Shown here piece after piece: positions 1 to 64,000 of a DNA stretch of 64,000 nucleotides (the first letter of the stretch is position 1; the number at the start of each line of letters is the position of its first letter). This DNA comes from Acidobacteriota bacterium (GTDB lineage Bacteria > Acidobacteriota > Terriglobia > Terriglobales > Acidobacteriaceae). Under the pieces are notes generated by a model, which was not told the origin of the DNA, ran no database searches, and saw nothing but the letters and a program-made list of their open reading frames with translations. The stretch lies in the NCBI GenBank assembly GCA_013289685.1, contig JABCZL010000010.1, positions 62,001-126,000 of the forward strand. Reading direction: 5' to 3'. Made by a program: the position numbers and the translations under genes.

Positions 1-1
1 C

Positions 2-1024
2 GTGAGCGCCAGCGGACTGTTTACGGCTCCCACCGTGACCGCGACTAAAACCGTGACCGTAACGGCTACCAGCGTCGCCGACAATACCAAATCTTCCAGC
101 GCCACTGTGACCGTAAATACGGCGGCCGGCATTCTGACGCTGAATCCTGCGAGCATCAGCTTCGGCAGCGTCACGGTCGGCCAGACCAGCCCCATCCTGA
201 CCAGCACCTTGACCAACACGGGGAATGCTTCGTTGACGATTACCAACGACTCGATTTCCGCCGGCGACTTCAATTGGGGCGGCAAGGGTACCTGCAACTA
301 TGGCACGCTGACTCCGGGAGCAAGCTGTTTGTACAGCGCAAAGTTTACGCCAACGGCGGCCGGGACTCGGACCGGCACCATCACGATCTACTCGACCGCT
401 TCGAATTCGACCGTAACCCTTCCACTCTCGGGGATTGGAACGACTGCGACCGCCGCCACGCTCGGCGTCAGCCCGGCCACGCTCGCTCTGGGTAGTGTGG
501 TCGTGGGCACGAGTGGAACCGCATCCGGGACTCTCACCGCGGGCGGATCGAGTGTTACCGTCAGCGCGATCGGCAGCAACAACGCCGCATTCACTGTCGG
601 AGGACTGTCCCTGCCGGTTACGATTCCAGCAGGAAACAGCGCGGCGTTTACGGTGACGTTCAGCCCTCAGACCACCGGCGCCGTGACGGCCGCGCTTACC
701 TTCACGAGCAACGCCCAGTCCTCGACAACCGTCGCAACCCTCACTGGAACCGCTATGGCTGCGCCCGTACACTCGGTCAACCTGTCGTGGAGTGCAAGCA
801 CGTCCTCGAATGTGTCTGGCTATAACATTTATCGCGCGGCGTATGCGAGTGCGTGCGGATCTTTCTCCAAGATCAACTCATTGCTGAATACAGGCACCCT
901 GTACACGGATGCCGCCATAGTCGACGGCGCGACCTACTGCTATGCCACAACCGCAGTCAATACCAGCAACCAAGAGAGCGGGTATTCCAACGTAGTCGCC
1001 AACGTGCGGGTGCCTGCTCCTTGA
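2..1024 (+). CDS. Secreted ASH/Ig-like domain protein, C-terminal part (5' truncated)
   Basis: The reading frame is open to the first bases of the window and starts in the middle of an Ig-like fold, so this is the C-terminal 340 residues of a longer protein. Visible order: end of a bacterial Ig-like domain (about 1-40), two ASH / choice-of-anchor-D beta-sandwich repeats (about 43-148 and 150-255; the first opens with the typical L-x-P-x-S-I-S-F-G-S-V pattern), then a fibronectin-III-like domain (258-340) with the N-L-S-W-S-A-S and G-Y-N-I-Y-R signatures. Such repeats form stalks of exported or surface proteins. No catalytic motif or membrane anchor is visible in this part. The product name is by domain only; the role of the whole protein cannot be judged from the fragment. 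Confidence 0.8.
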   Translation: MSASGLFTAPTVTATKTVTVTATSVADNTKSSSATVTVNTAAGILTLNPASISFGSVTVGQTSPILTSTLTNTGNASLTITNDSISAGDFNWGGKGTCNYGTLTPGASCLYSAKFTPTAAGTRTGTITIYSTASNSTVTLPLSGIGTTATAATLGVSPATLALGSVVVGTSGTASGTLTAGGSSVTVSAIGSNNAAFTVGGLSLPVTIPAGNSAAFTVTFSPQTTGAVTAALTFTSNAQSSTTVATLTGTAMAAPVHSVNLSWSASTSSNVSGYNIYRAAYASACGSFSKINSLLNTGTLYTDAAIVDGATYCYATTAVNTSNQESGYSNVVANVRVPAP

Positions 1025-1134
1025 GTTGTCCGAGCGCGGAGGGACTCAACGAGCGGGCACGACGAAAAGTTCTTGATTCGCGGTTAGACTCATAACCCAA
1101 CTCCCTGACCTTTCCTCGCATTTCCGCGCCCCAA

Positions 1135-1166
1135 TAAAAAACCCTCCCGCTAGGATCGGGAGGGTT
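1135..1166 (-). terminator. Rho-independent terminator of the cold-shock gene
   Basis: A 10-bp perfect stem (AACCCTCCCG / CGGGAGGGTT) with a 7-nt loop lies 18 nt past the cold-shock stop codon. Read on the minus strand it is followed by a T-run (TTTTTTATT). This is the clearest intrinsic terminator in the window. Confidence 0.85.
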
Positions 1167-1184
1167 ATGGAATGGTTCGCAGGT

Positions 1185-1388
1185 TTATGCGCGAACGACA
1201 TTTGCCGCCTGGAAGCCTTTGGGGCCCTTCAGCAGGTCAAACTCCACGGTCTCACCCTCGTTGAGCGTGCGGTAACCGTTCTCCTGGATGGCGGAGAAGT
1301 GCACGAACACATCTTCCCCCGTGGAGCGCTGGATGAATCCATACCCTTTCGCCCCGTTGAACCACTTCACTGTACCTTTCTCTCTCAC
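1185..1388 (-). CDS. cspA: Cold-shock domain protein (CspA family)
   Basis: Single-domain OB-fold RNA/ssDNA chaperone of 67 residues, the usual length for the family. RNP1 (K-G-Y-G-F-I) and RNP2 (V-F-V-H-F) are intact, and the N-terminus G-T-V-K-W-F-N is typical. The start chosen is GTG at 1388, because AAAGGAG sits about 9 nt upstream and the protein then opens [10 protein letters not shown]; an in-frame ATG 21 nt further upstream would add a non-conserved MVKGVFS. The gene stands alone, with its own terminator downstream and a long upstream gap. It probably destabilises mRNA secondary structure; whether it is cold-induced cannot be told. The symbol is generic to the family. Confidence 0.93.
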
Positions 1389-1731
1389 GGAAAAAACTCC
1401 TTTCACCAATCGCTAAGAATTATTCTCCAGCTTTCTCGATCGTCGCCCCGGTCGATTGAAGTCCCCTTCAGAGAAGCCGGTAGAACGCTTTGTACCTGCA
1501 ATGTGTGGAAGGAAGTACTCCCAAAAATGAAAAAGACTCCTCAGTTCTTCACCACGGCATTGATCCGCAGCGTGAACTTCGGAGCCCGACAATTTGGCGC
1601 GTTTCCACCACACCCAACAACCATTACCCTGAACCTATTGGTCTCACCACCGGACCACTCCCCGGCATTGCGAAACAGATAATAAGCACTATTAAAACGA
1701 TTCGCAAGAAGAATTAGAAAGAAAACGCAAT

Positions 1732-1746
1732 ATGACCACCAGTCAT
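1732..1746. promoter_or_regulatory. Short inverted repeat, possible operator
   Basis: ATGAC CACCA GTCAT is a perfect 5+5 palindrome around a 5-nt centre. A TTTGACA-like hexamer lies about 10 nt downstream. The size suits a TetR-type regulator, but no regulator gene is adjacent, so this is only a candidate. Confidence 0.3.
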
Positions 1747-1903
1747 TCAGGATAACTTTGACACAGGTAAAGAAATAGCCCGGTAACCGGGTCTGGAACT
1801 TCGGTTCCCCGCGCTTGGCCTGGTCCCGGTCTTGGGGTCAGGTCGGGATTGGGCGTCAGCTCGTGAGTTCGAGCCTAAGAAATCGCTGATTAAGCCCCTG
1901 CTT

Positions 1904-1972
1904 TGTCATCCCGAGCGGGAGCAGAATTGCCGCTTTTCGGCAATTTTGCGGAGTCGAGGGACCTTGTGTTTT
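1904..1972. repeat. Dispersed intergenic repeat, family B
   Basis: Starts TGTCATCCCGAGCGGGAGC and ends GGGACCTTGTGTTTT. It shares its outer parts with the copies at 28291-28350 and, inside a gene, 30859-30927. The centre contains a small hairpin (AATTGCCG / CGGCAATT). Confidence 0.6.
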
Positions 1973-2059
1973 CTCTTACGATGCTTGATCAGAGCTTCTC
2001 CAAGATTGTTGATCGGGAACACGAACCTAAGTGTTCCGGTTTGTGAGCATGCCTCTGGT

Positions 2060-2065
2060 ACGATA
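2060..2065 (+). promoter_or_regulatory. -10-like hexamer for the BrkB gene
   Basis: TACGAT lies 10 nt before the GTG start, with no Shine-Dalgarno between. It is one of several near-leaderless arrangements in the window. No convincing -35 is seen. Confidence 0.35.
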
Positions 2066-2075
2066 AATCTTCGCC

Positions 2076-2960
2076 GTGCCCAACCCTCCCATCCCGACTC
2101 TCTCCAAGACCGACGCCACGCCCGCTCGGACCGCCGCTCCCGCCCCGCTCCGTTCTTCAGGCCTGGTCTTTTCCACCATCAAATATCTGATGCGCACCGA
2201 GGTCCATACCTTCGCCTTCTCGGTCGCGGCCAACTCGATCCTGTCGTTCTTCCCTTTCGTCGTCCTGCTGATGACCGTGATCCGGCGCGTCTTTCATTCT
2301 CGCGTCATGTACGAGGTAGTTCTTCAGTTGCTGCGCGACTATCTGCCCGCGGGTCAGGACTTCGTCATCCGCAACCTCAACTCTATGGTCAACTCCCGGC
2401 AGCGGGTGCAGTTCGTGTCCTTGATCATCTTGCTGGTCACCTCCTCCGGCGTGTTCCTGCCGCTCGAAGTGGCGCTCAACCGCATCTGGCGCTTCCCGGA
2501 CAATCGTTCCTACCTGGGCAATCAGGTGATCTCCCTTGGCTTGGCCTTTGCCTGCGGCGTGCTGGCGTTGCTCTCGATCGCCCTGACCGCGGGGCCGGTC
2601 GCGTTCATGGAGTTCTTACTGCGCGGCTATGGCACGGGCTTCGTGCGCCTGGTGGGATTTCTCGTGATGAAGGTGTTTGCCATCGCGGCCAGCATCGCCA
2701 TCTTCTTCCTCATCTACTGGCTGCTGCCCAACGGAAAGGTTCCGGCCCGCGCCGTGCTGCCCTCGGCCATCATCATGGGATTGCTCTCGGAGGCGCTGAA
2801 ATACGCCTACATCCTGGCTCTGCCCTGGCTGAACTTTCAGGAAGTTTACGGCCCCTTCGCGCTCTCGGTGAGCATGATGTTCTGGGCGTTTCTCTCAGGC
2901 TTGCTCTTGTTGGCTGGCGCCAATCTGTCCGCGGAAGAACACCTGCAACACGCTCTGTAG
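2076..2960 (+). CDS. YihY/BrkB family inner-membrane protein
   Basis: A 294-residue integral membrane protein of the BrkB / YihY (formerly mis-named ribonuclease BN) family. After a Pro/Ala-rich cytoplasmic head (1-40) six membrane segments can be placed at about 46-69, 111-131, 151-175, 195-217, 225-247 and 262-284, matching the family pattern. Typical family elements seen are F-A-F-S-V-A-A-N-S-I-L-S-F-F-P-F in the first helix and E-V-A-L-N-R-I-W near 131-138. The start is GTG, preceded by a -10-like TACGAT and no ribosome binding site. The substrate of the family is not established; transport or envelope roles have been suggested. The gene is monocistronic, and the convergent response regulator ends 6 bp downstream. 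Confidence 0.9.
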   Translation: MPNPPIPTLSKTDATPARTAAPAPLRSSGLVFSTIKYLMRTEVHTFAFSVAANSILSFFPFVVLLMTVIRRVFHSRVMYEVVLQLLRDYLPAGQDFVIRNLNSMVNSRQRVQFVSLIILLVTSSGVFLPLEVALNRIWRFPDNRSYLGNQVISLGLAFACGVLALLSIALTAGPVAFMEFLLRGYGTGFVRLVGFLVMKVFAIAASIAIFFLIYWLLPNGKVPARAVLPSAIIMGLLSEALKYAYILALPWLNFQEVYGPFALSVSMMFWAFLSGLLLLAGANLSAEEHLQHAL

Positions 2961-2965
2961 GAACT

Positions 2966-3388
2966 CTACTCGTGCAGGGGAATGTTCGAAAACGCGACTC
3001 CGCGTTTGCGGTTGATGCGGCAAATCACGTTCTCCAGTGCCTGCGGTAAGAGATTGATTCCCCGCCCCGGCATCAAGGCGTTCTTTTCCAGGTATTCTTC
3101 CGCGCCTTCTTCCAGCAGCTTCTCCCGGTTCTTCTCCGAGAGACTGCTGAGCACCACCACCGGAATCTCGGCGGTTAAAGGATCACTCTTCAGGTGCCGT
3201 AATACTTCCGGTCCGCTCATCTTCGGCAGGATCATGTCCAGCAGAATCAAGTCTGGCTTTTGATCCTGCGCGAATCGCACCGCAGACTCGCCATCCACGG
3301 CGCAGATCACTTCGTATCCCGCATTGTGTAAAGCCGTCTCATTCTCTCGTCGGATGGGCTTACTGTCCTCCACTAAGAGGATTTTCAC
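2966..3388 (-). CDS. Single-domain response regulator (CheY-like receiver)
   Basis: A stand-alone receiver domain of 140 residues. The acidic pair E7-D8 (V-E-D-S), phospho-acceptor D51 (L-I-L-L-D-M-I-L-P), S81 (V-V-V-L-S-S) and K102 (Y-L-E-K-N) are all present, so it should be phosphorylatable. There is no output domain; about 25 residues after the receiver form a basic tail. The start is GTG at 3388, because AGGGAG lies just upstream and the protein then opens V-K-I-L-L-V-E-D-S; a longer in-frame reading adds 30 unconserved residues. No histidine kinase is adjacent, so it is an orphan that may act in a phosphorelay or by protein-protein contact. Its stop codon lies 6 bp from that of the BrkB gene on the other strand. 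Confidence 0.9.
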   Translation of the reverse strand: MKILLVEDSKPIRRENETALHNAGYEVICAVDGESAVRFAQDQKPDLILLDMILPKMSGPEVLRHLKSDPLTAEIPVVVLSSLSEKNREKLLEEGAEEYLEKNALMPGRGINLLPQALENVICRINRKRGVAFSNIPLHE

Positions 3389-3550
3389 GTTGTTCTCCCT
3401 CGTCGCTTCCCTGTATATCGGCAGGGCTGGAAGCAGCTTTAGAAGAACCGCAGCGAGGCCATCCTCAATTCTGAGCAAACCATAAGGCCGCTTGCGACTC
3501 GCAGACGGCCTGGTGCAGCGGTTACGAACTCCTGACGGCTGAGAACTGCT

Positions 3551-4348
3551 CTACTTCTTCTGCTCTCCAATCGAAAGCAACTCTACTTCAAAAATCAGAG
3601 TTTCTCCGGGAGCGATGTCCCCTTTGCCACGGTCGCCATAGGCCAGATCCGCTGGGATGAACAGCTGCCACTTCGACCCTACTGGCATCAACTGCAACGC
3701 CTCGGTCCAACCTCCGATGACTCCGGTCACGGAGAACGATACTGGCTCGCCCCGCTTGTAGGAGCTGTCGAATTCCTTACCGTTGACCAGCGTCCCGCGA
3801 TAGTTGCAGGTCACCGTGTCGTTGGCGGTCGGCTTCGGCCCCTTCCCCGCGGTCAGGATCTTGTACTGCAACCCGCTGGGCAGGGTCACGACTCCTTCTT
3901 TACTCTTGTTGGCGGCGAGAAACGCCTCGCCCTCCTTGCGAGCCGCGGCGCCAGCCGAGTGCGCCACCTCGCTCTGCAGTTGCGTGAGCACAGTCTTCAT
4001 CTCGTCGTCCGTCAGCAGGAGTTTGCCGCCGGCCATAGCGTCTTTCACTCCGCGTGCGAGAATGGCCGCATCCACCGGCACTGCCCGCTGGTGCAGCATC
4101 TTCCCGTAGCTCATGCCCAGGGCGTAACTCTCTTTATCTTTTTGCGTTTTGAGAGTGAATGGGGTCGCGGGTTTCGCGGCCGTGGGCGACTTCTTGGCTG
4201 TCGTGGCCGATCTCGCCGGGGTTGCAGACGAGGCAGGTTGAGTAGGTTGAGCGGGCGTCGCTGCCGGAGTCTGTTGCGCCCGGGCATTGCCCAGCAGCAT
4301 CATCCCGGCGGCCAATAGTTGAGACACAATGGTAAGCGGTTTTTGCAT
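3551..4348 (-). CDS. Exported FKBP-type peptidyl-prolyl cis-trans isomerase
   Basis: A 265-residue FkpA/Mip-type foldase. It opens with a signal peptide (M-Q-K-P-L-T-I-V-S-Q-L-L ending A-R-A-Q), followed by an Ala/Pro/Thr-rich linker (about 25-70). Then come the helical dimerisation domain seen in Mip/FkpA (K-E-S-Y-A-L-G-M-S-Y-G, about 78-140) and the C-terminal FKBP domain (about 165-260) with G-K-E-F-D-S-S, G-W-x-E-A-L-Q-L-M and the P-x-x-L-A-Y-G-D-R-G pattern. It should assist folding of periplasmic proteins. ATG at 4348 was preferred over the one six codons earlier because the signal peptide then begins correctly; neither has a clear Shine-Dalgarno. Confidence 0.92.
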   Translation of the reverse strand: MQKPLTIVSQLLAAGMMLLGNARAQQTPAATPAQPTQPASSATPARSATTAKKSPTAAKPATPFTLKTQKDKESYALGMSYGKMLHQRAVPVDAAILARGVKDAMAGGKLLLTDDEMKTVLTQLQSEVAHSAGAAARKEGEAFLAANKSKEGVVTLPSGLQYKILTAGKGPKPTANDTVTCNYRGTLVNGKEFDSSYKRGEPVSFSVTGVIGGWTEALQLMPVGSKWQLFIPADLAYGDRGKGDIAPGETLIFEVELLSIGEQKK

Positions 4349-5004
4349 ATGTCTGTATTGTCCCATTGCGCGCGCGAGATGGGCAAACCCCGTGAGCCAA
4401 CTTCAGTTCCTTGCTCGCGATGGGAGGGTGCCGCGACCCCGGCGATTCTGACGGGATGCGTATCTCCACAATTTTTTTCTCTCCTATCCTCTAAGATCCT
4501 CATTCTCAATAAGTTACGCGCGCCGAGAGTCGCGCAAACAGGCAAAATATTGAGCCACAAGCACTTACGGCTAAAATATCCCGGAATAACGACTTAGGCC
4601 CCGGCAAAGAATTGCTGACGAAATCGATGGTGGAGAACTGGTTGAGACCGCGCTCGCGCATATGACAAGCTTGCGCTTTCCAGATTTCTCAGTAAAGGTT
4701 GTTCGTCACACGAATTGGGATTCTTTCTGTGGAAGGCTGTGGAAAACGATCTGAACCGCTAAGTTGATGTCAGAAAGTGGGGCCACAGCCCCGGCAGTAA
4801 GGTTAAGGCCACGTCGCGCACGCCCAGCTCGCAGGTAATCAGGAAGTAGTTACGTTCTTGCGGACCTGATTTCTATGCGTCGCCGCAATCGACGCGTCGC
4901 TGCCAGGCGCAGTAGAATTCGCCTTGATTGCGGAACCGACCAACGGCTGTCGCGGACGCCATTGCATGCAGCGGTCGGAATTCACATTTGTCAACAGAAC
5001 GATA
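4349..5004. other. Intergenic region before the Mrr-like gene
   Basis: About 650 bp without a believable coding frame. Base composition falls towards A+T across it, marking the left edge of the compositionally different segment at 5.0-7.0 kb. No repeat border, attachment site or tRNA was found that would show how the segment arrived. Confidence 0.5.
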
Positions 5005-5952
5005 ATGGCTACCAAGAAGAAAAACACTGGCATTCCCTATGAAAAGTTGGTGCAGGGAATTTTTCAAGCCATTCACGATCAAGAGGAAGTCGCAACCATA
5101 ACCGTTGAACAGAACAAGACTTTGAAGGGCAAGATATCCACACATCAGATTGATGTTTATTGGAAGTTTCAGACGGGTGGAATCGAATACGAAGTAATTG
5201 TCCAGGCGAAAGATTGGCGGAGCGCGGTTAAGCAAGGAGACCTTTTCCATTTCAAATGTGTTCTCGATGACTTGCCTAACCAGCCTCGCGGGATCTTCGT
5301 CACGCGCACTGGATACCAGCAGGGCGCTAAGGACTTTGCAGCGGCGCAAGGGATCATCCTGTACGAATTGGATGAGCCCCCACCGAAAAGGAACATAACC
5401 ATGACGGTGATGGGCTGGTCCAACGTGGCAGCGGAAATCCGATCCTTCAAAGTGCCCGCTCCTGATCCCGGTGGTGGAACCGTGGAGCACCGTGCAATGG
5501 GCTTGAAATGGACGATCTTTGAACCTCGTTCTTCGAACTTTGTAATCCATATCGATTCGACATGGTTCGCTAGTAATCCGGATACGGCGCATATCGACAG
5601 ATCGAGCCTATCGCTTCGACCGCTTCCGAATCGTGAAGTAATTTTCTACGACCAAGATCGCTCATCTATCGGCAACCTAGAAGCCCTGCTTCGGCAGGAG
5701 CTTAGCCTGATGAAAAGCGAAAAGCTAAACCAGAAGCATATCGATCACACCTTTGACACACCAACATTTCTCGGGCCGGAGGTCACGGGAGGCTTGTTCC
5801 TAAAGATCAAGAAAGTGACTTATGACTTGGAAATTGTGGTCACAGAAAGGCCGGCTCATTTCGATTTACCGGGATTCGTTAAGCTGGTTCTTCGCGAAAT
5901 TCCTTCCCGAAAAGAACGGAACTTCATCGCCCGCGAACCGCAATCCCCTTAA
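5005..5952 (+). CDS. Mrr-like restriction endonuclease-fold protein
   Basis: A 315-residue protein whose first 125 residues carry the PD-(D/E)xK nuclease core in the Mrr variant: E14 in Y-E-K-L-V, D50 (H-Q-I-D-V) and Q67-A-K69 (V-I-V-Q-A-K-D-W), followed by G-I-F-V-T-R-T-G-Y-Q-Q-G-A at 97-109, typical of the Mrr_cat family. The remaining 190 residues are not recognised. Mrr-type enzymes cut modified or foreign DNA; here no methyltransferase or specificity subunit is adjacent, which fits a type IV or stand-alone role. ATG at 5005 is chosen since it leads straight into the fold; a TTG-started extension of 27 residues has no conserved content. Codon use is more A+T-rich than in most neighbours, as expected of an acquired defence gene. 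Confidence 0.75.
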   Translation: MATKKKNTGIPYEKLVQGIFQAIHDQEEVATITVEQNKTLKGKISTHQIDVYWKFQTGGIEYEVIVQAKDWRSAVKQGDLFHFKCVLDDLPNQPRGIFVTRTGYQQGAKDFAAAQGIILYELDEPPPKRNITMTVMGWSNVAAEIRSFKVPAPDPGGGTVEHRAMGLKWTIFEPRSSNFVIHIDSTWFASNPDTAHIDRSSLSLRPLPNREVIFYDQDRSSIGNLEALLRQELSLMKSEKLNQKHIDHTFDTPTFLGPEVTGGLFLKIKKVTYDLEIVVTERPAHFDLPGFVKLVLREIPSRKERNFIAREPQSP

Positions 5953-6092
5953 CACCGCCCCCATCCTTCGCGAACTGCCGTCTAGACCCGACACACCCCT
6001 TATATTTCGTCCCCAGAATTTCCTTTGCGTTCGAGGGATCGCAGCCCGGGGGCCGGAGACTCTGAAGTACCAGGTGTGGGGCGGCGGGATTG

Positions 6093-6974
6093 TTATTTCA
6101 TGGTCTTAGCGGGTGGTTTCTTGGCCGACTGTTTCTTTGGCGAATGGAAATCTTGAGCATAACAATTTGGTTTTCGAGTGACCCATTCAATTCCACCACG
6201 CCGCACGACTACTACGTCAATCGGGCCGTGAACAAGAGGTTTGTCTTTGTCGTTCATGTTGTCGATGACGAACTGGACAGCCAACCTCACGAACTCTTTG
6301 TCGTAGGACAACTCTTTTCCGAATTTGTGAGGCTTGAGTTTTCCATACGCCTTGGATGCCCTTGAAGTCTCTGCGTTTATGAACTCTCCGACCAGTTCTC
6401 GGTTGTGAATTCCAGCCGCCCCGACTTGGCCCATCGATTCACTTGTTGGATTCAGAGAGAGTTGGGCTGGCGAAAGAGGCGACCCATCGGTAAAAACGAG
6501 GTCTTGCGAAAATACTATCGGGCTTTTGTTCGGGACAAAGTTGATGAATCCCCCTTGCACCAATACCCCGTCGGCACCTGTTAACGATTTCACGAATGAC
6601 GGCTTTTGTCCTCCGAACCAAACCATTGCACGCTTGCCCCATGCGATTGAAAGAGACTGCGTGTCACGATCTTCACTCGTTTTGTAAATCCCCCCAGCGG
6701 TCTGGATGGAATCCCAAGGAACCGCACCATCCACTGGAATTCGGGGACGCCCCGACGCGAAAAATACAGTGTCGTCGAATGATATGACCTTACAGGCATC
6801 GGAATTCGGCTTCTGTGTCAGGTCATCGAATTCGCGACTGTCGGCAGCAAGCACGACATAATCACCCTTTTCGGAGACTACCCAGACGATTGAAGTCCCG
6901 TGACACGCTTGGAGGAAAAGCCCCGAAAGGATCACCCATTTGAGCGCACGTCGCATGAGCTTAATGGATTTCAT
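6093..6974 (-). CDS. Exported proteasome-beta-like Ntn-hydrolase candidate
   Basis: A 293-residue protein. Residues 1-26 form a signal-peptide-like basic/hydrophobic segment ending Q-A-C-H-G, and the mature part would begin at T27: T-S-I-V-W-V-V-S-E-K-G-D-Y-V-V-L-A-A-D-S-R. This resembles the N-terminus of 20S proteasome beta subunits (G-T-T-T-x..., x-A-A-D-S-R). The triad can be laid out as T27 nucleophile, D45 (proteasome D17) and K62 in C-K-V-I (proteasome K33), with a Gly at 75 near the place of G47. The middle is divergent, P-I-D-V-V-V-V-R-R near 265 could be the last strand, and the tail is Lys/Pro-rich. What is seen is the motif series; the enzyme activity and the export are inferred. 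The Cys in L-Q-A-C could instead be a weak lipobox. It is convergent with the Mrr-like gene and equally A+T-rich. Hypothetical secreted protein is the fallback call. Confidence 0.5.
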   Translation of the reverse strand: MKSIKLMRRALKWVILSGLFLQACHGTSIVWVVSEKGDYVVLAADSREFDDLTQKPNSDACKVISFDDTVFFASGRPRIPVDGAVPWDSIQTAGGIYKTSEDRDTQSLSIAWGKRAMVWFGGQKPSFVKSLTGADGVLVQGGFINFVPNKSPIVFSQDLVFTDGSPLSPAQLSLNPTSESMGQVGAAGIHNRELVGEFINAETSRASKAYGKLKPHKFGKELSYDKEFVRLAVQFVIDNMNDKDKPLVHGPIDVVVVRRGGIEWVTRKPNCYAQDFHSPKKQSAKKPPAKTMK

Positions 6975-7153
6975 TGTGTCGAACGCATGACGTAACCGGC
7001 GAGGTGGCCTAGTCTTTTTGCGCGCTAACCCTCTAAGGCACCAATGGGCAGGCGGGAGGCGATGCCTGCACGACGTTGTTTGTCACGCGGAGCGGCTTGC
7101 ATCGCACTTGCAGCGCCCATCACCTGCACTTTATCACCTGTTCGGGCTACCGA

Positions 7154-8005
7154 TCACCCACGTTCCCTGTTCTCGGTCGCCGCACGGAGGAGTATGGTCT
7201 GTCCGACCGCCAGGCGACCGATGCGAGTGACCGCGCCGTAGATTCCCGCGGTGTTCTGGTGTTCGCGAACCACCGCCTGCAGGATTTCTGGCGCCGGGCT
7301 GGCCGTGTCGGGATCAAGGTTCACCATCGAGCAGCGTTCGTCGCGCATGGTGACGGCGATGGCGGGGGCGTCGTCCCCCTCGCCGAAGGAGAGCACACCG
7401 CCCAGCCACTCGTCCTCCTGGAAGGGAGCGGGGCGCAGTAAACGAACCACAATATTCGGGCGGAATCGTCTTACGTCGAATCGTCTTACGTCGAATCCGG
7501 GCACGTCGGGGTCCCGGCCTGCGAGCCGTCCAATCTCGCGCACGGTGTCGGAGGCGATCACGGAGATGCTGGCTTCATCGAAGATGCCGTGCCTCAGGTG
7601 CATCATCTGCACGGGCGCCCCGTAGCGGCGCCCGACCTCCGCGGCCAAGTCCTCCCCAAAGACAGGCATCACTGCGCCATCGGGCGTGCGAATATGCGTG
7701 GGAAGGTGCGGGAGAAGGTCTCCCTGATCGCCATTTTGACGACCAGCGTCGTCGCGGCGGAGCGGAGCAAACAGGAGCAGGTCGGGAAGCTTGCTTGCGG
7801 TTAGCCACGGCATCCCGCTGCGGTCATTAATCTGCATCTCACTCTCAATCTCCATCTCCATCCGCATCTGCATCCGGCGGAATGCCAGGCGTCGGTCACC
7901 CTCGAGGCCGTACCAGCCCAGGTCGGCGACCTCGAGTCGTTCGCCGCCCATGGACTTCACGGGATATCGGAAGAGCGCCTCCACCTGTCCGATTTCTATG
8001 AGCAT
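7154..8005 (-). CDS. MOSC-domain protein
   Basis: A 283-residue protein with an N-terminal MOSC beta-barrel domain (V-x-A-L-F-R-Y-P-V-K-S-M at about 8-19, G-L-E-G-D-R at 33-38) and a C-terminal MOSC domain (about 140-275). The conserved Cys of the family lies near residue 225 in R-D-E-R-C-S-M-V-N-L-D-P. MOSC proteins handle molybdenum cofactor-bound sulfur or act as Mo-dependent N-hydroxylated-substrate reductases (YcbX/mARC type); nothing here decides which. An Arg/Met-rich insertion (R-R-M-Q-M-R-M-E-M-E...) near residue 43 looks like a local simple-sequence expansion. No molybdenum cofactor gene is adjacent. Confidence 0.85.
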   Translation of the reverse strand: MLIEIGQVEALFRYPVKSMGGERLEVADLGWYGLEGDRRLAFRRMQMRMEMEIESEMQINDRSGMPWLTASKLPDLLLFAPLRRDDAGRQNGDQGDLLPHLPTHIRTPDGAVMPVFGEDLAAEVGRRYGAPVQMMHLRHGIFDEASISVIASDTVREIGRLAGRDPDVPGFDVRRFDVRRFRPNIVVRLLRPAPFQEDEWLGGVLSFGEGDDAPAIAVTMRDERCSMVNLDPDTASPAPEILQAVVREHQNTAGIYGAVTRIGRLAVGQTILLRAATENRERG

Positions 8006-8051
8006 GCAGAATTGGAGCCGCCTGGGCGAGCCTCCTAACCTGAGATTCGTT

Positions 8052-10940
8052 TTATTGCACCGTCTGCGTCACCGATGCCGAGCTCGGCGCAATGCTCGAG
8101 TCTCCGGAATAAGTTGCAGTGATCGTGGTTGTGCCCGCCGCCAGCGTAGACGTGGTGAATTCCGCTCTTCCGCCTTTGAGTTGCGCCGTTCCCAGCACCG
8201 TCGTCCCTGCCATGAACGTCACCGGGCCAGTCACGATGACCGTCGGCGAAGTGATTTTCGCCGTGAAGGTAACTCCCTGTCCGAGGGTTGATGGATTCGC
8301 GGACGAACTCAGCGTAGCTGAACTGGTGGCTTGCTGTATCACCTGGTTCAGCACGGCGGCGGTGCTGCTTGCGTTATTGGCGTCACCCTCGTACACCGCG
8401 GTTAGGGCATAGGAGTTGGCATTCTGGAGTGATCTGGTCATCGTGGCTACACCGCTGGCGTTGATCATGGCGGCATCGATGATTTGGCCACCCCACATGA
8501 GGTTCACTTTCCCGGTTGGCGGACTGAGGAATCCGTCGGGGCTGGTCACTGTCGCAGTCCAGGTCACGGACTGCCCGTAAATGGAGGGGCTCAGGCTTGA
8601 GCTCAAGGATGTCGTCGTCGGGTCGCCGGTGACTACTTGGGTGATGACGTTGGAGTAGCTCGGCAAATCGCCGCTTCCACTCCCAGGAAATTGCGCCTTG
8701 ATTTTATGGGTTCTGGCGGTAAGCGACGTATCGGTAAAGGTTGCAACGCAGGAGTTGATATTGAGGGGCGCAGTCCCGATGACGGTGTTGCCGTCGTAAA
8801 AGGTGATCTGCTCAAAACAAACCCCTTGCGGGATGCCGTTGCACAGTCCATAGGCAAACACGGTTGCCGAAAAGATGGCTTGCTGGCCAACTACAGTCGG
8901 CGATCCCGAGGACGTGAGCGTCGTGGTTGACGGGCACCCTCCCCCGGCCGACGCAGTTTTCACCTGGCGAGGAAGCTTTCCGATCTCCTCGGTCAGCGTG
9001 CCCTGCGAACTGACGGTCTGGGTCACCGATGCCGAGCTCTGGGCAATGTTCGAGCCGCCATAATACGTTGCTGTAACCGTGGTTGATCCCGCCGACAGAG
9101 TGGAGGTGGTGAACTTCGCCTTCCCGCCGCTGAGTTGCGCCGTTCCCAGCACCGTCTTTCCAATCGCGAAGGTAACGGGGCCAGTTAGCTTGGCCGTCGG
9201 CGACGCAATCGTAGCTGTGAAGGTCACCGCCTGACCTGATGTCGAGGGATTCGGCGATGAAGTGAGCGTAGCGGAGGTAGTGGCTTGGGTGACTACCTGG
9301 TTCACTACCGGGGAGGTGCTGCCCAAGTTGCTCGCGTCTCCTCCATACGCCGCCTTCAGTGAAGAGAGGCCGGCGTTCAGGTTAGACCGGGCCAAAGTGG
9401 CCACACCGTTACTGTCCAAGATCGCCGTTCCTATGGTCTTGCTTCCAGAAGTGAAGATTATTTTCCCCGTTGGCGGGACCGAACTGAAGCCCGAATTCAG
9501 GACTCTCGCGGTCCAGGTTACGTCCTGCCCATAGACACTCGGGTTTATGCTCGAGGTGAGGGAAGTGGAAGTAGGGTACGCAAAAGGAACGGTCTGATTG
9601 AGAAGCACAGTCAGGGAGTTAGTAAAGAAGTGACCGACAACTACGTCCGGTTTGCCGTCCCCGTTCAGATCTGCGACCGCCACGAACCGGGCGCTGCTCA
9701 AGCCGGAATCATATAGCACGGCCGGGGTGAATCCGTGACCAGCACCGACCAGCACGCCTAGAGAACCATCTTCCGAAACGCACGTCGTGGTACAGTTACC
9801 GACCAGCAGATCAGGATGACCATCGCCGTTGACGTCCGCAACCGCCACTGAGAACACGAAGCGTCCTCCAGTATAGTAACTGGCTCCCTGCGTGAAGGTC
9901 CCGTCACCGTTGCCTAACAACACACCAACTTTGTCGCGAGGGTTCCCGTTGCCGCCCACGGCTACTACATCGAGTTTGCCATCCTGGTTGATATCCGCGA
10001 CCGCCAACCCTTGTGCTGTGAGAACACCCGGGACCCGATAGCTGACCGGCGGCTGAAAGGAGCCGTCGCCATTCCCTAACAAGACATCCATCACCGCCTC
10101 GAGGTTGTTACTTCCGCCGGGGATCACTAGCAAATCAGGACGCCCGTCACCATTTACGTCCGCGACCGACATGGCGACTGCACTCTGTTCCCAGCGACTA
10201 GGGACAGATTGCACAGTGCCATCGCCGTTGCCCAAGAACACAGCCACTCCTCCGCTCGCATTCGCCACCAGCACGTCGAGCTTCCCATCAAGGTTCAAAT
10301 CTGCTACGGCGACCTGCATCGCACCGACTCCACCCGAGTCGTACAAAGTTGGTTTTTGAAAAGTGCCATCCCCGTTTCCTAGAAAGATGGCAAGCACTCC
10401 GTTCGCCGTGGTTGGGCAGAACGCTTGCCCGAGGAAAGCGCCACAATTCGCCACCACCAGATCAGGCTTCCCATCGCGGTTCAAGTCGGCGACGACTACG
10501 GACGTCGGAAATCCGCCTCCTGAATCGAATGTCCTCGCGTTCTGGAAGGTTCCGTCCCCATTGCCGAGCAGCACACTGACCAGGCCCTCACCGTTCCGTC
10601 CGCCGAGTCCGCTCACGGCTATCAGATCGGGCTTGCCGTCGCCGTTAACATCTGCGACGGCTACCGAGGATGACAGGCCGCCGCCGATCGCGTATGTCAC
10701 CGGTGGCAGAAAGACAGCGCTGCCGGTGGCGAGCGTGAAATGGCCAGTGGACGACACTCTACCTTCTTGTGTTACCGAAGCCGCGAGATGATTGAAGGAC
10801 GCACTTCCCCCAACCGGTTGCTGGGCAGGACTCGCTAAGGCGAACAGGAGGGTGAGCGCTGCGACAAACAGGCCGCAGGCACCGAGAACGCGAACCTTCA
10901 TTCTGAGTGAGAACTGGCTGAGTGAGAGCTGTCGGGGCAT
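8052..10940 (-). CDS. Secreted VCBS/FG-GAP repeat protein with Ig-like domains
   Basis: A 962-residue exported protein. After a signal peptide (hydrophobic G-L-F-V-A-A-L-T-L-L-F-A, cut near S-P-A-Q-Q) residues of about 75-440 form VCBS/FG-GAP repeats, each with the Ca-binding pattern A-D-V-N-G-D-G-K-P-D-L (at least seven copies, with variants such as A-D-L-N-L-D-G-K-L-D). The rest is a series of Ig-like beta-sandwich repeats (T-S-L-x-S-S-x-x-P-S-x-x-G-Q-x-V-T-F-T-A and G-T-A-x-L), two of them nearly identical. Repeats of this sort build integrin-like propellers and stalks for adhesion or matrix binding. The start at 10940 has GGAG 6 nt upstream. There is no anchor or protease motif. Function beyond surface/secreted is unknown. 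Confidence 0.88.
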   Translation of the reverse strand: MPRQLSLSQFSLRMKVRVLGACGLFVAALTLLFALASPAQQPVGGSASFNHLAASVTQEGRVSSTGHFTLATGSAVFLPPVTYAIGGGLSSSVAVADVNGDGKPDLIAVSGLGGRNGEGLVSVLLGNGDGTFQNARTFDSGGGFPTSVVVADLNRDGKPDLVVANCGAFLGQAFCPTTANGVLAIFLGNGDGTFQKPTLYDSGGVGAMQVAVADLNLDGKLDVLVANASGGVAVFLGNGDGTVQSVPSRWEQSAVAMSVADVNGDGRPDLLVIPGGSNNLEAVMDVLLGNGDGSFQPPVSYRVPGVLTAQGLAVADINQDGKLDVVAVGGNGNPRDKVGVLLGNGDGTFTQGASYYTGGRFVFSVAVADVNGDGHPDLLVGNCTTTCVSEDGSLGVLVGAGHGFTPAVLYDSGLSSARFVAVADLNGDGKPDVVVGHFFTNSLTVLLNQTVPFAYPTSTSLTSSINPSVYGQDVTWTARVLNSGFSSVPPTGKIIFTSGSKTIGTAILDSNGVATLARSNLNAGLSSLKAAYGGDASNLGSTSPVVNQVVTQATTSATLTSSPNPSTSGQAVTFTATIASPTAKLTGPVTFAIGKTVLGTAQLSGGKAKFTTSTLSAGSTTVTATYYGGSNIAQSSASVTQTVSSQGTLTEEIGKLPRQVKTASAGGGCPSTTTLTSSGSPTVVGQQAIFSATVFAYGLCNGIPQGVCFEQITFYDGNTVIGTAPLNINSCVATFTDTSLTARTHKIKAQFPGSGSGDLPSYSNVITQVVTGDPTTTSLSSSLSPSIYGQSVTWTATVTSPDGFLSPPTGKVNLMWGGQIIDAAMINASGVATMTRSLQNANSYALTAVYEGDANNASSTAAVLNQVIQQATSSATLSSSANPSTLGQGVTFTAKITSPTVIVTGPVTFMAGTTVLGTAQLKGGRAEFTTSTLAAGTTTITATYSGDSSIAPSSASVTQTVQ

Positions 10941-11284
10941 GCAGATCTCCTTGGGTAAATCGACCGGTTCGGCCCGGATGCGAGCCCAGCGCTGTGCTAC
11001 ACCTTCTCTCGCGCGAATGCCAAGCCTGTGAGCCCTACTGAGGGGCGGAGAGGATCACAGCAGGGAAAGCGAATGCGCAGGGAAGTTATCACTGAAACCT
11101 TGCATGGTCAACGGTCAATTGCGGCGGCATTCCCTGCCCATCCGTGAGATCAAGCGACCTGGCCGGGTGGCTTCGCCACTGGATCGCCGGAAACATCTTG
11201 CACCACCTCAACCCGAAAGGGAGTTGCCGCGTTGCGGCTGATTCAGGGTCATCAATATTGTTCGCGCGTGGACTTTGCCCCAGT
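10941..11284. other. Intergenic region, possible promoter of the VCBS gene
   Basis: About 340 bp without a gene, between two minus-strand genes. On the minus strand TTGACC (11113-11118) is followed 17 nt later by TAACTT, a weak promoter candidate about 150 bp before the VCBS start. No terminator for the upstream gene (the amidase) was recognised. Confidence 0.35.
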
Positions 11285-13111
11285 TTAAAATCCCGGCGGT
11301 CGCTCGTCCACCACGCCGAAGGCGCGCTCCAGTGCCAGTGCGGCGTTTACCATCGGGCCCTCCTCGAACAGGCGGCCGATCAGGGTCACGCCGTGCGGCA
11401 CGCGGCGCGGCGGCGAGAAAGTTGGCATTGGACGATCGGGGTCGGGCGCCCAATCGCTGCGCGCTTTCGCCACTTCGACGAATCCCGCGCGCAACACCAA
11501 CGCCGGATGGCCGGTGAAATTCGTGATGGTCAGCATTTCGTCGCGCACCGAGGGCACCAGAAGCAGATCGACTTCCGAAAACAGCCGCGCCATTTCTTCG
11601 GCAACTTTGCGGCGCAGGCGGTCCGCCTGCACGAAATCGACGGCGGAGAGAAAACGCGCTTGCCGAAAAATGTTCGGCCAGGCGTCGGGCACTTGCGCCT
11701 TGAGTTCGCGCAGTCCGCCGCTGAGCGTCAGTTCCTCGAAAGCGGCCGCGCCTTCGGCGAACAGAATAAGGTTGAGCGAGTCGTAGGGCCAGTCGGGAAT
11801 AGAAACCTCGACCGGAACCATTCCAACTTTCTTGACAACATCCACGGCCGCGCGATCGACGGCGGTCGCGGGATTTTCATTCATCCACTTTGGAAAATAA
11901 CCGACACGCAGGCCCGCGACGCTCGCGCCCACGTCGAAGTCAAGATGGCTGGGCACGCTGGCTACGTCGCCGGCGTCCGGCCCCGAGATCGCGTGTAGCA
12001 CGAGCATGGCGTCTTCGACGGTCCGAGTCATGGGACCAAGTTTGTCGAGCGACCAGCAGAGAGTCATGGCGCCCGTACGCGCGACGCGGCCGTAGGTGGG
12101 CCGCAGCCCGGTGATGCCGCAGCGCATCGACGGGCTGATGATGCTGCCACCGGTCTCGCTGCCGATCGCGAAGCCGACTAATCCTGCAGCCGTGGCCGCG
12201 CCCGGCCCGGCGCTCGATCCTGACGACGCTTCCTCGAGCAGCCACGGATTCATCGTCTGGCCGCCAAACCAGATATCGTTCAGGGCGAGCGCACCCAGGC
12301 TGAGCTTGGCCACCAGCACGGCTCCGGCGTCGTGCAGGCGCTTCACCACCGCGGCGTCTTTCGTGGGTACGCGGTTACGAAAAGGCTCGGCGCCGTAAGT
12401 AGTGGGAATTCCCGCGGTGTCGAGCAGATCCTTGCCGCCCCACGGAATCCCGTGCAGCGGCCCGCGATACTTGCCCGCCGCAATTTCTGCGTCAGCTTGC
12501 CGGGCTTGCTTCAGCGCCAGCTCGCGGGTCAGTGTGATCACGCAATGCAGCTTAGGATCGAACTGCTCCAGCCGCTTCAGATAAATGTTCGTAAGGCGCT
12601 CGGAGGTAAGTTTGCGCGTCTCGATCCAGTGCGCGAGATGCGTCACCGGACTGAAGGCAATGTCCTCCTCGCGCTCGGGCATAGGGGCAAGGTCGATCTG
12701 GGTGCGCAGGAAGCGGTCGCGCTCCGGACCAGATTTCTGCCCAGGCAAGATCGGATTCCACAACGTGGCGGGAGCGAGGGTGGTAGGCAACGCCAGTTTA
12801 CGCGGGCCAGTGCGCCGCTCATAGAGGTACGCCATCGTCTTGCGCCAACTGCCGGCGGCCACGGCACGCTCGGCTGTAGTCATTTCGAACTGCACGAGCT
12901 TCTCCGCCTCGGCAAACGTGGTGGTCGACACTTCCGGTCCGACGGCCGGTCCTGCTCCGAACGCTGGCGGCGCTCCGGGCGGCAGGTCTTGCGGATTTTG
13001 CGCCACCATATTTTGCCCCGCCGGATTTTGTCCGGCACTCCGCAGCGCGGCCGCCGCTCCCAGGACTCCCATCGATGTCACAGTTAAGAATTGTCTGCGC
13101 GATTTCGCCAT
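11285..13111 (-). CDS. Tat-exported amidase (amidase signature family)
   Basis: A 608-residue Ser-cisSer-Lys amidase. The catalytic set is visible: Lys in W-G-G-K-D-L-L-D (about 224), the cis-Ser in S-S-G-S-S-A-G (about 296) and the nucleophile in E-T-G-G-S-I (about 320). Glu-tRNA amidotransferase subunit A has the same fold, but no gatB/gatC is near and the protein carries a twin-arginine-like signal (K-S-R-R-Q-F-L-T-V-T-S, then a hydrophobic Ala-rich stretch), so an exported hydrolase of amides is likelier. An N-terminal region of about 130 residues precedes the signature domain. ATG at 13111 is chosen because GGAGG lies 5-6 nt upstream and the Tat motif then starts the protein. The substrate is not predictable. 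Confidence 0.87.
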   Translation of the reverse strand: MAKSRRQFLTVTSMGVLGAAAALRSAGQNPAGQNMVAQNPQDLPPGAPPAFGAGPAVGPEVSTTTFAEAEKLVQFEMTTAERAVAAGSWRKTMAYLYERRTGPRKLALPTTLAPATLWNPILPGQKSGPERDRFLRTQIDLAPMPEREEDIAFSPVTHLAHWIETRKLTSERLTNIYLKRLEQFDPKLHCVITLTRELALKQARQADAEIAAGKYRGPLHGIPWGGKDLLDTAGIPTTYGAEPFRNRVPTKDAAVVKRLHDAGAVLVAKLSLGALALNDIWFGGQTMNPWLLEEASSGSSAGPGAATAAGLVGFAIGSETGGSIISPSMRCGITGLRPTYGRVARTGAMTLCWSLDKLGPMTRTVEDAMLVLHAISGPDAGDVASVPSHLDFDVGASVAGLRVGYFPKWMNENPATAVDRAAVDVVKKVGMVPVEVSIPDWPYDSLNLILFAEGAAAFEELTLSGGLRELKAQVPDAWPNIFRQARFLSAVDFVQADRLRRKVAEEMARLFSEVDLLLVPSVRDEMLTITNFTGHPALVLRAGFVEVAKARSDWAPDPDRPMPTFSPPRRVPHGVTLIGRLFEEGPMVNAALALERAFGVVDERPPGF

Positions 13112-13200
13112 GAATCCTCCGCAGGGCATTGTAGCCGCTCTCGTCGGGCTAGTTGCCATCAGCTTTCCCATACGCAACTTCAAAAATCCTTACGCTAAGG

Positions 13201-13254
13201 ACACGAAGTCTCACGAAGGAAACTTCCGGGCAAATCCTTCGTGGCCTTCGTGGT
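13201..13254. repeat. Dispersed hairpin repeat, family C
   Basis: An imperfect inverted repeat: ACACGAAGTCTCACGAAGGA at the left and TCCTTCGTGGCCTTCGTGGT at the right. A decayed copy of the same layout lies at 45121-45184. It sits about 40 bp before the kinase promoter. Confidence 0.6.
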
Positions 13255-13292
13255 TCATGCTCTTTCTCTTCGCCTCTCCAACCGACCCGGCA

Positions 13293-13298
13293 TATAAT
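13293..13298 (+). promoter_or_regulatory. -10 box TATAAT of the kinase gene
   Basis: A perfect TATAAT ends 11 nt before the ATG, implying a 5' leader of about 5 nt and no room for a Shine-Dalgarno. The other kinase gene has the same box at the same distance (18808-18813). The -35 is weak (TTCGCC-like). Confidence 0.6.
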
Positions 13299-13309
13299 GA
13301 CGCGCGAAC

Positions 13310-16000
13310 ATGGCCCTGACCTCTGGCACGAAACTCGGTCCGTACGAAATTCAATCGCCGCTGGGCGCGGGCGGCATGGGCGAGGTCTATCGCGCGCTCG
13401 ACACGCGTCTCGATCGCACCGTCGCCGTCAAGATTCTTCCTTCGCATCTTTCGGAGAATCCCGAAGCCAGGCAGCGCTTCGACCGCGAGGCCCGCGCTAT
13501 CTCGTCGCTGAACCATCCCAACATCTGTACGCTGTACGACGTTGGCCACCAGGACGGCGTTGATTTTCTGGTAATGGAGTTTCTGGAAGGCGAGACTCTT
13601 GCTGACCGGTTGCGCAAGGGCCCGCTGCCGGCCGAACCTCTCCTGAAGTGCGCCAGCGAAATCTGCGAGGGATTGGAGAAGGCGCACCGCAGCGGTGTGA
13701 TCCATCGCGATCTGAAGCCGGGCAACATCATGCTGACGAAAACCGGCGCGAAGCTGATGGACTTTGGTCTGGCGAAGTCGGTGGCGTCGGCAGCTCCACC
13801 GTCTTCGAGTTTGACTTCGAGCCTGGCCGGGACGCCGAACCGTCCCGGCGAAAGCCAGCCGCTGACAGCGAGAGGGACGGTTGTGGGCACGTTTCAGTAC
13901 ATGTCGCCCGAGCAGGTCGAAGGCAAGGAAGCCGACGCCCGCAGCGACATTTTTGCGCTGGGCGCGGTGCTCTACGAAATGGCGACCGGCAAGCGGGCCT
14001 TCGAGGGCAAGACAACAGCCAGCGTGATCGCGGCCGTGCTGGCGGCCGAGCCCCAGCCGATCTCGATGATTCAGCCCATGTCGCCGCCAGCGCTCGATCG
14101 CGTCGTCAAGACCTGCCTGGCGAAAGATCCCGATGAACGGTTTCAGAGCGTGCACGATGTGAAGCTGCAACTGCGCTGGGTCGCCGAAGGCGGATCAAAG
14201 GCGGGCGTACCGGCTCCGGTTGCCGAGCGTCGAAAAGCCCGCGAGCGCGTCGCCTGGATCGTCGCCGCAGTTGCTGTGTTGGCAGCACTGGCCATCGCCT
14301 TCCTTCATATCCGCCAACCTGCGCCGGAGGCGCGCGTCGTCCGCTCCACGATTCTCCCGCCCGACAACGGCTCGTTCGTGTTCCTCGGCCCGACGGGCAC
14401 GCCCATGCTTTCGCCAGATGGCCGCAACGTCGTATTTTTGGCGCGGGTCGCAGGAGTCACACAGCTCTGGGTGCGGGCGCTAGATTCCTTCATGCCTCGC
14501 CTGCTGCCCGGCACCGAGGATGCCAATGCCGCATTCTGGTCGTCCGACGGCCGCAACATCGGATTTTTCGCGCAGGGCAAGCTAAGACGAATCGCGATGA
14601 CCGGTGGACCCGTGCTGACTTTGTGCGACGTGGACCAGGGGCGCGGGGGCAGCTGGAGCGCCAAGGACGTCATCCTTTTCGCCAAGTATCCGGGTGAAGT
14701 CTTCAGTGTTTCCGCTACCGGAGGCACCCCGCAGCAGATCACTCACCTTGATGTGTCTCGGCACGACACCACCCATCGCTGGCCCTACTTTCTGCCCGAT
14801 AGCAATCATTTTTTGTATATGGCGTCGGCGCTGGGATCGGCCAGCGACGAAAATGTCGTCTATTTGGGTTCGTTGGACGGGAAGGATAACCGGATTCTGT
14901 TTCACGCCTCGTCGCAAATGGCCTACGACAGCGGTCATTTGTTGTATCTCGTCGACAAGACGCTGGTGGCCCGGCCGTTTGATTGGGCCAAGCTGGAGTT
15001 CTCCGGCGACGCCGTTCCTATTGCCGAGGGCGTACAGTTCGACGGCATTTTCAGCAACGGAGTGTTCTCGGCGTCGGGCAATGGAGTGTTGCTCTACCAG
15101 ACCGGAACTTTCTCCAGCGTGCGAAACATGCAATTGCTCGATGCCAGCGGTAAGGATTTGGGGCGTCTTGGGGACGCAATGTCTTCCTTCGGGGCGCGAA
15201 TTTCGCCGGACGGAAAACGCATAGCCTATACGTTGATCGAGAGGAATAGCGGGAAGGCCGATATCTGGATTCACGATATCGCTTCCGGAAACCGGACCCG
15301 GATGACCATCGATCCGGTCCGCAGCCAGTATCCCGTGTGGTCGCGCGACGGCCAGAACCTCACCTATGTTTCTACTCGTTCGGGCAAGTGGGTTGTCTAT
15401 GTGAAACCGGCGAATGGCATGGGGGTGGAGCGAAAAGTGTGGGAACCCGAGTTGACCGGATATCCGAGTGACTGGACCCTCGATTCGAAAAATCTGATTG
15501 TGGTCGATCGTTCGCCAGCCACCGGGAGAAACCGCCTCGCTCTGGTTCCAGCCGATGGCGCGGGGAAGCCGGGCCCGCTGCTCGAGGTACAGGGCTGGAA
15601 TGTGGCCCTTCCGCGGCTCTCGGGCGACGGGCGCTGGATCGCCTACCAGTGCGACGAGTCCGGCAAGTATGAGATCTACGTTTCCCCTTTTCCCAAGCCG
15701 GAAGGAAAACTGCAGATCTCTCTGGCCGGTGGACGCATGCCCGCTTGGCGGCACGATGGCAAGGAACTCTACTACGTTTCGCTGGATGGAATGCTGATGG
15801 CCGCGGAATTAAAAGAGAGCAACGGCACGCTGCAGGTGGCGTCGACTCGCGCGCTGTTTCCCATCAAAGTCAGCACAGCTAACGACAGCTACGACGTCTT
15901 CCCCGACGGAAAGAAATTCCTGTCCAACACTATCACTACCGAAGAGACTCCCACTCCGCTCAGCCTGGTGCTCAACTGGCCGGCAGAGCTGAAGAAGTAG
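13310..16000 (+). CDS. Transmembrane Ser/Thr protein kinase with C-terminal beta-propeller
   Basis: An 896-residue Hanks-type kinase. The kinase domain (about 11-280) has an intact glycine loop G-A-G-G-M-G-E-V-Y (19-27), K41 in A-V-K, H-R-D-L-K-P-G-N (132-139) and D151-F-G, so it should be active. Activation-loop and P+1 features (G-T-V-V-G-T-F-Q-Y-M-S-P-E-Q) are present. A single membrane helix (about 313-333, V-A-W-I-V-A-A-V-A-V-L) separates it from an extracytoplasmic region of about 560 residues made of TolB/PD40-type propeller blades (S-P-D-G-R, W-S-x-D-G repeats). Inference: the propeller senses a ligand or protein outside the membrane and controls the kinase. It has a near-leaderless start. 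It is convergent with a related kinase; the two ends are 73 bp apart. Confidence 0.95.
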   Translation: MALTSGTKLGPYEIQSPLGAGGMGEVYRALDTRLDRTVAVKILPSHLSENPEARQRFDREARAISSLNHPNICTLYDVGHQDGVDFLVMEFLEGETLADRLRKGPLPAEPLLKCASEICEGLEKAHRSGVIHRDLKPGNIMLTKTGAKLMDFGLAKSVASAAPPSSSLTSSLAGTPNRPGESQPLTARGTVVGTFQYMSPEQVEGKEADARSDIFALGAVLYEMATGKRAFEGKTTASVIAAVLAAEPQPISMIQPMSPPALDRVVKTCLAKDPDERFQSVHDVKLQLRWVAEGGSKAGVPAPVAERRKARERVAWIVAAVAVLAALAIAFLHIRQPAPEARVVRSTILPPDNGSFVFLGPTGTPMLSPDGRNVVFLARVAGVTQLWVRALDSFMPRLLPGTEDANAAFWSSDGRNIGFFAQGKLRRIAMTGGPVLTLCDVDQGRGGSWSAKDVILFAKYPGEVFSVSATGGTPQQITHLDVSRHDTTHRWPYFLPDSNHFLYMASALGSASDENVVYLGSLDGKDNRILFHASSQMAYDSGHLLYLVDKTLVARPFDWAKLEFSGDAVPIAEGVQFDGIFSNGVFSASGNGVLLYQTGTFSSVRNMQLLDASGKDLGRLGDAMSSFGARISPDGKRIAYTLIERNSGKADIWIHDIASGNRTRMTIDPVRSQYPVWSRDGQNLTYVSTRSGKWVVYVKPANGMGVERKVWEPELTGYPSDWTLDSKNLIVVDRSPATGRNRLALVPADGAGKPGPLLEVQGWNVALPRLSGDGRWIAYQCDESGKYEIYVSPFPKPEGKLQISLAGGRMPAWRHDGKELYYVSLDGMLMAAELKESNGTLQVASTRALFPIKVSTANDSYDVFPDGKKFLSNTITTEETPTPLSLVLNWPAELKK

Positions 16001-16072
16001 GAAGTCGAAAACAAAATTATGGATGCGGGAAGGATACCTCTTTCCGCAAGTAAGTGGTTCCCGCAGCGAGGC

Positions 16073-18796
16073 TCATTGTTTCAGGTCAGCGGGCCAGTTG
16101 GTGATCAGGGTGAGGGGTTCGGTGATGGATTGTGGCAGGACGGTATTCATCACGAATTTCTTGCCGTCGACGGAGACCGTGTAAGGTCCCGAGGCAATGC
16201 CCACGGTGGTGGCTTTGAACAGGGCGTGGGGCGCGCCCAGTTGCAGGCTGGCGCCCTTCTGGCTAACGTCCACAGCCATGATCTGCCCATCATTCGAAAT
16301 GAAGAAAAGTTCTTTGCCATCCTTCCGCCAGTTTGGCCTCGATCCCCCGGCGGTTGATACCTGCCAGCGGCCGGCGCCGCTGGGGAAAGGCTGGATGTAA
16401 ACCTCCATGCGGCCAGTCTCACTATTGGCATAGGCCAGCCATTTGCCGTCGGGCGAGAAAGAGGGCGTGACGTCCGGGAAATTCGTGGCTACCACCGGAA
16501 ACGGTTTTTGCTCGCCGGACTTATCCGGGAACATAGGCAGCGCCCAGATATCAAAGCCAGTATTCGATTTCGGATCGCGCCGCATGTAGGCGATGTAGCG
16601 GCCATCCAGGGAGATGGAAAAAGGAATGTTGACTATAGCGGGGGTTTCCAGCAGCTTCTCTTTGCTGCCTGTGCCGTCGGCGTTTTGCCGGTAGATAGAG
16701 TCCGTAGCGCCACTGGGCCCATAGTTAAAGACCATGGATTTTCCGTCGGGCCACCAGACGGGGCTGCCGCTGTAAAGTGGGCCAAAGGTGAGGCGGGTCT
16801 TGGTGTGGCGGGCGAGGTCCACCACCCAGATGTCGCCGATGCCGTTGGTTTCCAGGGTAAACGCTAACTTGCCGGCATCGGGGGAAAGCGCGGGATTGTA
16901 GTAATCGGCGGTGTCGGGCAGCACGGGCTCGCCCTGCTTGCCGGCAGCATCGAACCAGAAGAGTTGAGAGCCGCCGCCGGCCGCGCCATGCTGGTAAAGC
17001 AGTTCGCCGTTTGCGGAGGCCGTCAGGACGCTGCGCCAGATGTCAGTATTGACGGCGACATGGTCGGCCAGGGGCTTGGCTTCACCGTCCAACACCAGAC
17101 TGCGCGGGTTGAAACGTTGCGCCATCAGAGTGTTGTCGCGCACGAACAATAGATATCCCGGGGCCGTGTAGATGGCGTTGGAATCGTTGCGCAGCAGCAG
17201 CTTGCGCTCTTTGGAATCGATCGAGGCCAGATAGATGCCGCTGTCCGCGCTCGTCGCGCCATGGGCGAAGTAGAGAAAGTGTTTGCCATCGGGAAGAAAA
17301 TCGGGCCAGCGATGGGAAGTCTCCTTGGCGTCTAGCGTGGTCAGGGCGACGCGCGTGCCCCCAGCGGCATCGACGCGCGCAAGGCCCGCAGTGGAATCCG
17401 GCGCGAAAACGATGGTGCCGGTGCTGTTCCACGCTCCTCCGCGTCCGCCGGGAGCGTCGCAAAGGGCCTGTGGAGGACCGCCGCTGACGTCGACCTTGTT
17501 CAGCTTGGCCGCGGCGAAGAACGCCACGTACCGGCTGTCGGTGGACCAGAACGGGTAGGTTGCGCCCTCGGTTCCGGACATGGGCTGCGCGACCGCGGAG
17601 TTCAGCGGCCGGATCCAAAGCATTTGCTTGCCGTCTGTGTTCTTGGCTACGAAGGCGATTCGCAGCCCGTCCGGCGAGAGCACCGGCGGGCCCGACGTGT
17701 TACCGGTCAGCAGGAAAGTGGTTTTCTCGGGCGCGAGGATGTAGGAGTGAACCGAGACCTGCGGCGCGCGCGAGGATTGTAAGTAGGCGAGCGCGAACGC
17801 GATGGTGGCAATGGCAAGCATTGCCGCGGCCGCCCACGGCAGCCAGGACCGCCGTGCCGGCACAACTAGGGACGCCGGTGATGGAGTTAGCGGGGCCTCG
17901 ACGATCGCCTGCAACTGCAGTTTCAGATCGTGCGCGGTCTGGATGCGCTCGTCAGGATCTTTGTCGAGGCAGAGGCGGATGACGCGGTCCAATCCCGGTG
18001 GTGTCTGGGGACGCAGAATACTGACCGACGGCGGGTCCACGGCGAGAATCTGCCCCACGATGCTGGCCTGCGTCTTGCCTTCGAAGGTGCGCTTGCCCGT
18101 GACCATCTCGAACAGCATCACGCCGAAGGAGAAGATGTCGGAGCGGGCGTCGGCCTCGATGCCCTGGATCTGCTCGGGCGACATGTATTGGACCGTCCCG
18201 ATCACCGCTCCGGCGGTGGAAAGCGGTGTGGTGGGCGACGGGGAGGGCATGGTCTGCGTGAGGGCCGCGGCGAAAACAGAAGGTGACCTGCCGCTTCCTG
18301 TCCCAGACGCGACCGTCGCGCCGAGCGGCTTCGCCAGACCGAAATCGAGAAGCTTGGCGCCGGACTTTGTGAGCATCACGTTGCCGGGCTTAAGATCGCG
18401 ATGCACGACTCCGGCGCGATGGGCTTTTTCGAGAGCATCGGCAATCTCGATGGCGATGGTCAGAATTTGTTCGGGAGCGAGAGGCCCCTTCCTCAATCGC
18501 TCGGCCAGAGACTCGCCTTGCAGGAACTCCATCACCAGGTAGTCGATGGGGCCCTCGTTTCCCACATCGTGGAGCACGCAGATATGTGGATGCTGAAGCT
18601 GGGAGATGATCTTAGCCTCACGTTCGAAACGGGCCCGCAGCTCGGCGCTTCCCACCAGTTGAGCGTTCAGTACTTTGATCGCAACCGTGCGTTCCAATCG
18701 CGTGTCGCGAGCGCGATACACTTCGCCCATGCCACCCGCGCCGAGCGGCGATTCGATTTCGTAGGGGCCAAGTCTCGTACCAGAGGTCAGAGCCAT
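16073..18796 (-). CDS. Transmembrane Ser/Thr protein kinase with C-terminal beta-propeller
   Basis: A 907-residue paralogue of the kinase at 13310-16000 with the same plan and nearly the same numbering: G-A-G-G-M-G-E-V-Y (19-27), K41, H-R-D-L-K-P-G-N (132-139), D151-F-G, one membrane helix at about 317-337 (P-W-A-A-A-A-M-L-A-I) and a PD40/TolB-like propeller for the rest. The kinase halves are clearly more alike than the propellers, as expected if the sensor parts have diverged. ATG at 18796 is chosen: an in-frame TTG four codons upstream overlaps the TATAAT box. No regulator or substrate gene is adjacent, so its target is unknown. Confidence 0.95.
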   Translation of the reverse strand: MALTSGTRLGPYEIESPLGAGGMGEVYRARDTRLERTVAIKVLNAQLVGSAELRARFEREAKIISQLQHPHICVLHDVGNEGPIDYLVMEFLQGESLAERLRKGPLAPEQILTIAIEIADALEKAHRAGVVHRDLKPGNVMLTKSGAKLLDFGLAKPLGATVASGTGSGRSPSVFAAALTQTMPSPSPTTPLSTAGAVIGTVQYMSPEQIQGIEADARSDIFSFGVMLFEMVTGKRTFEGKTQASIVGQILAVDPPSVSILRPQTPPGLDRVIRLCLDKDPDERIQTAHDLKLQLQAIVEAPLTPSPASLVVPARRSWLPWAAAAMLAIATIAFALAYLQSSRAPQVSVHSYILAPEKTTFLLTGNTSGPPVLSPDGLRIAFVAKNTDGKQMLWIRPLNSAVAQPMSGTEGATYPFWSTDSRYVAFFAAAKLNKVDVSGGPPQALCDAPGGRGGAWNSTGTIVFAPDSTAGLARVDAAGGTRVALTTLDAKETSHRWPDFLPDGKHFLYFAHGATSADSGIYLASIDSKERKLLLRNDSNAIYTAPGYLLFVRDNTLMAQRFNPRSLVLDGEAKPLADHVAVNTDIWRSVLTASANGELLYQHGAAGGGSQLFWFDAAGKQGEPVLPDTADYYNPALSPDAGKLAFTLETNGIGDIWVVDLARHTKTRLTFGPLYSGSPVWWPDGKSMVFNYGPSGATDSIYRQNADGTGSKEKLLETPAIVNIPFSISLDGRYIAYMRRDPKSNTGFDIWALPMFPDKSGEQKPFPVVATNFPDVTPSFSPDGKWLAYANSETGRMEVYIQPFPSGAGRWQVSTAGGSRPNWRKDGKELFFISNDGQIMAVDVSQKGASLQLGAPHALFKATTVGIASGPYTVSVDGKKFVMNTVLPQSITEPLTLITNWPADLKQ

Positions 18797-18807
18797 GCGT
18801 GGGCGCA

Positions 18808-18813
18808 ATTATA
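18808..18813 (-). promoter_or_regulatory. -10 box TATAAT of the second kinase gene
   Basis: A perfect TATAAT on the minus strand, 11 nt before the ATG at 18796, as for the first kinase. It predicts a leader of about 5 nt. No clear -35 is seen. Confidence 0.6.
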
Positions 18814-18924
18814 GCGTGCGCAGCAGGGAGATGACGCGACGCTTGTCCGATTGGTCTCAGCCCTTGAGAATAGGAATTTTCCTAGCAGAGCCGTTGCCGA
18901 GATCACACCCGCGCGGGGTGCTTC

Positions 18925-18966
18925 GACTCCGTGAGATCGACTCCGTGAGATCGACTCCGTGAGATG
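18925..18966. repeat. 14-bp tandem repeat, three copies
   Basis: GACTCCGTGAGATC is repeated three times head to tail (the last copy ends in G). It runs directly into the hairpin at 18959-18989, sharing GTGAGAT with its left arm. Confidence 0.8.
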
Positions 18967-18989
18967 GTCCGCTTCGCGGACCATCTCAC
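18959..18989. repeat. Strong 14-bp hairpin
   Basis: Arms GTGAGATGGTCCGC and GCGGACCATCTCAC are perfect complements around a 3-nt TTC loop. There is no T-run on either side, so it is not a standard intrinsic terminator, although it lies between the end of the bla-type operon and the kinase gene. Confidence 0.75.
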
Positions 18990-19029
18990 TGGCGCTCAGC
19001 CTGATAACCCGGGCATCGCAATCGCACTC

Positions 19030-19189
19030 TCAAATTTCCGCCGGCCTCGCCACGTGATCGATGACGAGAATCTCCATCGGTGCTTTTTGCGGCTCGAGTT
19101 TCAGCCACAGCGGTTCCTGAATCGCGGTAAAGAGCGAAGCTTCGGGCGAGGCTGTGCTCCCAGTCTCTGGCCGAGCTCCTTCCGTCCCT
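19030..19189 (-). pseudogene. Remnant of a DUF3738 (TIGR03435) C-terminus
   Basis: The minus strand reads S-L-F-T-A-I-Q-E-P-L-W-L-K-L-E-P-Q-K-A-P and then M-E-I-L-V-I-D-H-V-A-R-P before a stop. This matches the end of the DUF3738 domain in the intact gene next door (L-F-T-A-L-E-E-Q-L-G-L-K-L-E-P-Q-A-A-P-M-E). Upstream of about 19189 the frame meets a stop and similarity ends. It is a decayed partial copy, either a tandem duplication of the 3' part or the stub of a deleted neighbour. Confidence 0.75.
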
Positions 19190-19205
19190 TACGCGAGAAC
19201 TCGGC

Positions 19206-21386
19206 TTACTGCTGGAGTGTGAAGTTCACCTGCAGTTGGGTTTCGACCTCGACTGGTTCGCCGTTTAGCAGGTAGGGCTCGTACTTCCACTGTTTGACGG
19301 CCTCGATCGCGGATGGGGCTAGCATCGGGTGTCCGCTAATTATCTGGAGGTTCTCGACGTCTCCATCCTTGCTGATAGTCGCATCCAAAACTACCGTCCC
19401 CTGGAGGTGCGCCTGGCGCGCTGTCTCAGGATAGTCGGGAGGTACTTTTTTCAGGACAAGGCCATTCATCACTTCCCCCGGCACGCGAACGGGCGTCGAC
19501 CCTTCTGATGGCTCTACGGTAGGTTTCTCGACATGATCGATGACGAGAATCTCCATGGGAGCTGCCTGCGGTTCCAGCTTCAGCCCGAGCTGTTCCTCAA
19601 GCGCCGTGAACAGCGTAGGCTCAGAAGAGGCCGACGACGTGCCCTCGGTGACTGGAGTGCTTCCCATCAACTTCGTCATTCCAGCTTCGCGTTGCCCCGG
19701 CGTCCACCGCAGGGAAAAGTCGTAGTTGCCCTTGAGCCCGGTTTTATCCAGAACGGTGTGGCCCAGTTGCCACGACAGTTGTTCTACCAGAGGTTCCAGG
19801 GTAGTCCCTTGATCGATTAACTCGCCCGGGCCCATATGCATCATGCCGGTTCCGGTGCGACCGTTCGGACCCTTGAATCCATTGGGGTAGCTGTCTCCAG
19901 GTTTCGCCTCCTGCAGTTTGGGCCCGCCCTCCGCGACGACCAGTTCGTAGACTTGGACGTCTTTCATCTGCCGGTGCAGAGTCATCTGGAAGCGGTCCGC
20001 CAAAAGCGCCTGCAGCATCAACCGAAGGTGCTGAATCCCAATACCGCCTGCATCTTTCGGCGTATCCTCGACCGGCGAGTCTGGCAGCTTCACGTCGATG
20101 TCGTATTTTTCCGAGTTGACCCAGTCCGGAGCTCCCGAGATCAGATCGGCCTGGACTCCATAGGCCACTCCAATCACCGTCTGCAACGTAGCACCCTGCG
20201 CGGTAAACCCGTGAGGCGAAAACATGATCCCGACGTGCTCTTTCACACCGTTCACAGATCTGTGCGGTTGGATCGAAGCGGATTTGTATGCAGGTGCGGC
20301 GGCAACCGCATTTTCAGCCTGCCCCTGGGCCCGCATTCGTGGTGCATTCGCCAGACCGAACACGATCGGCAATGCGAGGGCGAGCACTCCCGCGGTGCTG
20401 AGCAACAGTTTTCTTCCGAAATCCAGTTTTCGTGCAATTCGCTCGGTCATGATGTTCACCATCCTCTTTTTAAGATCGGACCCCGTCACCCCAGACACGC
20501 AAGCCAGCGGAGATCCCACGCAGAATTCACATACTTTCAAAATGCTCTCGGCATAGACCTGCCGTTCGCTGCCCAGTTCCACGACTTCCTCGTCGCAGGC
20601 GCGCTCGCGCTCCTCGACCATCCGCGCCCCCAGCCACCACACCAAGGGATGGAACCAGAACAGCGCTTCGACCACCATGTGGACAGCGGCGGCCAGATTG
20701 TCGCGGCGGCGTACGTGCCAGACCTCGTGCGCGAGAATGGCCTCCAGATGCGCGGGCTCGAGGTGCTCGGAAATTCCTTCCGGCCAGATCAATACCGGCC
20801 GTGCAATGCCGAAGATTCCCGGTTCCAGAGAAGCGCGCGACAACACGATTTCAATCGGCCTTCGGAGGCCCGCCATGCGTTCCTGCCGGCGGAGTGCATC
20901 GACTTCCGGTCCTTCCTGCAATGGCGCTGCCTCTCGCATCGCGGTGGAAACGCGCCGCCAGCGCGCGCACCATACGAAGAGCACCACCGCGCATCCGCAC
21001 AACCAGGTTGCGAGGAAGATCCCGGGAATCCAATGCTGCAGACCGGACACGACCGCGGGACCAGCCGGCGAGGTGACCGTCATCGGCATTGCCGGCAACG
21101 AGAAGGGCTGGCCGATCTCTTCCATGGCTACGTACAGACCGCCGTTCGCTGCGGGCGAAGAGTGGGACCATGCCAGAAAGCTGCCGGTGGTGACCAGCAG
21201 CGAAAACGGAACCAGAAATTTCACCGACGCCGCCAGCCAGAGCCAGTAGCGGGCACGCGCGTGATTCTTGCGCAAAACGAACGTCAGCAATGCGACAGCG
21301 GCGGCAAACAGCGTCGACTGCCACAAATGATTGCCCAGTCCCGGGGCCAAACCTCTCCACAGTGCGGACAAATGTGCTGGCGTCAT
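19206..21386 (-). CDS. BlaR1-like M56 metallopeptidase fused to DUF3738 and TonB C-terminal domain
   Basis: A 726-residue membrane protein and last gene of a BlaI-type operon. The N-terminal part (about 1-290) is an M56 integral-membrane peptidase with several hydrophobic segments and the zinc motif H-E-V-W-H (about 218-222), followed by E-R-E-R-A-C-D-E. A further membrane helix (about 310-335) leads to a DUF3738/TIGR03435 domain (about 345-610; S-A-S-I-Q-P, L-L-A-D-R-F-Q-M-T-L-H-R, V-L-D-K-T-G-L-x-G-x-Y-D-F). The C-terminus (about 635-726) is a TonB-type domain (P-P-D-Y-P-E-T-A-R, G-x-V-V-L-D-A, W-K-Y-E-P). BlaR1 normally ends in a beta-lactam sensor domain; here that is replaced. Inference: it senses an envelope signal and triggers BlaI cleavage. 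Start ATG 21386 overlaps the upstream stop by ATGA. Confidence 0.9.
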   Translation of the reverse strand: MTPAHLSALWRGLAPGLGNHLWQSTLFAAAVALLTFVLRKNHARARYWLWLAASVKFLVPFSLLVTTGSFLAWSHSSPAANGGLYVAMEEIGQPFSLPAMPMTVTSPAGPAVVSGLQHWIPGIFLATWLCGCAVVLFVWCARWRRVSTAMREAAPLQEGPEVDALRRQERMAGLRRPIEIVLSRASLEPGIFGIARPVLIWPEGISEHLEPAHLEAILAHEVWHVRRRDNLAAAVHMVVEALFWFHPLVWWLGARMVEERERACDEEVVELGSERQVYAESILKVCEFCVGSPLACVSGVTGSDLKKRMVNIMTERIARKLDFGRKLLLSTAGVLALALPIVFGLANAPRMRAQGQAENAVAAAPAYKSASIQPHRSVNGVKEHVGIMFSPHGFTAQGATLQTVIGVAYGVQADLISGAPDWVNSEKYDIDVKLPDSPVEDTPKDAGGIGIQHLRLMLQALLADRFQMTLHRQMKDVQVYELVVAEGGPKLQEAKPGDSYPNGFKGPNGRTGTGMMHMGPGELIDQGTTLEPLVEQLSWQLGHTVLDKTGLKGNYDFSLRWTPGQREAGMTKLMGSTPVTEGTSSASSEPTLFTALEEQLGLKLEPQAAPMEILVIDHVEKPTVEPSEGSTPVRVPGEVMNGLVLKKVPPDYPETARQAHLQGTVVLDATISKDGDVENLQIISGHPMLAPSAIEAVKQWKYEPYLLNGEPVEVETQLQVNFTLQQ

Positions 21387-22873
21387 TGTGATTTTTCCTT
21401 TGGTTTGAGATCGACGGGAAGTGGCAATCGGTTCGTGACGAAGTCTGAGATCCGCGTGGCAGCGGGTGGATCCATATTGGCCAGCACGGCGACGACGTAG
21501 CCGGGACCGGGGCAGATCTCCAAGGCTCCATTCATTCCGGGAGCGCCACCCCCATGACCGAAGCATCGCGTGCCGTTAATCTTGTGGTCTCCGAAACCGT
21601 AGGCATACGTGTTGTCTGGAGTGCCCGCCTTGCCCGTGGTTAGCAGCTCGGTGTAGTGCGGATTGAGTAGCTTGCTCTCTTGCAGAGCATCCGCAAACTT
21701 CACCAGATCTTCGACTGAGGAATAACCGCCGCCCGCTGACGTCCCGCGGAAGGGCAGCGTGTCGGTATTCGGCTGTCCTTCCGGACTGTGCATTTTCGTG
21801 TATCCGATGCTGCGATCCGCGACCGCCTTCTCTTCCGGCTCCGAGCCGCTGGAAGTCATGCCTGCCGGAATGTAGATGTGTTCCCGAACGTAGTCGTAGT
21901 AGCTTTGGCCGCTGACTTTCTCGATGATCACACCGAGCAGAATGAAGCCGTAGTTGCTGTACTCCCAGCGACTGCCCGGGTCGAATTCGGGGGCGCGATT
22001 TCCATAGAGCTTGACGTAGTCCTGCAGCGTGCGAAGTTCGAGCCGATGCGCTTCAAACTCAGGACCAAAGATGTCGCCCGTACCGCCAGTATGGGTCAGC
22101 AGCTGATGGATTGTGACTTTCGCGGCGACGTCTTTGTTGGGATAGTCCGTGAGGTATTTTCCCAGAGGATCGTTGAGTCCCAGCTTGCCCACCTGCACCA
22201 ACTGCAAGATCGAAACGGCCGTAAACATTTTGTTCATGGAGCCGATGCGAAAGCGCGTTCTCAGCGTGTTCGGTACTTTGTGTTCTCGATCGGCGAGGCC
22301 ATACGCCTCGGCAAAAATCGGCTTGCCATTTTGGGCGACCAGCACCGCACCGGCCAAGCTGCCTGCCTCCGCATCCGCATCCAGCTTCTTTCTCAGGGCC
22401 GCGGTCAACTCGCTTTCGCTCATACGTGGAAGGGCGAACTCGGCAGGCCGCGGAACAGCTTCCAGGTCCATACTGAGGATGCGATGGGGCTCGGCCGCGT
22501 CGGTCTCCAGAGTAAGTCGCGCAAACTGATCGGAGCTCCCCTCCTGCACGAGAACAGTCAATTTTGTCGAAGTAGATGTTTCCACTTTCCTGAGTTCAAA
22601 GCCGCCCGTTTGTTGCCGAAATCGCAACCCCTGTTCCAAGCTCTCCAGTCTTGATGGAAAGTTCTTTTGCAGGAAGTCGCGGTAAGCGTCCCGATCCCCG
22701 CGGTTGAAAGCCTCCAGCCAGGCGGCACATTGGTGGGCGGCAGGTGTATCCGGGAGTTGCACCTGCGCAGCGAGAACGCCCAACAGAAGTAGCAACGCAG
22801 AAAGCAGTCCGCTGAGACGGTTGATTGCCACCCGAAGGACCCATCGTTTCAAGGACAAGCTTGCCGGTGTCAT
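21383..22873 (-). CDS. Serine hydrolase of the class C beta-lactamase / PBP4* superfamily
   Basis: A 496-residue exported protein. After an N-terminal membrane/signal segment (S-G-L-L-S-A-L-L-L-L-L-G-V) comes a region of about 130 residues resembling an NTF2-like/DUF fold. The hydrolase domain (about 165-480) has the S-M-N-K motif (nucleophile Ser about 211, Lys about 214), Y-S-N (about 304) and H-G-G-G (about 437), the set expected for SxxK/YxN/KTG-like enzymes of class C. True beta-lactamase, esterase or D-amino-peptidase activity cannot be separated by eye. It lies between blaI and the M56 gene, sharing ATGA with both, so it is the likely effector of the regulatory pair. Confidence 0.9.
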   Translation of the reverse strand: MTPASLSLKRWVLRVAINRLSGLLSALLLLLGVLAAQVQLPDTPAAHQCAAWLEAFNRGDRDAYRDFLQKNFPSRLESLEQGLRFRQQTGGFELRKVETSTSTKLTVLVQEGSSDQFARLTLETDAAEPHRILSMDLEAVPRPAEFALPRMSESELTAALRKKLDADAEAGSLAGAVLVAQNGKPIFAEAYGLADREHKVPNTLRTRFRIGSMNKMFTAVSILQLVQVGKLGLNDPLGKYLTDYPNKDVAAKVTIHQLLTHTGGTGDIFGPEFEAHRLELRTLQDYVKLYGNRAPEFDPGSRWEYSNYGFILLGVIIEKVSGQSYYDYVREHIYIPAGMTSSGSEPEEKAVADRSIGYTKMHSPEGQPNTDTLPFRGTSAGGGYSSVEDLVKFADALQESKLLNPHYTELLTTGKAGTPDNTYAYGFGDHKINGTRCFGHGGGAPGMNGALEICPGPGYVVAVLANMDPPAATRISDFVTNRLPLPVDLKPKEKSQ

Positions 22874-23256
22874 TTTGCTTTGTCCTTTCTCTCCAGCTTG
22901 CGGAGCGTCCTCTCGGCTTCCTTCACATCTTCCAGCGTGAGTTGGCCCGATTCGATCAGATGCGCCATCACCGGCTGTGTGCGGCCGCCGAACAGGGCCA
23001 GCAGATCGTCGATCAACTTGCTCTGCGCCGCGTCACGGGAAACCGCCGCCGCAAAAATGTGAAAGTTTCCGACTTTCCTGACGCGGCGCACCGCCTTCTT
23101 CCCTTCCAACCGGTATACCGTGGTTTGCACGGTCGTGTATGCGGGCCGGTTTTTCTCGGGGAAGGCATCCTGAATCTCGCGGATGGAGGCTTCGCCGCGG
23201 GTCCACAGCGTTTCCATGATCTGCAGTTCCAGCTTGGCTAATTTCGGTCCGGCCAT
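22870..23256 (-). CDS. blaI: BlaI/MecI/CopY family repressor
   Basis: A 128-residue winged-helix repressor with the family pattern: M-A-G-P-K-L-A-K-L-E-L-Q-I-M-E-T-L-W near the start, recognition-helix region R-P-A-Y-T-T-V-Q-T-T-V-Y-R-L, wing K-V-G-N-F-H-I-F, then a dimerising tail. ATG at 23256 is preferred to longer readings because GGAG stands 9 nt upstream and the family starts here. It is the first gene of the operon with the serine hydrolase and the M56 protein. A BlaI-type operator overlaps its own promoter, so it should repress the whole operon; derepression would follow cleavage triggered by the M56 protein, as known for BlaR1/BlaI. Confidence 0.93.
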   Translation of the reverse strand: MAGPKLAKLELQIMETLWTRGEASIREIQDAFPEKNRPAYTTVQTTVYRLEGKKAVRRVRKVGNFHIFAAAVSRDAAQSKLIDDLLALFGGRTQPVMAHLIESGQLTLEDVKEAERTLRKLERKDKAK

Positions 23257-23279
23257 GTCATCTCCTATCAGTGTATGCA

Positions 23280-23309
23280 GTATTACTACATGTGTAGTTT
23301 TCATGTCAA
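23280..23309 (-). promoter_or_regulatory. Promoter and BlaI-type operator of the bla-like operon
   Basis: On the minus strand TTGACA (23304-23309) and TAATAC (23280-23285) are 18 nt apart. Inside the spacer is ACTACA-TG-TGTAGT (23285-23298), which has the TACA-N2-TGTA core of BlaI/MecI operators. Repressor binding here would block RNA polymerase directly. Confidence 0.85.
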
Positions 23310-23441
23310 GTCTTTTTTCTACGACTTGCCAGCGCCTGCCAGAGGTGTCTTGCGGTCCAACCCCCAAAAGCCGCCACCAGCGGCCCATTGCGCCGGGTTA
23401 CGTTTCCGGATATACTCCCGCATTCTCTGGGAGGAGAACGA

Positions 23442-24257
23442 ATGACTCCACAACGCACTCGGATGTGCGGATCGCGCCAGTTGGCCGCCGCGATCCTTTT
23501 CTTCAGCTTGGCGGCGGTCTCAGGCCTGCATGCGCAGGTCACGAATGCCTCGTTATCCGGCACCTACACTTTTCAACTCGGCTCGGCCGACGGCTACGCC
23601 GCTCAGTTCAACATGTTCGGCCAGCAGGTGGGATTCTGCCCGAGCGCGACTTACAAAGTTCCTTTCGGCTATTACTGCTACTTCAACCCCACCGCATCGG
23701 ATCTGACCGCTGGCACCCTTGTGGCAGATGGAAACGGAAACATCGTCACGGGGAGCAGTTTCACAAACACCTTCGACCCCCAGGAATATCAGTGCGCCAA
23801 GAAATCCAACCCGGTAGCGGTCTGCCCTTACAAGGTGCCCTCCGGCAAGGTATGGAGCAGCACCACTGCCTACGGGGTTGGCGCATTGGTGGATTACACG
23901 GTAAGCGGCAAGGTGCTCACCTTCCAGGCCGTGAAGACTAACACCGGCATTGCGCCGAGTTCGAGCACCTGCTCCGCCACTGTGCAGCCGCCCAACTGCG
24001 ACTGGGACCAGGTCTACCAGTCGGCCGCGTCCGGCGTGACATCCACCAAGACTGACACCATGACCGGCACCTACACCACGCAGAGCAATGGCAGCGGCGT
24101 CATGCAGATAACGCCAACCGGCGCCAAAACCAGTTCGAGCTTTGTCATCCTTGTGCAGCCAACCCCGCTCGCGGTCGGACAGATCATCGCCGTGCAAGGC
24201 ATGTCCTTGATCAACAACGAAAATAACGCCACGGGAACGGCAGTGCGGGTGAAGTAG
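23442..24257 (+). CDS. Secreted protein of unknown function
   Basis: A 271-residue protein with a signal peptide (L-A-A-A-I-L-F-F-S-L-A-A-V-S-G-L-H-A-Q) and a mature part rich in Gly, Ser, Thr and aromatic residues, with four or more Cys that could pair (F-C-P-S, Y-Y-C-Y, Y-Q-C-A, S-T-C-S, P-N-C-D). The opening A-S-L-S-G-T-Y-T-F-Q-L is typical of a beta-sandwich/barrel lipocalin-like start seen in acidobacterial secreted proteins. ATG at 23442 follows GGGAGGAG. No enzyme motif is recognised. It is divergent from blaI; the 185-bp gap holds the blaI promoter. Confidence 0.75.
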   Translation: MTPQRTRMCGSRQLAAAILFFSLAAVSGLHAQVTNASLSGTYTFQLGSADGYAAQFNMFGQQVGFCPSATYKVPFGYYCYFNPTASDLTAGTLVADGNGNIVTGSSFTNTFDPQEYQCAKKSNPVAVCPYKVPSGKVWSSTTAYGVGALVDYTVSGKVLTFQAVKTNTGIAPSSSTCSATVQPPNCDWDQVYQSAASGVTSTKTDTMTGTYTTQSNGSGVMQITPTGAKTSSSFVILVQPTPLAVGQIIAVQGMSLINNENNATGTAVRVK

Positions 24258-24412
24258 TTCGGTAGTGCGTCGGAGCAGGAGTTGCCGGCATAAATGAAGG
24301 TCGTTCAGAGAAATCTGGGCGGCCTTTTCCTTTTTTGACTTGCGCCGTCGGACCGCACCGTAACGTCGCAAAGAGCCTTAGAGATGATTTGCCTACGAAA
24401 TCCACAGGCAGT

Positions 24413-24428
24413 TGTGACATCGGTCACA
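24413..24428 (+). promoter_or_regulatory. CRP/FNR-family site before the 24.5-kb genes
   Basis: TGTGA-CATCGG-TCACA is a perfect match to the E. coli CRP consensus half sites. A -10-like TACGCT at 24451-24456 would put the transcription start near 24463, i.e. the site centre at about -42, the class II activator position. Confidence 0.65.
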
Positions 24429-24510
24429 GCTTTCGTCTGCATTCCTGTTCTACGCTGTACTGTTTCCCCGGTAACCCTCCGAGCAGACGTCACATTGTCG
24501 AGGTCTCCCC

Positions 24511-25164
24511 ATGCATGGGAGAAGTTGCACGTGTCTGCTCGCGATTTTGATTCTGCTCGTGGTGCCGACTGGGTTGCATGGACAGTCGGATCGCGTCACT
24601 CCTGCGCCGGAATTCGGCATCCCCACGGACCTGCCGCCGGGTGCAGGTCAACCTCCGATTCCTGGCCCTTTCCAGTCCCGGTGGCCCATCACGCCGCCGG
24701 GCGCGCCTCCTGGAACGCCAGCAGGAATCATCGACTTCCGTGTCATCGCTCGCGCCGCCGGCACTATCTTTTCGGGCACTGTCGTCTCGATTGCCCGGCG
24801 GCCAGCGAACCGAGGCCAAGCGGTCGAAACGGTTGCCATCACTTTCCACATTGAGAACGCGATCCGCGGGGTCACTCCCGGAGAGGACCTGACCATCTCG
24901 CAGTGGATTGGCCTATGGTCGGGGGGCCAGCGTTACCGCGTGGGCGAACGCGTGCTTCTTTTTCTTTATCCCCCGAGCAAGCTGGGACTGACGAGTTCGG
25001 TCGCCGGGCCGGTGGGACGTTTCATGATCGATCCCTGGGGCCGCGTCTTGCTTTCGGCTCAACATCTTTCAGCCTTTCGAACCGATCCCGTCCTGGGTGG
25101 GAAGTCGCGCGTACGTTTCAGCGACTTCGCCCGGGCAGTACAGCGAGCCAGCGATGAGGAGTGA
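24511..25164 (+). CDS. Secreted protein of unknown function
   Basis: A 217-residue exported protein: signal peptide (C-T-C-L-L-A-I-L-I-L-L-V-V-P-T-G-L-H-G-Q), a Pro/Gly-rich stretch (about 35-75), then a compact domain (about 76-190) with alternating hydrophobic strands (T-I-F-S-G-T-V-V-S-I, V-A-I-T-F-H-I-E, Y-R-V-G-E-R-V-L-L-F-L-Y) that suggests a small beta-barrel of the type found beside matrixin-like genes. There is no catalytic motif. The next gene starts 34 bp downstream and is also exported, so they probably form an operon driven by the CRP-type promoter at about 24413-24456. Confidence 0.75.
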   Translation: MHGRSCTCLLAILILLVVPTGLHGQSDRVTPAPEFGIPTDLPPGAGQPPIPGPFQSRWPITPPGAPPGTPAGIIDFRVIARAAGTIFSGTVVSIARRPANRGQAVETVAITFHIENAIRGVTPGEDLTISQWIGLWSGGQRYRVGERVLLFLYPPSKLGLTSSVAGPVGRFMIDPWGRVLLSAQHLSAFRTDPVLGGKSRVRFSDFARAVQRASDEE

Positions 25165-25198
25165 GTGCGAAACAAAGTACGAATCTAAAGAAGCGACC

Positions 25199-28100
25199 AT
25201 GAAAAACCGCATGGCATTTACGGCTCGCTCATTTCTCCTCAGGCTGGCCCTGTCGGCGGCGATGATTCTGTTCGCCGCACTGCTGTCCCGCGCCGGCGGC
25301 CCCAAGAGCGTCGCCGGCACCAGCTATTTCGACCCGACCACCACCGGCCAGCCGCTGGTGTGGCCGCAGGGACTCATTACTTATTACACCGATCAGGGCG
25401 ATCTTAGCCCGATCCTGCCCAACGCCACCGCCAACAGCTTCGTGGCCAGTTCGTTCAGCCAGTGGTCCACCGTGCCAACCGCGGCTCTCACTGTCGCGAG
25501 TGGCGGCCAGCTCGCCGAAGATGTAAGTGGGTCGAACGTCATTCGCAATGCGGACGGCAGCATCTCTATGCCGGCCGACATTCAATCCACGGCGACCGGA
25601 ACTCCCATTGGCATCGTCTACGACTACGACGGCACCGTGACCGACGCCCTCATCGGAGCTGGCGCGGGCGGCTCCAGCCAGTGCTTTTCCAACGCCGTAT
25701 ACGGAGGCGCCGACAATTACGGATCGTTCGCAACCTACCAGCACGCGCTCATCGTGATCAACGGACAGTGCGCTCTACAGTCGTCACAACTCACCGACGT
25801 TGAATACCGCCTGGTGCGCGTGATCGGCAGCGTGTTGGGCCTCGGCTGGTCGCAGGTTAACCCCAACGTCATCACCCGCACGCCCGCTCCTACATCCGAG
25901 GATTTCGCGGGATTTCCCGTGATGCACTCGACCGATCCCTTGAATTGCGTGCCCATCACGGTCTGTTACGCCAATCCGTACCAGCTCGCCATGGATGACG
26001 GCGCAGCGATCTCCCGTCTCTATCCGGTCACTGCGCAGAATCTGTCGAGCTTTCCCGGCAAGCAGGTGTTTTCCACCGCCACCGCGCGCATCCACGGCTC
26101 GGTGCGGTTCACCGACTCGCATGGAAATGCCGCGCAGGCCATGGAGGGAGTCAACGTGGTGGCGCGCTGGATCAATCCGGCAACCGGACTGCCGTCGCGC
26201 AGGTATGCGGCGGCGGCGGTCTCCGGTTTTCTGTTCACGGGCAACGCCGGCAACCCCATCACCGGCTTCAACGACGCGCTGGGAGATCCCCTTGCCGATT
26301 GGGGGTCGAACAGCCAAGCCCTGGAAGGCTTCTTTGACCTGGCTGGCCTGCAGTTGCCGAATGGCGGCAGCGCGCAGTATCAGCTGAGCGTGGAAGGACT
26401 TGACCCAAGATGGTCTCTAGGCGTTGGCTCCTACTCCCCGGGTCCGGTCGCGCCTTCGGGACTAGTCCTGCCCATCGTGGTAACCGTCAGCGCGGGCACC
26501 GATGTGGAGCAAGACATTTTCATGGCCGGCAGTGCCCAGGCTCTGCCTCAGCCTGCCTCCACATGGACTGCCCCGGCCGCTTTGCCCCAGGCAGGAGATT
26601 GGGAGGGATCGCTGAGCGGCTATGGAGACGTTGCCTACTTCCTCCTGCCGGCGCAAGCGAATCGCACGTTATCCATAGCAGTCACCGCGCTGAATGAATC
26701 CGGCCAGGCCAGCGTGGGCAAAGTCCAACCCGTGATTGGCATGTGGGACGCAACTGATCCGCTGGGCACCGCGCCTCCGGCGTTCTCGCCTTCTCCCTTC
26801 AACCAGCTCACTTATGGCATGACCCGGCTCGACGCTCAGGTCGCCGTATCAACGAACTACCTGGTCGGGATTTCCGATCTCCGCGGGGACGGCCGCCCGG
26901 ACTACCTCTACCACGCGTACGTGCTCTACGCGGACTCCGTTTCTCCGGAGCGTACCGGGGTCAAGGGCGGCGCGGTCACCGTGCAGGGCGCCGGGTTCCA
27001 CGCGGGGCTGACCGCAGCAATCGGCAGCACCGCAACGACCGTCCTCGCCGTGAGCGCCGGACAAATGTTGCTGGCCGCGCCCGCACACGTCGATGGTCTC
27101 CAGAACATCGCCATCACCGATCCCATCAGCGGCGGCTCCTCCATCATGACAAATGCGCTGACCTACGGCGCTGCCACCAGTGACACCATCATCCTGCTCG
27201 GCACTGGATTGAATCCCTCGACTCCTGTGGGAACGCAGGCCGCAAACCCGGTGACGGTGCGCGTGCTGGCAGCCGACGGCGTTACGCCCGTCAACGGCGC
27301 AACGATTGGATGGACTGCCAGCAACGGCCTGCAGCTTTCGGCGTGCGGCGGCACTTCGTCGTGCTCAGTCACCAGCGACCAGAATGGAGATGCCGCTACC
27401 TGGCTTACACCTACGGCAGTCGGAGCCGCGACTATTACCGCAACCCTCGCGCCGGGAGTCTACAGTTCCTCGCCATCGGTAAGCGCGACGCTCAATGCCA
27501 CCGAGTCGGCCTCCGACATTGGAGTGTTGAATCCTTATCTTTCGATTGCCCAGGGCGCCACCGTCGGCCTCGCGCTCACCGCCCGCGTTCTGAGCAATGG
27601 CACGCCGCAAAGCAACGTGAGCGTGAACTACACCGTGGTCAGCGGCTCCGGAACGCTGAGCGCCGCCAGTTCGGAAACCAGTACCACCGGCTACGCCACC
27701 GTAACCTTGACCCTGACGCAATTCACAACTTCGGCGCAAGTGAGCGCTTGCGTGGCACCCGCGAATGCCCCGTGCCAGCCCTTCTATTTGACCCCAGTGC
27801 CGCTTGCGCAACAGAATTTGCAGCCCGTGAGCGGGGCTGGACAGGTCTCCACCGGCCAGGCGTTTCAGCCAATCGTGGTGCGGGTCACGGATTCTTCTTC
27901 GCCGCCGAATCCCGTGATCGCGGCCAGCGTGGCCTTCCTGAGCACGGTGCTGCGGTCCGAGGGATCTTCTCCCGGCAATCCCTCCATGCCTGTGATCCTG
28001 AAAGTGAGCCAGAGCAGTGCTGCCACCGACATGGACGGTCTGGCAAGCGTTGTACCCTCAGCCGGCGGCTTCAGCACCCCGTTGGAAGTGGATGTAGGAG

Positions 28101-28237
28101 TCACGGCCGGGATCAGCGCCTGGCTCGACTATCCGCTGGAGGTGTTCCCTGCCTTGAGCGGGAGCGCGGGAGGAATATACCCACCGTCAGTAAGACCGGT
28201 GGGCATCAGCCGGCCTGTAGGAATCGAGGAACGTTAG
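25199..28237 (+). CDS. Secreted metzincin-like protein lacking zinc ligands, with IPT and Ig-like domains
   Basis: A 1012-residue exported protein. Following the signal peptide is a domain (about 30-300) laid out like a matrixin (F-D-P-T-T-T-G-Q-P-L-V-W-P; W-S-T-V-P-T-A; Y-G-G-A-D-N-Y-G; M-D-D-G-A-A-I-S-R-L-Y-P). Where the zinc motif H-E-x-x-H-x-x-G-x-x-H should be it reads R-V-I-G-S-V-L-G-L-G-W: the glycines stay but all three His and the Glu are gone, so it cannot be a standard zinc protease. The rest holds an IPT/TIG-like domain (about 580-660) and bacterial Ig-like (Big_1-type) domains (about 670-900). The start at ATG 25199 is the first residue of a good signal peptide; a purine-rich AAAGAAG lies upstream. 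Probable role: binding or structural, outside the cell. Confidence 0.78.
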   Translation: MKNRMAFTARSFLLRLALSAAMILFAALLSRAGGPKSVAGTSYFDPTTTGQPLVWPQGLITYYTDQGDLSPILPNATANSFVASSFSQWSTVPTAALTVASGGQLAEDVSGSNVIRNADGSISMPADIQSTATGTPIGIVYDYDGTVTDALIGAGAGGSSQCFSNAVYGGADNYGSFATYQHALIVINGQCALQSSQLTDVEYRLVRVIGSVLGLGWSQVNPNVITRTPAPTSEDFAGFPVMHSTDPLNCVPITVCYANPYQLAMDDGAAISRLYPVTAQNLSSFPGKQVFSTATARIHGSVRFTDSHGNAAQAMEGVNVVARWINPATGLPSRRYAAAAVSGFLFTGNAGNPITGFNDALGDPLADWGSNSQALEGFFDLAGLQLPNGGSAQYQLSVEGLDPRWSLGVGSYSPGPVAPSGLVLPIVVTVSAGTDVEQDIFMAGSAQALPQPASTWTAPAALPQAGDWEGSLSGYGDVAYFLLPAQANRTLSIAVTALNESGQASVGKVQPVIGMWDATDPLGTAPPAFSPSPFNQLTYGMTRLDAQVAVSTNYLVGISDLRGDGRPDYLYHAYVLYADSVSPERTGVKGGAVTVQGAGFHAGLTAAIGSTATTVLAVSAGQMLLAAPAHVDGLQNIAITDPISGGSSIMTNALTYGAATSDTIILLGTGLNPSTPVGTQAANPVTVRVLAADGVTPVNGATIGWTASNGLQLSACGGTSSCSVTSDQNGDAATWLTPTAVGAATITATLAPGVYSSSPSVSATLNATESASDIGVLNPYLSIAQGATVGLALTARVLSNGTPQSNVSVNYTVVSGSGTLSAASSETSTTGYATVTLTLTQFTTSAQVSACVAPANAPCQPFYLTPVPLAQQNLQPVSGAGQVSTGQAFQPIVVRVTDSSSPPNPVIAASVAFLSTVLRSEGSSPGNPSMPVILKVSQSSAATDMDGLASVVPSAGGFSTPLEVDVGVTAGISAWLDYPLEVFPALSGSAGGIYPPSVRPVGISRPVGIEER

Positions 28238-28290
28238 CGCAACCACCAGCACCGACTGTCGTCGAAACGATGGTCTTCGAAAAATGGTAT

Positions 28291-28350
28291 TGTCATTCCG
28301 ACCGGAGCGCAGCGGCAAAGCCGCAAGCGCAGTGGAGGAACCTGCTGTTT
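28291..28350. repeat. Dispersed intergenic repeat, family B
   Basis: Begins TGTCATTCCGACCGGAGCG and ends GTGGAGGAACCTGCTGTTT. The same ends bound the copy inside the S9 peptidase gene (30859-30927), and in weaker form the copy at 1904-1972. Confidence 0.65.
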
Positions 28351-28405
28351 CCCGCGTCGGCTAACTGGTGGCCATCCGCCGGCGGCGATACCCAGCTCTG
28401 AACAC

Positions 28406-28636
28406 TCAGGCGAGGCCCTCTGGATCGCGGCGGACGCTATGCAGCAGGGCGCGCAGCCCGCAGGCTAGCAACATCAGGCCACCGACCGGAAAGCAGATCA
28501 GCATACCCAGCAGGCCAATCAATCCCACAAAGCTGCTCGGCCCGCATGGCCCCCAGGAGCCGCCTGCAAACAACGCCACCAGACACACCCCTCCGGCTGC
28601 GAGGACAACCAGCGCGGATCGCATCAGCTTCGACAC
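28406..28636 (-). CDS. Small membrane protein, unknown
   Basis: A 76-residue frame with two hydrophobic segments (about 8-26 and 34-60, G-L-I-G-L-L-G-M-L-I-C-F-P-V-G-G) and a basic C-terminus (L-L-H-S-V-R-R-D), which predicts both ends inside. Three Cys and repeated Gly pairs suggest tight helix packing. GTG at 28636 or ATG at 28624 could start it; neither has a strong ribosome binding site. It is not recognised as a family. It is retained because the two-helix pattern is regular and no other frame covers the stretch. Confidence 0.45.
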   Translation of the reverse strand: MSKLMRSALVVLAAGGVCLVALFAGGSWGPCGPSSFVGLIGLLGMLICFPVGGLMLLACGLRALLHSVRRDPEGLA

Positions 28637-28785
28637 AGGAAAAGTCTAGCATCGCAAACAGAGGCTTCCCAGCACCCGAAAGTAACCATCCGAGCCTGCA
28701 CTAGAGGCAATTAGTGGCTTGCCCGGTTACGGAAAGTCAACGGCTTACACGTAAGCTCAACGACTCGCTGCCCCGTTCTCAGCGC

Positions 28786-28874
28786 TGTCATCCTGAGCGG
28801 CGTCCTTTGCCGCGAAGGAACTATGCAGTTCCGGCAGCGGAGTACATAGATCCTTCGCTTCGCTCAGGATGACA
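28786..28874. repeat. Dispersed hairpin repeat, family A
   Basis: Starts TGTCATCCTGAGCGGCG and ends with the complement CTTCGCTCAGGATGACA. The interior contains a variant of GAAGGATCTATGCA. It lies between the small membrane protein and the S9 peptidase gene. Confidence 0.85.
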
Positions 28875-28905
28875 GGCCTGCATCGGCGATCCCAACCTCC
28901 GGTCG

Positions 28906-31143
28906 TCACTTCGTCCACTGATCCACCCAGGCATTTACGGTTTCGTACCACAGCTTCGAATTCTGCGGCTTCAGCACCCAGTGGCCTTCGTCGGGGAAAT
29001 AGAGCATCTTCGACGGGACGCCTTCCATCTGCAGCGTGGTGAAAAGCTGGAAGCCTTCGCTCACGTCGAGCCGGTAGTCGCGCTGGCCATGAATAACGAG
29101 AGTCGGCGTCTTGAAATTCTTGGCGTACTGGTGCGGCGACCACTTCACATAGCTTTCGCGATTGTCGTAGGGAGTGCCTTTGAACTCCCAGTTATTGAAC
29201 CAGAGTTCTTCGGTCGTGCCCCAGGCCGACTCCGCGTTGAACATGCCGTCGTGCGACACGATGCACTTGAAGCGGTCGGTGTGGCCGAGGATCCAGTTGG
29301 CCATGTATCCGCCGTAGCTGGCGCCCAGCGCGCACTCCCGGTTTTTGTCGATGAACGCATAAGTCTGCTCCGCGTAGTCGAGCCCCTTCATCAAGTCTTC
29401 AAACGGAGCGCCGCCCCAGTCGCCGTTGATGGCGTCAATGAACTTCTGCCCGTATCCGGTCGAGCCGTGGAAGTTGATCATGATGACGACGTATCCGTTC
29501 GCCGCAAACAGTTCGGGATTCCAGCGATAGCTCCAGTCGTCTCCCCAAGCCCCCTGCGGCCCGCCGTGAATGAGGAACTTCACAGGATACTTCTTCGACG
29601 CATCGAAGTTCGGTGGCTTGACCAGGAAGCCTTCGACCTTATCGCCGTGAGCGCCGGTGAACCAGAAGGATTCAAGGGACTGCATTTCGACCTGCGAGAG
29701 AAGGGCGTCGTTGAGGTAGGTGAGGGGCTTTGCCTCTGGAGCAGTTGGACACGGCGGCTTCCCAGTTGGGCAATCCCACGCATTGTGAGAAACGTTCCAC
29801 GCCTTCAGATCCAGCAAATGAATCTGAGTCGGATATGCAAGGGACATTCGGGTAAAAAACAGCGTGCTTCCGTCCTTACTAAGTTGGACGTCGTCATTAA
29901 AACCTCGCACGACTGCACCCCAAGAGCTCTCGGGAGGCGCTTGTGGGAAAGGATAATCGGCTGGCACCCGGTAGATCGGAGATTCTCCTTTATCCTCGGA
30001 GGCGAAGTAGATCGCTTTTGAATCCGGAGTCCACGTAAAGGTGCCAACCCATCTGTCGAAATTCTCGGTCAGGTTTTTCTTCTCTCCCGTCTTGCGGTCG
30101 TAGAGCATCAACCGGAAGCGGTCGCTCTCGTATCCCGGACGCTGCTGGGCGCGGTAGGCGATGTAGCGGCCATCGGGCGAATAGAGCGGCGACGTGTCGC
30201 TGGCAGGATTGTCGACGGTGATGTTCTTGGCTATGCCTCCGCCGACCGGGACGATCCACAGATCGTTGTTGGTCGAAGCCGCGGGATTCTTGTCGTGATT
30301 CGAGGTGTAACAAATCTCCTGCCCGTCGGGAGAGAAGGCATAGTCATCCTGTCCGCCGAGCGAGAAGACGGGAGCATCGTAATCGCCCGGCGTGAGGTCG
30401 CGAGGAGTCCCCAGAATGGGGAGGTTCTCAGTGGCCGTAGGATTCGCAGGTTCAGCCGAAATCACAAAAATGTGTGTGCGCTTGCCCTCCTTGTAGGCGT
30501 TCCAGTGGCGATAGAGCAGATGCTCAAAGATGAGCGCCTTTACTTTGGATCTGCCGGCTTCGGCCAGCATTGCAGCGTTGCAGACGGCCTCTCCTTCGGC
30601 GTGAAACTGGCATTGCGGATAAACATCCGAAGTAAACAAAATAACCTTGCCATCCGGCGACCACAGCTCGCCGCCGGCTTCGCTCGCCATGTAAGTCAAC
30701 TGCCGCGTTCCGGTGACAGAACCCACTGCGCTGTTAAAGTCCGCGACCCAGACCTGGGACCCGCCTTGCTTCGTCGACAGAAATGCGAAGCGCTTGCCAT
30801 CCGGCGCCCAGCGCGGACGGTCGCCGTCCTGATCGGCGATGATCTCCCGCTCCCCCGCCATCCCGACCGGAGCGGAATGGTTCGCCGAAGGCGAAGCATC
30901 CTGCGGAGTGGAGGAACCTTGCGTTTGCGAAAGAGGCACGATCCAGATGTGCGGGGTCTTGGTGTTGGCTTCGAGATTCACATCGACCACGCTGAAGATC
31001 ACCCACTTGCCGTCGGGCGAAACCACGGGCTCGCCCACGCGCTTCAGCTTCATCATGTCGTCGAAGGTGAAGGGATGCTTGGCCTGAGCGAGAGCGGGAA
31101 GGGTGAAAGTAAGAACAAGGAGAGAGATAAGAATACGGCGCAT
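28906..31143 (-). CDS. Exported S9-family serine peptidase (acylaminoacyl-/dipeptidyl-peptidase type)
   Basis: A 745-residue protein with a signal peptide (M-R-R-I-L-I-S-L-L-V-L-T-F-T-L-P-A-L-A-Q), an N-terminal propeller of PD40/TolB-type blades (S-P-D-G-K, W-A-P-D-G-K-R-F) to about residue 460, and a C-terminal alpha/beta-hydrolase domain. The triad can be read as Ser in G-A-S-Y-G-G-Y (about 608), Asp in G-Q-R-D-Y-R-L-D (about 690) and His in E-G-H-W-V (about 719). It should cleave short peptides in the periplasm. GGAGG precedes the ATG. Residues of about 73-95 (S-Q-T-Q-G-S-S-T-P-Q-D-A-S-P-S-A-N-H) are encoded by an in-frame copy of a dispersed repeat, in a loop between blade strands. Confidence 0.93.
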   Translation of the reverse strand: MRRILISLLVLTFTLPALAQAKHPFTFDDMMKLKRVGEPVVSPDGKWVIFSVVDVNLEANTKTPHIWIVPLSQTQGSSTPQDASPSANHSAPVGMAGEREIIADQDGDRPRWAPDGKRFAFLSTKQGGSQVWVADFNSAVGSVTGTRQLTYMASEAGGELWSPDGKVILFTSDVYPQCQFHAEGEAVCNAAMLAEAGRSKVKALIFEHLLYRHWNAYKEGKRTHIFVISAEPANPTATENLPILGTPRDLTPGDYDAPVFSLGGQDDYAFSPDGQEICYTSNHDKNPAASTNNDLWIVPVGGGIAKNITVDNPASDTSPLYSPDGRYIAYRAQQRPGYESDRFRLMLYDRKTGEKKNLTENFDRWVGTFTWTPDSKAIYFASEDKGESPIYRVPADYPFPQAPPESSWGAVVRGFNDDVQLSKDGSTLFFTRMSLAYPTQIHLLDLKAWNVSHNAWDCPTGKPPCPTAPEAKPLTYLNDALLSQVEMQSLESFWFTGAHGDKVEGFLVKPPNFDASKKYPVKFLIHGGPQGAWGDDWSYRWNPELFAANGYVVIMINFHGSTGYGQKFIDAINGDWGGAPFEDLMKGLDYAEQTYAFIDKNRECALGASYGGYMANWILGHTDRFKCIVSHDGMFNAESAWGTTEELWFNNWEFKGTPYDNRESYVKWSPHQYAKNFKTPTLVIHGQRDYRLDVSEGFQLFTTLQMEGVPSKMLYFPDEGHWVLKPQNSKLWYETVNAWVDQWTK
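30859..30927. repeat. Dispersed repeat (family B) captured inside the S9 peptidase gene
   Basis: CATCCCGACCGGAGCG at the left and GTGGAGGAACCTTGCGTTT at the right match the ends of the intergenic copy at 28291-28350. Its length is about 69 bp, 23 codons, and it keeps the reading frame open. Confidence 0.6.
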
Positions 31144-31225
31144 GAGGAGCCTCCTGCGGCAAACGGATGAGTGTAGCAGGGGGAGGCGGGTGGGTTCTAG
31201 CTTCCCCCTCCCTCCAAGCCAGTCT

Positions 31226-31329
31226 TGTCATCCTGAGGCCTGCGTTTTTTGCAGGTCGAAGGATCTATGCAGTCGCGGCGAGTTGCAGAGATCCTTCGTC
31301 GGGCAAAGGGCGCCCTCCTCAGGATGACA
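31226..31329. repeat. Dispersed hairpin repeat, family A
   Basis: Starts TGTCATCCTGAGGCC and ends CTCCTCAGGATGACA; GAAGGATCTATGCAGTCGC lies in the left half and GAGATCCTTCG in the right. It fills most of the gap between the S9 peptidase and the GIY-YIG gene. Confidence 0.85.
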
Positions 31330-31413
31330 AGGGGTTGGGTTTTGCACAGCAGAGGTGTTCATGCGTCAGTGACACGCCCTTGCTTGCCATGCCAAGCTCT
31401 GTATGAGGTGACG

Positions 31414-31779
31414 ATGCGTTCATCGAAAACTTATTTCGTCTACATCATGTCGAATCGGTCGAAGACCCTATACACCGGCGTGACTAATAGTCTCATCCGC
31501 CGGGTGCGCGAGCACAAGCTCGGGATCGGCTCAGTCTTCTCGGCGAGATACAGGCTTGACCGGTTGGTTTATTTCGAACGTTTCGAAGATGTGCGCAATG
31601 CGATTGAGCGCGAAAAGCGGATCAAGGGCTGGCTGCGGGTAAAGAAGATTGCGTTGATCGTCGCTGTCAATCCGGCGTGGAGGGACTTGAGCCTGGAGTG
31701 GTATGAGCGGCATGCGTTTCAACCGGACACGGGCGCTGCTCTGGCAGGCGCGACTAATCCCGCTAAAATGTCATCCTGA
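31414..31779 (+). CDS. GIY-YIG nuclease family protein
   Basis: A 121-residue single-domain protein of the YhbQ/UPF0213 type. Seen are the two sheet strands Y-F-V-Y-I-M-S and L-Y-T-G-V-T (the GIY/YIG positions), R30-like Arg in L-I-R-R-V-R-E-H-K, and the Glu-containing helix A-I-E-R-E-K-R-I-K-G-W-L-R. The family covers DNA nicking and repair proteins of mostly unproven role. ATG at 31414 is chosen (GAGGTG just upstream). The last codons (A-K-M-S-S-stop) read into the dispersed repeat at 31769, which supplies the TGA, so the original C-terminus may have been replaced. Confidence 0.88.
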   Translation: MRSSKTYFVYIMSNRSKTLYTGVTNSLIRRVREHKLGIGSVFSARYRLDRLVYFERFEDVRNAIEREKRIKGWLRVKKIALIVAVNPAWRDLSLEWYERHAFQPDTGAALAGATNPAKMSS

Positions 31780-31882
31780 GCCGCAGGGTTTGGCGGCGAA
31801 GGATCTATGCACTCCTCACATTCTCAGCGCCGCCGGAGATTGCATAGATCCTTCGGCCCAAAAACCGGGCCTCAGGATGACA
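31769..31882. repeat. Dispersed hairpin repeat, family A
   Basis: Starts TGTCATCCTGAGCCGCAGG, ends GGCCTCAGGATGACA, with GAAGGATCTATGCA and TGCATAGATCCTTCGG as inner arms. Its first 11 bases overlap the end of the GIY-YIG gene and provide the stop codon. Confidence 0.85.
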
Positions 31883-32060
31883 AGGCCCTCATGGGATGTG
31901 ATGGATGATTGAATGTGATGGAAGCCAGAGGAGGAGGCAACGCCCGGCAACCTCTTTCCCGCTGGCGCATCCAACTAAGTGGCAGAACTGCAGCACCCTT
32001 CCCTCTGGCCTCACTGAGCGGAGAGGGGTTGGAGGGTTGGGCTGCCGCGGTGCGCGCTTT

Positions 32061-32150
32061 CGTAGAGACGTAGCTTGCTACGCCTCTTCCCGGCTCACGG
32101 CGCTTGGGTGACTGCCGCAAGCAGCAGACGTTGCAAGCAACGCCTCTACG
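32061..32150. repeat. Dispersed-type hairpin element (CGTAGAGACG)
   Basis: Bounded by CGTAGAGACG and CGCCTCTACG, with two internal palindromes, CGTAGC-TT-GCTACG and CGTTGC-AA-GCAACG. It is the only copy in the window, but the nested design is that of a mobile-type intergenic repeat. Confidence 0.6.
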
Positions 32151-32166
32151 TTGCCTCGCAATCCGA

Positions 32167-32172
32167 TAAAAT
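32167..32172 (+). promoter_or_regulatory. -10-like TAAAAT of the LolA-like gene
   Basis: TAAAAT ends 8 nt before the ATG at 32181. If used, transcription would start within about 2 nt of the start codon. Confidence 0.4.
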
Positions 32173-32180
32173 AGACCATT

Positions 32181-33041
32181 ATGAAATCGGTATCCGGTCG
32201 TTTTCTCTGCTTAACCCTGCTGGCCTGCAGCTTGGCGGCTTGGCCCGCGCGCGCCCAGGAGGGTTCGCTCGACAACACTCCCCCGCAAGGCACCACGCCT
32301 GAGGAGATCATCAAGCGCTTCTCCGCCAAGGAAACTGAGTTTGCCAAGGCGCGCGACCAGTACACCTACCGCCAGGACGTAAAAGTTCAGACCCTGGACG
32401 GCGAGACCGTCACCGGGGAATACAAGGAAGTATTCGACGTGATCTTTAACGACCAGGGCAAGCGGACCGAAAACGTCGTATTCGCGCCGCAGTCCTCGCT
32501 CGAACAGGGCGGGCTCTCCATGGACCAAGGCGACTTCGAAGACATCCGGCACCGCATGCCGTTTGTGCTGACCGAGGGCGACCTGCCGGAATACAACATC
32601 CTCTACGTGGGCCAGCAGCAGGAAGACCAGCTGCACTGTTATGTCTTCGACATCGCCCCCAAGCAAATCCAAGGCAAGAAGCGTTATTTTCAGGGACGCA
32701 TCTGGGTCGATGACCACGATTTTCAGATCGTGAAGACTTACGGCAAGAGCGTGCCCGACATCCGCAAGCATCACGGGGACGAAGAGAATCTTTACCCGAA
32801 GTTCACCACCTGGCGGCAGCAGATCGACGGCCAGTACTGGTTCCCTGTCTATACCCGGGCCGACGACGAACTGCACTTCAAGCTGCAAGACATCCATCTG
32901 CGCGAAATCATCAAGTACGAAGACTACAAACGTTTTGGCGCGAGTTCCAAGGTTCTCTACGAAGGCAAGGAAGTTCCCAAGGGCGAGAAGCCGCCCGACC
33001 AGAAGAAACCGGACGACAAGAGCCCGAACGCGCCAAAGTAG
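32181..33041 (+). CDS. Exported LolA/LolB-like-fold protein, unknown role
   Basis: A 286-residue exported protein: signal peptide (F-L-C-L-T-L-L-A-C-S-L-A-A-W-P-A-R-A-Q), a helix with many charged residues (about 38-60), then strands typical of outer-membrane lipoprotein-sorting-like proteins (R-Y-F-Q-G-R-I-W-V-D-D-H-D-F-Q-I-V-K-T-Y-G) and a Lys/Pro/Asp-rich tail (about 255-286). The fold assignment rests on the G-R-I-W-V-D x-x-D-x-x-I-V pattern and strand order; no lipobox was found. The partner is unknown. The next gene begins 27 bp later on the same strand but is not obviously related. Confidence 0.65.
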   Translation: MKSVSGRFLCLTLLACSLAAWPARAQEGSLDNTPPQGTTPEEIIKRFSAKETEFAKARDQYTYRQDVKVQTLDGETVTGEYKEVFDVIFNDQGKRTENVVFAPQSSLEQGGLSMDQGDFEDIRHRMPFVLTEGDLPEYNILYVGQQQEDQLHCYVFDIAPKQIQGKKRYFQGRIWVDDHDFQIVKTYGKSVPDIRKHHGDEENLYPKFTTWRQQIDGQYWFPVYTRADDELHFKLQDIHLREIIKYEDYKRFGASSKVLYEGKEVPKGEKPPDQKKPDDKSPNAPK

Positions 33042-33067
33042 CTTCGATCGGTGCTTTACTGGCTCTG

Positions 33068-33997
33068 ATGCGGCGAATTTCACCAGACTATCCAACGGAG
33101 CCGGTGCGGCTGATTGAGCCGTTCGGGGCGGGTGGTGGACCCGATCTGGTGGGGCGTGCCCTCGCCCAAGAGCTGGCCAAGTTGTGGGGCCAATCGGTGA
33201 CCGTGGAGAACATCCCCGGGGCGGGAGCTACCGCGGGCCCGGCTCAGGTTGCCAAGTCGCTGGCCGACGGCTACACCTTGCTGGTGAACACCAGCGCTCA
33301 CGCCTACGGCGCTGCCCTATTGAAGAACCTGCCCTATGACCCGTTGAAGGATTTCATCCCGGTCGCTCCGCTCACTAGCCAGCCCTACGTGCTGGTGGCG
33401 GGCCGACTGGCGGGCGTCACTACCGTCGGCGGGCTGACGGCGGCGGCGAGGGCGAAGCCGCGCCAGCTGAAGTTTGGGTCCGCTGGCGTGGGCACTGGCT
33501 CACACTTGGGGATCGTGAAATTCAATTTGGCGGCGAGCATTCAGGCGGCACACGTGCCCGCACGACCTGGCGACGCGATCGCCGACACCATCGCCAATAC
33601 GGTCGCTGGGCTCACGGATTACCTGCTGGCGCCCATCCAACTCGTCCTGGTCGATATCCGTGCGGGCAGGCTGCGCGCGCTAGGCGTGAGCACGAAGAAG
33701 CGCTCGGTCTTGCTACCGGAAGTACCGACCATCGCAGAGTCCGGCGTAGGCGGCTTCGACTATCCGATTTGGTATGGAGTGTGGACGCCCGCCGGCACTC
33801 CTGCGGGAGTGGTGGACAAACTGGCGAACGACATTGCGCGCGCGTTGGCTGCGCCGGATTTGCGCGAGTGGCTTGCCAAGCATGGGACCGATCCGATGAA
33901 TATGACACAGCCCGAGTTCGCGCGCTTTGTATTGAGCGAGAGTGAAAGCGCGGCGCGTCTCATCGAAGCGGCTGAAATCAAATCTCAATCGGCCTGA
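33068..33997 (+). CDS. Bug/TctC-type tricarboxylate-binding protein without signal peptide
   Basis: A 309-residue member of the tripartite tricarboxylate transporter receptor family: Y-P-T-E-P-V-R-L-I-E-P-F-G-A-G-G-G-P-D at the start, V-E-N-I-P-G-A-G-A-T-A-G, L-L-V-N-T-S-A-H-A, and E-V-P-T-I-A-E-S-G-V-G-G-F-D near 220. These form the two-lobed binding fold. Members are normally periplasmic, but this frame starts at M-R-R-I-S-P-D-Y, only 8 residues before the mature fold, and no upstream in-frame signal sequence was seen. No TctA/TctB membrane genes are near. It may be cytoplasmic, may use another start, or may have lost its leader. Confidence 0.85.
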   Translation: MRRISPDYPTEPVRLIEPFGAGGGPDLVGRALAQELAKLWGQSVTVENIPGAGATAGPAQVAKSLADGYTLLVNTSAHAYGAALLKNLPYDPLKDFIPVAPLTSQPYVLVAGRLAGVTTVGGLTAAARAKPRQLKFGSAGVGTGSHLGIVKFNLAASIQAAHVPARPGDAIADTIANTVAGLTDYLLAPIQLVLVDIRAGRLRALGVSTKKRSVLLPEVPTIAESGVGGFDYPIWYGVWTPAGTPAGVVDKLANDIARALAAPDLREWLAKHGTDPMNMTQPEFARFVLSESESAARLIEAAEIKSQSA

Positions 33998-34123
33998 GCT
34001 TCCAACGAACAGCGAGGGATGGGTAGCCCGAAGCAACTGTCGAAAACGGGCCGTTGCATGAGTTAACTTGGGCTACGACTTTCGGACGCTGATCACTGTC
34101 CCCGCACGGCTTCGCGGAAATTG

Positions 34124-34714
34124 CTAGTCGCGGTTTCCGAAGCGGTAGACCATGCTGGTTACCACACGCAGATTGTTTTGGCCATGGATCGCGCCGGTGG
34201 AGTCTCCAAAAGTAGTACGCTGATAGTCCGCCTGCAGGCGGACGGCGAGCGATCCGAAAAGATACCGTTCGATGCCTCCGCCCATGGCGTAGGAGGGACG
34301 TGCCACCCAGCCTTGCAGGTAGTAAGACCCACTCTGCGGTACTGCGCCTCCGACCCGGCTGGCGCCCACCAGGGCGTGCACGAAGATCCCGGTCCTGCCG
34401 TTCACCGGATAGAACACCGGGCCGGCCAGCAGGCTCAGGATATTCGCGCCGTGCCCCGTGGCGAATACGTTGCTCGTACCGGCATAGGTGCCGTCAACCG
34501 TCGCTGCCCAGCGCGTGGCGAACCGGACCATACCGCTGGCGTCGATTCCCGTGAGCCCTACCCGCTGTTGTGCGGGCATAGCCATGTCGAGGTACACATA
34601 GCCGATGCTGGCCTCAAACGAGGGACCGGTCGCCCCGGCCGGCGGGGACACCAAGTGAGATTGCGCCAGAAGGGGCGCAACGCACAGGAAAATACAGAAA
34701 AAGACTCTTCGCAT
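34124..34714 (-). CDS. Outer-membrane beta-barrel protein
   Basis: A 196-residue exported protein: short signal peptide (V-F-F-C-I-F-L-C-V-A-P-L-L-A-Q), then alternating hydrophobic strands (A-S-I-G-Y-V-Y-L-D-M, V-R-F-A-T-R-W-A-A-T-V-D-G-T-Y, I-F-V-H-A-L-V-G-A-S, L-A-V-R-L-Q-A-D-Y-Q-R-T) consistent with an 8-stranded OmpA/OmpW-type barrel. The C-terminal strand V-V-T-S-M-V-Y-R-F-G ends with the aromatic pattern used for outer-membrane assembly, though four residues follow it. GGAG stands about 9 nt upstream. It is transcribed alone. Confidence 0.82.
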   Translation of the reverse strand: MRRVFFCIFLCVAPLLAQSHLVSPPAGATGPSFEASIGYVYLDMAMPAQQRVGLTGIDASGMVRFATRWAATVDGTYAGTSNVFATGHGANILSLLAGPVFYPVNGRTGIFVHALVGASRVGGAVPQSGSYYLQGWVARPSYAMGGGIERYLFGSLAVRLQADYQRTTFGDSTGAIHGQNNLRVVTSMVYRFGNRD

Positions 34715-35058
34715 AATTCGTAACTCCGGTGGCTGTTCGTGACCGCATCTGCCGGCGACAGAAGCCCCAGGTGCCCGAAGCCTATCGTGGCGATAGCACT
34801 TGCGATGTAACCCGACCTGAGTCAGAGCCTATCCCGGTTCGCCCGGGGTTTCAGGTTACCTTGGACCGCTTTTCGCCTGTACTTACGGGGCTGGACCGTC
34901 GTTGCAGGGGCAGTGACGGTTGGTTCGAGCGGAAGTACCTGGTCAACTACTAGACACCGCGCGGGTGTGAGGGTAACGTATCCACCATCGTAAGGGGCCC
35001 TTTCGAGTGCTGCGTCGGGTACGAAACCAGACAACAATCTCCGCATTGCGGAACGGGG
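34715..35058. other. Intergenic region, nothing recognised
   Basis: About 340 bp between two divergent genes. A possible 74-codon frame on the plus strand (34729-34953) has no ribosome site and no regular codon pattern. No repeat, tRNA or promoter could be supported. Confidence 0.5.
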
Positions 35059-35235
35059 ATGAGCACAGCAGATCCAGAGCGCCGAAAAGATATTGCATGG
35101 GCGAATCTCTCTCGCGAGAACGGCCCGAGCTGTCGAATCTGTGGGGCCGTTCCAGAAGCCGGCTTGCAGTTCGACAAGGACTTATGCGAGGACTGCCGGT
35201 TGTCCCTCAGGAACTATGACCCCACGGCCACCTAG
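35059..35235 (+). CDS. Small zinc-finger-like protein (58 residues)
   Basis: ATG to TAG encodes 58 residues: an acidic/basic N-terminal helix (M-S-T-A-D-P-E-R-R-K-D-I-A-W-A-N), then C-R-I-C at about 25-28 and C-E-D-C at about 44-47, spaced as in a treble-clef or zinc-ribbon fold. Between the pairs is G-A-V-P-E-A-G-L-Q-F-D-K-D-L. The pairing of two CxxC knuckles 15 residues apart would be unlikely in a random frame. GGAACGGGG precedes the start. Codon choice resembles that of the neighbours. It is not recognised as a named family; it is likely a nucleic-acid- or protein-binding accessory factor. Confidence 0.6.
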   Translation: MSTADPERRKDIAWANLSRENGPSCRICGAVPEAGLQFDKDLCEDCRLSLRNYDPTAT

Positions 35236-35307
35236 AACTCCTGAGCGACGCGACCTTTTGAAATGCGACTACCCGCGCGCTCCCTTCGAGGCGCCGATCA
35301 AATCTGA

Positions 35308-36198
35308 TTACTTGGGATTATCGAGCTCCGATAGATAATGCTTTACCATGGCAACATCATTCGGATCGCTAGCGTACTTCAGATACTCCCGTAATTGAGC
35401 GGCTTCGCCCGCACGGTCACGCTTCTCTTCATAGATTTGAGCTAGCAAGAAGTGCACGCGAGGGTCGGTGTTGTTCTTGTCGATTTCCACAGCCCGCAAC
35501 GCGCTCTTTTCAGCTTCGGGCAAATTGTGCAGCTTTAAGTTAGCGACGCCATTGTAGTCGTAGGCCAACGCAACGGTAGTTGGGTCAATTGCGAGAGCGC
35601 GAACACTCATCTGCAGCACCTGATCCCAATCGTGCGCACGCGAGGAAATATCCGCCATGCACAAGTAGGCTGGCAAGTACTGGGAGTCAGTGGTTAATGG
35701 CTGAGAACAGGCCTGGCGAGCTTCTCCAAGTTTCTGCTGCGCTTCCAGTAACTGACCCAGCACGACCCAGGCAGCCGAATATTCCGGCCACTGCTTAACC
35801 GCCTTGCGCAAATAACTCTCTGCCTCCGTTCTTTTGTTACTTCTCAGCGCCACACAACCATTCTCGAACTCCCTTTGAGCCTTTGCTGGAATCTTCAAAT
35901 CCGCAATTCCCACCCTGGCAGTGAGCACGCCATCGAGCGGAGGAAGAAAACAGTTGTCGCCTTTCGCGATCTTGGAGGGCACTGGTTTGTTGGCGTCACG
36001 CTGGTTCAGTTCGTTTTGGTCCCAGGGGTTGGTTGGAGGCGGAGGCGCGGCTGGACTTGGAGATGGAGGTGGGGCAGGAGCTGGAGCCGGGCTAGGGTGA
36101 TGCTGAGCAAGCGCAGGCATTACGCTTAGGATTAATCCGCAGCAAAATAGCTTCAGGGCTGGGCGGCCGAGCGACATCAGGGCCGATGTTTGCTTCAT
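35308..36198 (-). CDS. Exported TPR-repeat protein
   Basis: A 296-residue protein: signal peptide (L-K-L-F-C-C-G-L-I-L-S-V-M-P-A-L-A-Q), a Pro-rich linker (P-A-P-A-P-A-P-P-P-S-P) to about 75, a short domain with a Cys (N-C-F-L-P-P), then TPR-like helical pairs from about 115 to the end (N-K-R-T-E-A-E-S-Y-L-R-K-A-V-K-Q-W-P-E-Y; L-P-E-A-E-K-S-A-L-R-A-V-E-I-D). TPR arrays mediate protein contacts. ATG at 36198 is chosen for GGAGAG upstream and the correct signal peptide. It is divergent from the ABC transporter genes. Confidence 0.85.
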   Translation of the reverse strand: MKQTSALMSLGRPALKLFCCGLILSVMPALAQHHPSPAPAPAPPPSPSPAAPPPPTNPWDQNELNQRDANKPVPSKIAKGDNCFLPPLDGVLTARVGIADLKIPAKAQREFENGCVALRSNKRTEAESYLRKAVKQWPEYSAAWVVLGQLLEAQQKLGEARQACSQPLTTDSQYLPAYLCMADISSRAHDWDQVLQMSVRALAIDPTTVALAYDYNGVANLKLHNLPEAEKSALRAVEIDKNNTDPRVHFLLAQIYEEKRDRAGEAAQLREYLKYASDPNDVAMVKHYLSELDNPK

Positions 36199-36427
36199 AA
36201 GCTCTCTCCAGTACAGCAGTGCCCATGCACATAGTACCGCCTTTCCTTTAAGTCCAACAGGTTTTCCTCCGTGACTCACACTGAGTCGTTAATCGGAACG
36301 CTGCGGCGGTAAACGCCATCCGACCATCGGAAGCTAAACGACCGTAACCAGCAATAATTCGCATTGACGATCTGGCCGTTATATTCCTATTTGTGGCAGT
36401 AGCTGGGTGTAGGTTATTGTATTGGCC

Positions 36428-37414
36428 ATGGCGTCGACCCAGCCGCCCGCGCTCCCGTCGAGTTCCACCCAGCACTCCGGTGCTGGGGGCACGGTTCAAC
36501 TGACTAACGTCCGCAAGTGCTATGGCGACTTTGTCGCCGTCGAAAACCTTTCGCTCAGCATCAAGCCCGGCCGAATTTATGGCCTGCTCGGTCCCAACGG
36601 GGCCGGCAAGACCAGCACGCTGCGCATGATCATTGGCATCATCGTGCCCGACTCCGGGCAGATTTCTGTTTTTGGAGAGACTCTCAAGCTCGCCCATAAG
36701 GATCGCTTCGGCTACCTGCCCGAAGAGCGCGGACTGTACAAGAAAATGAAAGTACTGGAGCACCTGCTGTTGCTCGCCCAGCTCAAGGGACTCAGCGCTA
36801 ACGAGGCTCTCAAGCGGGCGCGCAGCTGGTGCGATCGTTTCGAATTGAGCGCATGGACGGGGAAGAAAGTTGAAGAGCTTTCCAAGGGTATGCAGCAGAA
36901 GGTGCAGTTTATCGGCGCCGTCCTGCATGATCCGGAGCTGATTGTTATGGACGAACCGTTCTCCGGCCTCGACCCGGCCAGCACAGTCGTGCTCAAAGAT
37001 GTTCTGCTGGAACTGGCGAAGAGCGGCAAGACGATTCTGCTATCGACGCACGGCATGGACCAGGCCGAAAAGCTGTGCCACTCGATCTGCCTGGTCAATC
37101 ATGGCCGCGCCGTTCTGGAAGGCGATTTGAGCCAGATCAAGGCGGGGTACGGCAAGTGCAACGTTCAGATCAAGTACGACGGGGATGCGCGCTTTCTGCA
37201 GGAATCGCGGCTGGTGCAGTCGTTCAACGATTACGGCAACTATGTAGAAGTGCGGCTCGCGCCGGGCGCCGACACGCAGGAACTGTTGAAGCTGGCGTCG
37301 GCGGGGGCGCGGCTGAGCAAGTTCGAAGTGATGGAACCGTCGCTGGAAGAAATCTTCATCGATGCGGTGAGTAAGCCGGCGGTGAGTCAATCGGCGGAGA
37401 AATCGAATGCGTAA
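36428..37414 (+). CDS. ABC transporter ATP-binding protein (NatA-like)
   Basis: A 328-residue ATPase. Motifs: Walker A G-P-N-G-A-G-K-T-S-T, Q-loop region G-Y-L-P-E-E-R-G-L-Y, signature L-S-K-G-M-Q-Q-K, Walker B L-I-V-M-D-E-P-F-S-G-L-D-P and H-loop L-S-T-H-G-M. The C-terminal extension of about 90 residues ending L-E-E-I-F-I-D-A-V is usual for NatA/drug-type exporters. ATG at 36428 is preferred to the TTG two codons before. It overlaps the permease gene by 8 bp, so the two form a two-gene export system of the Na+ efflux type (NatA/NatB); the substrate itself is inference. Confidence 0.93.
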   Translation: MASTQPPALPSSSTQHSGAGGTVQLTNVRKCYGDFVAVENLSLSIKPGRIYGLLGPNGAGKTSTLRMIIGIIVPDSGQISVFGETLKLAHKDRFGYLPEERGLYKKMKVLEHLLLLAQLKGLSANEALKRARSWCDRFELSAWTGKKVEELSKGMQQKVQFIGAVLHDPELIVMDEPFSGLDPASTVVLKDVLLELAKSGKTILLSTHGMDQAEKLCHSICLVNHGRAVLEGDLSQIKAGYGKCNVQIKYDGDARFLQESRLVQSFNDYGNYVEVRLAPGADTQELLKLASAGARLSKFEVMEPSLEEIFIDAVSKPAVSQSAEKSNA

Positions 37415-38711
37415 CATGTGGCTGATCATCCGCCGGGAGTATCTGGAGCGGGTGCGCACGCGTTCCTTCCTGATCCTCACCCTGCTGGTGCCCGGCATTA
37501 TGACCGTGGTCATGATGTTGCCGGCCAAGCTGGCCACCATGAGCGAGAAAACTCAGCGGCTGGTGGTGGTGACGTCTACTCCGCAATTCGGCGAGATGGT
37601 CCGGCAGCGATTCTTGTCCGCCACCACGGACACCGACCAGGATGACGAGGAGAGCCCTGACGCGAATTCAGCCAAGAAGAAGCCGGAGGAGGAATACAGC
37701 ATTGATGTCGACGCCAATCCCACCGAGGCGGAACGTGCCGTGTTACGCGACAAAGTATCATCCGAGGCGATCGATGGCTATCTCTGGCTGAGTGACGATG
37801 CGATCGCGTCCGGGAAGGTCACCTGGACCAGCCGCAACATGGCGGGCTTCGGAGAACGGTCGCACCTGAGCGCCATCCTGAACCGCATTCTGCAGTACCA
37901 GCGGCTATCCGCGAACGGGTTAACCACGGACAAAGCGGAGCAACTGCTTAAGCCCGTCAAAGTTGAGGCAGTTCGTCTGGAGCACGGGAAGGAATCGAAG
38001 GGCGGCGGTGGTGGGAAGTTTCTCGAAGTTGTGGTCATGGTCATGCTGCTGTACATGGCCGTGCTGCTCTACGGCATTTCCGTGATGCGCTCCGTGCTCG
38101 AAGAGAAAACTTCGCGCATTCTCGAAGTCCTGCTGTCTTCCGCGACCTCTACCCAGTTGATGGCCGGGAAACTGCTGGGCGTGGGCGCAGTGGGTCTGAC
38201 GCAAATCCTGGTCTGGGTGGTGATCGCGGGCGTATTCGCCCTTCCCGCGATGGCCATGCAACCCAGCTTCAGCGAGTTGCAGATTCCGATCGGCGTACTG
38301 CTCGCCTTCGCGATCTTTTTCCTGCTGGGATATTTGTTGTACAGCACGATGTATGCCACCATCGGCGCGATCACCACGACGGAGCAAGAAGGTCAGCAGC
38401 TTCAATTCTTTATTGTCATTCCGCTGGTTCTCTCCGTCTTCATGCTGGCTCCGGTAGTGCGCAGTCCCGATGCCCCGCTGGTGGTCTGGCTGTCGATGGT
38501 CCCGTTCTTCGCGCCGGTGCTGATGTATGCGCGCATCGTAGTGCAGACCCCACCCCTGTGGCAGATCGCGCTATGCCTGACGTTGTTGGTCGCGACCATC
38601 GCCGGGCTCCTCGTGTTGTGCGCCAGGATTTACCGCATCGGCATTCTGATCTACGGGAAGCGGCCGAACCTGCCGGAAATTCTGAAGTGGCTGAAATACG
38701 CGAAGGCGTGA
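37407..38711 (+). CDS. ABC-2 type transporter permease (NatB-like)
   Basis: A 434-residue permease: one membrane helix near the start (F-L-I-L-T-L-L-V-P-G-I-M-T-V-V-M), a large extracytoplasmic loop (about 45-205) with an acidic, Lys-rich stretch, then five or six helices (F-L-E-V-V-V-M-V-M-L-L-Y; V-L-L-A-F-A-I-F-F-L-L-G-Y; and others), the layout of ABC-2/NatB exporters. E-E-K-T-S-R-I-L-E-V-L-L-S-S is the family signature after the second helix. It pairs with the ATPase directly upstream (8-bp overlap). Confidence 0.92.
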   Translation: MRNMWLIIRREYLERVRTRSFLILTLLVPGIMTVVMMLPAKLATMSEKTQRLVVVTSTPQFGEMVRQRFLSATTDTDQDDEESPDANSAKKKPEEEYSIDVDANPTEAERAVLRDKVSSEAIDGYLWLSDDAIASGKVTWTSRNMAGFGERSHLSAILNRILQYQRLSANGLTTDKAEQLLKPVKVEAVRLEHGKESKGGGGGKFLEVVVMVMLLYMAVLLYGISVMRSVLEEKTSRILEVLLSSATSTQLMAGKLLGVGAVGLTQILVWVVIAGVFALPAMAMQPSFSELQIPIGVLLAFAIFFLLGYLLYSTMYATIGAITTTEQEGQQLQFFIVIPLVLSVFMLAPVVRSPDAPLVVWLSMVPFFAPVLMYARIVVQTPPLWQIALCLTLLVATIAGLLVLCARIYRIGILIYGKRPNLPEILKWLKYAKA

Positions 38712-38760
38712 TGGATAGCTGTCAGCTATTAGCCGTCAGCTTAGCCATCAACATAGTGGC
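38711..38760. repeat. Short-period low-complexity repeat
   Basis: GATAGCTGTCAGCTATTAG followed by CCGTCAGCTTAGCC: a short motif (CAGCT/TAGC) repeated imperfectly. A complementary tail, GAGAGCTGACAGCTAG, lies at about 38874-38890, so the pair encloses the family A repeat. Confidence 0.55.
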
Positions 38761-38773
38761 AGGCCTGCAGCGT

Positions 38774-38859
38774 TGTCATCCTGAGGGGTGCCTTTGGCCG
38801 CGAGGGATCTATGCAACTGGCTGCGAGTGCATGGGTCCTTCGCTCCGCTCAGGATGACA
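38774..38859. repeat. Dispersed hairpin repeat, family A
   Basis: Starts TGTCATCCTGAGGGG, ends CCGCTCAGGATGACA, with GGGATCTATGCAACTGGC inside. It lies between the convergent permease and HNH genes and is itself enclosed by low-complexity inverted repeats. Confidence 0.85.
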
Positions 38860-38886
38860 TCTGTGTTTCTGGGTGAGAGCTGACAG

Positions 38887-39489
38887 CTAGTAGAACAAAT
38901 ACTTCCGCCACTTATCGTCGCTGCGTCCCATCAGCCGCATGATGTGGCGGCTGGTGTGCAGGTTGAAGGCGCGGGGTTCGCGCATCAGCTTCATGTGGGC
39001 TTCGATCGGGGTCTGGTTGCCCTTGCGGCGGTTGCAGGCGTGGCAGCAGGCCACCAGGTTTTCCCAGGTGGATGAGCCTCCGCGGGAGCGCGGGATCACG
39101 TGGTCCAGCGTCAGTTCACTCGACGGCAGCACGGTGGCGCAGTACTGGCAGGTATTGCGGTCGCGCAGCAGGATGTTCTTGCGCGAGAGCGCGCGGCTCT
39201 GGTGCGGAATGCGGCGGTACTCCAGCAGCCGGATCACCGAGGGCAGCCGCATGGCGACGCGGGCCGAGTGCAGAAAGTGTCCGTTCTCTTCCTCGGTCAT
39301 GGCGACGCCCTTGAGCACCAGGACCAGCGCGCGGCGCGCGGCGCAGACATTGATGGGCTCATACGATGCGTTCAGCACGAGGACGGGCGCGAGCAGAGCA
39401 TGGCCGTCCCCGGGCCGGTGCGTGGCCGCCGGCGCGAACAGGCCGGCGGCGTGCCGGGCCCCCGCATCGTGTTCCATCCTCAGTGACAT
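38887..39489 (-). CDS. HNH endonuclease family protein
   Basis: A 200-residue protein with a C-terminal HNH module: C-Q-Y-C (about 113-116), [11 protein letters not shown] (the HNH histidine, about 128-138), [16 protein letters not shown] and a distal region. Two CxxC pairs make the zinc knuckle. The first 100 residues ([16 protein letters not shown]) are the domain typical of stand-alone HNH proteins common in Acidobacteriota and Actinobacteria. Targets are not known. It starts at ATG with AGGAAG upstream; a later ATG (39477) is possible. Confidence 0.88.
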
Positions 39490-39505
39490 AACTTCCTGCC
39501 CTCGG

Positions 39506-39554
39506 GGGCTGAAGCCCTTATCGATCTCGCCCCTTTACGCGGCGCTAAAGCGCC
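39506..39554. repeat. Short intergenic palindromes
   Basis: GGGCTGAAGCCC (39506-39517) and GGCGCTAAAGCGCC (39541-39554) are two perfect short hairpins in the gap between the HNH and comF genes. Several GCGACGT-type motifs follow, in a G+C-rich, low-complexity stretch. Confidence 0.6.
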
Positions 39555-39639
39555 GCTCTTCCACGTTTAACCCAGCGACGTTCACGTCGCCCGCGTTTAC
39601 GCGGCCGACGTCCGCCCCGCACCGCTCACCCAGCGACGT

Positions 39640-40617
39640 TTAGCCCGCCGCCCGCGTCTGCCCGACCGCTTCGCTGGTCTCGACATTACTCGGCCGGAAT
39701 TCAGCATAATTAGATGCCAGTTTCAGCGTGCGAGCCACCGTCGCCACCCATACCTGGCGGGCTCCGGCGCGGCGCAGCACTCGCGCACACTCAGTCGCCG
39801 TGGTGCCCGTCGTATAGACATCATCCACAAGAAGCAGGTCGCGGCCAATGACTTCTGTGGCACGCGTCACGGCAAAGGCTCCGCGCAGGTTCTCGCGGCG
39901 CTGGTGACTGGTCAAGCCGATCTGGGAATGGGTATCCCGGGTGCGCTGCAGAATATCCGCGGCAAGCTGCAAGCGCTCCCCGGCCGGATGCAATTTCAGC
40001 GCGGCCCGCGCAATCAGTTCCGCCTGATTGAACCCGCGCTGGCGGCGCTTGGTCTTATAAAGCGGCACAGGAATCACCAAGATCGGTTGTTGCTCAAACA
40101 TTTCCCGCGCGGACTTGCGCTGGTCAGAGCCCGCCTGCTCAAAGTCAGGCTCGAGCGCGGTCAAGGCCTCGGCCAGCATGCGTCCCAGCACCTTGGCGGC
40201 CGGGCGCACGCCATTGAACTTAAGCAGGTGAATCGGTTCGCGGAGCCCAGTTTCATAGCTGCCATACGCCACCGCCCGCTCAAAGGGACGGTCGACGCGG
40301 CGGCACACTGGACATCGCCGCAACCCTTCCGGGTCGCTCTCCGCGTAGGAGGAAAGCACACGCTCCCCGCAAGTGGTGCACATTTTCCCGCGAACCGGAT
40401 GGAGACTTGCCAGGCAATCCGGGCACACGGGGAGCCGGGAGATATTCAGCAGGGGCTCGCCGCAAATGCGGCAGTCGGAAGGAAACAGAACGGGAAAGAG
40501 ACTCTCAGCGGCTCGGCCGGCCCAATCTCTGGTAGCCCAGACTCTGGTAGCCCAGACTCTGGTAGCCCAGACTCCGGTACCCCAGACTCCGGTACCCCAG
40601 ACTCTGGCAGCCCCCAT
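39640..40617 (-). CDS. comF: ComF-family phosphoribosyltransferase-like protein
   Basis: A 325-residue protein. The C-terminal part has the PRPP-binding motif L-L-L-V-D-D-V-Y-T-T-G-T-T (about 262-274). The centre has the zinc-type Cys set C-R-I-C, C-P-D-C, C-T-T-C and C-P-V-C (about 46-115) that is usual in ComF/GntX. ComF helps DNA uptake or processing in competent bacteria. An unusual N-terminal extension, V-W-G-T-G / V-W-A-T-R repeated about six times, is encoded by a 15-bp tandem repeat; no start codon exists between the repeat and the conserved part, so the repeat is probably translated. Confidence 0.87.
   Translation of the reverse strand: MGAARVWGTGVWGTGVWATRVWATRVWATRDWAGRAAESLFPVLFPSDCRICGEPLLNISRLPVCPDCLASLHPVRGKMCTTCGERVLSSYAESDPEGLRRCPVCRRVDRPFERAVAYGSYETGLREPIHLLKFNGVRPAAKVLGRMLAEALTALEPDFEQAGSDQRKSAREMFEQQPILVIPVPLYKTKRRQRGFNQAELIARAALKLHPAGERLQLAADILQRTRDTHSQIGLTSHQRRENLRGAFAVTRATEVIGRDLLLVDDVYTTGTTATECARVLRRAGARQVWVATVARTLKLASNYAEFRPSNVETSEAVGQTRAAG
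40521..40610. repeat. 15-bp tandem repeat, six units, inside comF
   Basis: Six head-to-tail units of CCCAGACTCTGGTAG and close variants (two contain CCGGTAC). Units of 15 bp keep the frame and encode five residues each on the minus strand. Confidence 0.9.
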
Positions 40618-40844
40618 TCGCCCAGCGCCGGACGAAGTCTCCTGCGGAACATACTTCGGAAGATCCTGCGGAACATCAAATGGAACAATAGAAGGCCCAA
40701 CTGCTGCGACAGTGGCCTGGCTAGCCCGGATTCGGTCCTCACTACTGCTGAAGACTGCCTCCTCATCATCCCGCGAACCCAGAACCGCCGCGGACCATCC
40801 TTTTTAACAGCCTTGCAAAAGCAGTATAGCGGCGATGGCCGCCC

Positions 40845-41153
40845 CTAGGCAACGTTGCGGTTGGACGTGGCCGCCGGCTGCTTTTTCGGCATGATCTTCG
40901 ATGCATCCGACAAGCGGTCGCGTACGTCGGTAAAAATCCACCGGTAGTCCCGCCGGAAACATTCTCCGCAGCGCACCGGCTGCAGAAGAAACAGCGGGAG
41001 GATAAAGCGTTCCGTCAGCGTGCGCCGCCGCGAACGGAAACCAACTTCGCTGCCACAATCGGCGCAACGGTATGTCGAAGACGTTGGTCGGGAAGTCACG
41101 GGTCGGGAAGTCACGGGTCGGGAAGTCACGGGTCGGTCGGGGGAGTCGTTCAT
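40845..41153 (-). CDS. Zinc-ribbon-like protein with an N-terminal R-P-V-T-S repeat
   Basis: A 102-residue protein. The N-terminus (S-P-D-R-P-V-T-S-R-P-V-T-S-R-P-V-T-S) is a 5-residue repeat encoded by a 15-bp tandem repeat. The conserved part has C-A-D-C (about 33-36) and C-G-E-C (about 61-64) flanking the basic stretch F-R-S-R-R-R-T-L-T-E-R-F, a zinc-ribbon layout, with F-I-L-P-L-F-L-L-Q-P hydrophobic before the second pair. ATG at 41153 is chosen (GAGGTG 7 nt upstream). Unknown function; it lies upstream of comF on the same strand, and both have similar in-frame repeats. Confidence 0.65.
   Translation of the reverse strand: MNDSPDRPVTSRPVTSRPVTSRPTSSTYRCADCGSEVGFRSRRRTLTERFILPLFLLQPVRCGECFRRDYRWIFTDVRDRLSDASKIMPKKQPAATSNRNVA
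41086..41135. repeat. 15-bp tandem repeat, three units, in the zinc-ribbon gene
   Basis: GGTCGGGAAGTCACG is repeated three times plus a partial copy. Each unit encodes R-P-V-T-S on the minus strand. The unit length equals that of the comF repeat, but the sequence differs. Confidence 0.9.
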
Positions 41154-41551
41154 CAAGCACCTCGGAATGACGGACTACGAAGGGGCAGAAGAACTGCTTG
41201 GCCCTATTTTACACCAGGAGGGACCACCCCAGCCGAAATCGGATGGACGTATACCTCAATTCGGATTCGGGTCGATCGATTCTGGGCCCGCATGCTCCCG
41301 CAAGTGGCTGATTTATTTGTAGCTTAGACGACGCCAATTCCTGAGGCGTGTGTGACTGTGTCCTTGACCGGCCAAGCTCGACGGGGCGCTACTTGCCGCG
41401 CGGGGTATACTACTCCCGGCGTACAGGACGCCGCCCGTCCGCGGACAGGACTGAGTCCACCTGAGCGAATTTTGAACCCAAAAGGTTCTCACGAACCTCC
41501 TTTTCGCCCGCTGAAGCGGACCCCGGGCATGACTCAGAAGGAGGTCCGTCC
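41154..41551. other. Intergenic region with the leader of the ankyrin gene
   Basis: About 400 bp without a gene. TATACT at 41406-41411 could be a -10 box for the ankyrin gene. The last 80 bp hold mutually exclusive stems that could mask its Shine-Dalgarno. Confidence 0.5.
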
Positions 41552-41552
41552 A
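41483..41552 (+). promoter_or_regulatory. Possible Shine-Dalgarno-masking RNA switch
   Basis: Hairpin 1: AGGTTC-TCAC-GAACCT (41483-41498). The segment ACCTCCTT (41495-41502) overlaps its 3' arm and is the exact complement of the Shine-Dalgarno AAGGAGGT (41538-41545), with two more pairs possible. A small hairpin CCGC-TGAA-GCGG (41508-41519) lies between. The segment cannot pair both ways at once. Confidence 0.4.
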
Positions 41553-42874
41553 TGTCCAGTAAGCCTAGTAAGCCCAGTAAGTCTGCCAAGCAGTTTCACG
41601 ATCGTCACTTTCCCGTTCGCCCCAACCTCGATCAACTCAAACATCAGGCCAAGGATTTGCTGCGCGCCATCCGGCAGGGTGACCCGGCCGCAGTCGCGGA
41701 ACTACGCAAACATCATCATCCTAAGCAAGGCAACAAGCCAATCGAGCCCGCGGCCGCCAAGCTTGCCGACGTACAAGCCGCGCTGGCGCGAAGCTACGGA
41801 CTGGCAAGCTGGCCTCGGATGGTCACGGCTTGCCGCATGACCGACGCGATCTGGCGCGGCGATGTGGAGGCGGTTCGCGCCTTGATCCTGAAAGATCCTC
41901 GCCTGCTGCACGAAAGCGCCCGTGGCGTGGCCGACAGCAATTGGGGTCCGCCTATGTCGTACGCCGCCAACGTCGGGCAGGATGCCATCATCGCGATGCT
42001 GCGCGGGATGGGCGCGGAGGACTTGCAGCACGCCTTCGACCGCGCGTGCCTGCAAGGCCAGATCGAAACGGCGCGGCGCCTGCACACCATGGGAGCGCGG
42101 GTCGTCCCGGGACTGGTCATGGGTCCGTGTGAGACGCTGAATCCTGACGGCCTCGCGTTCCTACTCGAACTCGGCGCGGAGCTCGCCGACGAGCGCGGCG
42201 ACCGCCTCGCGCCGGTCGCCCTACTTCTTCAAACCTATTGCCGCGGCCCGGAGAGCAAACATCGCTGTCTCGAACTGATAGCCGAACGCGGGGTTGCTCT
42301 TCCCGACACGCCAACGATGGCGGTGCATCGCGGCCGCATCGATCTTCTTGAGGCGCACTTGCGCCGTGATCCGCATCTGCTGAGTCGCACGTTCTCGCAT
42401 GAAGAAATCTATCCGCCCGCGTTGGGATGCAGTGCTGACCACTCCCTGGCGCTGCACGGCACCCCGCTGGCGGGCACGACAGTGCTGCACATCTGCGTCG
42501 ATTTCGACGAGATTGAGATCGCCCGCTGGCTGATCGAACATGGCGCCGACGTCAACGCCAAAGCCGACATCGACGCTGACGGCTTCGGCGGGCACACGCC
42601 GCTGTTCGGCTGTGTGGTCTCGCAATCTTACCTCTGCGGCCGGCAGCGGGACGCCGCCTTCGCCCGCCTGCTGCTCGACCACGGCGCGGATCCCGGCGCC
42701 CGCGCGTCGCTGCACAAGCGGCTGCGCTTCGTCGCCGACGAGTCCATGCACGAGTACCGCGACGTCACTCCGCTGTCGTGGGGAGAACGTTTTCATGGCC
42801 GCGGTTCTCACGGCCACACCTGGGTGAGCGAGCCGGCTATGCGGTTGATCGCGGAACGCGGCGGGCGGACATAA
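41552..42874 (+). CDS. Ankyrin-repeat protein
   Basis: A 440-residue cytoplasmic protein with a basic N-terminus (S-K-P-S-K-P-S-K-S-A-K). Residues about 20-90 form a helical region (Q-L-K-H-Q-A-K-D-L-L-R-A-I-R-Q-G-D-P). From about 95 on there are degenerate ankyrin repeats, clearest at 290-370 (G-T-T-V-L-H-I-C-V-D-F-D-E-I-E-I-A-R-W-L; I-E-H-G-A-D-V-N-A-K; L-L-L-D-H-G-A-D-P-G-A-R). Ankyrin arrays bind proteins. There is no signal peptide or membrane segment. It has the strong Shine-Dalgarno AAGGAGGT, which the upstream segment can pair with. The partner is unknown. Confidence 0.82.
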   Translation: MSSKPSKPSKSAKQFHDRHFPVRPNLDQLKHQAKDLLRAIRQGDPAAVAELRKHHHPKQGNKPIEPAAAKLADVQAALARSYGLASWPRMVTACRMTDAIWRGDVEAVRALILKDPRLLHESARGVADSNWGPPMSYAANVGQDAIIAMLRGMGAEDLQHAFDRACLQGQIETARRLHTMGARVVPGLVMGPCETLNPDGLAFLLELGAELADERGDRLAPVALLLQTYCRGPESKHRCLELIAERGVALPDTPTMAVHRGRIDLLEAHLRRDPHLLSRTFSHEEIYPPALGCSADHSLALHGTPLAGTTVLHICVDFDEIEIARWLIEHGADVNAKADIDADGFGGHTPLFGCVVSQSYLCGRQRDAAFARLLLDHGADPGARASLHKRLRFVADESMHEYRDVTPLSWGERFHGRGSHGHTWVSEPAMRLIAERGGRT

Positions 42875-43031
42875 CGACGCTTTACTCCGCGGGACCCGCC
42901 GCACTTGTCACGCGGCCTTGCCGCGTGCTAAGGTGCGCCGTTCCATTCTTTTGCATAAGTTTGTTTTGTATAAGTCGATCAAGACAACAGACGAAGTTGC
43001 TTCCATCCCACGTCCTAAAAGGATTCCGTCT

Positions 43032-45107
43032 ATGAGCGGTTCAGCGCCCGACCTCCCCGGCAAGAAAAAGCACGTCCCTTATGTGCCCGAAACCATGGAG
43101 ATGAAGGAGTTCACGCTGCGGGCCGTCCTGCTCGGACTTCTCCTGACGATCGTGCTGGGTGCGGCCAACGCTTACCTCGGCCTGCGCGCCGGCATTACGA
43201 TCGCGGCCACGTATCCCGCGGCGGTGATCGCCATGGCTGCCATGCGCGCCTGGAAAGGCTCGCTGCTGGAAGAGAACATTGCCCGAACCGCGGGCTCGAT
43301 CGGAGAGTCGGTTGCCGCGGGTGCGATCTTTACCATCCCTGCATTTTTAATCGCAAAGGCATGGCCCAGTTTCGGGCCCGGCGACGCGTACTGGAAGTCG
43401 ACCGCGCTGATCATGGTGGGCAGCATTCTGGGCGTGTTGTTTATCTCTCTGGTGCGGCGAGGCATGGTGGAAGATCCGGAGTTGCCTTTTCCGGAATCGC
43501 TGGCGGCGTCGGAAATTCACAAAGCCGGGCAGCGCGGCGCGGAGGCCGCGAAATATCTGTTCTGGAACATCGGGGTCGGCGGCGTGGTCTACCTGCTGGG
43601 GCGTTTTGGTTTGTTCGCCGCGGATAAGGATTTCTACTTCGGCGTTGGCTCTCTAGGCCGCAGTCAGGTTCGGCTGGGTGGAGTTGGAACCACCAATGCC
43701 CTCGCGGCCGGGGGAGCAAGCATGGCGCCCGCCCCCAGCGTGAGCCCGGCATACCTGGGGGTGGGATACATTATCGGTCTGCGCCTGGCTGCGCTCCAGT
43801 TTTCCGGAGGCGTGCTGGCGTGGGGCCTGATGGTTCCGCTAATGATGTATTTCCTTGGCCCGCAACTCAAGCAGTACATCCCGGCGGATACGCCCGACGA
43901 CTGGGCAACCATGGCAGCCGCCGTATGGCGATTTATTGTCCGCCCCATCGCTGTGGGTGGCATGTTAGTAGGTGCGGCCTACACTCTCTACAATATGCGC
44001 GCCAGTCTCACTGCGGGACTGGGCAAGGCATTTTCCGATCTTCGCCAAACCGCCGAACAGCAGTCCAAACTCGCGCGCACCGAACGTTACATGAGTTCGA
44101 AAGTTGTGTTCGGTCTGATCGCGGTCATGTTTGTGCTGATGTGCTTCCTCTACATACATATTTCGGGATTGGTTTGGCCCGCGGTGCTGGCCGCAGTTGT
44201 TATGTTGGTGGTTGGATTTATCTTCGCCACGGTTTCTGGCAATCTGGTCGGCTTCATTGGCTCTTCCAACAATCCGATTTCCGGCCTGACCCTCTCAACG
44301 TTAATCATTGCCGCTCTGTTGATGGTCGCCCTGGGCGTTCACGGCCCGTCCGGTGTGGCCGCCGTGCTCGGAGTAGCCGCGGTGGTTTGTGTATCAGCGG
44401 CGGTCGCGGGCGAGTTGCTGCAAGATTTCAAAGTGGGCTACATCCTCGGCGGCACGCCGAGCCAGATTCAAAATGCGGAATTGATCGCAGTGGTGGTGGC
44501 AAGTTTAGTCATGTACTGGCCACTCTACCTGCTGCACACAGCATTCGGCTTCGGAAGCCGGGCTCTCCCGGCGCCGCAAGCGGGGCTGATGGCCACGCTG
44601 GCGATCGGCATTGTGGGCGGCGATATGCCGTGGCCTCTGGTGGTGGTGGGCGTGTGTTTCGGAATCGGGCTAATCATGATGCAGGTGAAGAGTCCCATGC
44701 TGGTAGCGGTGGGAATGTACTTGCCCTTCGAGACCACGTTCGCGATTTTCCTGGGCGGCGTCTTCCGCTCGATCGGGGATTGGATGGCGAAGAAGCGCGG
44801 CTTGAACGCTGCGCAACAGGCGCGAGCCGAAAATGCCGGAGTTCTCACCGCCTCGGGGTTGATCGCTGGTGAAGCAATCTGCGGGCTGCTTTGGGCGGGC
44901 GTAATCGCATTATCCTACGCCCAGCAGTCCTGGTTGCAATGGGCCGCAGCGTGGGCCACCAGAATCAAGGCAGCACAGATCTTCGAGCATCCGCTATACG
45001 TCGGCGGAATTATGGTGATGACCCTGCTGGCTGTTTTGATGATCTTTCTCCCTCTTTCCAGCGCAGGCGATCCGAACGAACCCGCGCCCCCGACGGCGAT
45101 GATGTAA
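43032..45107 (+). CDS. OPT-family oligopeptide/siderophore transporter
   Basis: A 691-residue membrane protein with about 14-16 hydrophobic helices, the size and pattern of the oligopeptide transporter (OPT) superfamily. Typical pieces: E-F-T-L-R-A-V-L-L-G-L-L-L-T near the start, N-A-Y-L-G-L-R-A-G, G-S-S-N-N-P-I-S-G-L-T (about 415-425) and G-G-D-M-P-W-P. Bacterial OPT proteins move peptides, metal chelates or glutathione-like compounds; the substrate cannot be read here. ATG at 43032 is chosen (AGGATT upstream); a longer frame adds 38 residues of no membrane character. It stands alone, upstream of yggS. Confidence 0.9.
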   Translation: MSGSAPDLPGKKKHVPYVPETMEMKEFTLRAVLLGLLLTIVLGAANAYLGLRAGITIAATYPAAVIAMAAMRAWKGSLLEENIARTAGSIGESVAAGAIFTIPAFLIAKAWPSFGPGDAYWKSTALIMVGSILGVLFISLVRRGMVEDPELPFPESLAASEIHKAGQRGAEAAKYLFWNIGVGGVVYLLGRFGLFAADKDFYFGVGSLGRSQVRLGGVGTTNALAAGGASMAPAPSVSPAYLGVGYIIGLRLAALQFSGGVLAWGLMVPLMMYFLGPQLKQYIPADTPDDWATMAAAVWRFIVRPIAVGGMLVGAAYTLYNMRASLTAGLGKAFSDLRQTAEQQSKLARTERYMSSKVVFGLIAVMFVLMCFLYIHISGLVWPAVLAAVVMLVVGFIFATVSGNLVGFIGSSNNPISGLTLSTLIIAALLMVALGVHGPSGVAAVLGVAAVVCVSAAVAGELLQDFKVGYILGGTPSQIQNAELIAVVVASLVMYWPLYLLHTAFGFGSRALPAPQAGLMATLAIGIVGGDMPWPLVVVGVCFGIGLIMMQVKSPMLVAVGMYLPFETTFAIFLGGVFRSIGDWMAKKRGLNAAQQARAENAGVLTASGLIAGEAICGLLWAGVIALSYAQQSWLQWAAAWATRIKAAQIFEHPLYVGGIMVMTLLAVLMIFLPLSSAGDPNEPAPPTAMM

Positions 45108-45120
45108 GTTTGTGAACCTC

Positions 45121-45184
45121 AGGGACACGAAGTAACACGAAGGCGTCCGTTATATCCTCCGTGGAACCAGTGCCCTCTGTGGTT
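45121..45184. repeat. Dispersed repeat, family C (decayed)
   Basis: GGGACACGAAGTAACACGAAGG at the left, CTCCGTGGAACC and CTCTGTGGTTAAG at the right: the same layout as 13201-13254, with more mismatches. It fills the gap before yggS. Confidence 0.45.
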
Positions 45185-45192
45185 AAGTCTTT

Positions 45193-45909
45193 ATGTCCAT
45201 TGCTCAGAATATTGCAGCGATCCGCGAACGAATGGCAGCGGCTGCACGACGCGCGGGGCGGCGTCCCGAAGCAATTGCGCTGATGGCGGTGAGCAAGACG
45301 CATCCGCCCGAGCGCATTCGCGAAGCTCATGCCGCGGGTCTGCGCCTGTTCGGAGAAAATCGTGTGCAGGAATTTGCCGGGAAGGCGACCGCGCTGGCCA
45401 GCCTGGCCGATGCGGAGTGGCACATGATCGGACACCTGCAGACCAACAAGGCTGGCAAGGCGGCAGAGCTGTTCCACGCGGTGGATTCAGTCGATTCCGA
45501 AAAACTGGCCGAGAAAGTGGACGCCGCTGCGCTCGCGCTCGACAAGAAGTTGAGCGTGCTGATCGAGATCAATGTTGGGGGAGAAGCGGCGAAGAGCGGC
45601 GTTGCGCCGGATTCGCGCGAACTGGAAGATCTGCTGCGGGCCGCTCCGCGGTTTGAGGCGCTGCAGTTTCGCGGGCTGATGACGGTGCCTCCATTCACCG
45701 ACGATCCCAAAGGCGCGCGCCCTTACTTCCGCAAGCTGCGGGAACTGCGTGATGCGATCGCTGCACGGAAGGTCCCCGCCCTTAGGATGGATGTGCTTTC
45801 CATGGGCATGTCGCACGACTTCGAAGCGGCGATTGAAGAAGGCTCGACCTGCGTGCGTGTGGGTACAGCCATCTTCGGGGAACGAGCAAAAATACCATTC
45901 GCCCCGTAA
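45193..45909 (+). CDS. yggS: YggS-family PLP homeostasis protein
   Basis: A 238-residue PLP-binding protein of the YggS/PROSC (COG0325) family. The lysine that binds PLP lies in L-M-A-V-S-K-T-H-P (K35). Other family blocks are F-G-E-N-R-V-Q-E, W-H-M-I-G-H-L-Q-T-N-K, L-I-E-I-N-V-G-G-E-A-A-K-S-G, F-R-G-L-M-T-V-P-P and L-S-M-G-M-S-H-D-F-E-A-A-I. It regulates the free PLP pool and amino acid balance and has no known catalytic turnover. YggU is encoded next, after a repeat, as in many bacteria where yggS and yggU are neighbours. Confidence 0.96.
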   Translation: MSIAQNIAAIRERMAAAARRAGRRPEAIALMAVSKTHPPERIREAHAAGLRLFGENRVQEFAGKATALASLADAEWHMIGHLQTNKAGKAAELFHAVDSVDSEKLAEKVDAAALALDKKLSVLIEINVGGEAAKSGVAPDSRELEDLLRAAPRFEALQFRGLMTVPPFTDDPKGARPYFRKLRELRDAIAARKVPALRMDVLSMGMSHDFEAAIEEGSTCVRVGTAIFGERAKIPFAP

Positions 45910-45913
45910 TTCT

Positions 45914-46007
45914 TGTCATCCTGAGCGGCGTTCTTGGCCGCGAAGGATCTATGCAATTTGCCAGCGCCGGCGGGGTGCACAGGTTCTTCGCTTCGCTCAG
46001 AATGACA
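45914..46007. repeat. Dispersed hairpin repeat, family A
   Basis: Starts TGTCATCCTGAGCGGCG, ends CTTCGCTCAGAATGACA, with GAAGGATCTATGCA inside. It lies between yggS and yggU. Confidence 0.85.
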
Positions 46008-46025
46008 AAACGTTTTCAGCAAACT

Positions 46026-46310
46026 ATGTTTGCTATCCATGAACACGACAGCACAATCACTTTCGCGATCAAGGTTCATCCCCGCGCGAAGAAGAATGCC
46101 ATCACCGGCGAACTGGGCGACGCACTGAAAGTTTCTCTGACCACTCCTCCCGTCGAGGGCAGGGCCAACGAAGCCTGCATTGAATTCTTCGCGAAACTTT
46201 TGAAGGTGCCCCGATCTTCCGTTACCATTGCCTCCGGCCAGACCAGCCGGAATAAAGTCATCCGCGTTGCGGGAGTGACGGCTCAGCAAGTGCGGGAGCG
46301 GTTGGGCTGA
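46026..46310 (+). CDS. yggU: YggU/DUF167 family protein
   Basis: A 94-residue single-domain protein of the DUF167 family: F-A-I-K-V-H-P-R-A-K-K-N-A-I-T-G near the start, L-K-V-S-L-T-T-P-P-V-E-G-R-A-N-E-A in the middle and S-G-Q-T-S-R-N-K-V-I-R-V at the end. Its cellular role is unknown. ATG at 46026 is chosen because the longer frame to 45951 lies within the dispersed repeat. It is close to yggS, in line with the usual neighbourhood. Confidence 0.92.
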   Translation: MFAIHEHDSTITFAIKVHPRAKKNAITGELGDALKVSLTTPPVEGRANEACIEFFAKLLKVPRSSVTIASGQTSRNKVIRVAGVTAQQVRERLG

Positions 46311-46353
46311 TCGCGGGCCGGGGCGCCCACGCCACATAACCACAGGAGCCATT

Positions 46354-47763
46354 TTGTCTTTCTCTCAACGCTTCGAGGAAATCCGTACCGGGTTCGAGCG
46401 GCCGTTCTGGATTGCGAACATCACCGAGATTTTCGAGCGCCTCGCATATTACGGGGCGTTTGCGTCACTGGCCTTGTATCTGCAGGAGCAGCTGAATTTC
46501 TCAACGGAGCAGACTGGCACCCTGACCGGCATCTTCGGCGGCATGGTGTGGTTTCTCGCGATTTTCGGCGGGGCTGCCGCCGACCGCCTGGGATTCCGCC
46601 GCGCCCTTTCCATCGCTTATCTGATTCTCGGTGGTTCTTATTTCCTGATCGGTTCCATTGGAGCGTCGTGGCTCGCTCCCGTGCGCAATGCGGTCCCGCT
46701 GGGCCTGTTCGTCGGGTTCATCCTCATTCTTCCGGCGCTGGGAATATCGCTGGTCAAGCCGTGCGTGGTGGGCACCACGGCGCGCGCGTCCAAAGAAAAT
46801 GTTCGCTCGATCGGTTATTCGATTTACTACACAATGGTCAACATCGGCGGCGCCGCCGGTCCTTTTTTTGCTTCCTGGGCTCACCGCCATCTGGGCGTTG
46901 AGAATGTTTACCGGGTGGTTGCCCTTGGCGTTTTCGCAATGTTTTTTGTCGTCCTGCTTTTTTTTCGGGAACCGCGCAAGGCCGGCGATGCGCCTCCGCC
47001 CTCAATTGCCACGGTGGCGCGGAACTTTTGCGTGGTGCTGGGAAATTACCGACTCGTCTTGCCCGTTCTGCTAGTTGCGTTGTTGTTGCGCATCGTACTC
47101 TGGACGAAACCAGAGTGGTCCGTCCCGTGGTGGGTATGGGCCGCGTTTTTGGTAGTGATGCTCGCGGGAATCAGCCGGTTTATGTGGTTCCTCGTAATCT
47201 TCACTGGCTATTGGATCGTGTTCTGGCAGCAGTACATCAGTTTGCCCGGCTATATCCATGGTTACATCAACTCTCACGCGGACGTCGAAATGATTCTGGT
47301 GGTCGATGGGGTGACGGTCATCACTCTGACCCTGGCGATGAATTTTCTGACGCGCAAGATACCCGCGTTCCCTGCGGTCATTTTAGGCACCGTGATCACG
47401 TCGCTTTCATGGTTGATTCTCGCCTTTCGGCCAACCATCTGGGGCGCGGTCTTCTCGCTGTTTTTCCTGGCGCTGGGAGAAATGATCCAGGCGCCACGCT
47501 ACTACGAATACATTTCGAGGCTCGCGCCTGCGGGACAGCAAGGCACATACATGGGGTTCGCGTTCCTCCCGATCGGCATTGGATCGCTGATTGGTGGACC
47601 GTTCGGCGGGTTCCTACTTCATCATTTCGGAGAAATCCAGTACCAGCCGAAGATGATCTGGTTTTGGATCACCGGGATCGGACTGGCGACCGCAGCGGCG
47701 CTGTGGGTGTATGACAAGTTCTTCAGGACCGCGGGCGGAGCTGCGCCGTCTGGCGCGTCGTAA
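46354..47763 (+). CDS. POT/PTR-type (major facilitator) peptide transporter
   Basis: A 469-residue transporter with about 12 membrane helices. The motif F-E-R-L-A-Y-Y-G (residues 27-34) corresponds to the E-x-x-E-R-F-x-Y-Y-G element of proton-dependent oligopeptide transporters, with E-I-F-E-R just before, and A-D-R-L-G-F-R-R-A is the MFS loop motif. Proton-coupled di/tripeptide uptake is the family function; the assignment to peptides is by family. The start is TTG at 46354, with AGGAG about 8 nt upstream, directly before F-S-Q-R-F. It lies 43 bp past yggU. Confidence 0.88.
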   Translation: MSFSQRFEEIRTGFERPFWIANITEIFERLAYYGAFASLALYLQEQLNFSTEQTGTLTGIFGGMVWFLAIFGGAAADRLGFRRALSIAYLILGGSYFLIGSIGASWLAPVRNAVPLGLFVGFILILPALGISLVKPCVVGTTARASKENVRSIGYSIYYTMVNIGGAAGPFFASWAHRHLGVENVYRVVALGVFAMFFVVLLFFREPRKAGDAPPPSIATVARNFCVVLGNYRLVLPVLLVALLLRIVLWTKPEWSVPWWVWAAFLVVMLAGISRFMWFLVIFTGYWIVFWQQYISLPGYIHGYINSHADVEMILVVDGVTVITLTLAMNFLTRKIPAFPAVILGTVITSLSWLILAFRPTIWGAVFSLFFLALGEMIQAPRYYEYISRLAPAGQQGTYMGFAFLPIGIGSLIGGPFGGFLLHHFGEIQYQPKMIWFWITGIGLATAAALWVYDKFFRTAGGAAPSGAS

Positions 47764-47819
47764 CTTTCGACGGAGCTTGTGCCGGCAACAACTGCGGAAC
47801 CTCAGCAGGCCGCCTTTTT

Positions 47820-47825
47820 GATACT
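47820..47825 (+). promoter_or_regulatory. -10-like GATACT of the AlkD-like gene
   Basis: TGATACT ends 11 nt before the ATG at 47837, the same spacing as in the two kinase genes, without a Shine-Dalgarno. Confidence 0.35.
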
Positions 47826-47836
47826 GTTTGCATGCG

Positions 47837-48568
47837 ATGCCCTCGCACAAAATCAGCCCCGCGAAAGTCGCAGCGCAGATCAGGGAGGCGCTTAAGGGCG
47901 GCGGATCGGCGGAGCATGCCGCCGGGGTGCAATGGTTCTTTAAAGACGAAATCAAGTCGCACGGCTGGTATACCGGCGATCTGCGGCGGGCAGTGCGGCG
48001 CTGTCGCCGCGAGATTTTGCGGGAACACGACCTTAATTTCCTAGTAAGAGTCGCCGACAAGTTATTTTCCGGCTCCGTCCTTGAAGAAAAAGTTGCCGCC
48101 GTATTCCTGCTCGAAAACATGGACGCACAGTTTGGCGACCGCGAGTTCCATATGTTCGAGTCGTGGCTCAGCCGCATCAGCAGCTGGGCCGATCACGACG
48201 GGCTGGTGCACTACCTGATTGCGCCCATGGTCGCGGCGAAGCCGGCGCGGGTCAAGAACGTGTTCCGCTGGGCGAAGTCGTCGAAACGCTGGCACCGGAG
48301 GGCGGCCTGCGTGGCGCTGATTCGCGGGACGCGCGCGAAAATGTTCTTCCCTCAAATCGTGAAGCTGTCGGACTCGCTGCTCACCGATCAGGACGACATG
48401 GTGCAGAAGGGCTTGGGCTGGTTGCTGCGGGAAACGGCGAAGTACGATCCGCAGCGTACGGTGCCGTATCTGATGAAAATTCGTGGGAGGGCTCCGCGGC
48501 TGGTGTTGCGGACGGCCTGCGAGACGCTGCCGGGCAGCGTGAAGGGCACGATTCTGAACGTCCGGTAG
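47837..48568 (+). CDS. DNA alkylation repair (AlkD-like) HEAT-repeat protein
   Basis: A 243-residue all-helical protein of the AlkD/AlkC-type HEAT-like family. The family blocks are W-F-F-K-D-E-I-K-S-H-G-W-Y, E-E-K-V-A-A-V-F-L-L-E-N (about 83-95), W-A-D-H-D-G-L-V-H-Y-L (about 118-130), S-S-K-R-W-H-R-R-A-A-C-V-A-L-I-R and Q-K-G-L-G-W-L-L-R-E-T-A-K. AlkD removes alkylated bases (3-methyladenine, 7-methylguanine) without base flipping. The Trp/Asp residues used for this are at plausible places (W in W-H-R-R, D in W-A-D-H-D) but were not aligned. ATG at 47837 is chosen over a TTG three codons earlier. Confidence 0.87.
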   Translation: MPSHKISPAKVAAQIREALKGGGSAEHAAGVQWFFKDEIKSHGWYTGDLRRAVRRCRREILREHDLNFLVRVADKLFSGSVLEEKVAAVFLLENMDAQFGDREFHMFESWLSRISSWADHDGLVHYLIAPMVAAKPARVKNVFRWAKSSKRWHRRAACVALIRGTRAKMFFPQIVKLSDSLLTDQDDMVQKGLGWLLRETAKYDPQRTVPYLMKIRGRAPRLVLRTACETLPGSVKGTILNVR

Positions 48569-48727
48569 GTACGGCAGGCTCCCCTGAGAGCGCTTCATTT
48601 GCTAGTGGTGACACTGGTCCGACTGGAATGACAGCTTCTGTGACACGGCTGTCGAGCTGCGCTCGGCGGACAGCCGAGGGCGGCCGTCTCCACATGAACC
48701 CGATTCGCCCAAATCCTTGCTGTTGTT

Positions 48728-48733
48728 TACAAT
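48728..48733 (+). promoter_or_regulatory. -10-like TACAAT of the M24 peptidase gene
   Basis: TACAAT ends 12 nt before the ATG at 48746, again with no Shine-Dalgarno. A TTCGCC-like hexamer lies about 18-20 nt upstream. Confidence 0.45.
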
Positions 48734-48745
48734 AGAAATTTGCCC

Positions 48746-49912
48746 ATGGACCTTGCTGCCATCCAGTCTGCGCTGCGCGAACGCAACATTGACGCGTGGC
48801 TGTTCTACGACCATCACCATCGCGACCCCATCGCTTACCGCGTGCTCGGGCTGGCCGCGAGCCTGATGGTGACGCGGCGTTGGTTTTACCTGATTCCCGC
48901 CGAAGGCGAACCGGTCAAACTCGTCCACAAGATCGAAGCTGGACACCTCGATTCCCTGCCCGGCAAGAAACACCAGTATTCGGGCTGGCAGGAACTGTTC
49001 GACCAACTGAAGTCCATTCTGGCGAAACACCGCGACCTGGCGATGCAGTATTCGCCGAACAACAGCGTATTCACGATTTCGCTGGTGGATGGCGGCACCA
49101 TCGACCTGCTGCGCGGGCTGGGCAAGAACGTGGTCAGCTCGGCAGATCTGGTGGCGCAGTTCGAATCGACGTGGAGCGAGGAACAGATCCGGTCCCACTT
49201 CGCGGCGCGCGACAGCATCGATTCCGTCGTGGCGGCTGCGTTCAAGGAAATCGGCAAGCGCGTTCGCAACGGTGGCGCGAAGGAACACGAGATCCAGCAG
49301 TGGTTCATGGAGGCCTTCGCCCGCGAGAACCTGTTGACCGACGATCCGCCGATCGTGGCCGTCAATGCGAATGCCGGCAACCCGCACTACGAGCCGCATG
49401 CCAGCCATCCCGTACCCATGCGCGAGGGCGACCTGGTCCTGCTCGACGTGTGGGGCAAGAAGAACACGGCGGGCGCGGTGTATTACGACATTACATGGAT
49501 GGGTTTCGTGGGCGCGGCACCGTCGGGACGCATGCAGGAGATTTTCCAGATTGTGCGCGACGCGCGCGACGCCGGTGTCAAGACTGTGCTCGACGCCATC
49601 AACGGCGGGCGCAGCATCGCCGGATGGGAAGTCGATCGCGCCACCCGCGGGCATATCAAGAAGGCCGGCTACGGCGAGTATTTCATTCATCGCACCGGGC
49701 ATTCCATCGGCACCGATGTCCATTCCAACGGGGCGAATATGGATGATCTCGAAATCCACGACGAGCGCCAGATTCTTCCCAACTCCTGCTTCTCCATCGA
49801 GCCCGGCATCTACCTGCCGGAGTTTGGTGTGCGCAGCGAAGTGAATGTGCTGGTGCGGGCCAAGTCCGCCGAAGTGACCGGAAAAATCCAACGAGAGATT
49901 GTGAATATCTGA
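48746..49912 (+). CDS. M24-family metallopeptidase (Xaa-Pro peptidase-like)
   Basis: A 388-residue protein: an N-terminal creatinase/prolidase-like domain (1-150) and a pita-bread domain. Metal ligands can be placed as D (V-L-L-D-V-W-G, about 233), D in Y-Y-D-I-T-W (about 246), H in H-R-T-G-H-S-I-G (about 318), E in S-I-E-P-G-I-Y (about 352) and E in V-R-S-E-V-N (about 366). The set is complete but the first Asp block is not the usual D-x-G-x-x-x-x-G-Y, so substrate preference may differ from proline aminopeptidases. The next gene starts with ATG immediately after its TGA, a close-coupled arrangement. Confidence 0.9.
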   Translation: MDLAAIQSALRERNIDAWLFYDHHHRDPIAYRVLGLAASLMVTRRWFYLIPAEGEPVKLVHKIEAGHLDSLPGKKHQYSGWQELFDQLKSILAKHRDLAMQYSPNNSVFTISLVDGGTIDLLRGLGKNVVSSADLVAQFESTWSEEQIRSHFAARDSIDSVVAAAFKEIGKRVRNGGAKEHEIQQWFMEAFARENLLTDDPPIVAVNANAGNPHYEPHASHPVPMREGDLVLLDVWGKKNTAGAVYYDITWMGFVGAAPSGRMQEIFQIVRDARDAGVKTVLDAINGGRSIAGWEVDRATRGHIKKAGYGEYFIHRTGHSIGTDVHSNGANMDDLEIHDERQILPNSCFSIEPGIYLPEFGVRSEVNVLVRAKSAEVTGKIQREIVNI

Positions 49913-50341
49913 ATGGCGAATTCCTCTTCAGAAAGAATGCCCGATAAAACGAAAGCAGCGCAGGCCGAACCGCTGAGCATGATGGCGGTGGTCGCCCCCG
50001 CGGTGGGCTGGCTGATTCCGGGCGCGGGACACATGATCCAGAAGCGCTGGATTCGCGGCCTGCTGCTGTTCGTGTCGATCGCAACCCTGTTCGTGCTCGG
50101 ACTCGCCATGCAGGGCCGCATCTACAAAGCGAATGGCGGCGATATTCTCGACATTCTTGGGTTCATCGGCGACATCGGCGCGGGCGGCCTCTACATTGTG
50201 ACGGTGGCCATGGACTGGGGTCAGGGCGCGATCGCATTCGCCACCGCGGACTACGGAACGAAATTTATGATCGTCGCGGGACTACTGAACTTTATCGCCG
50301 TGGCGGACGCCTATCACATCGCCATCGGGAAAAAACAGTGA
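49913..50341 (+). CDS. DUF6677-type membrane protein
   Basis: A 142-residue protein with three or four hydrophobic helices (A-V-V-A-P-A-V-G-W-L-I-P-G-A-G-H-M, L-L-L-F-V-S-I-A-T-L-F-V-L-G, G-D-I-G-A-G-G-L-Y-I-V-T-V-A and F-M-I-V-A-G-L-L-N-F-I-A-V-A). The segment W-L-I-P-G-A-G-H-M-I-Q-K-R-W-x-R-G matches the small TM2/DUF6677-like families of acidobacteria. ATG follows the stop codon of the M24 gene directly (TGAATG), so it should be translated by re-initiation. Function unknown; it may act with the downstream small membrane protein. Confidence 0.75.
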   Translation: MANSSSERMPDKTKAAQAEPLSMMAVVAPAVGWLIPGAGHMIQKRWIRGLLLFVSIATLFVLGLAMQGRIYKANGGDILDILGFIGDIGAGGLYIVTVAMDWGQGAIAFATADYGTKFMIVAGLLNFIAVADAYHIAIGKKQ

Positions 50342-50376
50342 AACAGTTGCCAGCTCTCAGTTGCCAGTTGCCAGTC
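50341..50376. repeat. Short-period low-complexity repeat
   Basis: AACAGTTGCCAGCTCTCAG followed by TTGCCAGTTGCCAGTCAG: CAGTTGC is repeated imperfectly. Of the same kind as the blocks near 50590-50700 and 59100. Confidence 0.55.
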
Positions 50377-50402
50377 AGAACCTCTTCGCGGAGACTCGTG
50401 CA

Positions 50403-50585
50403 GTGACCATCACTCTCAATCATTTCAGCGCGGCGGCGGTATTTGCCCTGTTGGCCTCCATCGTATTCGGCATCACCCACCGCGAAACCGCGCGCGAGAT
50501 GGTGCGCTACGGGCTCTACTGCTTCGCGATGTTTCTGGGAGGCGTGCTGGTGGCGGGCTGGGCGATGTGGCTGTTGCGCAGATAG
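50403..50585 (+). CDS. Small membrane protein, unknown
   Basis: A 60-residue protein with two membrane helices (A-A-A-V-F-A-L-L-A-S-I-V-F-G-I and C-F-A-M-F-L-G-G-V-L-V-A-G-W-A-M-W-L-L) separated by a charged loop (T-H-R-E-T-A-R-E-M-V-R-Y-G). GTG at 50403 is chosen because GGAG stands about 9 nt upstream. The regular hairpin pattern and its place after the DUF6677-type gene suggest it is real and may share an operon. No family recognised. Confidence 0.65.
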   Translation: MTITLNHFSAAAVFALLASIVFGITHRETAREMVRYGLYCFAMFLGGVLVAGWAMWLLRR

Positions 50586-50700
50586 CTCTTGGCTCTTGGC
50601 TGTTGGCTCTTGGCTTGAAACCAAATCTCACTACCGTACTGAAGCTCTCAGGCACAACCACGACAAAGCTAAAGGCCAAAAGCCAATAGCCAATAGCGCT
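50586..50700. repeat. Low-complexity inverted repeats
   Basis: TAGCTCTTGGCTCTTGGCTG on the left and AAGGCCAAAAGCCAATAGCC on the right: short motifs (CTTGGC / GCCAA) repeated in inverted orientation, able to pair across the gap. Confidence 0.55.
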
Positions 50701-50701
50701 T

Positions 50702-51646
50702 CTACCCCTCCCACACGAACGCATCGAAGATTCGTTCTGATACGTAATGCAGGCGGCGATAGAGAGCCACCGCGCGCGCGTTCGCCTCGGTCACGGTCAG
50801 CGAGAGCAACGCGAAGTTTCGCCTCCGCAAACTCCCCTCGGTGGCTGCCAGCAGCGACTCGCCAATTCCTCGCGAACGATACTCCGGCAGCACGCACACC
50901 TGAGTCACGTGACCGACGTTGTTGCGCACACGCGAGCACAGGATCAACCCGATCAGGCTCTTCGCCTTGCGATCGAGAACCACAAACGACGACTCGGCGT
51001 CGAACACGCCGCATCCCGGGAAGCGCACAATGTTGTTCAGGAAGCGCAGCGATCCGCTGAGCGTGTGGTACTGGTCGTTGATCTGGGCATCGACGTGGCC
51101 GCGATACGCTGCCGTGATCACCACTGCCGATGGCTGGTAGTCGCCTTCGACCCAGGGCCGGATCTCAACTTCGGGATGTGTAGGAATTTTCTCCGCCGCC
51201 GGTTCTCCCAACGCCAATGTCATGAATAACCGCGGATGTCGCTGGAATCCCGTCTCCAGAAACGGGCGCGACACGGCGTTGGCTTCGTGAGCCAGCAGTT
51301 GCGCCTCCACCCGATGGATTCCCGGAGACTGCTGCAGGGTCTCGATCACGTGCGTCAGCAGCTTCACTTCGACCTCGCGCGCATTAGGAAGCCGCGTGCC
51401 GTTGATGACGTAGAGGTCGCCAATCACTCCCTTGCTGCCTTCATACACAAAAAATGAGTAGCCGAAGACGCGGCCGCGATCCACTGCCGCATACCCCGGC
51501 AGGATTTTCGCGTCGACGTAGCGAAGAATCATCTCCGCCGAGCCGGAGTAATCCCACGAGAGCAGGCGCGACCAGACCTGCGTCTCGTCGTCGAGCAACG
51601 GTCGCAGGTCTACGGAAGAAAAATGTCTGAGGTCCAGAATCTCCAA
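50702..51646 (-). CDS. GNAT-family N-acetyltransferase (two-domain)
   Basis: A 314-residue protein with two GNAT-like halves. The second has the acetyl-CoA signature T-Q-V-C-V-L-P-E-Y-R-S-R-G-I-G-E-S-L-L (about 247-265: V-L-P-x-x-R-x-x-G-I-G) and the helix N-A-R-A-V-A-L-Y-R-R-L-H-Y. The first half (V-D-R-G-R-V-F-G-Y-S-F-F-V-Y-E, I-G-D-L-Y-V) lacks a full signature and may be non-catalytic. The substrate is not predictable. Start codon TTG at 51646, with GGAG about 7 nt upstream. Confidence 0.85.
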   Translation of the reverse strand: MEILDLRHFSSVDLRPLLDDETQVWSRLLSWDYSGSAEMILRYVDAKILPGYAAVDRGRVFGYSFFVYEGSKGVIGDLYVINGTRLPNAREVEVKLLTHVIETLQQSPGIHRVEAQLLAHEANAVSRPFLETGFQRHPRLFMTLALGEPAAEKIPTHPEVEIRPWVEGDYQPSAVVITAAYRGHVDAQINDQYHTLSGSLRFLNNIVRFPGCGVFDAESSFVVLDRKAKSLIGLILCSRVRNNVGHVTQVCVLPEYRSRGIGESLLAATEGSLRRRNFALLSLTVTEANARAVALYRRLHYVSERIFDAFVWEG

Positions 51647-51957
51647 AAACGATCTCCAAAACGCTCCGGCAACGGCTGCCGCCAGAAGCAGCGGCTAATC
51701 TCGCGGCAAAATTTCGAGTGTAGTTGGTTCGCCGAGCAGAGGCAAACCCGGCGAACAAGCGGCAGCAACAGGCGTGGATTTCGCCCAAAGGGCTGCTGCA
51801 GATATCACACTTCCTCGTGATGCTGGTCACCGGAGGTGCGAGTGAGCGCCGTAATCCACCACACGCATTCCGTTACCTGGCGCGCTTAACTCCAGCATTA
51901 ACAGCTTCTTACAACGTTTTCGCCGCAAAACGCCTCGTGCTTGCCCTCACTTTGTTC

Positions 51958-51973
51958 TGTGACGCCGATCACA
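51958..51973 (+). promoter_or_regulatory. CRP/FNR-family site of the kor operon
   Basis: TGTGA-CGCCGA-TCACA, a perfect pair of CRP half sites. CATAAT at 51995-52000 would place the start near 52007, so the site centre is at -41.5, the class II activator geometry. The leader would be about 53 nt. Confidence 0.75.
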
Positions 51974-51994
51974 CCAACGCGCCCCCGTTCCACG

Positions 51995-52000
51995 CATAAT
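51995..52000 (+). promoter_or_regulatory. -10-like CATAAT of the kor operon
   Basis: CATAAT lies 21 nt past the CRP-type site; no -35 hexamer is visible, as expected of an activator-dependent promoter. Confidence 0.5.
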
Positions 52001-52059
52001 CACATCCTGCGTTATTGAATTCCCGGAGTGGTTGTCACTCTTGCTAGCTGGGGGATCTC

Positions 52060-52311
52060 GTGGCAAAAGGACGTGTTTCGATCGTCGTTGAGCGTTGCAA
52101 GGCCTGTGGCTTTTGCGTGGAATTCTGTCCCACGCACGTGCTGGCGCTCTCTTCCGCCTTCAATTCGAAGGGCTACCATCCACCGCACGTGGTGCATCCG
52201 GAAAAATGCAGCGGCTGCGATCTCTGCGGCATGTATTGCCCGGACTTCGCCATCAATGGCACCAAGATCCCGCAGGCCACTGCCCAGCAGGCCGCTGGAG
52301 GTGAGAAATGA
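52060..52311 (+). CDS. korD: 2-oxoacid:ferredoxin oxidoreductase, delta (ferredoxin-like) subunit
   Basis: An 83-residue protein with two 4Fe-4S motifs: C-K-A-C-G-F-C-V-E-F-C-P (about 13-24) and C-S-G-C-D-L-C-G-M-Y-C-P (about 50-61). It would pass electrons from the alpha/beta core to ferredoxin. First of four overlapping genes (delta, alpha, beta, gamma); ATGA overlap with the next. The start is GTG at 52060, since the protein then opens A-K-G-R-V-S-I-V-V. Confidence 0.93.
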   Translation: MAKGRVSIVVERCKACGFCVEFCPTHVLALSSAFNSKGYHPPHVVHPEKCSGCDLCGMYCPDFAINGTKIPQATAQQAAGGEK

Positions 52312-53468
52312 AAGCTGACCCACGTGGTGTTCTGACCGGCACGCACTTTCTCGACGGCGACCACGCCTGCTGTGAAGGCGCGCTCGCGGCCGGCGCAAGA
52401 TTCGCCGCCGGATATCCCATCACGCCCTCGACCGAAGTGGTCGAGCGCTTCGCCGCCCGCGTGCCGACGGTCGGCGGATGCTTCATTCAGATGGAAGACG
52501 AACTCGCCGCCTCGATCGCTCTGCAAGGTGGAGTGTGGGGCGGAGCTAAAGCGTTCACCGTAACCTCGGGCCCGGGCTTCTCGCTGATGATGGAACACAT
52601 CGGCTATGCGGCCATGACCGAGACGCCCTGCGTGTTCGTCGACGTGCAGCGCGGAGGCCCGTCGACCGGACTGCCCACGCTTCCGGCGCAGGCCGACATG
52701 ATGCAGGCGCGCTGGGGATCGCATGGTGACTACGAGATCATCGCACTCTGCCCAAACTCACCGCAGGAATGTTTTGACCTGACCATCCAGGCTTTCAATT
52801 TCGCGGAAGAATTTCGTGTTCCGGTGATGTTCATGATGGACGAAGTGGTGGGGCACATGACGGAGAAAGTCGTGATCCCGCCCGCCGACGAGATTGACGT
52901 CACCCCGCGAAAGCACACTCATAAATCCGTGGAAGACTACCTGCCCTACAGCACCAACGGAGACATGGTTCCGGAGATGGCGCATGCCGGCGACGGCTAC
53001 AACTTTCACGTCACGGGCCTGACCCACGATGAACACGGCTATCCCAACATGACGCCGCAGGTCCAGGACAAGCTGGTGCGGCGCCTGCAAAACAAGATTC
53101 GCTCCGCCGCCGACCGCATCTGCCTGTTCGAAGAGGACCGACTGGACGATGCCGACGTGGTCGTGGTTTCCTACGGCATCACTTCACGCGTCGCGCAACG
53201 CGCCATCGATGCGGCCCGCGACCAGGGGCTGAAAGTCGGAAAGCTGCGGCTCATCACCGCATGGCCGTTCCCCGAAAAGAAGATTGCGGAATTGGCCGCG
53301 CACGTGAAAGCGTTCGTCGTCCCGGAGCTCAACCTGGGGCAGATGGTGCACGAGGTGAAGCGCGCCGCCGACGGCAACGCCAAAACCTTCGCCGTTTCGC
53401 ACGCCGGCGGTGCAGTGCACAATCCCGACGAAATCCTGAACACCATCGTGGAGGCAAGCCGATGCTGA
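52308..53468 (+). CDS. korA: 2-oxoacid:ferredoxin oxidoreductase, alpha subunit
   Basis: A 386-residue protein. The pyrimidine-binding part has A-G-Y-P-I-T-P-S-T-E-V (about 33-43), Q-M-E-D-E-L-A-A-S, G-P-G-F-S-L-M-M-E and P-V-M-F-M-M-D-E-V-V-G-H; the C-terminal transketolase-like part has R-L-I-T-A-W-P-F-P and E-L-N-L-G-Q-M. The alpha subunit belongs to 2-oxoglutarate or related ketoacid oxidoreductases; the substrate is inferred from the separate delta-alpha-beta-gamma layout typical of KOR. It overlaps both neighbours (ATGA before; 7 bp with korB). Confidence 0.93.
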   Translation: MKADPRGVLTGTHFLDGDHACCEGALAAGARFAAGYPITPSTEVVERFAARVPTVGGCFIQMEDELAASIALQGGVWGGAKAFTVTSGPGFSLMMEHIGYAAMTETPCVFVDVQRGGPSTGLPTLPAQADMMQARWGSHGDYEIIALCPNSPQECFDLTIQAFNFAEEFRVPVMFMMDEVVGHMTEKVVIPPADEIDVTPRKHTHKSVEDYLPYSTNGDMVPEMAHAGDGYNFHVTGLTHDEHGYPNMTPQVQDKLVRRLQNKIRSAADRICLFEEDRLDDADVVVVSYGITSRVAQRAIDAARDQGLKVGKLRLITAWPFPEKKIAELAAHVKAFVVPELNLGQMVHEVKRAADGNAKTFAVSHAGGAVHNPDEILNTIVEASRC

Positions 53469-54379
53469 ACATTCTCGACAACCGGCTCGACAACCGGCCG
53501 GACAACACACCCGACGACACGGTCAATCCCGTAGAACAGTTTCTGCGCAGCGACCGCATGCCGCATATCTGGTGTCCGGGCTGCGGCATCGGCACCACGG
53601 TGAATTCGTTCGCCCACGCTCTGATCGAATCGAAGATTGATCTTCAGTCGCTCGCGCTGGTCTCCGGCATCGGCTGCACCGGGCGCGTGGCCGGATATGT
53701 GAAACTCGATTCGTTTCACACCACGCACGGGCGGGCCATCCCGTTTGCGACGGGCCTGAAGCTGGCGAATCCCAAGCTGAATGTCGTGGTCTACTCCGGT
53801 GACGGCGACCTTTCGGCCATCGGCGGCAATCACCTGATCCACGCTGCGCGCCGCAACATCGACCTGAAAGTCATCTGCGTGAACAATCTCATCTACGCGA
53901 TGACCGGCGGACAAACTGCACCCACAACTCCCAGTCACGCCACCACCTCGACCAATCCCTACGGCACCTTCGAACCTGCATTCAATCTGCCGCACCTGGT
54001 AGAAGCCGCGGGCGCGGTCTACGTCGCGCGCTGGACCACCTTCCACGTGCGCCAACTGGCGCGTTCGATCAGCGAGGCGTTCCAGAAAAAGGGATTCTCG
54101 TTCATCGAGGTCATTTCGCCATGCCCCACGCTTTACCAGCGGCGCAATAAGATGGGCGACGGCCTCGACGCCATGAAGTACTACAAGGAAAAGAGCAAGG
54201 TGAAGCACGGCGCGCCCACCAGCGAAGTCGGGCTCACGCTCAACGGCGAGATCGTCGTCGGTAAGTTCGTGGACCGCGACCGTCCCGACTACCAAACCAT
54301 GATGCGCGCGCAGTATGTGGAAACGCTGGGCGAGCGTTACCTTGGAGACGAGGTAGAAACGGAGTGCGTATGCGGCTAA
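53462..54379 (+). CDS. korB: 2-oxoacid:ferredoxin oxidoreductase, beta (TPP) subunit
   Basis: A 305-residue thiamine-diphosphate subunit. The family blocks are W-C-P-G-C-G-I-G-T (about 38-46), G-I-G-C-T-G-R, H-G-R-A-I-P-F-A-T-G, the TPP motif G-D-G-D-L-S-A-I-G-G-N-H (about 119-130), N-N-L-I-Y-A-M-T-G-G-Q-T-A-P-T-T-P and P-C-P-T. ATG at 53462 is chosen because it overlaps korA's stop by 7 bp and starts with a short repeated N-terminus (D-N-R-L-D-N-R-P-D-N) not found in the core. The enzyme decarboxylates 2-oxoacids to acyl-CoA, reducing ferredoxin. Confidence 0.94.
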   Translation: MLNILDNRLDNRPDNTPDDTVNPVEQFLRSDRMPHIWCPGCGIGTTVNSFAHALIESKIDLQSLALVSGIGCTGRVAGYVKLDSFHTTHGRAIPFATGLKLANPKLNVVVYSGDGDLSAIGGNHLIHAARRNIDLKVICVNNLIYAMTGGQTAPTTPSHATTSTNPYGTFEPAFNLPHLVEAAGAVYVARWTTFHVRQLARSISEAFQKKGFSFIEVISPCPTLYQRRNKMGDGLDAMKYYKEKSKVKHGAPTSEVGLTLNGEIVVGKFVDRDRPDYQTMMRAQYVETLGERYLGDEVETECVCG

Positions 54380-54963
54380 GCGAAATTCGCGTGGCAGGCT
54401 TCGGCGGTCAGGGAGTCATCCTCTCGGCCATACTGTTGGGCAAGGCGGCGTCAATTTACGAAAACGGATTCGCCACCATGACGCAGAACTTCGGTCCGGA
54501 GGCGCGGGGTGGAGCGTGTAGCGCCCAACTGATTCTCTCCGACGAACCGGTGCTCTATCCCTATGTTACCCGGCCGGACATCATGGTCGTGATGTCGCAG
54601 GAAGCCTACAACCGTTTCGCGCCGGAACTGAAACCCGCGGGCATGCTGATCGTCGAGGAAGACCTGGTCCGCGTCACCGATCTCAAAGGCGATCCCAAGG
54701 TCTACAGCATCCCCGCAACCCGCATGGCCGAAGAACTCGGCAAGCGCATGGTGCTGAATTCGGTGATGGTGGGATTCTTCACGGCCGTCACGAAACTTCT
54801 AACCGCCGATGCCGTGCGCAAAGCCGTTGCCGACTCGGTGCCTCCCAGCTTCCGCGAGTTGAATCTGCAGGCCTTCGAAAAGGGATACGAGTACGGCAAC
54901 AAAGAACTGGCCGCGGCTCCGCCGAGACAGGGGCTGCAAGAGCTGGCGTATTCGAGCGAGTAG
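54370..54963 (+). CDS. korC: 2-oxoacid:ferredoxin oxidoreductase, gamma subunit
   Basis: A 197-residue protein of the gamma family: V-A-G-F-G-G-Q-G-V-I-L-S-A at the start, M-T-Q-N-F-G-P-E-A-R-G-G in the middle, D-I-M-V-V-M-S-Q-E-A-Y. ATG at 54370 is preferred to a GTG two codons earlier because GGAG is then 5 nt upstream. It overlaps korB by 10 bp and closes the operon. In KOR the gamma subunit contributes the CoA-binding domain. Confidence 0.92.
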   Translation: MRLSEIRVAGFGGQGVILSAILLGKAASIYENGFATMTQNFGPEARGGACSAQLILSDEPVLYPYVTRPDIMVVMSQEAYNRFAPELKPAGMLIVEEDLVRVTDLKGDPKVYSIPATRMAEELGKRMVLNSVMVGFFTAVTKLLTADAVRKAVADSVPPSFRELNLQAFEKGYEYGNKELAAAPPRQGLQELAYSSE

Positions 54964-54967
54964 AGGG

Positions 54968-55510
54968 CTATTTCTGAGGAAGTTCTTGGATCTTGAGGTC
55001 GCTCACGGCACTAATTTCCAGCACTCTTGAGTCACGCGTCGCATTCGGCCTCCACACGAATCGGCCTGTGAAGCGCGCCGTGATCCTCCTATCGAAAGTG
55101 CCGGGACCCTTGCCAGGCTGCACGATAGCCTCGTCCAGTTTCTCCGTTTCCTTCTCTGTCGCCCAAGGCTCGAGGCCCATTTTGCTGCACGATTCATCGA
55201 TAAGGACACTATGCTCTATGCCGTCGGTCAAGAATCGTGCAGGTACGCGAATGCATTTGTCTGCAAAGACTTCAGGAGTCCTTAGCACCTTGCAAATCGT
55301 GGTTGCAATTACCGGTTCCGCCGCCTTACAAGGCTTGCGTCGGGCCTGCGAGTAGTCCTCCTCCGGAGCCGCCGGCTCGGGCGGTGGTTTCGGGTTCGGC
55401 TGATACAGATTCAACTCGGACGGAGAAAGTGAGGAAGGCACAAAGTAGAGCCACGACCAAATGACGGCTAGCATCATCACAGCCACACCGATGGCACCGC
55501 GATTCACCAC
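54968..55510 (-). CDS. Membrane-anchored protein, unknown
   Basis: A 180-residue protein with one N-terminal membrane helix (G-A-I-G-V-A-V-M-M-L-A-V-I-W-S-W-L) and a Pro-rich linker, then a small domain of about 110 residues with Cys residues (T-I-C-K-V-L, D-K-C-I-R-V-P-A-R, E-S-C-S-K) and strand patterns like an OB-fold. A-D-K-C-I-R-V-P and H-S-V-L-I-D-E-S-C are typical of a family of secreted unknowns. GTG start at 55510. Convergent with korC; base composition is a little lower in G+C. Confidence 0.65.
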   Translation of the reverse strand: MVNRGAIGVAVMMLAVIWSWLYFVPSSLSPSELNLYQPNPKPPPEPAAPEEDYSQARRKPCKAAEPVIATTICKVLRTPEVFADKCIRVPARFLTDGIEHSVLIDESCSKMGLEPWATEKETEKLDEAIVQPGKGPGTFDRRITARFTGRFVWRPNATRDSRVLEISAVSDLKIQELPQK

Positions 55511-55574
55511 CTAGATATAGACGCCATGCTCGCCAGCCAAGTTCCCTTGTTTTTCAGAATCAGGATGTTTAATA

Positions 55575-57206
55575 CTAGGGCTTCGCTCCCGCAGCCGACA
55601 CCCAATAATAATCCACATCTTGCGGCGAGTAGTGGCGCAGCAACAACACGCGCCGCCCCGACGTTTGCTGCGCCACCTTCACTTTCCACGTCGCCGGAGC
55701 GACCAGCAGATGCTCCCCCGCCGGGATGCTTCCTCCTTCATAGCGCACAGGTGTCTGGTTGCGATAAAACGTGAGCCCGTACTCCATCTCGCGGGACACG
55801 CCGTAGACTGCAAGCGGAAGCTGGTGGGTTTCCACGGCGGAGAGCTCCAGCGCCAGCGGACGCGCGGATAAGGTTTGATCAATCGAGACCGTTCCCAACT
55901 TCAACACGGCAGCGACAGAAAGAACCACTGGAATCAGAGTCACGAATCGCAGCATGCGCAGGCGCCAGCGGCTCGCTAGCGTCAGAGCGATGGCGGCGCA
56001 GAGCACGAACGCCACCGCCAGCGCGACATACATCAGCCGTCCCGCCGGCAACCGATGCTGCGTCACGACATAAGCAATCAGCACAGAGGGCACGATCGGC
56101 GCCGCGGCCACCAGCGCGTGCAGCACCGCCAGTCCCTTCGAGACGGGCTCGGCTCCCCCGTGCTCCTGCGCGAGATGCCGCCGCAAATAATCGGCCAGCA
56201 GGACGGCGCCGGCTGGGATCGCCGGAAGGATATAGCCGGGGAGCTTCGACTGCGAAGTCGAAAAGAACACGACCAACGCCACCAGCCAGCAGCAGACGAA
56301 CACACTGAATTGCAATTCGAAATCGGGCTCGTCCGAAACGGATTTGCGTTCCGCCCACCACACTCGCACTGACTCGACAAAGGCCGCGATTACAAACACC
56401 GTCCACGGCACCAGCGCGACGGCCGTGACCGGAAGGTAATACCAGAACGGCTGCCGGTGGTGATACAAGTCGCTCGAAAAGCGCGCCAGATTGTGCTGCA
56501 GAATAAATTCGCGAAAGAATTGCGGGTTCCGTATCTGCACCGCGAAATACCACGGCAACGCGATCACGCAGAACAGGAAAACCCCTGGCAGCCACAGCGT
56601 TCTCAAAACCAAACGAAATTCCCCTACCGCAACCGAGAACAGCACGATGACAAGCACCGCCAGAAACGGCGCCACCGGCCCCTTCGCCAGCATGCCCAAC
56701 GCCATGCAGACGTAGAACACAGCCAGATAGATTCGCTTCCCGCTTTCGCGCCAGGCCCACCACGCGAGCATTCCAATAGAGAAAGTCGCGGCCAGCGCCA
56801 TATCCATCGAAGCCGCGTGAGCGTAACCGATCACTCCCGCGCACGAGGCCGTGATGAGCGCGGCATCCACCTCCACGCCGCGCCGAAATCGCCGGAAGAA
56901 AAGATAAACAGCAATCACCAGCAAGGTTGCGTCAATCGCTGCGGGGACTCGCGCTGCCACATCGTTCACCCGCAGCACTGAGTAAGCCAGCATCGCCTGC
57001 CAGTAGTACAGCGGAGGCTTCTCCAGCCAAGCACGGCCCCCGAGAACCGGCGTGATCCAGTCGTGGCGTTCGAACATCTCGCGCGCCACCTGCGCATAGC
57101 GTGGTTCGTCGGCGCCGATCAGCCCGAATTGTCCCATGCCGTAGAAAAACAGGAACGCACAAAATCCTGCGATCAACAACACGTCGGTGCGGGTGCGGGT
57201 GGTCAT
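55575..57206 (-). CDS. Glycosyltransferase family 39 (ArnT-type) membrane protein
   Basis: A 543-residue protein with about 11-12 membrane helices. The catalytic Asp region G-A-D-E-P-R-Y-A (about 31-38) after the first helix, followed by W-L-E-K-P-P-L-Y-Y-W, is typical of PMT/ArnT/GT39 lipid-linked sugar transferases. The C-terminal domain (about 430-543) is soluble. It would move a sugar from a polyprenyl carrier to lipid or protein outside the membrane; the acceptor is unknown. It lies downstream of nrnA on the same strand, separated by a 100-bp low-complexity hairpin. Confidence 0.88.
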   Translation of the reverse strand: MTTRTRTDVLLIAGFCAFLFFYGMGQFGLIGADEPRYAQVAREMFERHDWITPVLGGRAWLEKPPLYYWQAMLAYSVLRVNDVAARVPAAIDATLLVIAVYLFFRRFRRGVEVDAALITASCAGVIGYAHAASMDMALAATFSIGMLAWWAWRESGKRIYLAVFYVCMALGMLAKGPVAPFLAVLVIVLFSVAVGEFRLVLRTLWLPGVFLFCVIALPWYFAVQIRNPQFFREFILQHNLARFSSDLYHHRQPFWYYLPVTAVALVPWTVFVIAAFVESVRVWWAERKSVSDEPDFELQFSVFVCCWLVALVVFFSTSQSKLPGYILPAIPAGAVLLADYLRRHLAQEHGGAEPVSKGLAVLHALVAAAPIVPSVLIAYVVTQHRLPAGRLMYVALAVAFVLCAAIALTLASRWRLRMLRFVTLIPVVLSVAAVLKLGTVSIDQTLSARPLALELSAVETHQLPLAVYGVSREMEYGLTFYRNQTPVRYEGGSIPAGEHLLVAPATWKVKVAQQTSGRRVLLLRHYSPQDVDYYWVSAAGAKP

Positions 57207-57216
57207 GGGGGAATTA

Positions 57217-57292
57217 TTGATTGCTGATTGATGATTGCTGATTGAAAACCCGGCACAAATTCTTCAATCAGCAATCAACAATCATCAATCAA
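57217..57292. repeat. Low-complexity hairpin between nrnA and the GT39 gene
   Basis: TTGATTGCTGATTGATGATT on the left can pair with AATCATCAATCA and CAATCAGCAATCAAC on the right. The short unit (TTGATTGC / TGATTGA) is repeated in each arm. Confidence 0.7.
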
Positions 57293-57303
57293 AAATGGTT
57301 TTT

Positions 57304-58269
57304 CTATTGTACGGAAGGTCCGCGGCGCAGCTGGAAAAGGACCTGGCGCACGGCTTCGGCGAGCGGTCCGTCGAGCGAGCAACCGCTGGCGCATTCATGT
57401 CCGCCGCCGCCGAAACTTTCGGCCACGTGGGCAACGTTCAGTTTGCCTTTGCTGCGCAAGCTCACACGGTAGCGTCCATCCGGCAACTCCCGGAAGAATG
57501 CAGCCACCTCGACGCCGCCGATGGAGAGAACGTAATTCACCAGTCCTTCACAATCCTCTTCAATTGCGCCGCAGCGCTCCATCTGCTTCTGCGTTACCCA
57601 CGCGTAGGCGAGGTGGCCGTCCGCCGTCAGACTGCGCAGGGCCTCACCGAGCAGCCGAATCTTGGCCAGGGAGTGCGCGAAATAAATGCCGCGCGCACAG
57701 TGCGCCGGATCGGCTCCCGCCAGCACGAGTTCGCGCGCCAGACCGAACGTATTCTCATTCGTGCCCTGAAACATGAACGAGCCGGTGTCGGTCATCAGCG
57801 CCGTGTAAAGGCAGGTCGCGATCTCGGGCGAAAATTTCACGCCCGCCTCCCGCGCCAGACGGAACACCATTTCCGCGGTGGCCACGGCGTGGGGGTCGAT
57901 CCAGTTGACGTGGGCGAAGGGGCGTCCACTGGCATGATGGTCGATGCTGATAAGAAACCGGTTTTCCAGACCCTCGAGCCGGGTGCGGTGAATGCTGTCA
58001 CACTCCAGAATGATCGCCGAATCGTAACTGCCCATCACGTGGCTGGACTGCACCACCTGATCGGCGAACGGAAGCGAGCGGTAGACGCGGGGGACGCCAT
58101 CATGCAAGACGACATCGGCATGCTTGCCCATGGCGCGCAAAATCTGGCAGCAGGCCAGCGCCGATCCGACCGCATCGCCGTCAGGCCGGGCGTGCGAGGT
58201 CAGCACGAATCGCTCATGCTGTCCGATTTGCCGGAGCACATCCTCGACGCCGCTATGGCTTTTTTCCAC
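57304..58269 (-). CDS. nrnA: DHH/DHHA1 phosphoesterase (NrnA-type oligoribonuclease)
   Basis: A 321-residue protein with the DHH motifs: S-H-A-R-P-D-G-D-A-V-G-S (I), L-E-C-D-S (II), S-I-D-H-H-A-S (III) and a DHHA1 domain with S-F-G-G-G-G-H-E-C-A-S-G near the C-terminus. NrnA-type proteins break nano-RNA and pAp. The start is GTG at 58269 with AAGGA upstream; it overlaps rbfA by 17 bp, as is usual for this pair. Confidence 0.94.
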   Translation of the reverse strand: MEKSHSGVEDVLRQIGQHERFVLTSHARPDGDAVGSALACCQILRAMGKHADVVLHDGVPRVYRSLPFADQVVQSSHVMGSYDSAIILECDSIHRTRLEGLENRFLISIDHHASGRPFAHVNWIDPHAVATAEMVFRLAREAGVKFSPEIATCLYTALMTDTGSFMFQGTNENTFGLARELVLAGADPAHCARGIYFAHSLAKIRLLGEALRSLTADGHLAYAWVTQKQMERCGAIEEDCEGLVNYVLSIGGVEVAAFFRELPDGRYRVSLRSKGKLNVAHVAESFGGGGHECASGCSLDGPLAEAVRQVLFQLRRGPSVQ

Positions 58270-58645
58270 CGGGTTCCTTGCGGACCTTGCTTCGTTTTTT
58301 CGCCCGCGCCAGCAATTCTTCCACTCGTGCCTTTTCCTGTTCCGCGCGGTCCAGCCGGAAATACAACTCCGGAGCGCGTCTCAGGTGCAACCGCTCGACC
58401 AGTTCATGACGGATGTATTCGCGCGCGGCCTCCAGGCCCTCCAGGCTCTGGTCCGCATCCTCGTCATCACCCTCCACGTTGACCCACACCTGCGCCGATC
58501 TCCCGTCGTCAGCAATGTGGACCGCGGTCACGCTCACCAGTCCAATCCGCGGATCGGCCAGCTCGCCTTCGACCAGCGTTTCAATCTCCTCGCGCAGCGC
58601 CTCGCCCACCCGCCCGCGATGATATTTGAGTCCGCGCTTCTCCAC
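58253..58645 (-). CDS. rbfA: Ribosome-binding factor A
   Basis: A 130-residue KH-like protein: Y-H-R-G-R-V-G-E-A-L-R-E-E-I, L-A-D-P-R-I-G-L-V-S-V-T, V-W-V-N-V-E-G and R-R-A-P-E-L-Y-F-R-L-D. It acts in 16S rRNA maturation at the 30S head. It carries a basic C-terminal tail (K-K-R-S-K-V-R-K). GTG start at 58645, GAGGTG upstream. Part of the nusA-infB-rbfA cluster. Confidence 0.95.
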   Translation of the reverse strand: MEKRGLKYHRGRVGEALREEIETLVEGELADPRIGLVSVTAVHIADDGRSAQVWVNVEGDDEDADQSLEGLEAAREYIRHELVERLHLRRAPELYFRLDRAEQEKARVEELLARAKKRSKVRKEPGGKKP

Positions 58646-58794
58646 GACCGAGCACCTCAGGGAAAACGAACGAGAATATCAGAAAAACAGTCCCAAGTGT
58701 GTGATCTGGCTGGCCTATTGTGGCCCGATCGGGCGGGAGGGAGTTAAGTACGGAGGTAACAATGTGTTAGGAGGTGTACTGTGCCGCGCCGGGT

Positions 58795-59082
58795 CTAGAA
58801 GAATTCGATAAACGAATCCGCGACATCGGCGCCGTGGTTGTTGGCGATGCGCGTGGCCGCGCGCTCCACATTCTTCATCAGGCCGTCGAGATAGTCGCGC
58901 GAATTAGAAATGCCGACCACGCCGATGGTGGCGCGGTTCCACAGTTCGGCGGAATCAAGTTCGGCGACCGAAACGTTGAAACTAGTGCGCAGTCGGTCTT
59001 TCAGGCTGCGTACGACCTGGCGGCGATCCTTGATCGACTGCGCCGCTTCAATGTGGAGTTCGAGGGTGAGGAAAGCGATCAT
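58795..59082 (-). CDS. DUF503 protein (YlxP-like)
   Basis: A 95-residue protein of the DUF503 family: M-I-A-F-L-T-L-E-L-H-I, the helix S-L-K-D-R-R-Q-V-V-R-S-L-K-D-R-L, and E-L-D-S-A-E-L-W-N-R-A-T-I-G-V-V-G-I-S-N. In B. subtilis ylxP sits between infB and rbfA, as here; its role in ribosome assembly is inferred from this. ATG at 59082. Confidence 0.9.
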   Translation of the reverse strand: MIAFLTLELHIEAAQSIKDRRQVVRSLKDRLRTSFNVSVAELDSAELWNRATIGVVGISNSRDYLDGLMKNVERAATRIANNHGADVADSFIEFF

Positions 59083-59098
59083 GCGGCGCTTAGCGGCT

Positions 59099-59158
59099 AG
59101 TGGTCAGTGGCTAGAAAAAAACTAGCAACTAGCCACTAATCACTAATCACTGATCACT
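59099..59158. repeat. Low-complexity hairpin between the DUF503 gene and infB
   Basis: AGTGGTCAGTGGCTAG and CTAGCAACTAGCCACTAATC plus CACTAATCACTGATCACT: CAGTGG/CCACTA units in inverted orientation around a short A-run. Confidence 0.65.
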
Positions 59159-59162
59159 GGTC

Positions 59163-62063
59163 TTACACCATGGCTTCGGCGGCGATCCGCTCGGTCGCGA
59201 ACGCCTCAATCACGTCCCGCGCCTTGATGTCGCCATAGTTCGCAATCGAGATGCCGCACTCCATGCCGTTAGTGACTTCTTTGGCATCGTCTTTGAAGCG
59301 GCGCAGCGATCCGACTTTGCCCTTGAACACGACCACGTTGTCGCGCAGCAGGCGCACTTCGGAGTTGTTCTTGATCACTCCGTCGGTCACGCGGCACCCG
59401 GCAATCGTTCCCACCTTCGGGATGCGGAAGGTTTCGAGCACCTCGGCGCGGCCCTGGTAGGTCTCCTTGATCGTCGGTTCGAGCAGGCCGGTCATGGCGC
59501 GCTTGATCTCGTCCTGCAGTTCGTAAATGATCGAGTGCAGGCGGATGTCGACTTCTTCCTGCTCGGCCAGTTCCTGCGCCTTGCGCTCCGGCCGCACGTT
59601 GAAGCCGATGATGATGGCATTCGACGCCGAGGCCAGCAGCACGTCGGTTTCGGTGATGGCGCCCACGCCCGATCGCAGCAGCTTCAGCCGCACCTTCTCG
59701 TTCGAGAGTTTGGTAAGCAGATCGCTGAGCACTTCCACCGAGCCCTGCACATCGCCCTTCAAAATGATGTTCAGTTCCTTGGTGCCGGCGGTCTTGATCT
59801 GCTCCGCCAATCCTTCCAGCGAAACGCGGGAACTCTTGGCCAGCGCGGCTTCGCGAGCCTTCTGCTCGCGATACTCGGAGATGCCGCGCGCCTTGTCGCG
59901 ATCCGCGACCACTACAAATTGATCTCCAGCCTGCGGCAACCCTTCCATGCCTAGAATTTCAACCGGTGTTGACGGTGGCGCGGACTGCAGCGCCGCCCCG
60001 CGATCGTCGAACATGGCGCGGATCTTGCCATATACATTGCCCACCACAAAGTTGTCGCCGGCAATGAGGGTGCCGTTTTGTACCAGCACGGTAGCCACGG
60101 GTCCGCGGCCGCGGTCGAGCTTCGCTTCGAGCACCACGCCCGTCGCAGCGCGCTCCGGAGTCGCTTTCAATTCCGCAAGATCGGCGACCAGGCAAATCAT
60201 TTCCATCAGCAAGTTCAGATTCGTTTTCTTCTTCGCCGACACGTCGACGAACACCGTCTTGCCGCCCCACTCCTCCGGCACCAGGCCGCGATCGGCCAGT
60301 TGTTTCTTCACCCGGTCGGGCAGCGCATCGGGCTTATCGATCTTATTTACCGCAACGATGATCGGAACCTCGGCGGCGTGCGCGTGATCGATGGCTTCAA
60401 TCGTCTGCGGCATCACGCCATCATCGGCGGCCACAACCAGCACCACGATATCGGTGGCTTTCGCGCCGCGGGACCGCATGCGGGTAAACGCTTCGTGACC
60501 CGGCGTATCGAGGAACACGATCTCGCGTCCGAACGCCGGAGATTCCTTGTCGGTGATGCGAACTTTGTAAGCGCCGATGTGCTGCGTGATGCCCCCAGCT
60601 TCGCCTTCCGCCACGTGCGTCAGACGGATGGCGTCGAGCAGCGTGGTCTTACCATGGTCAACGTGACCCATGATGGTGACCACGGGCGGACGAGGAGTAA
60701 CCTCGGCAACAGCGTCTTCGCCGCTCGCGGCGGCGGCGTCAATCTCTTTCGAGGCCTGTTCTTCGAACGTGATCACGTTCGTTTCGGCCCCAAAGAAGCG
60801 CGCCATTTCGCTGGCCAGTTCGGCGTCAAGCGTCTGGTTCACCGTGGCGAAAACCCCGCGGCCCAGCAAGCGTGAAATCAGATCCTTCACGCGAATCTCG
60901 AGCTTCTCCGCCAGATCTTTAACGCTGATGCCTTCCGTGATCGTGATATTGCGCGTGATCGGCAGCGGCTCATTCGACACCACCATGCGCGGCGGCGGCG
61001 TGTAGCCCTTCATCGGGCCTTCTTTTACGCCACGCGGAACATAGCGCTGGCCGGGCCGTCGTGCCGGAGCACCGGGACGGGCACCCGGACGAACTGGTCC
61101 CGGAGGCGGCCCCCCTGGGCCCACACCAAGCGGACGAGCACCGGCCGGTGCCGTGCGCGTGGGATGCATGGGACGGCGCTCACCCGGACGCAACGGCCGA
61201 GGCGGACCTCCGCCCGGCACCATCGGGCGCGGGCGCTGAAAAATCGGCTGTCCCGGCACCGGGCGACCCGGCGCGGGACGCATAGTCCCGGCAGCTGCGC
61301 CCGCAGGAGCACTCGCTTGTGCAACCGGCGCAACCGGTCGGGGCGGCGGAGCTTTGTACACCGGACGCGGTCCGGTCTGCGGAACGATCATGCGCGGCGC
61401 TGGAGGCTGCGGGCTCGCAACTGCAGGCGGTGCAGCCGGGCGCAGCGGGGCGAGCGGAGCCTGCGGCGCAGCCGATGCGGTCACCGAAGGCGCTGCCGAC
61501 ACAACCACAGCGGGCGGAGTCGCGGGACGCGGCGGTGCCGCTACTGGCGGCGGAATTGGAGTCTCGCTTGGAGGCACTGCGGCCGCCGGCCTCTCCACAA
61601 CGGGAGCGGTCACTGCGGGCCGCGCAGCTGGCGGAGGCGCCGAAACTGCCGGCGCAGAAATCGTGGGCGCGGCGGGAGGCGGCGTTGGTCGGGCCGCCGG
61701 CGGCGCAGCCACCGGTCTCGCCACCACTGCCGGAGGAGCGGCTGGGCGCGCACTCGGAGGCGCCACTACTTCTTTCTGTTGCGTGATGGCCTTCAGCACA
61801 TCTCCCGGACGGGAGATGTGCGACAAATCGATCTTGGTCTTGATTTCTTCTTCGCCGCGCAGCGGACGCGCGGACCGCGCCGACGGCGTCTGCGCTTCGG
61901 ATGAGCCGCGCAGGTGGACCCGCACTTTCTCCGCTTCATGCTCCTCGAGCGAACTGGAATGGGTCTTCTTCTCCGTCACCCCGACGAGCGGTAGCGTGTC
62001 GAGGATGGCTTTGCTTTTAACTTCCAGCTCCCTGGCGAGATCGTTGATTCGAACCTTGCTCAT
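59163..62063 (-). CDS. infB: Translation initiation factor IF-2
   Basis: A 966-residue protein. N-terminal IF2_N motifs ([10 protein letters not shown]), a long Pro/Ala/Arg-rich linker (about 110-340) that is very low in complexity, then a second N-domain copy and the GTPase core: G1 G-H-V-D-H-G-K-T (about 466-473), G3 D-T-P-G-H-E-A-F, G4 N-K-I-D and domains II-IV to the end. It places initiator tRNA on the 30S subunit. It lies after nusA and before the DUF503 gene, as usual. ATG at 62063, AAAGG upstream. Confidence 0.98.
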
Positions 62064-62164
62064 CCGGCCTTTCTTGTACTCCGCGTTGCGCTTAAGTCTT
62101 CATTGCAACCTCACGGAGTCAGCGTCCTGCACTCGCACGCCATTGAATATGTCAGCGCGTGCCA

Positions 62165-63658
62165 TCACTTTTCAGTTGTTTCGGGAGCCGAGCCATCTTT
62201 CGGCTCGTGCTCTTCGTTTTCATCCGAGGCGGCTTCGGCTTCCGCCGTCGCCTCAGGAGCGGCCGCTTGTTCTTCCGCGGCCACTTCGACGGCCGCCAAT
62301 TCCGCGGCAGGTTCTTCCGTTACGGCTTCACCCTCGGCGGTCACGCCTTCCGCCGGGAGTTCTCCTTCGGCAGCGCCCGCTTCCAGACTCGCAAAGTAAT
62401 TATTTACCGCGAGACTGATTTTTTCCACCGTCTTCGGCCCGATGCCTTCGATGGCTTCAAGCTGCTCCGGCGTCATGTCGGCCAGAGCTTCGACCGTCGT
62501 CACGCCCGCAGCGCTGAGTTTTTCCACCAGCCCTTCGCCCAGGCCTGTAACGTTTTCCAGCGGAGTCGTCGGCGGTGGGGCCATCGCGGCCATCTGCAGC
62601 TCGACTTCCTGCCGCTTCTCTTCCTCGCTCTTGATGTCGATCTTCCAGCCCAGCAGCTTCGCCGCCAGCCGGACGTTCTGCCCCTTCTTGCCGATGGCGA
62701 GAGAAAGCTGGCTGTCATCGACCACAACTTCGAGATGTTTGTCCGCGCTGTCAACCACGGTCACGCGGCTCACCTTGGCGGGCTGCAGCGCTTTTTCGGC
62801 GAAAGTCACGGCATCTTCGTGATACTCGATGATGTCGATTTTCTCCCCGCGCAACTCGCGGATAATCGACTGCACCCGCATCCCCTTCATGCCCACACAA
62901 GCGCCCACCGCGTCCACGTCCTTGTCCTTGGACATGACCGCGATCTTGGTACGCTCGCCGGCTTCGCGGGCGATTGCGCGGATCACGACTGTTCCGTCGT
63001 AAATCTCCGGAACTTCCGTCTGGAACAGATGTTGCACCAGCTCCGGCGCCGCGCGTGAAACCACCACACCCGGTCCCTTCGAAGCTCGCTCGACGCGGGC
63101 AATCACCACGCGGACGCGCTCGCTGATGGCAAACGACTCCAGCCGCGACTGTTCCTTGCGGGGCATGCGCGCTTCCGCCTTACCGATGTCGAAAATCACA
63201 TCCGGCCCTTCGACACGCTTCACCGTCGCGTTGACGATCTCTCCGACGCGTCCGATGTACTCGTTGTAAACCGTGTCGCGTTCCGCCTCGCGCACCTTCT
63301 GGAAAATCACCTGCTTCGCCAGCTGCGCCGCAATGCGTCCCAGAATGCCTTCGGTCACCTTGGGAATGTGCAACTCGCCCCCGACCTCCAGCGCCGGATC
63401 AACCTTGCGCGCATCTTCCACCGTGATCTGCAGGTTAGGGTCCTCTACCTGCTCGGGAGTCTCCACTACAGTCTTCACCGCGAAAGCGTTGATCTTGCCG
63501 GTTTCCTTGTCGAGCTTGGCCCGCAGATTTTCCTGCGACTTGTAGTACTTGCGCGTGGCCATGACAATGGCGTCTTCCACCGCGCTGACTACAATCTGCG
63601 GATCAATCCCTTTTTCCCGGCTGAGTGCGTCGATCGTGTTGTAGAGCTCGCTTGCCAT
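62165..63658 (-). CDS. nusA: Transcription termination/antitermination factor NusA
   Basis: A 497-residue protein: N-terminal RNAP-binding domain (1-125), S1 domain (about 135-200), two KH domains (about 200-345, with [15 protein letters not shown] and [11 protein letters not shown]), then a helix-hairpin-helix-like C-terminal domain ([21 protein letters not shown]) and an acidic, Ala/Glu-rich tail (about 430-497). Acts in pausing, termination and antitermination. ATG at 63658. It ends about 100 bp before infB starts. Confidence 0.98.
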
Positions 63659-63659
63659 A

Positions 63660-63741
63660 AAAAATCGGACCTCGGACTTCGGACCTTCGACTTCAGGACC
63701 TCAGAACCGCTGAGGTCCGAGGTCTGAAGTCCGAGGTCCGC
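63660..63741. repeat. Low-complexity hairpin between nusA and rimP
   Basis: CGGACCTCGGACTTCGGACC on the left pairs with GGTCTGAAGTCCGAGGTCCG on the right; the short unit is GGACCTC/GAGGTCC. It is of the same kind as the hairpins at 57217 and 59099. Confidence 0.7.
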
Positions 63742-63744
63742 CTT

Positions 63745-64000
63745 TCAGATCTCCGGCACCAAATTCGCCTTCTCTACGTTGGCGAACTCAATCTCAATCT
63801 TCTCGCCAGCCACCGCGCCCATTTTCTTGCGCGACTTGTGGCTGGCCACGCTCAAGTCCAGCGTCAGGCGGCCGTCGATGAAACTCTCCAGCCGTCCTTC
63901 AAAGTGGCGGTTATTATTAACGCCCACCGGCTGCCGGGTGCTCAACTTCAAACGGCTACCGGTGAAGCGCGTAAAGTCGGCGGCCTTGATCAACTTCCGA
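63745..64000 (-). CDS. rimP: Ribosome maturation factor RimP, C-terminal part (truncated by the window end)
   Basis: The C-terminal 84 residues of RimP: L-I-K-A-A-D-F-T-R-F-T-G-S-R-L-K-L fits the usual block (R-P-L-x-x-x-x-D-F-x-R-F-x-G-x-x-V), followed by F-E-G-R-L-E-S-F and the ending I-E-I-E-F-A-N-V-E-K-A. RimP helps 30S subunit maturation. It begins beyond the right edge. rimP before nusA is the conserved order. Confidence 0.85.
   Translation of the reverse strand, partial: RKLIKAADFTRFTGSRLKLSTRQPVGVNNNRHFEGRLESFIDGRLTLDLSVASHKSRKKMGAVAGEKIEIEFANVEKANLVPEI

Follow-up and report, generated by a model that had tools for sequence, protein, structure and literature searches.

The proteasome homologs characterized so far (20S, HslV, Anbu, and BPH) are cytoplasmic or nuclear, and the proteasome and HslV need ATPases for folded substrates. 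We analyzed a 64,000-nucleotide stretch of DNA from an Acidobacteriota bacterium (the window) in which one gene appears to encode a proteasome-like protein behind an export signal. This raises the question of whether a proteasome-type enzyme works outside the cytoplasm and how its catalytic threonine would be released there. What we could demonstrate is the homology, the residue conservation, the leader pattern, and the predicted fold. We consider it likely that the gene encodes an exported Ntn hydrolase with the proteasome-beta fold and the first proteasome triad, in which Thr27 is freed by processing; export, cleavage, the disulfide, and activity are inferred.

The gene and its surroundings

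Table 1. Coordinates of the proteasome-like gene, its parts, and its neighbors in the window
Feature	Position	Strand	Basis
Mrr-like nuclease gene (PF04471, 4.3e-8), low G+C, convergent with the proteasome-like gene	4924-5952	+	
Gene for the proteasome-like protein, putatively exported, 293 aa, ATG start	6093-6974	-	ORF and homologs
Leader (residues 1-26) with a basic n-region and a hydrophobic core, end QACHG	6897-6974	-	Sequence
LQAC, lipobox-like, residues 21-24, possible lipoprotein signal	6903-6914	-	Pattern match
Thr27, proposed N-terminal nucleophile (proteasome Thr1)	6894-6896	-	Family alignment and alignment of model residue 1
Asp45 (proteasome Asp17)	6840-6842	-	16/16 and 52/52
Cys61, proposed disulfide partner of Cys271	6792-6794	-	16/16 and 41/52
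Lys62 (proteasome Lys33, general base)	6789-6791	-	16/16 and 52/52
Gly75 (proteasome Gly47, oxyanion hole)	6750-6752	-	16/16 and 44/52
Val248, first residue of the family V-G-P-P-I-D motif, proteasome Ser169 position	6231-6233	-	HMMER alignment
Cys271, proposed disulfide partner of Cys61	6162-6164	-	15/16
Lys-rich C-terminal tail, residues 277-293	6096-6146	-	Alignment
MOSC protein gene, upstream of the proteasome-like gene	7154-8005	-	
FG-GAP/Ig-like protein gene, upstream of the proteasome-like gene	8052-10940	-	

The best 11-residue stretch of the leader has a Kyte-Doolittle mean of 2.05, and the net charge ahead of the core is +5. After the leader, the window protein reads T27-S-I-V-W, A-A-D45-S-R, C61-K62, and A-S-G75. 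We recomputed the offsets from T27 and obtained 0, 18, 35, and 48, the values given in an earlier note made from this sequence alone. That note had attributed the departure from proteasome spacing to a short insertion. Consistently with this, the Thr-Asp offset is 16, the proteasome value, in 14 of the 16 aligned family members, and the window protein thus carries a 2-residue insertion before D45. Most of the 15 relatives in the alignment lack its Lys-rich tail or have a shorter one.

The same note had placed the gene in a low-G+C pair with the adjoining nuclease gene. We found that both genes are indeed low in G+C (0.503 for the proteasome-like gene and 0.497 for the nuclease gene, against 0.600 for the window), and perhaps they belong to the same acquired patch. 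A functional pair, for example a defense module, would fit this shared composition and the PF04471 match of the nuclease, but we give it almost no weight. Neither protein matched PADLOC, and neither did two relatives that we also submitted. The pairing itself looks incidental, because the genes are convergent and no nuclease was seen in the ORF lists of short stretches around three relatives (L002 to L004), which were inspected by eye without a family search.

Of the six window genes, the MOSC gene alone was matched in three congener stretches. We saw no conserved partner gene across the family, with neighbors inspected at some loci only. A telling gene context was likewise absent for the 22 new homologs of Fuchs et al. 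(2021), in the part of that article available to us (PMC8665760). At three loci of a Vicinamibacterales-type subgroup where the next ORF was visible, a same-strand gene with PAS and response-regulator-receiver regions lies downstream of the putatively exported gene (L016, 2558-4213; L018, 5690-7369; L020, 310-1842).

According to the earlier note, the window holds no second proteasome gene, and this agrees with our searches of the genome. Its three PF00227 matches (E ≤ 1) are on contigs C4 and C16, while the window lies on contig C10, where the window gene was the sole match to the 16-row family profile. An ORF on C4 (L021, 1477-2019; G000:C4) is a normal HslV, with 92.6 bits to PF00227 and 285 bits to the NCBIfam HslV model. 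Since the genome has its own HslV, the exported protein is not an HslV replacement. Also on C4 is a 336-aa ORF with the pattern MTITVGF...VLGADS (L023, 1423-2433), which matched PF00227 at E 0.017 and archaeal beta at E 8.7e-5; judged by these matches, it is a different, weakly matching proteasome-like protein. The genome further holds a second member with an export-type leader (L013, 1444-2169; G000:C19:26223-26942), which reads QNSFRHG/TSIAI, the slash marking the boundary before the nucleophile. Immediately upstream of it is an ORF of 395 aa that probably has membrane segments, and a membrane-type ORF is likewise immediately upstream of L003; neither ORF had a Pfam match.

Catalytic residues and predicted fold

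On its own, the window protein had no match in Pfam, NCBIfam, or PDB sequences. Family members brought the relationship into view. We found that 5 of the 16 aligned members matched PF00227 at their N-termini (best E, 7.3e-4), all below the gathering cutoff of 22.4 bits (best, 19.7 bits), and that no other Pfam family was matched by more than 1 of the 16. Searching PDB sequences with the 16-row profile gave 69 matches at E ≤ 1, the best at 7.3e-4. Among the 60 matches listed, 59 were proteasome, HslV, or BPH proteins and 1 was TnsC, and only one had an E value below 1e-3. A 13-row family profile also picked up five genes in other genomes that NCBIfam identifies as HslV, and 1 of the 16 members matched phrog_1040, "peptidase HslV family" (9.5e-4). 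In profile-profile comparison with four HslV sequences, the probability was 87.5 for the 16-row profile and a weak 26.9 for the 4-row close subfamily. The NCBIfam HslV models did not match the window protein, and 1 of 10 relatives matched them weakly (17.9 and 14.4 bits against cutoffs of 137 and 157.75).

We modeled the mature regions of the window protein and of a relative (L017) with AlphaFold2, both from the same six sequences. The L017 model (pLDDT, 79.6; pTM, 0.81) aligned with mouse 20S chain 3unb_4 over 170 residues (Z, 15.0; rmsd, 3.4), with model residues 1 to 224 placed on chain residues 1 to 191. The window protein model is of low confidence (pLDDT, 56.1; pTM, 0.61); its matches included bacterial 20S chain 5lzp_C (Z, 14.4; rmsd, 3.2; 184 aligned) and Anbu chain 5nyw_C (Z, 13.9). 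In both models the strands and helices follow the proteasome order, and residue 1 of either one aligns with the first residue of many of the proteasome chains listed. The earlier note had inferred an Ntn fold from motifs and proposed structure prediction as a check. The Ntn order of the models and their proteasome matches from residue 1 bear it out, with the reservation that the window model is weak. As far as predicted models can tell, the fold is the Ntn fold of proteasome type.

In the 16 aligned members, D45, S46, C61, K62, G75, and W264 are invariant, and the T27 position holds Thr in 15 and Ser in 1. Conservation in this alignment indicates a catalytic-type pattern beyond what chance would give. 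We extended the count to all loci. From 92 ORF matches, 63 remained after removal of duplicates, and 52 family ORFs were kept after we left out five HslV ORFs and several fragments or misaligned pieces (the second piece of L074, two pieces of L079, and L080, L096, and L100). None of the family counts or association tests is corrected for relatedness. The equivalents of Asp17 and Lys33 are each present in all 52 ORFs, of which 46 have a Thr nucleophile and 6 a Ser. The alignment test proposed in the earlier note was therefore passed, T27 (or Ser), D45, and K62 being kept across the family. Gly75, the equivalent of the oxyanion residue Gly47, is kept in 44 ORFs; the 8 exceptions are four leaderless rows and four rows with leaders, of which one has a gap and one is truncated. 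These positions correspond to the Lys33-Asp17-Thr1 triad described for the 20S proteasome, and a Thr1Ser yeast proteasome is active, though with lower efficiency, according to the portion of the source available (PMC4792962).

The second proteasome triad, Ser129-Asp166-Ser169, does not appear to be kept. This is judged from the Ser169 position, which we assigned from the HMMER alignment and which holds Val in 41 rows, Ile in 7, Leu in 1, and a gap in 3; for Ser129 and Asp166 we obtained no firm assignment. A hydrophobic residue here is one reason to ask if the protein uses the proteasome fold for something other than peptide hydrolysis, as an amidase, acylase, or protein ligase acting on a specific extracytoplasmic substrate. 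The sporadic distribution of the family (37 of 298 genomes in one search, 14 of 193 in another) points the same way, and the fold is known to host connectase, a protein ligase that is not a peptidase, in the accessible part of Fuchs et al. (PMC8665760). Against this stands the intact Thr/Lys/Asp triad, and there is no substrate evidence either way. We regard such a role as a genuine possibility, although on balance a doubtful one. The mature enzyme, as we picture it, would hydrolyze amide bonds, those of peptides or others, through its Thr1/Lys33/Asp17 triad, with Lys33 as the base. A peptide or protein substrate is a guess, and so is the formation of a ring.

Leader, cysteine pair, and release of the threonine

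We scored a leader as hydrophobic when its best 11-residue hydropathy was at least 1.7. By this measure, 44 of the 52 ORFs have a hydrophobic leader ending just ahead of the nucleophile, compared with 132 of 704 control windows of the same size taken from mature parts. The threshold alone is thus unspecific, as those 132 mature windows also pass it. At position -1, the 44 leaders have Ala in 21, Gly in 19, Ser in 2, Gln in 1, and Cys in 1. The Ala plus Gly fraction is 0.91 there, whereas from -2 back to -15 it lies between 0.05 and 0.36. The claim of an export signal, which the earlier note had based on a single protein, is therefore supported by the leader pattern of a whole family. From sequence alone, and without localization data, the family protein looks exported.

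The leader is accompanied by a pair of cysteines. In the 49 ORFs that remain when the truncated L074, L075, and L079 are set aside, Cys61 and Cys271 are both present in 37 and both absent in 8, with Cys61 alone in 1 and Cys271 alone in 3 (P = 3e-6, uncorrected for relatedness). Cys61 is found in 39 of 44 ORFs with a leader and in 2 of 8 without one (P = 5e-4, likewise uncorrected), and the pair, as read from these counts, goes with the leader. The simple reading is a Cys61-Cys271 disulfide, inferred without a measured distance, which would stabilize the mature enzyme. The two ORFs with Cys61 but no hydrophobic leader (L008 and L012, both in genome G529) go against this pattern; they have Gly before the Thr and perhaps represent a return to the cytoplasm.

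The eight ORFs without a hydrophobic leader, five of which start Met-Thr or Met-Ser, allow another interpretation, namely, that the leader is a remnant or an uncleaved anchor on a cytoplasmic enzyme or an inactive paralogue. We think this very unlikely. The leader is kept in 44 of 52 ORFs despite strong divergence, Ala or Gly occupies -1 in 40 of the 44, the Asp and Lys are invariant, and the Cys pair tracks the leader. Under the export reading that we prefer, the precursor would leave the cytoplasm by means of a cleavable signal peptide, and the catalytic Thr27 would then become the free N-terminus.

The residue at -1 divides the leaders into two main classes that differ in other respects. 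In the Ala class, position -3 is Val, Leu, Ala, Cys, or Gly in 21 of 21. The median distance from the end of the hydrophobic core to the Thr is 6 residues in the Ala class and 11 in the Gly class (P = 0.0035), and a small residue followed by Gln or Glu occurs upstream in 14 of 19 Gly-class leaders but in only 2 of 21 of the Ala class (P = 6e-5). This looks like two activation routes within one family, with cleavage inferred in both: a signal peptidase cut exactly before the Thr, or a short Gly-ended propeptide that removes itself. In the Ala class (21 of 44), signal peptidase would itself activate the enzyme, because its site directly abuts the Thr. In the Gly class, which has 19 of the 44 leaders and takes in the window protein, a short Gly-ended propeptide would be left after export. 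It would probably be removed in the manner of beta subunits, by attack of the Thr on its bond to the Gly. In those subunits, Thr1 attacks the carbonyl of Gly(-1), and position -2 is His in eukaryotic beta5, as described in the section of the source that was available (PMC4792962). We asked whether His(-2) distinguishes the Gly class and rejected this: it is not diagnostic because it is present in both classes (9 of 19 Gly and 6 of 21 Ala; P = 0.33).

The window protein (CHG/T) is of the Gly type. By eye, its hydrophobic core ends near CHG, and thus three routes stay open as alternatives: signal peptidase cleavage after Gly26, signal peptidase cleavage after Ala23 followed by self-cleavage, and lipoprotein processing at Cys24. 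Self-cleavage after Gly26 is plausible and unproven. On the third route, the protein would be lipid anchored through Cys24 of the LQAC sequence, and a self-cut between Gly26 and Thr27 would either release it from the membrane or not take place. LQAC fits a lipobox pattern, and 5 of 52 leaders have such a motif (the window gene [L001], L068, L069, L070, and L083). However, the other 47 lack it, a Gln at -2 is unusual, and retention of Cys24 would keep the conserved Thr from being the N-terminal residue. We consider lipid anchoring unlikely, without dismissing it, and retain an exported enzyme with a freed Thr27 as the preferred reading.

A tree of 54 rows (49 family ORFs and five HslV sequences, with the truncated L074, L075, and L079 left out) was weak. 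Only 17 of 51 inner branches were starred, the bootstrap had not settled, and the window protein sat on a long branch. Because the tree is poorly resolved, we make no claim of a single origin for export. The Ala and Gly classes are intermixed on it, and the well-supported branches force at least three changes of the Ala label and at least two of the Gly label. For example, L083 (ANG/T) and L084 (VHA/T) are sisters at 100/99.

Distribution and comparison with known systems

Within the order, an initial search gave matches in 4 of 298 genomes, the window genome and three relatives. Across the phylum, a four-sequence profile matched 7 of 396 genomes and the 13-row profile 20 of 396. With the 16-row profile, 37 of the 298 genomes of the order were matched, while 16 of the 24 same-genus genomes had no match, and a profile search in the class of another member matched 14 of 193. 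The 20/396, 37/298, and 14/193 counts comprise all matches at E ≤ 0.001 and thus include HslV genes, leaderless genes, and remoter proteasome-like genes. By these matches, the family is divergent and patchily distributed in what we infer to be Acidobacteriota. A scan of a genome collection with two peptide patterns gave six loci, all labeled Acidobacteria, Acidobacteriota, or Vicinamibacterales. Absence from other phyla is not demonstrated, because both patterns were narrow and other phyla were barely sampled. Neither plasmids nor phages gave a match for the window protein (E ≤ 1) or for L015 (E ≤ 0.1), plasmids gave none for L017 (E ≤ 0.1), and three scans of viral contigs gave no relative.

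Three other loci (L038, L097, and L098) form a leaderless proteasome-like group with long frames (434 to 549 aa from stop to stop), a common start of TAE[IV]A..LN...ALAADSA, and an end of V-G..P..W. They may be another undescribed subfamily.

The exported proteasome-like family is seemingly undescribed. A 2023 article by Coluccia and Besaury reportedly names a "secreted proteasome repertoire" of Acidobacteria in its title; secreted proteases may well be meant, and an earlier mention of the exported form is not excluded. The main text of Fuchs et al. (2021), so far as it was available, does not mention export, secretion, or Acidobacteria, and overlap with one of its subfamilies is not excluded (PMC8665760). 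At the level of text terms, the available portions of the Anbu (PMC5666114) and BPH papers contain no export-related wording. We rate the exported form as new because these three sources, to the extent covered, carry no report of export. Bacterial threonine peptidases do appear in a survey of secreted peptidases, and the word proteasome is missing from its main text as available (PMC6411800).

The data are also compatible with a more far-reaching proposal: that in Acidobacteriota one branch of the proteasome lineage came to work outside the cytoplasm, that in part of the family signal peptidase took over the activating cut, which beta subunits perform on themselves and Anbu leaves to methionine aminopeptidase, that relatives switched routes, and that the product is an ATP-independent, disulfide-held extracytoplasmic Thr hydrolase. 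We give this proposal as a whole somewhat better than an even chance. ATP-free action is proposed because the enzyme would work outside the cytoplasm. Such a branch raises the questions of what role it has without ATP and if a ring is still formed. It would also be a natural experiment on the freeing of a catalytic Thr, with two routes and apparently more than one switch within one family.

BPH and the 22 homologs of Fuchs et al. (2021) resemble the family in that they are prokaryotic, proteasome-like, and divergent and share its core residues, and they differ in that no exported one is reported in the part of that article available. Within the same limits, propeptides are described there in most beta and HslV subunits and in no other homolog (PMC8665760). 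Anbu shares the fold and the Thr nucleophile. It lacks a propeptide, and the proposed way of exposing its Thr is removal of the start Met by methionine aminopeptidase, as stated in the accessible part of its description (PMC5666114); signal peptidase or self-cleavage is proposed for our family instead. HslV has the same triad and is detected by the family profile, and the five HslV genes so detected have HG or HA before the Thr, whereas the HslV of the window genome has RS/T rather than HG/T. Unlike the family, the HslV ORFs in our set are 178 to 187 aa long, lack a signal peptide, and score 268 to 287 bits with NCBIfam, far above the HslV cutoffs.

Penicillin G acylase and gamma-glutamyltranspeptidase are also exported Ntn hydrolases whose nucleophile is freed by processing, and they belong to other branches of the superfamily. 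They were absent from the family searches and from the fold matches listed, which does not exclude a relation. The 20S beta subunit (PF00227) is like the family in its fold, as predicted, in the equivalents of Thr1, Asp17, Lys33, and Gly47, and in the Gly before the Thr that part of the family has. It is unlike the family in that the latter has an export leader, a Cys pair, and Val, Ile, or Leu at the Ser169 position and scores below the PF00227 cutoff.
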